Positions 1 through 27,314 of a DNA stretch of 27,314 bases are shown here, in pieces. The notes below the pieces were generated by a model. It saw nothing but the letters and a program-made list of their open reading frames with translations. It was not told where the DNA came from and ran no database searches. A program made the position numbers and the translations under genes. The stretch is from a virus. The stretch spans positions 1 through 27,314 of the IMG/VR virus record IMGVR_UViG_3300011114_000392; one strand, written 5' to 3'. Position 1 is the stretch's first letter, and each line of letters opens with the position of its first letter.

Positions 1-14
1 ATTAAGGAATAGAA

Positions 15-2045
15 ATGGCTCAAGATCCAAAAGCAGTCATACAAGAACTGTATTTTGACTTATCTGCTGGTAGAGACCAAGGTAATTTAAGTAAGCAAGG
101 TGAAACAGTTTTAAATGCTATTGAGACTGGTGTAGTGACACCACAAAGCATTGGACAGTATTTACAAGGAGCTACATTAAATTTCTCAGATGAATTGCTA
201 GGTACACTTAATTCTGTATTTGGCAAAAAACCTGGTGTTATTTCTAAAGCAGCTAAAGAAGCAGGATACGGTGAAATTACACCTAGAGAAGCTGGTGTAG
301 GTTTAGAGCGTTTAGCTCTAGAACAAAGAGCTTCTGAAAAGCCAATTAGATCTATTGCTGAACAAGTAGTAGGTGGTGCTATTCCAGCTTTTATCAGTAA
401 AGGTACTACAGCTCCATTAACATTAGGTAAAGCTGCTGTACAAGGCTTTAAGTCTGGTGCAATTGGTGGTTTTGGTGCAGGTGAAGGTGGTATTCCAGAA
501 CAATTAACTTCTACAGCAATTGGTGGTGTAACAGGTGGTGTAGCAGCTCCTGCATTACAAACAGGTGCTAGAGTCATTAAAAACGTATCTCAACCTATTA
601 TCAAGTCTATGTTTGCTGAACCAGATATTACAGGTTTACAAGCAGGTAGAAACTTAGTTAAAGAAGCATTAAAGTCTGACGTAGGTTCAGTAGATGAAGC
701 TATTAACATGGTGCTTCAAAACTCTGGTAAACCATATACATTAGCTGATATTGGCCCTAATACTAGAGCTTATTTAGATGCAGTAAGTCTTATTCCATCA
801 CCAGCAAAACAAACAGCTAAAAAGTTTTTAGAGCAACGTGATAAAGGTATTTCAGCACGTTTAACTTCAGACTTACAAGAAGCATTTGGTACTACAGCAT
901 CATTCTTTGATGAGTTTAATGCACTTAAAGCAGCTAGAACTGATCTTGGTAAAAAGATGTATGAAAATGCTTTTAAAAAGCAAGTACCAGTAAATAGAGA
1001 ACTTACAGACTTATTAGGCCGTCCAAGCGTACAACAAGCGTATGCAAGAGGTGTAAATATTGCACAAGAAAAAGGTATTAAAGTACCTAATGTAGTAGTA
1101 AATGCACAAGGCCAATTAGTCACAGCAGATAATAAACTTGTACCTGCAGTAGATACAGAGTTTTTACATTTTGTTAAAATGGGTTTAGATGATCTTGTAT
1201 ACACAGGTAAGTCACCATCTAGTGGCATTGGTAATACACAATTAAACTCTATTAAAGATACTAGAGCGAAATTCTTAAACTATATTGATAAAAACAATTC
1301 ATCTTATAAGTCAGCACGTAATTATTGGGCAGATGATACAGCTACAATGGATGCTATGCAAGAAGGTCGTAAATTCTTAAAAGCTAACCCAGACCAATTA
1401 AAAGCTGATATTAAAAATATGTCTACTTCTGAAAAAGAAGCATTTAGACTAGGTGCTATGTCTGACCTTATAGAACGTGTTGGTGGTCAGTCTACAGATA
1501 CAGTTGTACCTATGACTGCTAACGTAGCACGTAATATTCTTAAAGACCCTAAACGTGTAGCGCTTATTAAAGCTACTTTCCCAGATAATGAATTGGGCCA
1601 AAACAAATTTAACCAGTTTATTAAAAACTTCCAAACAGAAATGGAAATGAAAGCTACATCTGGTCAAGTATTAGCTGGATCACAAACAGCAGCAAGACAA
1701 GAAGCAGCTAAAGCAGTACGTGGCACTATTGCACAAGAAGCACCAAATATTGATGCACAAAGCCTTATATTTAATGCTCTTAAAATGGATGCTACACAAA
1801 TGAATGAACAGCAACTTAAGTCAACAGCTAACGAAGTAGTGAAAATATTAACTGAGACTGATCCTGCAAGACTACAAACTATTGCTAGAGAACTTACTAC
1901 ACGTAGACCATCTGAAGTTATTTCAGACGTATTAACTAGAGGCGGTAGAAGCCTTATTAGTCCATATACCACAGGCGGCATTGCTGGTAAGTTTGGAGCT
2001 ACAACTCAACAAAGATACTTCCCAAGTATCTTAAATAGTAAATAA
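15..2045 (+). CDS. Internal virion / DNA-ejection-type protein (676 aa)
   Basis: No catalytic motif is recognised. The protein is long and Ala/Gly-rich. Residues about 120-185 form a Gly/Ala-rich, weakly hydrophobic stretch (motifs such as VVGGAIPAF and AIGGVTGGVAAPAL), typical of podovirus internal or ejection proteins that enter the cell envelope with the DNA. The rest is mostly helical and charged, with a conserved-looking YWADDTATMDAMQEGRKFL segment near residues 437-455. The start has a good ribosome site (AAGGAAT, 8 bases upstream of the ATG). It is followed directly by the lysis cassette, so it is probably the last structural gene of the late operon. I see no lytic transglycosylase motif. 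The family name is inferred from composition, size and position, not from a recognised domain. Confidence 0.55.
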   Translation: MAQDPKAVIQELYFDLSAGRDQGNLSKQGETVLNAIETGVVTPQSIGQYLQGATLNFSDELLGTLNSVFGKKPGVISKAAKEAGYGEITPREAGVGLERLALEQRASEKPIRSIAEQVVGGAIPAFISKGTTAPLTLGKAAVQGFKSGAIGGFGAGEGGIPEQLTSTAIGGVTGGVAAPALQTGARVIKNVSQPIIKSMFAEPDITGLQAGRNLVKEALKSDVGSVDEAINMVLQNSGKPYTLADIGPNTRAYLDAVSLIPSPAKQTAKKFLEQRDKGISARLTSDLQEAFGTTASFFDEFNALKAARTDLGKKMYENAFKKQVPVNRELTDLLGRPSVQQAYARGVNIAQEKGIKVPNVVVNAQGQLVTADNKLVPAVDTEFLHFVKMGLDDLVYTGKSPSSGIGNTQLNSIKDTRAKFLNYIDKNNSSYKSARNYWADDTATMDAMQEGRKFLKANPDQLKADIKNMSTSEKEAFRLGAMSDLIERVGGQSTDTVVPMTANVARNILKDPKRVALIKATFPDNELGQNKFNQFIKNFQTEMEMKATSGQVLAGSQTAARQEAAKAVRGTIAQEAPNIDAQSLIFNALKMDATQMNEQQLKSTANEVVKILTETDPARLQTIARELTTRRPSEVISDVLTRGGRSLISPYTTGGIAGKFGATTQQRYFPSILNSK

Positions 2046-2059
2046 TGAAGGAATTAGTA

Positions 2060-2266
2060 ATGAGTGAGATCGACCCATTTAAATACGGACAACTCGTAGC
2101 TCAAGTAGAGCAAATGGAAAAGAAAATAGACAAGTTAGAAGCAGGTATGGATGAACTACTAGCTTTAGCTAACAAAAGCAAGGGTGGCTTTTGGGCAGGT
2201 ATGACTATAGCTTCATTTATCGGTGGCTTATTTACATTTGTCATGCACAACTGGCTTGGCAAATGA
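2060..2266 (+). CDS. Small coiled-coil membrane protein, holin-like (68 aa)
   Basis: The first 40 residues are a charged heptad-like helix (EQMEKKIDKLEAGMDELLAL), followed by one C-terminal membrane segment of about 20 residues (FWAGMTIASFIGGLFTFVM). This layout matches XhlA-type hemolysin/holin accessory proteins. An upstream in-frame ATG at 2045 exists, but GAAGGA at 2047-2052 sits 7 bases before the ATG at 2060, so I prefer 2060. It is first in a cassette with a metallopeptidase, a three-TM holin and an endolysin, so a role in lysis is likely: an accessory holin, pinholin or antiholin. The stop overlaps the next start (ATGA), indicating translational coupling. Exact role unknown. Confidence 0.6.
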   Translation: MSEIDPFKYGQLVAQVEQMEKKIDKLEAGMDELLALANKSKGGFWAGMTIASFIGGLFTFVMHNWLGK

Positions 2267-2622
2267 CATTCATTAATGAAAATAATATAGCGAATTTGTA
2301 CGACACGCTTGCTCAATTTCCTGTCTTCGAAGAATATCGCTTGCCGCCTTCAAACAAAATTGACTTCCTAGTGGTGCATGACGATAGTATCTGTGGGCAA
2401 TATGAACCGCCAGAACAAGGTGAACCACATGTCATTACTATATCTACTGCAAAGTGTGGACATTTAGATACTGTCATTAAGACTATCTGTCACGAAATGA
2501 TCCACATGATATGTTACTTAGAGTCACCTAAAACAGATAAATACACAAGTCACAAAGGTTTATTTTTAAAACTACAAAAGAGAGTAGCTAACACACTTGG
2601 CTACGACCCAAAGGAGTTATAA
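2263..2622 (+). CDS. SprT-like zinc metallopeptidase (119 aa)
   Basis: The zinc metallopeptidase motif HExxH is at residues 77-81 (CHEMIHM), with a likely third ligand in the SHKGLF motif (His97). This spacing resembles SprT/Spartan-type minimal metallopeptidases (gluzincin-like fold). The start is the ATG at 2263 that overlaps the previous stop as ATGA; a longer in-frame extension from 2191 only repeats the other frame of the upstream gene. It lies between two membrane-protein genes of the lysis cassette and just ahead of holin and endolysin. No signal peptide is visible, so it should act in the cytoplasm unless the holin lets it out. The substrate is unknown: DNA-crosslinked protein, a virion protein, or an envelope protein are all possible. 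Confidence 0.7.
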   Translation: MTFINENNIANLYDTLAQFPVFEEYRLPPSNKIDFLVVHDDSICGQYEPPEQGEPHVITISTAKCGHLDTVIKTICHEMIHMICYLESPKTDKYTSHKGLFLKLQKRVANTLGYDPKEL

Positions 2623-3119
2623 TGTTAAGTATTCTATCAGGTATATTAGGTTTTGCCACAAGTGGTTTACCTAGTTTATTATCATTCTTTCAACAAAAAG
2701 GTGACCAAAAGCATGAAAGAGAAATGGCTAAACTTCAAACAGAACGTGAACTTGAACTTGCAAAAGCTGGTTTCGTATCTCAAGAAAAAATTGAAGCAAT
2801 TAAACTTGACCAAGTAGAAGCACAAACATACGCACAAGAACGTGAAGCATTATATGACCATGACAAAAAACTTGTAGATGGTGCAACCCCTACAGTTAAA
2901 AATTGGAACGGTATGGTAAGACCTGTAGTAGCTTTTATTTTTGTAGGTGAGTTAGTTCTTATTAACCTTATCTCATTAGCTTGGGCTATGTGGTCAGGCG
3001 TAGACTTTGTAATAGCATCAAGAGAAGTATTTGGTTCAGAAGAAATGGCTATTACTGCATCTATTATTGGCTTTTACTTTGGCTCAAGAACTTGGGAAAA
3101 GAAACGTGAAGGTATCTAA
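2622..3119 (+). CDS. Three-TM holin, GTA_holin_3TM-like (165 aa)
   Basis: A hydrophobic N-terminal segment (residues 1-22) is followed by a long charged coiled coil (about 25-85), a strong membrane helix (about 101-124, PVVAFIFVGELVLINLI) and a third segment (about 140-154) ending in FYFGSRTWEKK. The WNGMVRP motif before the second helix and the FYFGSRT ending match the three-TM holin family first named from gene transfer agents. It would form the inner-membrane lesion that releases the endolysin encoded next. Its start overlaps the preceding stop (TAATG) and AAGGAG lies upstream. The 3' end overlaps the endolysin start. Confidence 0.8.
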   Translation: MLSILSGILGFATSGLPSLLSFFQQKGDQKHEREMAKLQTERELELAKAGFVSQEKIEAIKLDQVEAQTYAQEREALYDHDKKLVDGATPTVKNWNGMVRPVVAFIFVGELVLINLISLAWAMWSGVDFVIASREVFGSEEMAITASIIGFYFGSRTWEKKREGI

Positions 3120-3555
3120 TGCTGGCATACAACTTATTAAACATCACGAGGGTGTTCGCTACAAGCCTTATACTTGCCCTGCTGGTTTGTGGACTGTGGG
3201 TGTTGGTCATCTTATCGGTAATGGTAAGTCTTTGCCTAGAGAGTGGAACAAAACTTTTACACCGGCTGAAATAGATGGAATTCTTAAATACGACCTCAAC
3301 CGTTTTGAACTTGGAATATGTAAGATGTTACCTAACGTGCCTCTTAGACAGCATGAGTTTGACGCTCTTGTTAGTTTTGTTTTTAACCTTGGGCTTGGCA
3401 CATTCCAACGTAGCACCATACGTCAAGCGTTATTACGAAATGATAAAGAACAAGCTATGGCATCATTAATGAAATATTGTCGTGCAGGCGGTAAAATACT
3501 AAAAGGCTTGCAAAACAGAAGGTTAGATGAGCGTAAATTATTTCTTGGTGTATAA
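3106..3555 (+). CDS. Endolysin, GH24 lysozyme (T4-lysozyme-like, about 149 aa)
   Basis: This is a muramidase that cleaves the glycan strand of peptidoglycan. Numbering from the GTG at 3106, the catalytic triad is Glu15, Cys24, Thr30 with the family spacing E-8-C-5-T (HHEG, YTCPAG, LWTVGVGH). Cys replaces the Asp of T4 lysozyme, as in many phage endolysins. C-terminal motifs AFNLG-like (VFNLGLGTF) and RR-x-x-ERKLFL also fit. The usual family start (M-K-x-S-x-x-G-I) aligns with the GTG at 3106, giving a 14-base overlap with the holin gene. A TTG at 3031 would add a hydrophobic, signal-like extension; see findings. With no signal peptide it needs the holin for release. Confidence 0.9.
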   Translation: MKVSNAGIQLIKHHEGVRYKPYTCPAGLWTVGVGHLIGNGKSLPREWNKTFTPAEIDGILKYDLNRFELGICKMLPNVPLRQHEFDALVSFVFNLGLGTFQRSTIRQALLRNDKEQAMASLMKYCRAGGKILKGLQNRRLDERKLFLGV

Positions 3556-3556
3556 T
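3551..3556 (+). promoter_or_regulatory. Possible -10 box (TATAAT) before the metallophosphoesterase gene
   Basis: A perfect TATAAT overlaps the endolysin stop codon, 27 bases before the next gene's start. No convincing -35 hexamer lies 16-18 bases upstream and the extended -10 TG is out of register, so this may be chance in AT-rich DNA. Confidence 0.2.
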
Positions 3557-3582
3557 AGTTAAAACAACACCTAGGAGTTTTC

Positions 3583-4290
3583 ATGGCAAAATATAAGTCG
3601 GTATTAGTAATATCTGACATGCACATACCTTACCATCATCCAGACGCATTTGCATTTTTAAAAGCGCTTAAAAACAAATACAAGTTTGACCACATAGTAA
3701 ACATAGGTGATGAATTAGATCATCATGCTATATCTATGCACGAACATAACCCAGACTTATATTCAGCAGGCCATGAATTAGAACAGTCTAAAAAATACAT
3801 TAAAGAATTAGAAAAGATATTCCCTAAAATGACATTGGTTCATAGTAACCACAGCTCATTAGTATATAGACGTGCATTAAAGCATGGAATGCCTAGAGGA
3901 TACCTAAAGGACTATAACGAGTTTTTAGGCGTTGGAAAAGGTTGGGAATGGGTAGATGATCATACAATAACTCTAAGTGATAACTCCAGATGTTTCTTTA
4001 CACACGGACTTGTTGCAGACGTTTTAAAGGTGGCCCAGCAGTATGGAATGAATACAGTCCAGGGCCACTATCACACTAAATTTAGTATTGGATATTACAG
4101 TAACCCAGATGCACTAATTTGGGGAATGCAGGTCGGTTGTTTAATACATCAAAAGTCTATGGCGTTTGACTATGCCAAAAACTTTAAAAGCAGGTTCATT
4201 GTAGGATGTGGTGTTATTATCAATGGACAGCCAAAACTTACTCCTATGGTTCTTAACACAAACGGTAGGTGGATCGGAAAAATAGTATAG
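3583..4290 (+). CDS. Calcineurin-like metallophosphoesterase (235 aa)
   Basis: All blocks of the two-metal phosphoesterase fold are present: D12-x-H14 (SDMHIPYHH), G42-D43 (NIGDELDHH), N89-H90 (VHSNHSSL), H141 (FTHGLV) and G161-H-Y-H164 (QGHYHTKF). It should hydrolyse phosphoesters using Mn or Fe; the substrate (nucleic acid end, nucleotide or phosphoprotein) cannot be told. AGGAG is 7 bases before the ATG. It follows the lysis cassette and precedes two unknown genes. Phage members of this fold are often annotated as DNA repair exonuclease-like or nucleotide phosphatase, but at 235 aa it is the catalytic domain only, with no capping domain of SbcD type. Confidence 0.85.
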   Translation: MAKYKSVLVISDMHIPYHHPDAFAFLKALKNKYKFDHIVNIGDELDHHAISMHEHNPDLYSAGHELEQSKKYIKELEKIFPKMTLVHSNHSSLVYRRALKHGMPRGYLKDYNEFLGVGKGWEWVDDHTITLSDNSRCFFTHGLVADVLKVAQQYGMNTVQGHYHTKFSIGYYSNPDALIWGMQVGCLIHQKSMAFDYAKNFKSRFIVGCGVIINGQPKLTPMVLNTNGRWIGKIV

Positions 4291-4301
4291 AAAGGTTTAT
4301 C

Positions 4302-4463
4302 ATGCAAATTCAGCCATTAATTGATCAATTGGTCGGAGATAAAATTGTAGAGGCTGAAGCGTATTTTGATGAGAATGTACTAGCTTTAACATTCGAGTCA
4401 GGTCTTTATGTAGAAATTACAGTTGACTCTGTAAACTACGAACTTCCAGAATTAGATGACTAA
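4302..4463 (+). CDS. Small acidic protein, unknown (53 aa)
   Basis: Not recognised. It is a strongly acidic small protein with alternating strands (IVEAEAYFDENVLALTFESGLYVEITVD), suggesting a compact beta sheet, and it ends in an acidic tail (ELPELDD). The ATG at 4302 is preceded by AGAAAGG at a good distance; an earlier in-frame ATG at 4269 overlaps the previous gene without a ribosome site, so I prefer 4302. It sits 10 bases ahead of the next gene, in the same operon. Confidence 0.6.
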   Translation: MQIQPLIDQLVGDKIVEAEAYFDENVLALTFESGLYVEITVDSVNYELPELDD

Positions 4464-4473
4464 AGGATAGAAA

Positions 4474-5418
4474 ATGAAAGTAATAAGAGGACTTGTCGTG
4501 GATGACAATGGCAAACCATTGCCTAATGTACCACAGCTTAGCAAACAAGATATTAAAGATATGGCTCAATATGCTGCATCCGGTGCATCTATGGCTTATC
4601 CTCCTATTGGCATTCCATTAGGCGCTTATGAAATGTATCAAGGTTATACTAACCAAAACCCTATTCAAGGTTTATTAGGCGGCCTAACAACTGCTGGTGG
4701 TGTTGTAGGAACGCTTGCTAAAGCTCCAGGCGCTGCATTAAAGTATGCAGAAGGCCAACGTAAACTATCACCGGTCAATATTAATATTGAAGCTACATCA
4801 CCTAATATCTTACAAAAAGCAAATGAAACAGGATCAGGCCGTGCATTATCAGACTTAAGATATGGTACTGCTCAACAAGGCGCTGCAGGTAAGGGTATGG
4901 AATATGCAAACATTCCTCCATCTAAAGTACAAGGTGTATGGGTAGACCCAGCAAGTAACGTAGAAGAATTTAATAGAGTATACAGCCAAAACTTAGGCCC
5001 TATTAATAGAATGAATATACAAAAGTCTGGGCCATTATCTGAATACGCTCAGTCTATGGGTGGTGACCTAGGCCAATGGGGTGTAGGTGCTACACGTTTT
5101 ACTAAAATACCTATGAACTTAAACAAAGATGCTGCTAACGGTATCTTATTTGAAAACGTATCATCTAAACAAATTATTGAAGCCGGTAAAAAATTAAACC
5201 CTAAAGGTGGCGTAGTATCAGCAACGCCTAACGGTGGTATGTTAGTGTTTGATCCTAACGGTGCAATGAGTGCTAAACAATTAGCTAAAGAATTAAAAGG
5301 CGTAGCTAAGAGTCCTAAATACGGACTCCTAGACTCTGCCTATTTTGATACTAGTGCTGCTGGTCAGGGAGCTTATATGAACCCTGTTGACGAGCTACTT
5401 CGTCTAAGAGGCTTTTAA
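4474..5418 (+). CDS. Unknown protein, possibly virion-associated (314 aa)
   Basis: Not recognised with certainty. The N-terminus has a hydrophilic start (RGLVVDDNGKPLPNVPQ), then a Gly/Ala/Pro-rich hydrophobic region at about residues 36-82, similar in style to the 676-aa ejection-type protein at the start of the window. The C-terminal two thirds is a globular domain ending in DELLRLRGF. AAAGGATAG precedes the ATG. It is the last plus-strand gene before the leftward operon, and its 3' end overlaps the end of the opposing gene by 68 bases. A second ejected protein or an effector delivered at infection are possibilities, but neither is shown by sequence. Confidence 0.55.
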   Translation: MKVIRGLVVDDNGKPLPNVPQLSKQDIKDMAQYAASGASMAYPPIGIPLGAYEMYQGYTNQNPIQGLLGGLTTAGGVVGTLAKAPGAALKYAEGQRKLSPVNINIEATSPNILQKANETGSGRALSDLRYGTAQQGAAGKGMEYANIPPSKVQGVWVDPASNVEEFNRVYSQNLGPINRMNIQKSGPLSEYAQSMGGDLGQWGVGATRFTKIPMNLNKDAANGILFENVSSKQIIEAGKKLNPKGGVVSATPNGGMLVFDPNGAMSAKQLAKELKGVAKSPKYGLLDSAYFDTSAAGQGAYMNPVDELLRLRGF

Positions 5419-5731
5419 GTAGTTTAGGTTGAAAGTAATAGTCTACGTAAAAGTTATTTAAAGCATAAGATAGAAATGCACCTTTAGCAGCAGCTACTGC
5501 AGGATAATGAGCCTTGAGATAAGGCTCACTACCATTGAGTACATTTATATGTAATTCAGCTAATGCTTTACAATAACACTCTTCTATAAACTTGCATGCC
5601 ACTTCAGTATACTTTGGCACTCTATGAGTTTTGTAATGCTCTATCTGATCATCACTTAACCCTAACCAATCTATCAAGTCTTCATCATCAAGATCCAGTC
5701 GGTGCTTCCATTCATTAAAGTTGAAGTTCAT
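5351..5731 (-). CDS. Unknown early protein (126 aa)
   Basis: Not recognised. Residues about 15-50 (DDEDLIDWLGLSDDQIEHYKTHRVPKYTEVACKFIEE broken into two helices) look like a helix-turn-helix of the kind in small phage regulators, but this is weak. The start is chosen at 5731 because GGAGG repeats lie directly upstream; a longer frame up to 5770 adds only a basic Arg run. It is the last gene of the leftward operon. It overlaps the upstream gene by 17 bases and its 3' end overlaps the opposing plus-strand gene by 68 bases. Confidence 0.65.
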   Translation of the reverse strand: MNFNFNEWKHRLDLDDEDLIDWLGLSDDQIEHYKTHRVPKYTEVACKFIEECYCKALAELHINVLNGSEPYLKAHYPAVAAAKGAFLSYALNNFYVDYYFQPKLLKSLLDEVARQQGSYKLPDQQH

Positions 5732-6008
5732 CCTCCTCCTCCTCTTCGTTTTCATACTTCCAGTCTGCAATTAAATGCTCTGCAATTTCATAGAAGTTAG
5801 CTTGTCTTATAAATGCGCCAGCATAGTCCTTAGCTAAACCATCTGGCACATCAATAAATATTACTTCTTCTACATAGTCTTCTAATTGTTTAGATAAGTC
5901 GTATGGATCTTTAGAGTAGTCAGATATATCAAAATAGTCAAATATCTCTAAATGAATTCTCCAAGTTTCATAATTAGACCATCCATTATATTTGTTATCT
6001 GTAGTCAT
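5715..6008 (-). CDS. Small conserved phage protein, DUF7249-like (97 aa)
   Basis: The N-terminal motif YNGWSNYETWRIHLEIFD is the signature of a small phage protein family of unknown function (NGWxNYxTWxxxLE). The middle is acidic and helical, with DLAKDYAGAFI-like and AEHLIADW motifs, and it ends in a run of Glu residues (ENEEEEEDELQL). GGAGG precedes the start, which overlaps the stop of the clamp gene (TAATG), so the two are coupled. The poly-Glu codons double as the ribosome site of the next gene. Function unknown; early expression is expected. Confidence 0.75.
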   Translation of the reverse strand: MTTDNKYNGWSNYETWRIHLEIFDYFDISDYSKDPYDLSKQLEDYVEEVIFIDVPDGLAKDYAGAFIRQANFYEIAEHLIADWKYENEEEEEDELQL

Positions 6009-6658
6009 TATGCAGCCTCCTTTACAGATACTTTAGGTTCATCAAATATAAATTTTGGTGCGCCTGTAATAGATGACTCAACTCTTAATGGTGATATAAC
6101 ACCTACACAGTCAACACAGTCAAGGTCAACTAATGCTGGTTTAAGACCATTTTGGCTTAATGATGCTTTTTTATTTTTAACGCCAGAGATATATTCTGCG
6201 GCCTTATTAAAGTCATTAAGATATGTAAAGTCATAATTACCAGGCTCATTAGATACTGACTCAGGAAATACTCTTCTAAAGTCAGGATACTTACCTTCTA
6301 TTGGACGTGCTTCTAACCTAACCGCATCATTGAGAACGTGTATTTTCTTAACCACATTGTTTTCAACTTCTAATGATATGCTAGCTGCACCTAGGGTTGA
6401 CTTAACTTTAAGTAAGGCATCAATAGTTTCAATAGGAATAATTGCTCCTAATGTATCTCTACCGTGCTGTACTTCGTTATGATAGACTGCTGTACTTAAT
6501 AGTCGGTGACCATCAGTTGCAACAAAGATAGTGTTATATTTATTGAATTCAACGTAAATACCATTAAGGTAATATCTTACGTCTTTTTTAGCTACAAAAA
6601 GTTTAAGTGCTTTTAAGTGGCCAAGTTGTACTAATACTTCATAATTAAATGTTGTCAT
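6008..6658 (-). CDS. DnaN-like sliding clamp lacking domain 1 (216 aa)
   Basis: Residues 47-53 (ATDGHRL) and 119-131 (PIEGKYPDFRRVFP region) are hallmark motifs of the second domain of the bacterial DNA polymerase III beta clamp. Residues about 142-195 fit the third domain, including the terminal ISPLRV that matches the MPMRL ending of DnaN. Cellular DnaN is about 366 aa with three domains; here the first domain is absent. The start at 6658 follows AAAGGAG; an in-frame ATG at 6676 lacks a ribosome site. It would tether a polymerase or other DNA enzymes. No polymerase gene is in this window, so it may serve the host replisome or a phage polymerase outside the window. It has its own promoter candidate. 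Confidence 0.8.
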   Translation of the reverse strand: MTTFNYEVLVQLGHLKALKLFVAKKDVRYYLNGIYVEFNKYNTIFVATDGHRLLSTAVYHNEVQHGRDTLGAIIPIETIDALLKVKSTLGAASISLEVENNVVKKIHVLNDAVRLEARPIEGKYPDFRRVFPESVSNEPGNYDFTYLNDFNKAAEYISGVKNKKASLSQNGLKPALVDLDCVDCVGVISPLRVESSITGAPKFIFDEPKVSVKEAA

Positions 6659-6722
6659 GCTTTTCTCCTTTAGCAAAATTTCTTGATCGCCTGCAAGTAG
6701 ATAATAAATTAGCGATATGTGT

Positions 6723-6751
6723 ATGCTATATATTTGCTAGCATGATGTCAA
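6723..6751 (-). promoter_or_regulatory. Sigma70-like promoter for the clamp gene set
   Basis: On the minus strand a perfect -35 TTGACA (6746-6751) is followed after 17 bases by TAGCAT (6723-6728, 4 of 6). Transcription would start about 55 bases before the clamp start codon. It would drive the clamp gene and the two small genes after it. Confidence 0.55.
6735..6742. promoter_or_regulatory. Candidate operator palindrome TGCTAGCA
   Basis: A perfect 8-base palindrome lies in the spacer between the -35 and -10 of the clamp promoter. The same octamer lies in the spacer of the rightward early promoter (11096-11103). The position suits a repressor site, but the octamer also occurs inside genes, so this is tentative. 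Confidence 0.3.
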
Positions 6752-6794
6752 CACTTTTTTGTAAATATTTTTAATTATTTTATAAGTCATTGTT

Positions 6795-7157
6795 TTAGTT
6801 GAGTTTCCACCATGTATTTATATAGCTTTTTAATGCTTCTGGGCCTTTATCTATGTAAATAAGTTTATCTTGTGTTACTTGATAAAAGTTATTTACTTCA
6901 GTTCTTTGATCATCACTATGGCCATATATGACTAATGCGGTAAAGTTTTCTTGGGCAGCTAAACCTTTTAATACTATCTTTTGGCCTAATGACATAGGCT
7001 CATTCTCATGTTTCCATTCAGCTACTAAAAATTTTTTACCATCTTTACATACGACCATATCCAGGTTTGTCGGCAATATATTTTTACCTGGTATCATTCC
7101 AGATAAAAAGCCAAAGTCTATAAACTTGGCATTACTATTCCGCATCCCTAACGTCAT
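6795..7157 (-). CDS. PD-(D/E)XK nuclease-like protein (120 aa)
   Basis: A short alpha/beta protein with the spacing of a PD-(D/E)XK nuclease core: PTNLD (Asp33), then a beta hairpin, then AEWKHE (Glu47, Lys49), then a helix carrying GQKIVLKGL (Gln59-Lys60). This is like VRR-type or resolvase-type nucleases. The remainder carries alternating strands (ALVIYG, KLIYID) and ends in a Trp-rich tail. The start overlaps the upstream small gene's stop as ATGA, supporting 7157 rather than the inner ATG at 7145. The substrate is unknown. Assignment rests on motif spacing only. Confidence 0.55.
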   Translation of the reverse strand: MTLGMRNSNAKFIDFGFLSGMIPGKNILPTNLDMVVCKDGKKFLVAEWKHENEPMSLGQKIVLKGLAAQENFTALVIYGHSDDQRTEVNNFYQVTQDKLIYIDKGPEALKSYINTWWKLN

Positions 7158-7300
7158 ACGCAGATGATCATATCCTTAGATACAGTACAAACAGTTACAG
7201 TACCATCTGGGCCAATGATCGTTTGACTAAAAGACTTTTCAGTCCAGAATATAGCTAGCGCAGCCATTACAATAACAAATATCCAATATATTTTACTCAT
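7154..7300 (-). CDS. Small signal-anchored or secreted peptide (48 aa)
   Basis: This short gene fills an otherwise empty gap. A hydrophobic N-terminal segment (YWIFVIVMAALAIFW, residues 5-19) is followed by TEKSFSQ, where a signal peptidase could cut, and then a small domain with two Cys residues (GPDGTVTVCTVSKDMIICV). AGAGG lies 7 bases before the ATG at 7300; an adjacent ATG at 7303 is possible. It overlaps the upstream gene by 8 bases and its stop overlaps the next start (ATGA), so it is coupled on both sides, good evidence that it is real. A role at the inner membrane or periplasm is likely; function unknown. Confidence 0.7.
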   Translation of the reverse strand: MSKIYWIFVIVMAALAIFWTEKSFSQTIIGPDGTVTVCTVSKDMIICV

Positions 7301-7568
7301 CATCAAACCTCTGTAATTGAGCTTCAATTTCTGGTGGGTTCACAGCTTCTTCATCTCTTAAAACTGAAATAAGTTTATTTTTAAACCATTCAGACTTAGC
7401 TAAGTCTTCTTCTACATTACCCTTAAATGGATAGCGTAAGTCATACTTCATCTTACTACCTTTTAAGTATCCAACAAATTCTTCTCTAGTTAAACGACTT
7501 TCAATAATATCTATGGTTTCTAGGCCTCCGATATTATAATGTCTAGGGTGGTTTACGTTATCTGACAT
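7293..7568 (-). CDS. DUF3310 family protein (91 aa)
   Basis: The sequence follows the DUF3310 pattern closely: VNHPRHYNIGG, ETIDIIES, FVGYLKGSKMKYDLRYPFKG, EEDLAKSEWFKNKL. This small helical family is common in tailed phages and is sometimes loosely annotated as a nucleotide kinase; the biochemical role is not settled. The C-terminal tail (PPEIEAQLQRFDDE) is extra and acidic. AGGAGG lies 4 bases before the start. It is part of the leftward early operon. Confidence 0.85.
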   Translation of the reverse strand: MSDNVNHPRHYNIGGLETIDIIESRLTREEFVGYLKGSKMKYDLRYPFKGNVEEDLAKSEWFKNKLISVLRDEEAVNPPEIEAQLQRFDDE

Positions 7569-7576
7569 ACTGCCTC

Positions 7577-7804
7577 CTATAAATAAAATAACATTGATGA
7601 CTTCTTACGTGCCTTCATCAAAGACTGTTTATTAGTCAATGGCAATGGCAATTTAACAAGGCCTTGAGCTTCTAACATCTTGGCCCTATATTTGGTAATG
7701 TGGCATTCTCTGTATATTTGTTTTCTTATAGCTCCAGGATGCGCTTCCATATATGCTTTTATCTGTTCGGCTTTTTTTCTATCATCTAATACTGTATACA
7801 TCAT
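7577..7804 (-). CDS. Small helix-turn-helix-like protein (75 aa)
   Basis: Not firmly recognised. Residues about 10-52 (KAEQIKAYMEAHPG, then RKQIYRECHITKYRAKMLEAQGLV) read like a winged helix-turn-helix, with a basic C-terminus. It could be a DNA-binding regulator. Two ATGs are available (7804 and 7801); the first overlaps the preceding stop as ATGA. Its stop codon lies inside the ribosome site of the DUF3310 gene. Confidence 0.55.
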   Translation of the reverse strand: MMYTVLDDRKKAEQIKAYMEAHPGAIRKQIYRECHITKYRAKMLEAQGLVKLPLPLTNKQSLMKARKKSSMLFYL

Positions 7805-8007
7805 AGTCTCGTTTGCTCAAAACATTCTAAATGGCTTTTAGCAAATATATTAGGTTTAATTTCCTCATACAGTTCACCTTGAATACATTTTAAATTCATG
7901 TGGTATTTTTTCATGGTGCTGTTATATGTCATAACTGACCATGTAATTAAAGCACCAATAATAGCGCCTACAATTAAATAACCATTACCTTCATATTTAG
8001 AGTCCAT
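7801..8007 (-). CDS. Single-pass membrane protein, unknown (68 aa)
   Basis: One N-terminal transmembrane helix (residues 8-26, YLIVGAIIGALITWSVMTY) is followed by a hydrophilic domain with two Cys (LKCIQGELYEEI, HLECFEQ). Topology is probably N-in with the Cys domain in the periplasm. GGAGG lies 6 bases before the ATG at 8007; a longer frame to 8037 lies inside the upstream gene and lacks such a site. It overlaps the upstream gene by 11 bases. It does not show a lipobox or Pro-rich arm, so I do not call it a spanin. Confidence 0.65.
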   Translation of the reverse strand: MDSKYEGNGYLIVGAIIGALITWSVMTYNSTMKKYHMNLKCIQGELYEEIKPNIFAKSHLECFEQTRL

Positions 8008-8233
8008 TATTTGCCTCCACAAGTCTTTTTGAGTCATACTTATTCATTGCTTTGTACTCTTCAAATTCATCACCTCTAAACAATGGTGTTATTTTAATAT
8101 GATGGGTTGATCCTTTTAAGTCATTTAAGTATGAAAGTTCTTTTGGATGAAACGACCACAAGTAAGACTTTTTAAGCTCACCTGTTTTAATATCAAATTC
8201 TTCGTACAAGTACCCTACTGGCTCTGTCTTCAT
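7997..8233 (-). CDS. Small protein, unknown (78 aa)
   Basis: Not recognised. It begins MKTEPVGYLYEEFD and reads as a small alpha/beta protein (KKSYLWSFHP, HHIKITPLFRG) with a charged C-terminal helix. Small phage proteins opening with EPVAYLY-like motifs are frequent in early regions, with no known role. GAGG is 5 bases before the ATG. It lies in the middle of the leftward operon, 7 bases after the SleB-like gene. Confidence 0.6.
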   Translation of the reverse strand: MKTEPVGYLYEEFDIKTGELKKSYLWSFHPKELSYLNDLKGSTHHIKITPLFRGDEFEEYKAMNKYDSKRLVEANNGL

Positions 8234-8240
8234 AATGACC

Positions 8241-8594
8241 TCAATAAAATATGTGGTTACCTATCGCTACTTTAACTGGTTTATCATTGGCCCAAACAGG
8301 TTTTACATTTCTGCTATGAAAATATGTAGCGCCTTTTGTTGGGTCTTTTACTTTTCTATGCAGCACATTATACGCCATAGATATATAAGGTTGCAACTGA
8401 ATTGTGGAAGCTAATTGAACATTTCCAATAAAGGAAAATTGTTTTGGTTTGTATAGTTCGCTGCATACATTTTTAGTGCTTTGCGCTCTATTAAGTAATA
8501 CGTACATCACAGCAGTTTGACCAGAGGTTGGCTCTCCTCTACTTTCATGGTAGGCCGCCAAAGCCAGGCACAATGCTGCCGTTTCTATTCCCAT
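8241..8594 (-). CDS. SleB-like cell wall hydrolase (117 aa)
   Basis: The cell wall hydrolase (Hydrolase_2, SleB/CwlJ) core is clear: ALAAYHESRGE with the catalytic Glu at about residue 17, GQTAVMYVLLNR, then a C-terminal GATYFHSRNVKPVWA block. Proteins of this family cut peptidoglycan. No separate signal peptide or cell-wall-binding domain is seen; the hydrophobic start belongs to the first helix. AGGAG precedes the start, which overlaps the previous stop (TAATG). It sits in the early leftward operon, far from the lysis cassette, so it is probably not the main endolysin. Confidence 0.85.
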   Translation of the reverse strand: MGIETAALCLALAAYHESRGEPTSGQTAVMYVLLNRAQSTKNVCSELYKPKQFSFIGNVQLASTIQLQPYISMAYNVLHRKVKDPTKGATYFHSRNVKPVWANDKPVKVAIGNHIFY

Positions 8595-8863
8595 TATGAG
8601 TCTCCTTTTAAAGCATAATACTCATTATGTCCAAACTTTTGAATGAGCATGTTTTCAATATGGTGTCTATCATATCCTGATAAGATAAGACATATATCAG
8701 CTACAGGGTTTTTTTCTTTCATAAGCCAATTGTAAGACACCTTCCTACTATGCGTATTAGTACCGCATATCTCTGTTATGGCCTGGATCATCACAGCCAT
8801 TAATAATTTTCCTTCTGGTGTTAGTATAAGTTCTGATCTGAGTGACTCCTTTACCTCTATCAT
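8594..8863 (-). CDS. Small protein, unknown (89 aa)
   Basis: Not recognised. It is mostly helical (TPEGKLLMAVMIQAITEICG) with a C-terminal half HHIENMLIQKFGHNEYYALKG. AAGGAA lies very close to the ATG (2-3 bases), so the start is not certain. It is the last leftward gene before the pqqA interruption; whether it is transcribed from upstream across pqqA or from its own promoter is unclear, since no clear promoter is visible in 8864-8961 on the minus strand. Confidence 0.55.
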   Translation of the reverse strand: MIEVKESLRSELILTPEGKLLMAVMIQAITEICGTNTHSRKVSYNWLMKEKNPVADICLILSGYDRHHIENMLIQKFGHNEYYALKGDS

Positions 8864-8885
8864 TTCCTTACTTTCTTTTAATGTT

Positions 8886-8915
8886 TTTACTGATAGCGAA
8901 AATGCACTTTATAAC
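8886..8915 (+). promoter_or_regulatory. Candidate promoter for pqqA
   Basis: TTTACT (8886-8891, 4 of 6) and TATAAC (8910-8915, 5 of 6) are spaced 18 bases apart on the plus strand, about 45 bases before the pqqA start. A second -10-like GATAAT follows at 8917-8922. A plus-strand gene among minus-strand genes needs its own promoter, which makes this region a sensible place for one. Confidence 0.35.
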
Positions 8916-8961
8916 TGATAATGAAATGGCAATATTGCATTAACTAACCGAGGAATATATT

Positions 8962-9033
8962 ATGTGGACAACTCCAGCAGTTACAGAAATGCGTTTTGGC
9001 TTTGAAGTCACAATGTACGTAATGAACAAGTAA
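8962..9033 (+). CDS. pqqA: PQQ precursor peptide PqqA (23 aa)
   Basis: A 23-residue peptide that matches PqqA in length and in every key position. It opens MWTTPA, then has the R-x-G-F-E-V-T-M-Y core (RFGFEVTMY) with Glu15 and Tyr19, the two residues that PqqE joins and that become pyrroloquinoline quinone. Glu15, Tyr19 and a 23-aa length are the same as in Klebsiella PqqA. GAGGAA lies 6 bases before the ATG. No other pqq gene is in the window, so the peptide must be handled by host PqqD/E and later enzymes. It lies alone on the plus strand among minus-strand genes, with a hairpin after its stop, like a separately acquired cassette. PQQ is the cofactor of methanol and other alcohol dehydrogenases, so a role in host energy metabolism is inferred. 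Confidence 0.9.
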   Translation: MWTTPAVTEMRFGFEVTMYVMNK

Positions 9034-9042
9034 TATGTGTAT

Positions 9043-9071
9043 GGGGATGCGCCTTAAAACGGCACATCCTC
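9043..9071. terminator. Hairpin at the convergent end of pqqA and the SSB-tail gene
   Basis: An 11-pair stem (9043-9053 with 9061-9071, one C/A mismatch and one G-U pair) encloses a 7-base loop that contains the stop codon of the minus-strand gene. It lies 10 bases after the pqqA stop. Neither side has a strong U-run, so it may be a weak two-way terminator or an RNA-stabilising end. Confidence 0.4.
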
Positions 9072-9290
9072 TTCACCTTCAACTGCCGGCCCACTTGGAG
9101 CATACTCGCCTTTTGGTGTAATTTTACCTGTATACACCGGTCTTTTAGATCCTTCTTCTACTTCATTCTTAAACAATGCTAATGTATACTCTTTACCTTC
9201 TACATTAAGCATTAATGAAATATATTTATTTCCTGTTTTACTTTCACGTAGCCAACCTGCAGCTCTATTACTATTATCATATTCAGCCAT
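9054..9290 (-). CDS. DUF736-like small protein with SSB-type acidic tip (78 aa)
   Basis: The core (AAGWLRESKTGNKYISL, VEGKEYTLALFKNE, RPVYTGKI) is a small all-beta, OB-like protein resembling DUF736-type phage proteins. The last residues, EGEEDVPF, copy the acidic D-D-x-P-F tip by which bacterial SSB binds its partner proteins. It sits directly downstream of the YqaJ exonuclease and ERF annealing genes, so a ssDNA-binding or recombination-mediating role is likely. AAGGAG precedes the start. It is shorter than bacterial SSB (about 110 aa or more for the OB fold), so it is not a standard SSB. Confidence 0.65.
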   Translation of the reverse strand: MAEYDNSNRAAGWLRESKTGNKYISLMLNVEGKEYTLALFKNEVEEGSKRPVYTGKITPKGEYAPSGPAVEGEEDVPF

Positions 9291-9293
9291 ACT

Positions 9294-9842
9294 TTACTCC
9301 TTATTAAAAATTGGTTTTTTAGTCCAGCGTTTAGGCTCTATGTCATCTTCAACATATTTCATAAACGCTAGCGCTAATGGCGTATACCATTCAAGCCATG
9401 CTTTACTTCTGTCTACTACTTGTATTTTTGTTTCAGTAGGTGTCCATATATAAAAATAAGCGTGAGGCATTTTACATACTTCCATTTGCATTTGCATTTG
9501 AAAGTAATAGCGCTCTGGGATCTCAGGATATATTACTTGAGTATAGGGACACTTGATCTCAATGACATTTCCTTGGTAGTACCCATCCGGACTTGCACCA
9601 AATGGTAATTTGTCATGTAACACAAATTTGTTACCAGGCTCTACAATGTCATCAAACTCTTTTTCTAATGCAGATAATGCAATAGGCTCATGAATATTTC
9701 CATATTCAGTCATGTCATTACCTTCAAACGGTGGCTCACGTAAAGTCATTTGACGCCATAACTTTTGTCTTTCATATACAGCCGACCAGGCATTGCTAGC
9801 CGTAATTACGTTATGACGTCTATTATCACTTAAATGGCTCAT
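9294..9842 (-). CDS. YqaJ-type phage exonuclease (182 aa)
   Basis: Lambda-exonuclease-like YqaJ fold. Motifs in order: GNIHEPIAL (Glu52), FGASPDGYY (Asp86), VIEIKCPY (Glu95-x-Lys97) and the YYFQMQMQMEV helix with the conserved Gln residues at about 115-119. It should degrade one strand of dsDNA ends to leave 3' single strands for annealing. Its start overlaps the ERF stop as ATGA, so exonuclease and annealing protein are translated together, the usual phage recombinase pair. The next gene carries an SSB-like tail. The length is slightly short for the family but all catalytic residues are present. Confidence 0.9.
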   Translation of the reverse strand: MSHLSDNRRHNVITASNAWSAVYERQKLWRQMTLREPPFEGNDMTEYGNIHEPIALSALEKEFDDIVEPGNKFVLHDKLPFGASPDGYYQGNVIEIKCPYTQVIYPEIPERYYFQMQMQMEVCKMPHAYFYIWTPTETKIQVVDRSKAWLEWYTPLALAFMKYVEDDIEPKRWTKKPIFNKE

Positions 9843-10381
9843 GCAGACTTCTTAAGTTCGTTAGCAAACTCACGTAGTTTTTCTTGCAGTACTGGGCCTA
9901 ATGCAAAAAATGCTTTTTTAAGTTCACCTTTAGCATTGGCTTCAGTTAATGTATCTTTAGCTTTTTCAATATCAGCTTCAGTAATAACTTCTGCTTCAGG
10001 CTCAACAGGTCTAGCTGAGTCAATAGCGTCATGCTCAACTATCTCAAACGCATTTGTCCAAAGATACCTCCTCAAATAGGTCTGCACCGCTCCCAAATTT
10101 TGTACTTCATGACAACCTTTTAAAGCTGCTGAAGACATAGGGCATTTAAACTCTATAAATTGAGCCGGATCTTCTACGTCAGTAATGCTTAAAATTGCTA
10201 TATCTGTATAAAAAGTAACATGGCCACATAAACCAATTTCATTACATATATTCTGAATGGTAGGTAAAAAGTCACCTAACTCAAAATATTTATATCCTGC
10301 AAATTTATTAAGGCCTGACTTTTTCAGATCAGTATTTTGTAGCTTGATGCGTGCTTCCTGTAATTTTTTAAAGACTGTCAT
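9839..10381 (-). CDS. ERF-family ssDNA-annealing recombinase (180 aa)
   Basis: The N-terminal 120 residues carry ERF hallmarks: a basic lead, LNKFAGYKYFELGDFLPTI, and GAVQTYLRRYLWTNAFEI, matching the SYxxRY segment of ERF/Sak-type annealing proteins. A Glu/Pro linker (about residues 125-140) leads to a C-terminal helical piece (KKAFFALGPVLQEKLREF). It anneals complementary strands made by the YqaJ nuclease. The start at 10381 has AGGAG 7 bases upstream; the longer frame from 10471 overlaps a coiled-coil gene and has no ribosome site. Confidence 0.85.
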   Translation of the reverse strand: MTVFKKLQEARIKLQNTDLKKSGLNKFAGYKYFELGDFLPTIQNICNEIGLCGHVTFYTDIAILSITDVEDPAQFIEFKCPMSSAALKGCHEVQNLGAVQTYLRRYLWTNAFEIVEHDAIDSARPVEPEAEVITEADIEKAKDTLTEANAKGELKKAFFALGPVLQEKLREFANELKKSA

Positions 10382-10514
10382 CTTTACTCTCCTGTAACTG
10401 TTTAATTTGTAATTCTCTAATGTAATGTTCTTTTTGATCTGCTTTGTCATTTGACTCACGTAGATCTTCATTCATTAGCTGTAGTTGCTCAATAATTCTA
10501 TTTAATTCATCCAT
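10368..10514 (-). CDS. Small coiled-coil protein (48 aa)
   Basis: A short gene that fills the space before the ERF start. The product is almost one continuous charged helix (RIIEQLQLMNEDLRESN, then YIRELQIKQLQESKDD) with heptad spacing, so it is probably a dimeric coiled coil. GGAGG lies 6 bases before the ATG at 10514. Its 3' end overlaps the ERF start by 14 bases and contains the AGGAG that ERF uses. Such small helical proteins often pair with the recombinase, but no function can be assigned. Confidence 0.65.
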   Translation of the reverse strand: MDELNRIIEQLQLMNEDLRESNDKADQKEHYIRELQIKQLQESKDDSL

Positions 10515-10711
10515 AAAAAACCTCCGTAAATTAAGATGAGTAATAACACTATCACAATAAAACTATTAGACGCAAGTGTTTCTTCTTCAAAACTTTGATC
10601 ACGTTTATAGTCAGTACCATAACGCTCTCTATAAGTCCTGGGAGTTTTAAAGTCCCATTGGTTATACCAAGTATGGTGTTTATCTTTATCCCATCCCCAG
10701 TTATCCATCAT
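10502..10711 (-). CDS. Small C-terminal-anchor membrane protein (69 aa)
   Basis: A hydrophilic, aromatic-rich N-terminal half (NWGWDKDKHHTWYNQWDF, then RERYGTDYKRD) is followed by one membrane helix at the C-terminus (residues 50-67, SFIVIVLLLILIYGGFLW). This is tail-anchored topology with the N-terminus inside. AGGAG lies upstream of two adjacent ATGs (10711 and 10708), either of which may be used. It overlaps the neighbours on both sides. Function unknown; early expression. Confidence 0.65.
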   Translation of the reverse strand: MMDNWGWDKDKHHTWYNQWDFKTPRTYRERYGTDYKRDQSFEEETLASNSFIVIVLLLILIYGGFLWMN

Positions 10712-10814
10712 GCTTCTCCTGCTGCTCTAATTGATGCTGTTCTTCTAATTCTTTTTGTCTCCAGAATTCTTGTTGATCCAAGTATTCATCATAGTCTAAC
10801 CATCTTTCGTCCAT
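10701..10814 (-). CDS. Tiny Glu/Gln-rich protein (37 aa)
   Basis: A short gene between two overlapping neighbours. AAGGAGG lies 7 bases before the ATG at 10814, which itself overlaps the previous stop (TAATG). The product is acidic and helical (ERWLDYDEYLDQQEFW, then a run of Glu and Gln). The strong ribosome site and the chain of overlaps argue that it is translated. Function unknown. Confidence 0.55.
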   Translation of the reverse strand: MDERWLDYDEYLDQQEFWRQKELEEQHQLEQQEKHDG

Positions 10815-10996
10815 TATTCACCTCCTTTGATATTTGCAATATCATTTTCAAAGTCGGCAAATATTTCATCTATGGTTAAAGTTCTATGAGGGCCAGTTCT
10901 ATTAAAAAAGTTTTCAAATACGTTTGGGTTATTGTTTGCCCATTCACCACATTTAGGTACTGGTTTTAAGTTAGGTAATTTTTTGTTTGTATCCAT
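10814..10996 (-). CDS. Small protein, first gene of leftward operon (60 aa)
   Basis: Not recognised. The product has a basic start (NKKLPNLKPVPKCGEW) and an acidic C-terminal helix (IDEIFADFENDIANIKGG). AGGAG lies 8 bases before the ATG. It is the first gene of the leftward early operon and would be among the earliest proteins made after infection, so a host-takeover or regulatory role is possible but not shown. Confidence 0.6.
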   Translation of the reverse strand: MDTNKKLPNLKPVPKCGEWANNNPNVFENFFNRTGPHRTLTIDEIFADFENDIANIKGGE

Positions 10997-11029
10997 TATT
11001 CTCTCCTAGTTAATAAAGACTACAAAACG

Positions 11030-11059
11030 AATATTGATCTCTTTAAAAATAGAAGTCAA
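11030..11059 (-). promoter_or_regulatory. Leftward early promoter candidate
   Basis: Minus strand TTGACT (11054-11059, 5 of 6) and AATATT (11030-11035, 4 of 6) are 18 bases apart. They lie about 35 bases before the first leftward gene. The 200-base gap 10997-11196 otherwise holds only the divergent rightward promoter. Confidence 0.45.
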
Positions 11060-11081
11060 GTAATTTAGCAAAATATTTTTC

Positions 11082-11110
11082 TTGCTCTATTTTTTTGCTA
11101 GCAGTATACT
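11082..11110 (+). promoter_or_regulatory. Rightward early promoter candidate with palindromic spacer
   Basis: Plus strand TTGCTC (11082-11087, 3 of 6) and TATACT (11105-11110, 5 of 6) are 17 bases apart. The palindrome TGCTAGCA (11096-11103) occupies the spacer, as in the clamp promoter. The start would be near 11117, giving an 80-base leader before the first gene. Confidence 0.45.
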
Positions 11111-11196
11111 ACCGCTCTATGGATGATACAGTTGAATTTTGTAGGAAAGGACGTGTATTATACCATATTTCAACGTGTTACGCTTAAGGAGAGTGT

Positions 11197-11805
11197 ATGA
11201 AAATAAGAAATTGGAGTAAATATCAACATTACCACGACAGATGTCCGCCCTGGATAAAAGTCCATAGATCGTTATTAGATGACTTTGAATGGCATAATTT
11301 AGATCCATTATCCGCAAAAATGCTTATAAATTTATGGTTACTAGCAGCAGAGGATATTGATGGAAATTTACCTGCTATCGAGACTATGGCTTTTAGGCTT
11401 AGGATAGAAAAGTCTTTATTAATTAAATGTTTATCTTCACTCACACCATGGTTAGAAGAGCTAGATAGCAACGTGCTAGCAAACATGGAGCAAAGTGGGG
11501 GTACAGAGACAGAGACAGAGACAGAGACAGATCCTGTGGAGCAAGTCGCTATAGAAGAAAGTTTTAATAAATTCTGGAAGTCTTATCCGTCTATCAGAAA
11601 AGTAGCTAAACAAAAATGTTTTGAAAGATGGAGGTCAAAGAAGTATTATCAAATAGCTGATCAAATTATTTCTCATGTAGAAACAATGAAACAAAGTAAG
11701 CAATGGAAGGATGGGTACTCGCCAGCTCCAATAACTTACATTCAGCAAATGAGGTGGTTGGATGATATAGAAGTTGAACGTAAGCCATGGGAAGGTGGTA
11801 TATGA
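11197..11805 (+). CDS. O-like replication initiation / helicase-loading protein (202 aa)
   Basis: The N-terminal half (WSKYQHYHDRCPPWIKVHRSLL, then LWLLAAEDIDGNLPAI and MAFRLRIEKSLL) is a winged-helix domain found in many phage replication proteins. A low-complexity Thr-Glu linker (about residues 103-112) leads to a C-terminal FNKFWKSYPSIRKVAKQKCFERW block, like DnaT or replication-loader domains (FWxxYP). It probably binds the phage origin and recruits the helicase encoded next, as lambda O and P do. AAGGAGAG precedes the ATG. It is the first gene of the rightward operon and overlaps the helicase start as ATGA. Confidence 0.75.
   Translation: MKIRNWSKYQHYHDRCPPWIKVHRSLLDDFEWHNLDPLSAKMLINLWLLAAEDIDGNLPAIETMAFRLRIEKSLLIKCLSSLTPWLEELDSNVLANMEQSGGTETETETETDPVEQVAIEESFNKFWKSYPSIRKVAKQKCFERWRSKKYYQIADQIISHVETMKQSKQWKDGYSPAPITYIQQMRWLDDIEVERKPWEGGI
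11503..11530 (+). repeat. ACAGAG hexanucleotide repeat, about 4.7 copies
   Basis: Four perfect ACAGAG units plus a partial fifth encode the Thr-Glu linker of the O-like protein. Copy-number change would alter linker length by two residues without shifting the frame. Confidence 0.9.
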
Positions 11806-12713
11806 ACCTCAATGATGCAATTAATAAACTGACAGTTAGTCAACAAGAAGTAAATAACTTTTACAACGGAGAAACTTATGGTAACGAATTTAAAATTAAA
11901 AGTGCAAATATTTTTATTGATGATCTCATTAAATACTACTCTACTGAAATACATGCTGGCAAGACGCTACCGTGGACTAAAACGCATGATAAATTCCATG
12001 TTCGGCCAGGGGAGGTAACACTAATTACTGGCCCTAGCGGCCACGGCAAGTCAATGTGGCTTTCACAAGTTATATTGCATCTTATGAAAAGCTCAATATG
12101 TTTGGTAAGTAGCCTTGAGATGAGGCCAGTACTCACTATGGCACGCATGTTGGCCCAGGCATTAGGATCACAAGAGCCTACAGACGAATACGTTACTCGC
12201 TTCTGTGAGAGGGCGTCCAGTAAACTGTATATTTACGATCAAACTGGCGTTACTACATCTGAAGATATGATAGCTACATTATACTGGGGTAAGCATGTCC
12301 TCGGAGTTGAAGTATTTGTGATCGACTCACTAATGAAGATGGCTGACATAGCTGAAGATAATTACAATGCTCAAAAATTATTTGCTGATCGTTTAGCTGT
12401 AGTATGTAGAGACCTTAACATACATATTTTTTTAGTAGCACATACTAGAAAACTATCTGATGAAGAGCAGATACCTGACGCTACTGACATCATGGGTAGC
12501 TCGCATCTGCGCAACCTCAGCGATAACATCTTATGTTGCTGGAGGAACAGATACAAAGAGCGTTTGAAAGATGAAGGCAAAACTTCTGACGCTGATTTAA
12601 AAATTATTCCTGACGCAAAGATCTTCGTGCAAAAACAGCGTAATTTTCAGTTTGAAGGGTCATTCAATTTCTGGTATGATCCAAAAGGTTTACGTTATAA
12701 GGAGAGTCCATGA
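11802..12713 (+). CDS. DnaB-type replicative helicase, RecA core only (303 aa)
   Basis: Superfamily 4 helicase core. Walker A GPSGHGKS is at residues 77-84, the catalytic-type Glu in SSLEM at 106, Walker B VFVIDS at 171-176, and AHTRK (His214) matches motif H3. The C-terminal IMGSSHLRNLSDNIL and FVQKQRN blocks fit the DnaB arginine-finger region. It lacks a primase domain and the full DnaB N-terminal domain, so it would need host primase. It unwinds DNA as a hexamer at the fork. The start at 11802 overlaps the O-like stop (ATGA) with GGAAGGTGG upstream. Confidence 0.85.
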   Translation: MNLNDAINKLTVSQQEVNNFYNGETYGNEFKIKSANIFIDDLIKYYSTEIHAGKTLPWTKTHDKFHVRPGEVTLITGPSGHGKSMWLSQVILHLMKSSICLVSSLEMRPVLTMARMLAQALGSQEPTDEYVTRFCERASSKLYIYDQTGVTTSEDMIATLYWGKHVLGVEVFVIDSLMKMADIAEDNYNAQKLFADRLAVVCRDLNIHIFLVAHTRKLSDEEQIPDATDIMGSSHLRNLSDNILCCWRNRYKERLKDEGKTSDADLKIIPDAKIFVQKQRNFQFEGSFNFWYDPKGLRYKESP

Positions 12714-12889
12714 AAACAGCCAATGAATTTTTAAAAGAAATACAAGAAGTATTTGGGCCTGTAGAATACAGAGCTACGTCTAATGAAGGTAAAGTATTTA
12801 AAAGTAAAGGATGGGATAACAAATATGGCAAAGAGAATGACAGTAAACGAAGTGAATTTCCAAGAGTTCGTGGATATGGTCAAAAGTGA
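12710..12889 (+). CDS. Small protein, unknown (59 aa)
   Basis: A short gene starting in an ATGA overlap with the helicase stop, with GGAGAG 4 bases upstream. The product starts with an acidic helix (NEFLKEIQEVFG) and turns basic and polar (KVFKSKGWDNKYGKENDSKR). It overlaps the NinB start by about 65 bases, which is longer than usual here; its strong ribosome site and coupling favour it being real. Function unknown. Confidence 0.55.
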   Translation: MKTANEFLKEIQEVFGPVEYRATSNEGKVFKSKGWDNKYGKENDSKRSEFPRVRGYGQK

Positions 12890-13205
12890 AATTAAAACTA
12901 ATGGCCATGTTGATGTAAAGTTTTCTGACGGTGGTAAGAAGTTAAGAAGTAACTCACAGAATGATAAGTACTGGGCCATGTTAAAAGAGTTGGGTGACTA
13001 CCTCGGATACCATGACTATGAACTTCATGAACTATTAACATTTCAAAACTTATCTGAAACTAAAATAGTCGCTGGCCGTCCTGTTACACACGTAAGATCA
13101 ACTACTGATCTTGATACTCACGAATTTTCTGACTACCTTGAACAGGTAAGACGGTTTGGTATTGAATACGGTTTTAGGTTTCCAAGTGATATATCGCAAC
13201 ACTAA
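12825..13205 (+). CDS. ninB: NinB-family recombination protein (126 aa)
   Basis: The block RSNSQNDKYWAMLKELGDYLG matches the NinB/Orf core (SxxQNxxxWxxLxD), followed by ELHELLTF and THVRSTTDLDTHEFSDYLEQVRR. Lambda NinB (Orf) is a recombination mediator that binds SSB and ssDNA and helps load recombinases. It opens a short nin-like region that leads to the Q-like gene. The start is uncertain: 12825 is preferred, 12837 is possible, and a longer frame from 12783 has no ribosome site. Confidence 0.8.
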   Translation: MAKRMTVNEVNFQEFVDMVKSEIKTNGHVDVKFSDGGKKLRSNSQNDKYWAMLKELGDYLGYHDYELHELLTFQNLSETKIVAGRPVTHVRSTTDLDTHEFSDYLEQVRRFGIEYGFRFPSDISQH

Positions 13206-13467
13206 ACTCCTTAAACTTTTAAGAGAGATCCCATGTCAGTCATGCGGTGCTAGTGATGGTACTGTAGTCGCTGCACACCGTAACGAGGGAAAGGGCATGG
13301 GTCTCAAAAATTCGGATGCGCTCACCTGTAGTTTATGTTATCATTGTCATTATGAATTAGATGCTGGTAACAAACTTACTAAAGATCAAAAGCGTGATAT
13401 GTGGAATAGAGCTTATGTAAATACCATGCAATATTTATGGGAACATGACATCATAGGAATTAAATAA
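13186..13467 (+). CDS. YbcO/DUF1364-like zinc-binding nuclease (93 aa)
   Basis: Numbering from the GTG at 13186, metal ligands are Cys17-x-x-Cys20 (IPCQSCG), an AHR motif with His31, and CSLCYHCH (Cys48, Cys51, Cys54, His55). The layout CxxC-AH-CxxCxxxH fits the DUF1364 (YbcO) family of small, HNH-like putative nucleases. In prophage DLP12 the same kind of gene sits between nin genes and Q, as here. The start is uncertain: GTG 13186 overlaps NinB by 20 bases; a TTG at 13156 is also in frame. Confidence 0.65.
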   Translation: MIYRNTKLLKLLREIPCQSCGASDGTVVAAHRNEGKGMGLKNSDALTCSLCYHCHYELDAGNKLTKDQKRDMWNRAYVNTMQYLWEHDIIGIK

Positions 13468-13748
13468 TGGGAAAAGGAAGCGCACCAAGACCGTTTACAG
13501 ATAGACAAACTTTTGAAGACAATTGGGATAAGATATTTAAAAAGAAACAGAAAAGTGCCTACACATCACCACACCTAATTGAATATGAACTTAATAAGTC
13601 TACAGGTGAGTTAGAACGTTTATACGAAAGTACATCTAAACCTAATAAGGATCAATTTAATGGCAGGCAAGAGTCCAACACAACTAACACTAGCGAAACT
13701 TCAGAAGGAAAATTACCCACTAGTTCAGATAGTGGAGAAATGGAATAG
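13467..13748 (+). CDS. Small phage protein MGKGSAPRPF type (93 aa)
   Basis: It begins MGKGSAPRPF, then FEDNWDKIFKKK, a start seen in many small phage proteins of unknown function. The C-terminal 35 residues are Ser/Thr/Asn/Glu-rich and probably disordered, overlapping the next gene by 89 bases in another frame. The start overlaps the previous stop (TAATG). No function can be given. Confidence 0.65.
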   Translation: MGKGSAPRPFTDRQTFEDNWDKIFKKKQKSAYTSPHLIEYELNKSTGELERLYESTSKPNKDQFNGRQESNTTNTSETSEGKLPTSSDSGEME

Positions 13749-13983
13749 TTGGGGAAGAGTAAGACAAGACCTGTTTGGTTTTATAGATGTACTAGCTATT
13801 GATGAAGAAGGTAACACGGTAGCTATTCAAACTACATCCGCTTCAAACGTATCGGCACGCATCAAAAAAATTGCTGATAGTGATAACGTCAAACATGTTA
13901 GAAATGCAGGGTGGAAAATATTAGTCCACGGATGGTACAAACAAAATAACAGGTGGCATGTTAGAGAAGTTGATGTCTCATGA
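13660..13983 (+). CDS. PD-(D/E)XK-fold protein, possibly degenerate (107 aa)
   Basis: The segment WNSWGRVRQDLFGFIDVLAI, followed by GNTVAIQTTSASNVSARIKKI and AGWKILVHGWYK, has the order of a PD-(D/E)XK nuclease core: Asp in FIDVLAI, then a strand where (E/Q)xK is expected. Here that spot reads Q-T-T, so the usual Lys is missing and activity is doubtful. AAGGATC precedes the start. Resolvase-like or restriction-like enzymes are the nearest relatives by pattern. It sits in the nin-like region. Confidence 0.55.
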   Translation: MAGKSPTQLTLAKLQKENYPLVQIVEKWNSWGRVRQDLFGFIDVLAIDEEGNTVAIQTTSASNVSARIKKIADSDNVKHVRNAGWKILVHGWYKQNNRWHVREVDVS

Positions 13984-14354
13984 AAGTAACAGCAATACAA
14001 ACAAAAGCATATCGCATGAAAGATATGTTATTAGATGTAATAGCTGAAGATGAAATTATTACATGCAAAGAAATAGCAAACCGTGTAGGTTTAAAATTTA
14101 ATGATATTAAATTTGTAGTCATTAAACTTGTAGAGTGGGAATTATTATGTGAGATCAGAGGAGGTAAAAACCTTTTCTATCATAAGCCAAAGAAACATTA
14201 TCTTCAGGAGCTATACCATCCAATGCCAAACTTTAAAATATTAAGTGTTTATAAACATACAGCAGATCATGATAAGCATAGTGTACGTAACCCATACAGA
14301 GGCATTGAGTCATTTAATGCTAGCATCCTAGGAATACCTCATGATCCATATTGA
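13980..14354 (+). CDS. Helix-turn-helix DNA-binding protein (124 aa)
   Basis: Residues 12-75 form a winged helix-turn-helix (MLLDVIAEDEIITCKEIANRVG, then a recognition helix DIKFVVIKLVEW and a wing RGGKNLFYH). The C-terminal half is unassigned and ends in a His/Pro-rich stretch. The start overlaps the previous stop as ATGA. A regulator of early or late transcription is a fair guess because it lies just before the Q-like gene, but the target is unknown. Confidence 0.65.
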   Translation: MKVTAIQTKAYRMKDMLLDVIAEDEIITCKEIANRVGLKFNDIKFVVIKLVEWELLCEIRGGKNLFYHKPKKHYLQELYHPMPNFKILSVYKHTADHDKHSVRNPYRGIESFNASILGIPHDPY

Positions 14355-14670
14355 TAGACTTATGCAAATATTAGATGACTGGGCCTTATGGATGAAGTCG
14401 GATAATCACCGCCTGGGTTATCCATCTAAGTCAGTTGGACTCTCTTCAGGGGGAGAGTCAACGGTGGACTCGTTTGATGAAATGATAGATATACAAGATC
14501 TTTCTAACGTCCATGTAGTCGACTCTGTCATTCATAGCTTACCTGGTGAACAACAAGATGCCATATATCACCGTTACTTGCATGCTAAAAAACCTTTGGC
14601 TTATGAATACAAGTTAGAATTAGCTATGGACAACCTTTTAACCATTGTATCAAAAAGAATTAATGCCTGA
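14341..14670 (+). CDS. Q-like late antiterminator (109 aa)
   Basis: The opening MQILDDWALWMKSDNHRLGYPSKS split by the linker SGGESTVDSFDEM, and then VDSVIHSLPGEQQDAIYHRYL, follow the pattern of lambda-like antitermination proteins (W-x-x-W, LGYPSxS, and a sigma region 4-like helical part). It is the last gene of the rightward operon, after NinB and YbcO-like genes, and directly precedes a strong promoter, a short leader and an intrinsic terminator. That is the Q-pR'-tR' order of lambda-like phages. It would bind DNA at the late promoter and let RNA polymerase pass terminators. AGGAA lies upstream; the start overlaps the previous gene by 14 bases. Confidence 0.65.
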   Translation: MIHIDRLMQILDDWALWMKSDNHRLGYPSKSVGLSSGGESTVDSFDEMIDIQDLSNVHVVDSVIHSLPGEQQDAIYHRYLHAKKPLAYEYKLELAMDNLLTIVSKRINA

Positions 14671-14674
14671 GACC

Positions 14675-14702
14675 TTGACAAAACGCATTTCCGTGGTAAA
14701 AT
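14675..14702 (+). promoter_or_regulatory. Strong late promoter (pR'-like)
   Basis: A perfect -35 TTGACA (14675-14680), a 16-base spacer ending in an extended -10 TGG, and TAAAAT (14697-14702, 5 of 6). It starts 4 bases after the Q-like stop codon. Transcription would begin near 14709. This is the best promoter in the window. Confidence 0.8.
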
Positions 14703-14709
14703 ATCACGC

Positions 14710-14730
14710 AATGGGATAACTACGCCCATT
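14710..14730 (+). other. Leader hairpin at the late transcript 5' end
   Basis: AATGGG (14710-14715) pairs with CCCATT (14725-14730) across a 9-base loop. It would form at the very 5' end of the late RNA, where Q-type pausing or RNA-based antitermination signals act. Confidence 0.5.
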
Positions 14731-14732
14731 AA

Positions 14733-14750
14733 CTCCGTAACTCTCCGTAA
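14733..14750 (+). repeat. Direct repeat CTCCGTAA x2, 10-base period
   Basis: Two perfect copies (14733-14740 and 14743-14750) are spaced one helical turn apart, between the leader hairpin and the terminator. A binding site or RNA element for antitermination is possible. Confidence 0.6.
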
Positions 14751-14782
14751 ACCCTATCTTCACCGGTAGGGTTTTTTATTTT
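14751..14782 (+). terminator. Intrinsic terminator (tR'-like) in the late leader
   Basis: ACCCTA (14751-14756) pairs with TAGGGT (14767-14772) around a 10-base loop, followed by a T-rich tract (14772-14782). Only about 60 bases separate it from the late promoter start, so late transcripts should end here unless antiterminated. Confidence 0.8.
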
Positions 14783-14992
14783 ATGCGTCCCAAAATTTGC
14801 AGTACATGCGGCCAGCCGTATGATGACACCGGCTATGAACAATGCCCAGAGTGTCAGTATGATCACACGTTTATAAGGATACCTCATGAAGAAGCCAACC
14901 ACAAAAGCAGGAAAGACAAAGAAAGTATCAAAAGTAATGAAGGAGTGGAAGGCAGGAACTCTTCACTCAGGAAAAAAAGGCCCAGTAGTTAA
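14783..14992 (+). CDS. Zinc-ribbon mini-protein (69 aa)
   Basis: Two Cys pairs, C6-x-x-C9 (CSTCGQPYDD) and C21-x-x-C24 (QCPECQY), form a rubredoxin-like zinc ribbon in the first 30 residues. After about residue 34 the frame overlaps the next gene by 107 bases and the composition becomes Lys/Ser/Arg-rich, so the tail may be unselected. The ATG follows the terminator's T-run directly; the only Shine-Dalgarno-like AGGG is inside the terminator hairpin, 11 bases away. First late gene; function unknown. Confidence 0.55.
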   Translation: MRPKICSTCGQPYDDTGYEQCPECQYDHTFIRIPHEEANHKSRKDKESIKSNEGVEGRNSSLRKKRPSS

Positions 14993-15059
14993 GTCAAAAA
15001 AACAAGCCGTAGCTATCGCACTTAGCGAAGCTGGTATGTCTAAAAAGAAAGGTAAATAA
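14886..15059 (+). CDS. DUF6496-like lysine-rich protein (57 aa)
   Basis: The motif KVMKEWKAGTLHSGKKGP followed by SKKQAVAIALSEAG is the DUF6496 signature, a short basic protein common in phages and some bacteria. 18 of 57 residues are Lys. AAGG lies about 9 bases before the ATG at 14886. It overlaps the zinc-ribbon frame. Role unknown; the charge suggests nucleic-acid contact, perhaps inside the virion. Confidence 0.75.
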   Translation: MKKPTTKAGKTKKVSKVMKEWKAGTLHSGKKGPVVKSKKQAVAIALSEAGMSKKKGK

Positions 15060-15061
15060 TT

Positions 15062-15193
15062 ATGCCAATGGTCGGAATGAAAAAGTTTGCTTACACAGAA
15101 AAAGGTAAGAAAGAAGCTAAAGAATACGCTAAAAAGTCAGGTAAAAAAATGGCAGTTAAGCCAATGAAAAAGGCAGCTAAACGTGGCAAATAA
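15062..15193 (+). CDS. Lysine-rich mini-protein (43 aa)
   Basis: 15 of 43 residues are Lys. The product (MKKFAYTEKGKKEAKEYAKK, then KKMAVKPMKKAAKRGK) is a small basic protein of the type found beside DUF6496 genes in phages. AAAGG lies upstream and the next gene overlaps its end by 11 bases. Function unknown; DNA binding is a guess from charge. Confidence 0.65.
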   Translation: MPMVGMKKFAYTEKGKKEAKEYAKKSGKKMAVKPMKKAAKRGK

Positions 15194-15335
15194 ACCAGGA
15201 CTATACGCTAATATTGCAGCTAAGAGGGCTAGAATTAAAGCTGGCTCAGGCGAAAAGATGCGTAAACCAGGTACAAAAGGCGCACCTACTGCCAAAGCAT
15301 TTAAACAGTCAGCAAAGACAGCTAAAAAGAAATGA
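15183..15335 (+). CDS. Basic conserved phage mini-protein (50 aa)
   Basis: KPGLYANIAAKRARIKAGSG and EKMRKPGTKGAPTAKAFKQS are highly conserved motifs in a small phage family of unknown function. 12 Lys and 4 Arg in 50 residues. The start is a GTG (15183) in the overlap with the preceding gene, and the stop overlaps the next start as ATGA, so it is translationally coupled on both sides. Too short to appear in a scan with a 60-aa cutoff. Confidence 0.75.
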   Translation: MANKPGLYANIAAKRARIKAGSGEKMRKPGTKGAPTAKAFKQSAKTAKKK

Positions 15336-15583
15336 TCAAAAAAGGTAAAGAGACGTTTTCAGGTTATAATAAACCTAAAAGAACTCCTAGTCATCCTACT
15401 AAGTCACATGCAGTATTGGCTAAACAAGGTGACCAGGAAAAACTCATACGCTTTGGTCAAAAAGGCGTAAGTGGTGACAAAACAGATACAGCAAGAGCAA
15501 AGTCATTTAAAGCAAGACACGCTAAAAACATTGCAAAAGGAAAAATGTCCGCAGCTTATTGGGCTAACAAGGTTAAGTGGTAA
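15332..15583 (+). CDS. Basic conserved phage protein (83 aa)
   Basis: Conserved motifs FSGYNKPKRTPSHPTKSHAV, IRFGQKGVSG and SFKARHAKNIAKGKMSAAYW define a small basic phage protein family that often lies near terminase genes. Function is not known. The start overlaps the previous stop as ATGA. It completes a block of four basic mini-proteins ahead of the packaging genes; virion DNA condensation is one possible role. Confidence 0.8.
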   Translation: MIKKGKETFSGYNKPKRTPSHPTKSHAVLAKQGDQEKLIRFGQKGVSGDKTDTARAKSFKARHAKNIAKGKMSAAYWANKVKW

Positions 15584-16284
15584 AACTAGATATATACGTA
15601 GGATATGATGGCAAGGTAGAACCAGTTGCATACCACAATTTTTGCCAGTCAATTATAGAAAAGTCATCTATACCGGTAAGTTTTACACCATTAGCACTAA
15701 ACACTTTAAAAGACTACGAAGAAACACATAAAGACGGTAGCAACGCATTTATCTATTCACGCTTTCTAGTACCATATCTAAATAACTTTAAAGGTATCGC
15801 ACTATTCGTAGATGGCGATATGATATGCAGAACAGATATAGCAGAGATATTAGCAAACTTTGATAATGACGAAGCAGTTAAAGTCGTAAAGCATAACTAC
15901 ACTACAAAACATCCTATCAAGTACCTAGGTGCAAAGAACGAAGACTATCCTAAAAAGAATTGGTCAAGCGTTATGTTATGGAACTGTGGGCATTGGCTCA
16001 ACAAACAACTTACACCTAAGTTTGTACAAGAACAAACAGGTAAATACCTACACAGGTTTGAATGGCTCAAGTATCCTGAAGAACAAGTAGGTAAGCTAGA
16101 CGAAACATGGAACTGGCTAGAAACAGAATACGAATACAACCCAGATGCTAAGTTAGTGCATCACACATTAGGCACACCATGCTTTAAAGACTATCAGAAT
16201 ACAGACTATAGTCAAGAATGGTGGGAAACATATCAACGGATGATCTATCCACTTAAAGGTAAAAACAGGGAAAGCGAGCTATAA
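15577..16284 (+). CDS. Glycosyltransferase, GT8-like GT-A fold (235 aa)
   Basis: A GT-A glycosyltransferase pattern: an N-terminal strand with IYVGYDG, then IYSRFLVPYL, then FVDGDMICRTDI with the metal-binding DxD at residues 79-81 (Asp-Gly-Asp). The WSSVMLWNCGHW segment is also typical of GT8-like enzymes. It would use a nucleotide-sugar and Mn to modify a virion protein, DNA or host glycan; the acceptor cannot be told. The start is a GTG (15577) overlapping the previous stop, with AAGG upstream. Confidence 0.75.
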   Translation: MVKLDIYVGYDGKVEPVAYHNFCQSIIEKSSIPVSFTPLALNTLKDYEETHKDGSNAFIYSRFLVPYLNNFKGIALFVDGDMICRTDIAEILANFDNDEAVKVVKHNYTTKHPIKYLGAKNEDYPKKNWSSVMLWNCGHWLNKQLTPKFVQEQTGKYLHRFEWLKYPEEQVGKLDETWNWLETEYEYNPDAKLVHHTLGTPCFKDYQNTDYSQEWWETYQRMIYPLKGKNRESEL

Positions 16285-16285
16285 T

Positions 16286-16741
16286 ATGGCAGATCTAGCT
16301 AAACAATTAAGACAATTACAAGATGCCCAAAGGCTAAGAGAATTGGCTCAACAATATGGGTACAGTCAACAAGACATTAACACATTAAGACAGGCAGTAC
16401 CACAAGCATTGCCACAATTAGCAGGTCAGGGTATGTTGCCTCCGGCACAAATGCCACAATATGTACCTCCTACAGGTCAATTACCTCCAGCACCTATGCG
16501 TGACTATGCGTTAAGACCAAAAGAGTATGGTGCATTACCTCCAGCTCAGATGCCAACTATCCCACAAGGCATGACACCGGATGATATGAATGCAATGATG
16601 CGAGCTATGCCAAAGACAGCACCTTCACAAATGTCACCATATATGCAAAACTTAACTAACCCAGGCATGACAATGCAACAAAACTACATTGACCCAGCTA
16701 TCATAGAACAAATGTACTATAGAGGCCTATTAAGCCGATAA
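16286..16741 (+). CDS. Pro/Gln/Met-rich low-complexity protein (151 aa)
   Basis: Not recognised. The first 45 residues are helical and Gln-rich (LRQLQDAQRLRELAQQYG); the rest is low complexity, rich in Pro, Met, Gln and Ala, with a repeated LPPAQMP-type motif (about residues 51-57, 84-90). It ends ...IEQMYYRGLLSR. Such proteins are usually flexible virion or scaffold-like factors. It lies directly before the terminase genes. GCGAG is the only weak ribosome site. Confidence 0.6.
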   Translation: MADLAKQLRQLQDAQRLRELAQQYGYSQQDINTLRQAVPQALPQLAGQGMLPPAQMPQYVPPTGQLPPAPMRDYALRPKEYGALPPAQMPTIPQGMTPDDMNAMMRAMPKTAPSQMSPYMQNLTNPGMTMQQNYIDPAIIEQMYYRGLLSR

Positions 16742-16780
16742 ACAATAGAGGGCAACCAACCTATAAGGAGTTGCAAAACA

Positions 16781-17101
16781 ATGGATATTGAAGAACGCAA
16801 AAAACTAGCAGCAGAACGTAGCTCAGAAGCTAACAAAGGTAATACACATTCTAGTAAAAACAATAGGTTATGGGCGGAAACACTTAGGCGTGCTGTCATT
16901 CAGTCAGATGCTGAAAGACTACGCATGATCGCAGAGGCTTTATTAGATAAAGCAGCCTCAGGTGATGTATCTGCTATTAAAGAATTAGGCGATAGAATAG
17001 ACGGTAAGTCAGTAGCCACTACAGAGTTGACTGGTGTGGATGGATCTAATTTACCTATAAGCATTGCTATAGACTTTGTAAAGCCAAAAGATGAAGGTTA
17101 A
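16781..17101 (+). CDS. Putative terminase small subunit (106 aa)
   Basis: A mostly helical protein with NNRLWAETLRRAVIQSDAERLRMIAEALLDKAASGDVSAIKELGDRIDGK, split here only by position; this pattern is common in the gene immediately upstream of the large terminase in phages with PBSX-type TerL. It would recognise the packaging site and stimulate TerL. AAGGAG precedes the ATG. Its end overlaps TerL by 11 bases. Called from context and pattern, without a clear helix-turn-helix. Confidence 0.6.
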   Translation: MDIEERKKLAAERSSEANKGNTHSSKNNRLWAETLRRAVIQSDAERLRMIAEALLDKAASGDVSAIKELGDRIDGKSVATTELTGVDGSNLPISIAIDFVKPKDEG

Positions 17102-18341
17102 TGCAACCTTTCCTGATAAGCTACAATTTCTATTCGATCCGTACAGGTACAAGGTAAGCTACGGAGGACGTGGATCTGGCAAGTCATGGTCTTATGCTAG
17201 AGCATTACTTATACAGGCTGCTAATAAGCCATTGCGTGTGTTATGCGCACGAGAGATACAGCGTTCGATAAAGCAGTCGGTTCATACCTTGCTCAACGAT
17301 CAAATACAGTCTTTAGGTCTAGGAGCTTTCTATGAAGTATTGGAAGCAGAAATACGTGGTCTTAACGGTAGCACGTTCAGTTTTACTGGGCTGGCTACTA
17401 ATACTGTGGAGTCCATTAAGTCTTTTGAAGGATGTGATATTGTCTGGGTGGAAGAGGCACAAACAGTATCAAAGAAGTCGTGGGATATTTTAATACCTAC
17501 GATACGTAAACCAGACTCAGAAATATGGGTCAGCTTCAACCCAAATGTAGATACAGACGACACATATACTCGCTTTGTCGTAGAGCCTCCAGAAAATGCT
17601 AAAGTAGTCAAAGTTAATTACCAAGATAACCCTTGGTTTCCAGACGTTCTCGAACAAGAACGCTTACACAGTTTAAATACTAACCCTGACTATGCAAATA
17701 TATGGGAAGGTGAATGTAAAGCAGCCGTAGATGGTGCTATATATTCTAACGAGATCAGAGAGGCCCAGGAGGCTGGACGTATTACTAACGTACCTTATGA
17801 TCCAATGCTTAAGGTTCATGTAGTAATGGACTTAGGATGGAATGACTCAATGTCAGTTATCCTATGTCAAAAAGGTGTATCAGATCTACGCATCATTGGT
17901 TATATAGAAGATGACCATAGAACTTTAGATAGTTATTCAGCACAGTTAAAAGCATTGCCATATAGCTGGGGAACTATGTACTTACCTCATGACGGACAGT
18001 CTAAAGACTTTAAGCATGGTATATCAGCAGAAGATATTATGCGTAAGTTTGGATGGGATGTAAGAATTGTACCTCGCATGGATATAGAGGCCGGCATCAA
18101 GATAGCACGGATGAACTTCCATAGAGTTTATTTTGATAAGTCAGCTAACAGACTTGTTGACTGTTTAAAGCATTATCGCAGATCTATTAACTCTGCAACT
18201 AACGAACCTGGTGCGCCATTGCATGATGAGTATTCTCATGGAGCAGACGCATTCAGATATTTATGTACCTCTGCAGACAGCATGAAGAATGAGTCATGGA
18301 CTAGTTCAGAGATACGATATTCAAACTTAGGAATTGTTTAA
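17091..18341 (+). CDS. Terminase large subunit, PBSX family (416 aa)
   Basis: ATPase-nuclease motor of DNA packaging. Walker A GGRGSGKS is at residues 25-32, Walker B plus catalytic Glu at 117-123 (DIVWVEEAQ), the coupling motif SFNPN at about 149-153, the first nuclease Asp at 248 (VVMDLGWND) and the last at about 386 (HGADAFRY). This is the Terminase_3/PBSX type. The start at 17091 overlaps the previous gene and has only a weak ribosome site, suggesting coupled translation. The stop overlaps the portal start (TAATG). Confidence 0.95.
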   Translation: MKVNATFPDKLQFLFDPYRYKVSYGGRGSGKSWSYARALLIQAANKPLRVLCAREIQRSIKQSVHTLLNDQIQSLGLGAFYEVLEAEIRGLNGSTFSFTGLATNTVESIKSFEGCDIVWVEEAQTVSKKSWDILIPTIRKPDSEIWVSFNPNVDTDDTYTRFVVEPPENAKVVKVNYQDNPWFPDVLEQERLHSLNTNPDYANIWEGECKAAVDGAIYSNEIREAQEAGRITNVPYDPMLKVHVVMDLGWNDSMSVILCQKGVSDLRIIGYIEDDHRTLDSYSAQLKALPYSWGTMYLPHDGQSKDFKHGISAEDIMRKFGWDVRIVPRMDIEAGIKIARMNFHRVYFDKSANRLVDCLKHYRRSINSATNEPGAPLHDEYSHGADAFRYLCTSADSMKNESWTSSEIRYSNLGIV

Positions 18342-20344
18342 TGAAGATACAAGACTTAGAAATTATTGCACGTATAGAAGAAGAAGAGAACATTGCGTAT
18401 GGCGTGAATGACTCAGCTCTATCTAATGATCGTGCTACAGCTATTGACTACTACCTAGGTGAACCATTCGGTAATGAAATTGAGGGTAGATCACAAGTTG
18501 TATCATTTGACGTGCAAGATACTATTGAGTCAGCATTGCCTCAGTTATTAAAAGTATTTGTATCAGGTGACCAAGTAGTTAAGTTTGAGCCTAAAGGCCC
18601 AGAGGATCAGGACGCTGCTGATCAAGAAACTGACTATGTCAACCATGTGGTCATGGAAAAGAATGAAGGCTTTAAGATATTCTACGTATGGTTTAAAGAC
18701 GCATTACTATCTAAGAACGGATACGTTAAAGTTTACGCTGAAGACGAAGAGGAAGAAGAAGAATACGAATACGAAGGTCTGACAGATGCGCAACTACAAA
18801 TGTTGGCTTCAGATGAAAAGACAGAAGTATTAGAGCATGAGGCTTATCCTGATCCTAGTGTAGATATGAACGCACTTATGGATCAAGCATTAGCTATGGG
18901 CCAAGACCCAGCTACCATTATTCAACCTATGCTTCATGATGTAAAGCTAAAGGTTACAGAGAAGAAGACAGAGATCTGCATTGAGAACGTAGCACCAGAA
19001 AACATGATGGTGTCAGTAGATGCTGTAGGCCCTAACTTAGATGATGCACGCTTTGTACAGCATAGAGAAGTCATGTCATTGGCTGATATTGCAGAAGCAT
19101 TTGATAAGCCATTAGAATATGTTAAGTCTATTATGTCAGACTTACGTGATACATTCGAAGAAGAGTCTAATGCACGTGATATTTATGACGAAGAATATGA
19201 CAGAGCTTTATTACCAGATGAAGCACTCGTTAAAGATACTTATATTAAATTAGATGGTGAAAGACATAGAGTAGTAGTGCTAGGCAATACTATCTTACAT
19301 AAAGAAAAAATGGACTGTGTACCATTTGCATGTATTACTCCAATGATCATGCCACATAGACATATTGGTCGTTCTTATGCTGACTTGACTATGGACATTC
19401 AGCTTATCAAGTCTACATTATTACGTGGCCAATTAGATAACATGTATCTAGCTAACAATGGCCGTTATGCTATCTCTGATCGTGTAAACCTAGATGATAT
19501 GTTGACTTCACGTCCAGGCGGTATTGTACGTGTAGAAGGTGACCCATCTTCAGGTATTATGCCTCTATCGCATCCTCCTCTACCAGCATCATCTTTTGCT
19601 ATGGTTGAGTACATGGATAGCATGAAAGAAAAACGTACAGGTATCACAGCATATAACCAAGGCCTAGATGCTAATAGTCTTAATAAGACAGCTACAGGCG
19701 TACAACAAATTATGTCTGCTGCTCAACAACGAGTTGAATTAGTAGCACGTACATTTGCAGAAACAGGTGTTAAAGAACTATTTAAGTTAGTACATAGACT
19801 AGTAAGAACTACACTTACTAAACCTGATATTGTACGTATCCGTAATAAATGGGTAGAAGTAGACCCAAGAGAATGGGAAGACCGTAAAGACTTATCTATC
19901 TCTGTGGGCCTAGGTGCAGGTAACAAGGATCAACAGTTAGCTCACTTAGCTACTATTTTACAAGCTCAAAAAGAAGCATTGCAAATTGGCATTACTTCAC
20001 CAGAAAAGATCTATAACGCTTTAGCTAAATTAACTCAGAACGCTGGCTTCAAAAACCCAGAAGAATTCTGGATCAACCCAGCTAATACACCTGAGCAAGA
20101 AGGTCAGCCATCCAAACCTTCAGAAGCAGAGATCATGGTTCAAGGCCAATTAGCTATAGAACAACAAAAAGCACAAGCTCAACTCCAGCAAGAACAACTA
20201 CGCTCACAAAATGATGTTATAATTGAACGTGAGAAGATAGCAGCTCAAGCTGAGTTAGAACGCTTTAAAGCACAATTAAAAGCAGAAACTGACTTAGCTA
20301 TTGCACAAATTAAAGCTCAGTCAGGAGTAATGTATGGCGGATAA
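18341..20344 (+). CDS. Portal protein, P22-like (667 aa)
   Basis: The head-tail portal through which DNA is packaged. Motifs fit the P22-like portal family: an early ALPQLLKVF, YVNHVVMEKNEGFKIFYVWFKDAL, GRSYADLTMDIQLIKSTLLRGQLDN and the long helix region NKTATGVQQIMSAAQQRVELVARTF. An acidic Glu-rich loop is at about residues 127-142. The C-terminal 75 residues are a Gln/Ala/Glu-rich coiled coil, likely the barrel or tail helix. It is large but usual for this family. The downstream gene starts inside its 3' end. Confidence 0.92.
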   Translation: MKIQDLEIIARIEEEENIAYGVNDSALSNDRATAIDYYLGEPFGNEIEGRSQVVSFDVQDTIESALPQLLKVFVSGDQVVKFEPKGPEDQDAADQETDYVNHVVMEKNEGFKIFYVWFKDALLSKNGYVKVYAEDEEEEEEYEYEGLTDAQLQMLASDEKTEVLEHEAYPDPSVDMNALMDQALAMGQDPATIIQPMLHDVKLKVTEKKTEICIENVAPENMMVSVDAVGPNLDDARFVQHREVMSLADIAEAFDKPLEYVKSIMSDLRDTFEEESNARDIYDEEYDRALLPDEALVKDTYIKLDGERHRVVVLGNTILHKEKMDCVPFACITPMIMPHRHIGRSYADLTMDIQLIKSTLLRGQLDNMYLANNGRYAISDRVNLDDMLTSRPGGIVRVEGDPSSGIMPLSHPPLPASSFAMVEYMDSMKEKRTGITAYNQGLDANSLNKTATGVQQIMSAAQQRVELVARTFAETGVKELFKLVHRLVRTTLTKPDIVRIRNKWVEVDPREWEDRKDLSISVGLGAGNKDQQLAHLATILQAQKEALQIGITSPEKIYNALAKLTQNAGFKNPEEFWINPANTPEQEGQPSKPSEAEIMVQGQLAIEQQKAQAQLQQEQLRSQNDVIIEREKIAAQAELERFKAQLKAETDLAIAQIKAQSGVMYGG

Positions 20345-20606
20345 GTCATTAGAAGAAGTTAAACGTGGCGAACAAGCTGCGGTAGTTTTAGAGAACCCAT
20401 TATTTAAAGAAGCAATATCAAAAGTTAAAGAGAACATTGTCAGCACTATGACAACTAGTCCATTAGGTGACGAGAAGACTCATAACCGTTTAGTTATTGC
20501 ATTACAATTATTAAACCAAATAGAGAAGCAACTTACTGACGTTATGAATACAGGTAAGCTAGCTAAACTACAAACAGATACGCCACGGTTCAAAGTATTT
20601 GGGTAA
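20334..20606 (+). CDS. Small conserved protein next to portal (90 aa)
   Basis: A helical protein (ENPLFKEAISKVKENIVSTM, then HNRLVIALQLLNQIEKQL) of a type regularly found right after the portal in podoviruses; function not settled. AGGAG inside the portal gene lies 6 bases before the ATG at 20334. It overlaps the portal by 11 bases. The following intergenic gap carries an intrinsic terminator. Confidence 0.7.
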   Translation: MADKSLEEVKRGEQAAVVLENPLFKEAISKVKENIVSTMTTSPLGDEKTHNRLVIALQLLNQIEKQLTDVMNTGKLAKLQTDTPRFKVFG

Positions 20607-20610
20607 GGAC

Positions 20611-20648
20611 AAGCCCATTTAAAGCTCACTTAGGTGGGCTTTTTTATT
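20611..20648 (+). terminator. Intrinsic terminator between portal and scaffold modules
   Basis: An 8-pair stem (20622-20629 with 20634-20641, one G-U) with a 4-base loop is followed by a T-rich tract. A second upstream arm (AAGCCCA, 20611-20617) can pair with the same 3' arm, so two alternative stems exist. Confidence 0.75.
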
Positions 20649-20671
20649 GTCTAATTTAAAGGAAATAAACT

Positions 20672-21658
20672 ATGAGTGACCAAGTCGCAGAACAGTCACC
20701 ACAAAGCCGCTTAGAGGCTATGCTCGGTGATAGTATTCAAGAGGAAGTAAAACAACAACCAACGGAAGAACAACCGCTAGAAGCTGAGGCTGAAGCTGAA
20801 GTTCCTGCTGAAGAAGCAGTAGCTGAAGAAGAAGTCGTAGATGATGCACCGGATGATCAAGCCGAGGAAGAGGATCAGTCGCAAGATGAAGTTCCTGCTA
20901 TCCTAAAGCTAAAGGTCAATGGTGAAGAAGTCGAGAAGCCACTAGACGAAGTCGTAGCATTAGCACAACAAGGGCTTGACTACACACAAAAGACACAACA
21001 AGTAGCAGAACAACGTAAAGAGCTAGAAGCCTATGCTCAGCAAATTAAATTGCAAGAGCAAGCCTTTCAAGAGCAAATGCAACTTAATAACGTGTTAATT
21101 GATGATGTAGCGAAGATCACAGCATTAGACCAACAATTAGGTCAATACAGTAACGTGAATTGGCAAGAATTGTCTGATAATGACTTTGTGGAAGCGCAAA
21201 AACATTTCTTTACATATAACCAGCTACAACAACAACGTAGCGCACTCGTTTCACAGTTTGAAGCCAAGAAGCAACAAATAGCAGCTCAGCAAGCTCAATT
21301 GATAGCAGATAGAGTAGCAAAAGGAAAAGAAGTCTTAGCCAAAGAGATACCAGGATGGAGTCAAGAGACTACCCAGCAACTAGTATCTGTAGGCAAAGAG
21401 TATGGTTTTTCAGATGCAGAACTCAACTCAATTGTAGATCCTAGACACGTTAAGGTTTTGCATGACGCTATGCAATGGCGCAAACTACAACAGAATTCTA
21501 CTGTAAAGAAAAAAGTATCAAGCGCTAAACCTGTAGTGAGACCAGGTGCTAAAGATACAAAAGCGGAAGCCAGCTCTAATGTACGTAACTTACGTGATCA
21601 ATTACGTAAGACAGGTAAAGCAGATATGGCTACAAAACTTATCGAACAAATGATCTAA
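20672..21658 (+). CDS. Scaffolding protein (328 aa)
   Basis: An acidic Glu/Ala/Val-rich N-terminal region (about residues 20-75) is followed by LKVNGEEVEKPLDEVVALAQQGLDYTQKTQ, a common start of the phage scaffold core, then a long Gln/Ala coiled coil (about 100-230) and a basic C-terminus that would bind capsid protein. It lies directly before the major capsid gene. AAAGGAAATAAAC precedes the ATG. It shapes the procapsid and is probably released before or during packaging. Confidence 0.85.
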   Translation: MSDQVAEQSPQSRLEAMLGDSIQEEVKQQPTEEQPLEAEAEAEVPAEEAVAEEEVVDDAPDDQAEEEDQSQDEVPAILKLKVNGEEVEKPLDEVVALAQQGLDYTQKTQQVAEQRKELEAYAQQIKLQEQAFQEQMQLNNVLIDDVAKITALDQQLGQYSNVNWQELSDNDFVEAQKHFFTYNQLQQQRSALVSQFEAKKQQIAAQQAQLIADRVAKGKEVLAKEIPGWSQETTQQLVSVGKEYGFSDAELNSIVDPRHVKVLHDAMQWRKLQQNSTVKKKVSSAKPVVRPGAKDTKAEASSNVRNLRDQLRKTGKADMATKLIEQMI

Positions 21659-21679
21659 TTTACAAAGGAAAAAAATATC

Positions 21680-22633
21680 ATGGCAGTTTCAGCAACCAAT
21701 AGCTACACCGGTAAAGGTATAGCGGAGTCATTCGAAGATATTATCTTTGATATTTCTCCAGAAGATACACCATTATTATCAATGGCAAAGCGCATGAGCG
21801 CCGGCCAAACTTATCACCAATGGCAAACAGACGCATTAGCAGCAGCAACAACTAATGCTTCAGTTGAAGGTGATGACGCATCATTCGCAACATTAGCAGC
21901 AACAACTGTGTTAGGTAACTACACACAAATTTCACGTAAGACAGTTCAAATTTCAAACACATATGACGTAGTACGTAAGTATGGTCGTAAGTCTGAAGTT
22001 GCATACCAACTTATGAAAGCTGGTAAAGAACTTAAACGTGACATGGAATATGCTATTGTACGTAACCAAGCATCATCAGCAGGTGGCGCAGCAACAGCTC
22101 GTACATCAGCAGGTATTGAGTCTTGGATCGTAAACAGAGTATTAGCTACAGGTTCTACAGCAGGTACAACTCCTGGTTTCTCAGGTGGTACAGTTGCAGC
22201 TCCTACAGACGGTACTTCAGTAACATTCATTGAAGCAGACTTAAAGTCAGCTTTACAATTAGCTTGGACAGATGGTGGCGAGCCATCAACAATTCTTATG
22301 TCAGCAACTAACAAAGCACGTTTCTCTGGCTTTGCTGGTATTGCTACTAAGTTCAACAATGTTCAAGGTACAACACAAGCTACAATTACTGGCGCAGCAG
22401 ACGTTTACGTTTCTGACTTCGGTAATCACACAGTTAAACTTGACCGTTTCATGAGAGATCAAGCTGTTCTCTGTATTGATCCTGGTTATGTTGGCTTAGC
22501 TTCTTTACGTCCTATGTCTAAAGAAGAATTAGCTAAAACTGGTGACAGCACAAAATGGTTACTCACAGCAGAGTACGCATTAGTGGTTCAAAACCCAGAT
22601 GCACATGCTAAAGTACAAAATACAGGTGCTTAA
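21680..22633 (+). CDS. Major capsid protein, DUF5309/SU10-type (317 aa)
   Basis: The pattern IIFDISPEDTPLLSMAKR, VEGDDASFA, NYTQISRKTVQISNTYDVV and KELKRDMEYAIVRNQ is that of DUF5309 major capsid proteins with the HK97 fold. The end LLTAEYALVVQNPDAHAKV also fits. The middle Gly/Ser/Thr-rich segment may be a surface insertion. AAAGGAAAAAAATATC precedes the start. It follows scaffold and is followed by a strong terminator, as expected for a highly made protein. Confidence 0.92.
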   Translation: MAVSATNSYTGKGIAESFEDIIFDISPEDTPLLSMAKRMSAGQTYHQWQTDALAAATTNASVEGDDASFATLAATTVLGNYTQISRKTVQISNTYDVVRKYGRKSEVAYQLMKAGKELKRDMEYAIVRNQASSAGGAATARTSAGIESWIVNRVLATGSTAGTTPGFSGGTVAAPTDGTSVTFIEADLKSALQLAWTDGGEPSTILMSATNKARFSGFAGIATKFNNVQGTTQATITGAADVYVSDFGNHTVKLDRFMRDQAVLCIDPGYVGLASLRPMSKEELAKTGDSTKWLLTAEYALVVQNPDAHAKVQNTGA

Positions 22634-22644
22634 TAGCTAAGTAG

Positions 22645-22653
22645 TGATATAAT
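22645..22653 (+). promoter_or_regulatory. Extended -10 promoter between capsid and tail genes
   Basis: TGA followed by a perfect TATAAT (22648-22653). No good -35 is present, but an extended -10 can work without one. The start near 22660 lies inside the left arm of the terminator that follows, so its own transcript would not form that hairpin. Confidence 0.4.
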
Positions 22654-22654
22654 G

Positions 22655-22684
22655 GAGGGAGTTAATTCTCCCTCTGTTATTTTT
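22655..22684 (+). terminator. Intrinsic terminator after the capsid gene
   Basis: A perfect 7-pair GC-rich stem (GAGGGAG 22655-22661 with CTCCCTC 22668-22674) with a 6-base loop, followed by TGTTATTTTT. It would end most capsid transcripts. Confidence 0.8.
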
Positions 22685-22686
22685 AT

Positions 22687-23010
22687 ATGCCAATATTATT
22701 TGATCACAATAGCGTAACAGGTGTAAGTCAGTACTTTGACTATGACCCAGCTAAAGATACATATTACCTAACTTCTACTCAAGATGTGAGTGGTATGTTA
22801 GACAGAATTAAACAAGCAAGAGATAACCCTGAAATATGGGATAAAGGTGTAAAACAAGAATGGGCGCACTTTGCTAGCATTCCTCCAGTAGTGGAAATGC
22901 AGTTAAAGTTAAAAGGTATAGATATATATAACCCAGATCACACCAAAGCATTAATTAAAGAAATAAACGAAAACTATCCATATCTAAAACTAACTACAAA
23001 ACGTGGATAA
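22687..23010 (+). CDS. Conserved head-tail region protein (107 aa)
   Basis: A small protein with MPILFDHNSVTGVSQYFDYD, FASIPPVVEMQLKLKGID and NPDHTKALIKEINENYPYLK. Proteins with this pattern lie after the capsid gene in many podoviruses; the role is not firmly known, perhaps head completion. No Shine-Dalgarno site precedes the ATG; the nearest purine run is in the terminator hairpin. The 3' end overlaps the TPR gene by 8 bases. Confidence 0.7.
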   Translation: MPILFDHNSVTGVSQYFDYDPAKDTYYLTSTQDVSGMLDRIKQARDNPEIWDKGVKQEWAHFASIPPVVEMQLKLKGIDIYNPDHTKALIKEINENYPYLKLTTKRG

Positions 23011-24325
23011 AGACGAATTAAAGAAAGTACAGTTAGCCATACATGACCTTATACAAAAGGAACAGTATGACTTAGCTATGCCACTTATTAACGAAGTGTT
23101 AATGGTATATCCTAATGACGCTGCTACATTAAACTTCTTAGGTTATATTTGGCTTATGGGTGAGAAGCCAGCATTTGCTTATCAGTACTTCCGTAGAGCA
23201 TTACAAGAACAGCCAGGAAATAAAGCATTATGGACATCCTTGGGCCGTGCATGCCATGAGATGGATAACTTTGAAGAAGCGCTTAAATACTTTTTAAAGT
23301 CTGCTGAACTAGATCCTAATTACGCTATGGCATACTCTAATGCTTCAGCATCACTCGTTCAAATGTCACGTTGGGATGATGCAGAGAAGTCTGCTAAAAT
23401 GGCCCTAGAATGCGATCCTAAAGAGATACACGCACAATTAAACCTAGCTCATAGCTACCTAGCAAAAGGTGAATGGGAAAAAGGTTGGATAGAATGGGAT
23501 AAGTCACTAGGTGGTAAATTCCGTAAAGAGATAGTTTATAAAGACGAAGTTAAGTGGGATGGATCACCGGATAAGAATTTAGTTATCTATGGCGAACAAG
23601 GCCTAGGTGATGAGATATTTTATGCTTCATGTGTACCAGATGCTATAGCAATTAGTAAGAAAGTATACATTGAATGCGATAGTAGGTTAGAAACATTATT
23701 TCAAAGAAGTTTCCCAAATGCAGAAGTATATGGGACACGTAAAGAAGAAGATGCGAGGTGGGTAGATGATGCTACAATTGATGCAAGATGCGCAATTGGT
23801 GGCTTACCTCAGTTTTTCAGAGCAACAAGCAAGAGTTTTCCTGGGACTCCTTTTTTAAAAGCTGATCCTGAGAAACGTTTAATGTGGCGTGCATTGTTTG
23901 ACTCATGGGGTAAAAAGGTTATTGGTATCACAACTAAAGGTGGTACATTCAGGAATAACTCTAAAGGCCGTACACTTACACAAGAAGACATTGAGCCACT
24001 ATTAAAACTCAAAGATACTGTGTTAGTAAGCCTAGACTATAGCGTAGAACGCAAATTAGATGGTGTAAAATACTTTGAATTTGCAACAGACGCAAAAAAT
24101 TATGACGATACTGCAGCATTAATTGCAGAATGTGACATGGTTTTAGGTGTAAATACTACAGCATTGCATTGCTCAGCAGCTTTAGGTGTAAAAACATGGT
24201 GTTTAGTACCTAAATATCACCAATGGCGTTACGGACAACCAAGCATGCCATGGTATCGCCACATGAGACTAATTTACCAAGACGATAGAACGTGGAAAGA
24301 AGTCATTGAGCAACTTAATTTCTAA
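23003..24325 (+). CDS. TPR protein with GT-B (GT9/GT41-like) glycosyltransferase domain (440 aa)
   Basis: Residues about 10-170 are tetratricopeptide repeats (for example NFLGYIWLMGEKPAFAYQYFRRAL, split by the next repeat WTSLGRACHEMDNFEEALKYFLKSAELDP). The remainder is a GT-B-like domain: GEQGLGDEIFYAS at about residue 197, then a late DMVLGVNTTALHCSAALG-type motif as in heptosyltransferases and O-GlcNAc-transferase-like proteins. It probably glycosylates a protein or glycan bound by the TPR part. It starts with a GTG (23003) overlapping the upstream gene, and lies between capsid and adaptor genes. Confidence 0.8.
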   Translation: MDKDELKKVQLAIHDLIQKEQYDLAMPLINEVLMVYPNDAATLNFLGYIWLMGEKPAFAYQYFRRALQEQPGNKALWTSLGRACHEMDNFEEALKYFLKSAELDPNYAMAYSNASASLVQMSRWDDAEKSAKMALECDPKEIHAQLNLAHSYLAKGEWEKGWIEWDKSLGGKFRKEIVYKDEVKWDGSPDKNLVIYGEQGLGDEIFYASCVPDAIAISKKVYIECDSRLETLFQRSFPNAEVYGTRKEEDARWVDDATIDARCAIGGLPQFFRATSKSFPGTPFLKADPEKRLMWRALFDSWGKKVIGITTKGGTFRNNSKGRTLTQEDIEPLLKLKDTVLVSLDYSVERKLDGVKYFEFATDAKNYDDTAALIAECDMVLGVNTTALHCSAALGVKTWCLVPKYHQWRYGQPSMPWYRHMRLIYQDDRTWKEVIEQLNF

Positions 24326-24818
24326 CGAATACAGAGAAATGCAGGCTAAACTGCATGAAAACCCTGGATATGGTGTAGCAAGTATTGCTTATGCACCTAT
24401 TGTTGATGAAATTATCAAGAACCATAACATTACAAACCTATTAGACTACGGTGCTGGTAAATGTAGACTAAAAGATGCAATAAAATGTGTAGTAAATTAC
24501 ACACCTTATGAACCAAGTAACCCACTATGGAGTCAAACACCTGAACCATGTGAGTTTGTAACATGTATAGACGTTCTTGAACACATAGAACCAGAATTAC
24601 TAGATAATGTACTAGATGACTTGCAAAGAGTCGTAGATAAATATGGACTGTTTACAATACACACAGGCCCAGCACAAAAAATTTTACCAGATGGTCGTAA
24701 TGCTCACTTAATTCAACAACCACTAGCATGGTGGAGTGAAAAATTAATTAAGCGTTTTACCATTCTAAAGCAAGTATCCATGGCTAATGGATGCCTTGTC
24801 TTTCTGAAAAAACTTTAA
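24306..24818 (+). CDS. Class I SAM-dependent methyltransferase (170 aa)
   Basis: Motif I is NLLDYGAGKCRL (residues about 44-55) and the later CIDVLEHIEPELLDNVL block is typical of Methyltransf_11/23-type enzymes. It overlaps the TPR-glycosyltransferase by 20 bases, starting at a TTG with GGAAAGAAG upstream, and the pair is probably one functional unit, adding or methylating a sugar. It lacks a DNA-methylase NPPY or DPPY motif, so it is not a typical DNA methylase. An inner ATG at 24339 has a worse ribosome site. Confidence 0.75.
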   Translation: MSNLISNEYREMQAKLHENPGYGVASIAYAPIVDEIIKNHNITNLLDYGAGKCRLKDAIKCVVNYTPYEPSNPLWSQTPEPCEFVTCIDVLEHIEPELLDNVLDDLQRVVDKYGLFTIHTGPAQKILPDGRNAHLIQQPLAWWSEKLIKRFTILKQVSMANGCLVFLKKL

Positions 24819-24827
24819 GGAAATTAA

Positions 24828-25442
24828 ATGGCTTTTACCAACTATACTAGCTTTGTTACAGTAGTAGAGAACTACTTAGCACGTACAGACTTATCGTCAC
24901 AAATACCAGACTTCATTCAAATGGCACAAATTAGAATGAGCCGTGACTTAAGAACTGAAAAAATGCTTAAAGTAGCTACTGCTTCATCTACAGCAGGTGA
25001 CGGCACAATAGCTCTACCTAGTGACATGTTAGAAGTAAGAGAGATACATGTACAAGGTAACCCAGTTATTAGAGTTGAATACCAAAGTCCTGATCTATTC
25101 TTTAAGAATGGCCAAACTACACTTTCAGGTATGCCATATTACTTTACAATGTTAGGTTCAGAGTTTCAATTTGCACCAATATTTGACTCTACAATGACTG
25201 TTCAAATACTTTATTATGCACAACCTACATTCATATCAACAACAACAGCTAGTAACGTATATCTAGCTAATTACCCAGACGCTTTATTATATGCAACTCT
25301 AGCGGAAGCAGAGCCATACCTCATGAATGATGGACGTATTCAAACATGGTCAGCTTTATATGACAGAGCAATTGCAAACATTAAGACAAGCGACTTGGGC
25401 CAAACATACCCATACACTTCACTAAACGTAACACCAAGATAA
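24828..25442 (+). CDS. Head-tail adaptor protein, SU10-like (204 aa)
   Basis: The N-terminus (VENYLARTDLSSQIPDFIQMAQIRMSRDLR) is the signature of the phage adaptor protein that docks under the portal in podo- and related phages (SU10-type adaptor). The rest is beta-rich (ATASSTAGDGTIALPSDML, then PYYFTMLGSEFQFAPIF). AAGGAAATTAA precedes the ATG. It lies between the modification genes and the tail genes and should join portal and tail. Confidence 0.8.
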   Translation: MAFTNYTSFVTVVENYLARTDLSSQIPDFIQMAQIRMSRDLRTEKMLKVATASSTAGDGTIALPSDMLEVREIHVQGNPVIRVEYQSPDLFFKNGQTTLSGMPYYFTMLGSEFQFAPIFDSTMTVQILYYAQPTFISTTTASNVYLANYPDALLYATLAEAEPYLMNDGRIQTWSALYDRAIANIKTSDLGQTYPYTSLNVTPR

Positions 25443-25452
25443 GGACAATATT

Positions 25453-25839
25453 ATGGCAGAAATGAGTAACTACTTAGAGAACGCATTAATTAACGCTACT
25501 CTACGTAACACAACATATACATCACCAGCAACAGTTTATATATCACTATGGACAACTGACCCTACAGATGCAGGTAGTGGTACAGAAGTATCAGGTGGTT
25601 CATACGCTAGAACTTCAGTAACATTTGGCGCACCTTCTAATGGTGTAACTACAAATAGTGCTGCAGTAGAGTTTCCACAAGCTACAGCTTCATGGGGAAC
25701 AGTTGCATATTTTGGTATCAATGATGCTTCTACAGGTGGCAACCTTTTATATCATTCACCAGTCACAACTTCTAAAACAATTGATACAGGTGATATATTT
25801 AAATTTGCAAGTGGCTCTATCTCAGTAACATTAGCTTAA
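25453..25839 (+). CDS. Tail-associated conserved phage protein (128 aa)
   Basis: It opens SNYLENALINATLRNTTYTSP, then YISLWTTDPTDAGSGTEV and GGSYARTSVTFGAP, a pattern of small phage virion proteins seen near tail fibre genes. All-beta in appearance. AAGGACAATATT precedes the ATG. It may be a fibre base or decoration protein; function not proven. Confidence 0.7.
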   Translation: MAEMSNYLENALINATLRNTTYTSPATVYISLWTTDPTDAGSGTEVSGGSYARTSVTFGAPSNGVTTNSAAVEFPQATASWGTVAYFGINDASTGGNLLYHSPVTTSKTIDTGDIFKFASGSISVTLA

Positions 25840-25847
25840 GGTAAATT

Positions 25848-27062
25848 ATGCCAGTACCAATGACGCTAGAGCAGCTAGACGTTTATGGTAGCTTGGAAAA
25901 TGTACCATATAGTTTAGATAATACATTTTATGATAATGGTACTACCATTTGTGGCCCATGGACACTAGACCAGTTAGACGCATTTGGTAGTTTAGATAGT
26001 TTAGCAATATCACTAGATAGTCCACTATGGACTACTGCTGCTTGTATAAATTTATCTACAGGTGTAATTACATCTGACGCAAGTCTTGTAGGTAATGATG
26101 TAAGAGTTAGACAAAGCACAGGCGCTATTACAGCAGACGCTACAGTTGCAGGTGATGGAACAAGAGTAGCTACCACATCAGGCGATATTACAGCAGATGC
26201 AACAGTTGTAGGCAATAATACTAGAATAAGATTAAATGACGGTGTTATTAATGCAGACGCAACTGTATCTGGTGATGGAACTAAAATAGCAACATCTTCA
26301 GGTGATATTACTGCTAATGCTGAACTTGTAGGTAATAATACAAGAATAAGACTTAATGATGGTTCAATTACATCTAATGCAATTATTACAGGTGATGGTA
26401 ATTTAATAGCTACCGGTAATGGTGCTATTACTGCTAATGCTCAATTAGAAGGTGAAGCTACTAAAATTACATTTAGTAGTGGAGATATTACAGGCTTTGC
26501 AACGCTATCTGGTGACGCAATAAGAGTATTAGTAGGGCAAGGTGAAATAAATGCGTTAGCAAGTGTTTCTGGAAGCCCTGACGCCATATATGTAAGCTCA
26601 GGATATGTATTATCTGAGGCTACAGTATCAGGTGATGGTATTCGTTATAGACTATCTTCAGGTGATATTACAGCAGACGCTACCATATCAGGTAGTGCAG
26701 ATAGAATTAGAACATTTGATGGTTCTATAGAAGGTTATGCTTTATTAGCAGGCTTAGGTGGTGTTGTATATGCAGGTAATGGAGCTATTACTTGTGAGGC
26801 AATATTATCCGGTAACCCAAATTCAATATTATTTGGCTTAGGAAGTATTACAGGTAATGCCACAGTAACAGGTTTAGGTAAGATATTAGGAGAAGAATGG
26901 TCTCCAGTCACTCCAGGATCAGAGTCTTGGAATGACGTAACACCAAGTAGCGATACTTGGACAGAAGTAACAGCAGGTGCAAGTACATGGACTGATATAA
27001 GTGTTGGTTCAGATACATGGACGGCATCAAGTTCAAGTAATGATACATGGGTAAATAGTTAA
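25848..27062 (+). CDS. Repeat-rich tail fibre protein (404 aa)
   Basis: Three repeat layers are visible. Residues 5-62 hold two copies of a TL(E/D)QLDxxGSL(E/D)xxxxSLD unit. Residues 70-349 hold 14 tandem 20-residue repeats of the type SSGDITADATVSGDGTRIRL, likely a beta-solenoid. Residues 350-404 hold 10-residue repeats with one Trp each (SWNDVTPSSD, TWTEVTAGAS and so on). Adjacent repeats also share DNA-level similarity. AAGGTAAATT precedes the ATG. The context, between a tail-associated gene and another fibre, makes a receptor-binding or fibre-shaft role likely. Confidence 0.8.
   Translation: MPVPMTLEQLDVYGSLENVPYSLDNTFYDNGTTICGPWTLDQLDAFGSLDSLAISLDSPLWTTAACINLSTGVITSDASLVGNDVRVRQSTGAITADATVAGDGTRVATTSGDITADATVVGNNTRIRLNDGVINADATVSGDGTKIATSSGDITANAELVGNNTRIRLNDGSITSNAIITGDGNLIATGNGAITANAQLEGEATKITFSSGDITGFATLSGDAIRVLVGQGEINALASVSGSPDAIYVSSGYVLSEATVSGDGIRYRLSSGDITADATISGSADRIRTFDGSIEGYALLAGLGGVVYAGNGAITCEAILSGNPNSILFGLGSITGNATVTGLGKILGEEWSPVTPGSESWNDVTPSSDTWTEVTAGASTWTDISVGSDTWTASSSSNDTWVNS
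26055..26894 (+). repeat. 14 tandem 60-base coding repeats (20 aa each)
   Basis: Residues 70-349 of the tail fibre divide exactly into 14 units of 20 residues with a conserved G-x-I-x-A-x-A-x-x-x-G core. Several adjacent units are close to identical at the DNA level. Confidence 0.85.
26895..27059 (+). repeat. Five 30-base Trp repeats (10 aa each) at the fibre C-terminus
   Basis: Residues 350-404 fall into five 10-residue units, each with Trp at position 2, plus a short sixth piece ending at the stop. Confidence 0.85.
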
Positions 27063-27076
27063 TTTAAGGAAGAATT

Positions 27077-27314
27077 ATGCCAAAAAATAAGATCAGTCAG
27101 TACGACTCAACAAGTGCTGGCGCAAATTTAAATACAGATATTGCAGGTATTGATATTGATGAGGGTTGCGCACCTTCAGGTATAAATAATGCTATTAGAA
27201 CGCTAATGGCACAAATTCGTGACTTGCAGTCAGGTGTAAGTGGTGACACTATTCCTATTACAGCAGGTGGTACAGGATCAGGTACAGCATCTTCAGCTAG
27301 ATCAGCTTTAGGTC
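27077..27314 (+). CDS. Tail fibre protein, partial (5' end only)
   Basis: The frame starts at an ATG preceded by AAGGAAG and runs to the end of the window without a stop. It begins MPKNKISQYDSTSAGANLNT, has an acidic ID(I)DEGCAPSGINNAIRTLMAQIRDLQSG helix, and ends in TAGGTGSGTASSARSALG, the Gly/Thr/Ala motif (AGGTG...AR..LG) common at the start of tail fibre or collar proteins. The full length is not known. Confidence 0.75.
   Translation, partial: MPKNKISQYDSTSAGANLNTDIAGIDIDEGCAPSGINNAIRTLMAQIRDLQSGVSGDTIPITAGGTGSGTASSARSALG

Follow-up and report, generated by a model that had tools for sequence, protein, structure and literature searches.

Structure of the pqqA locus

The DNA analyzed here, hereafter the window, is a viral record of 27,314 bases and of unknown completeness. 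Positions 8962-9033 on the plus strand encode a 23-residue peptide, MWTTPAVTEMRFGFEVTMYVMNK, followed by a stop codon, and this peptide was identified as PqqA, the precursor of the cofactor PQQ, because it exceeded the curated cut-offs of both PqqA models by a wide margin: 41.6 bits against 21.1 for PF08042 (E 1.1e-10) and 44.8 bits against 20 for TIGR02107 (E 7.2e-12). The tryptophan-proline start, the G-F-E-V-T-M-Y core and the cross-linked pair Glu15 and Tyr19 are all present, and a ribosome binding site, GAGGA, is located at 8950-8954. The same contig encodes terminase, portal, head protein, DnaB-like helicase, Erf and RecE-like exonuclease, and therefore this is a phage gene. A 404-residue protein made of repeats of the type GDITADATVSGDGTRI, possibly a tail component, is encoded at 25848-27062.

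Both neighbors of pqqA are on the minus strand, and thus the gene sits alone. The divergent neighbor at 8594-8863 is of unknown function. The convergent neighbor at 9054-9290 is a probable single-stranded-DNA-binding protein; it had no PHROG match, but the gene in the same place of MW202481 is annotated as putative SSB. After pqqA, a hairpin is found at 9043-9071 (+), GGGGATGCGCC-TTAAAAC-GGCACATCCTC, whose right arm overlaps the 3' end of the convergent gene. The hairpin folds in all relatives but one, and its stem changes on both sides between relatives (GCC/GGC and TCC/GGA); the exception, the contig L274, has a canonical intrinsic terminator instead.

Upstream of pqqA, a plain sigma-70 scan found no promoter, although the first-pass annotation had proposed a likely one. 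The case for a promoter rests on a conserved putative regulatory element, TTAATGTTTTTACTGAT, at 8878-8894 (+), 84 nt before the ATG, and on a putative -10 hexamer, GATAAT, at 8917-8922 (+), 39 nt after the start of the element, the latter being an inference from spacing. The element is nearly invariant in the relatives. A palindrome, GCAATATTGC, at 8929-8938 (+) lies near the predicted 5' end of the transcript and is invariant in the relatives. Two imperfect copies of ACTGATAnnGAAAw, 24 bases apart, were also noticed at 8890-8927, between the element and the ribosome site.

A Methylophilaceae host is likely, because the contig matches one Manatee Spring phage at the DNA level over 4% of its length and its helicase is closest to that phage and to the OM43 phage Venkman. 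The motif EMRFGFEVTMYVMN[KR] drew only Methylophilaceae, or records named at a compatible higher rank, among the listed genome hits.

Conservation and distribution of phage pqqA

To examine whether the gene is stably maintained, we collected 25 contigs through the nearby helicase gene and not through pqqA itself. All 17 contigs that reach the spot carry an intact pqqA on the same strand, 2.6-3.2 kb before the helicase, and the other eight begin too close to the helicase to tell. Among the nine distinct sequences, pS was 0.169 and pN was 0.016, giving a pN/pS of about 0.09. In a separate lineage, selected by a P19250A gene, 57 of 62 contigs that extend far enough have pqqA, about 300-480 bases beyond the marker.

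We next searched 50,697 phage records with tblastn and found pqqA in P19250A, Venkman, MEP301, MEP401, MEP402 and four Melnitz isolates, i.e., in all nine methylophage isolate records that surfaced, and in the Manatee Spring phage. In the records inspected, the gene is unannotated or lies under a wrong-strand hypothetical ORF, and the papers on Melnitz, MEP301 and MEP401/402 do not mention PQQ genes in the phage genomes. Two Acinetobacter records were also hit, but these were set aside because the one inspected (CAKLQF020000010.1, named Acinetobacter phage MD-2021a) carries polyphosphate kinase and a complete pqqABCDE operon and is probably bacterial DNA. MEP301 DNA matches P19250A, MEP401, MEP402 and the Manatee Spring phage only over about 73-88 bases at pqqA, so otherwise dissimilar genomes share just this gene.

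Two scans of virus collections, together with the isolates and the helicase-selected contigs, gave 176 viral loci. These fall into 20 groups that do not share two proteins near pqqA, one of them holding 142 loci; because the loci are fragments, this is a rough lineage count. Both cross-link residues, E15 and Y19, were kept in 120 of 120 hits when the search left them free. Many phage peptides are identical to Methylophilaceae PqqA from residue 2 on. A comparison of the diversity of phage and host peptides (73 versus 12) is not valid, since the host scan was more restrictive.

Phage pqqA is usually a lone gene. Of 156 loci with both neighbors callable, 142 have no same-strand neighbor within 40 bases, and 72 of 174 have an intrinsic-terminator-like site within 90 bases downstream, against 3.8 in shuffles. 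A ribosome site such as that in the window was found in 146 of 149 phage pqqA genes, and inverted repeats just upstream of this site are enriched (arms of 7 or more in 46 of 150, against 13.6 in shuffles). PqqE and methanol dehydrogenase are absent from the window, and no other pqq gene was seen there, although PqqB, C and D were not searched by profile. In 51 pqqA-bearing virus records searched whole, PqqE had no match over the cut-off (0 of 51) and methanol dehydrogenase occurred in one. Weak PqqE-profile matches below the cut-off were found in large pqqA-bearing virus records (numbered G031, G010, G020 and L314:1338-2528 in our set), and one has a radical SAM protein (phrog_14086). A 72 kb pqqA-bearing virus record encodes, within 30000-49000, a PQQ methanol/ethanol-type dehydrogenase (TIGR03075) and, next to it, a 946-residue protein that we read as a formate dehydrogenase alpha subunit. 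While pqqA is commonly encoded with pqqBCDE, this is not required by the curated models, and the extra host copies are likewise solitary. Host genomes carry 1-12 pqqA copies, a multiplicity already noted in the literature (PMC4109929); of 23 host genomes, 19 have one PqqE, one has two, and none was found in three, which are small and may be incomplete.

Carriage is patchy in some other phages. At the tested spots, the gene is present in 10 of 45 Melnitz-like and 4 of 39 MEP402-like contigs, though it could lie elsewhere in the others. In T4-like Melnitz relatives, contigs with and without the gene differ by a clean insertion of roughly 140 bases, as counted from the alignment, which holds the element, the -10 region, the ribosome site and pqqA.

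An upstream element resembling that of host genes

Ordinary sigma-70 matches are no commoner upstream of phage pqqA than in shuffles, but an element with the consensus TTAATGATTTTCCTTATGG was found there, most often 38-39 bases before a TATAAT-like hexamer. With a matrix trained on these phage sequences, 79 strong sites precede pqqA and one lies elsewhere in 1.56 Mb of phage DNA, a count that is in-sample; with this matrix the site at 8878-8894 is the best of either strand in the window. The fair test uses a matrix trained on host sequences alone, with the consensus CTCATGATTTTACTTAG. This matrix finds the element before 77 of 81 non-redundant host pqqA genes and before 84 of 117 phage ones, against 1.5 in shuffles and 4.2 in random windows of the same phage DNA, and gives the site in the window a score of 12.7. 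Several phages with more divergent PqqA lack the element.

In 12 host genomes, a strict pattern gives 31 sites. Most of the 30 fetched lie beside a pqqA copy, and others precede pqqB or a cytochrome c with a glucose/sorbosone-type PQQ dehydrogenase, or lie by a Gly-zipper/pentapeptide pair. We read this as a host PQQ regulon whose regulator is unknown. Some copies of the element look like TAATGATAATCATTA, as in a Fur box, but this assignment was not adopted because the host sites identified lie at PQQ genes and the Gly-zipper/pentapeptide pair, and no iron-uptake gene was among those examined. From our reading of the sequences, an artifact of a neighboring gene's start is possible for the weaker sites of Venkman and Manatee Spring, but not for the main consensus.

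Discussion

The first-pass annotation, which had proposed a solitary phage-encoded PqqA relying on host PqqB-E, is supported, in that phage-encoded PqqA is established by the curated profiles, by the viral hallmark genes in the same contig and by conservation in every relative that covers the spot. It missed the upstream element shared with the host, the spread across unrelated phages and the precedent of 2020. In what we consider the likely explanation, a phage of Methylophilaceae carries a complete, lone pqqA gene, with an element resembling those before the host's own pqqA genes, a -10 site, a strong ribosome site and, in many relatives, a terminator. In the infected cell it would make the PqqA peptide, which host PqqE/PqqD would cross-link at Glu15-Tyr19 and the host pathway would turn into PQQ; the absence of PqqE from pqqA-bearing virus records, and the several pqqA copies beside usually one pqqE in hosts, fit this view. 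Because PqqA is consumed one per PQQ, adding only the substrate gene is the cheapest way to raise or protect the PQQ supply and so keep methanol oxidation, the host's main energy and carbon source, running. Expression, modification by host PqqE, regulation by a host factor and the benefit to the phage are inferred, without transcript, peptide or PQQ measurements. In addition, PQQ is bound tightly by dehydrogenases, and thus the need for new PQQ in a short infection is not obvious.

Other explanations appear unlikely. The peptide might be a competitive decoy that occupies PqqD/PqqE or the processing protease and lowers host PQQ, slowing methanol metabolism, since it would bind the same partners and a lone substrate gene fits either direction of effect. 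However, a decoy would be free to lose the reactive residues, yet these are kept in all 120 unconstrained hits; many phage peptides are identical to host ones from residue 2 on, and the same kind of element precedes them as precedes the host's own copies. It is even less likely that the selected part is the element, titrating a host regulator as the phage genome multiplies with the peptide as a passenger. The strong enrichment of the element before phage pqqA, and its presence before host pqqA and pqqB, would fit this view, but the coding frame itself is under purifying selection and the element hardly occurs away from pqqA in phage DNA. Recently captured host DNA without function, or host contamination in viral contigs, could account for the peptides shared with hosts, but this is the least probable and already disfavored, because the gene lies inside isolate genomes, is maintained at one place across relatives, shows the low pN/pS and has clean empty sites in relatives.

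Viral PqqA has been reported before. The Lake Baikal methylotroph virus VP_266, a virus of Methylophilaceae, has a pqqA proposed as an auxiliary metabolic gene (PMC7678222), but that is one T4-like metagenomic virus that also encodes methanol dehydrogenase, while here a small phage has no dehydrogenase and belongs to a class where lone pqqA is widespread and carries a host-type upstream element. A reservoir study of 2026 lists pqqA among viral genes (PMC13188868). The extra solitary pqqA copies of Methylophilaceae (PMC4109929) have the same peptide and the same kind of upstream element but are chromosomal rather than phage-borne. In comparison with cyanophage psbA-type auxiliary metabolic genes, the product here is a 23-residue substrate peptide, not an enzyme subunit, and the upstream element resembles that of the host genes. 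We found no report of pqqA in cultured methylophages, of its breadth or of the shared element, in a literature search that did not cover subscription papers and preprints, and the wide spread, invisible to gene callers, and the shared host element appear new.

It is somewhat more likely than not that phages of methylotrophs have repeatedly acquired a minimal unit of ~140 bp, the host PQQ-gene element plus pqqA, so that the phage copy answers to the host's own PQQ regulator; a substrate-only viral metabolic gene, missed by gene callers, would then be nearly universal in some methylophage lineages. Methylophilaceae phages are widespread in lakes and coastal seas, where their hosts oxidize methanol with PQQ enzymes. 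A metabolic gene of 72 bases, present in all nine methylophage isolate records that surfaced and not annotated in those inspected, suggests that peptide-sized auxiliary genes are systematically missed, and the shared upstream element gives a direct handle on an apparently undescribed PQQ regulon of the hosts and on whether phages are run by host metabolic regulators.
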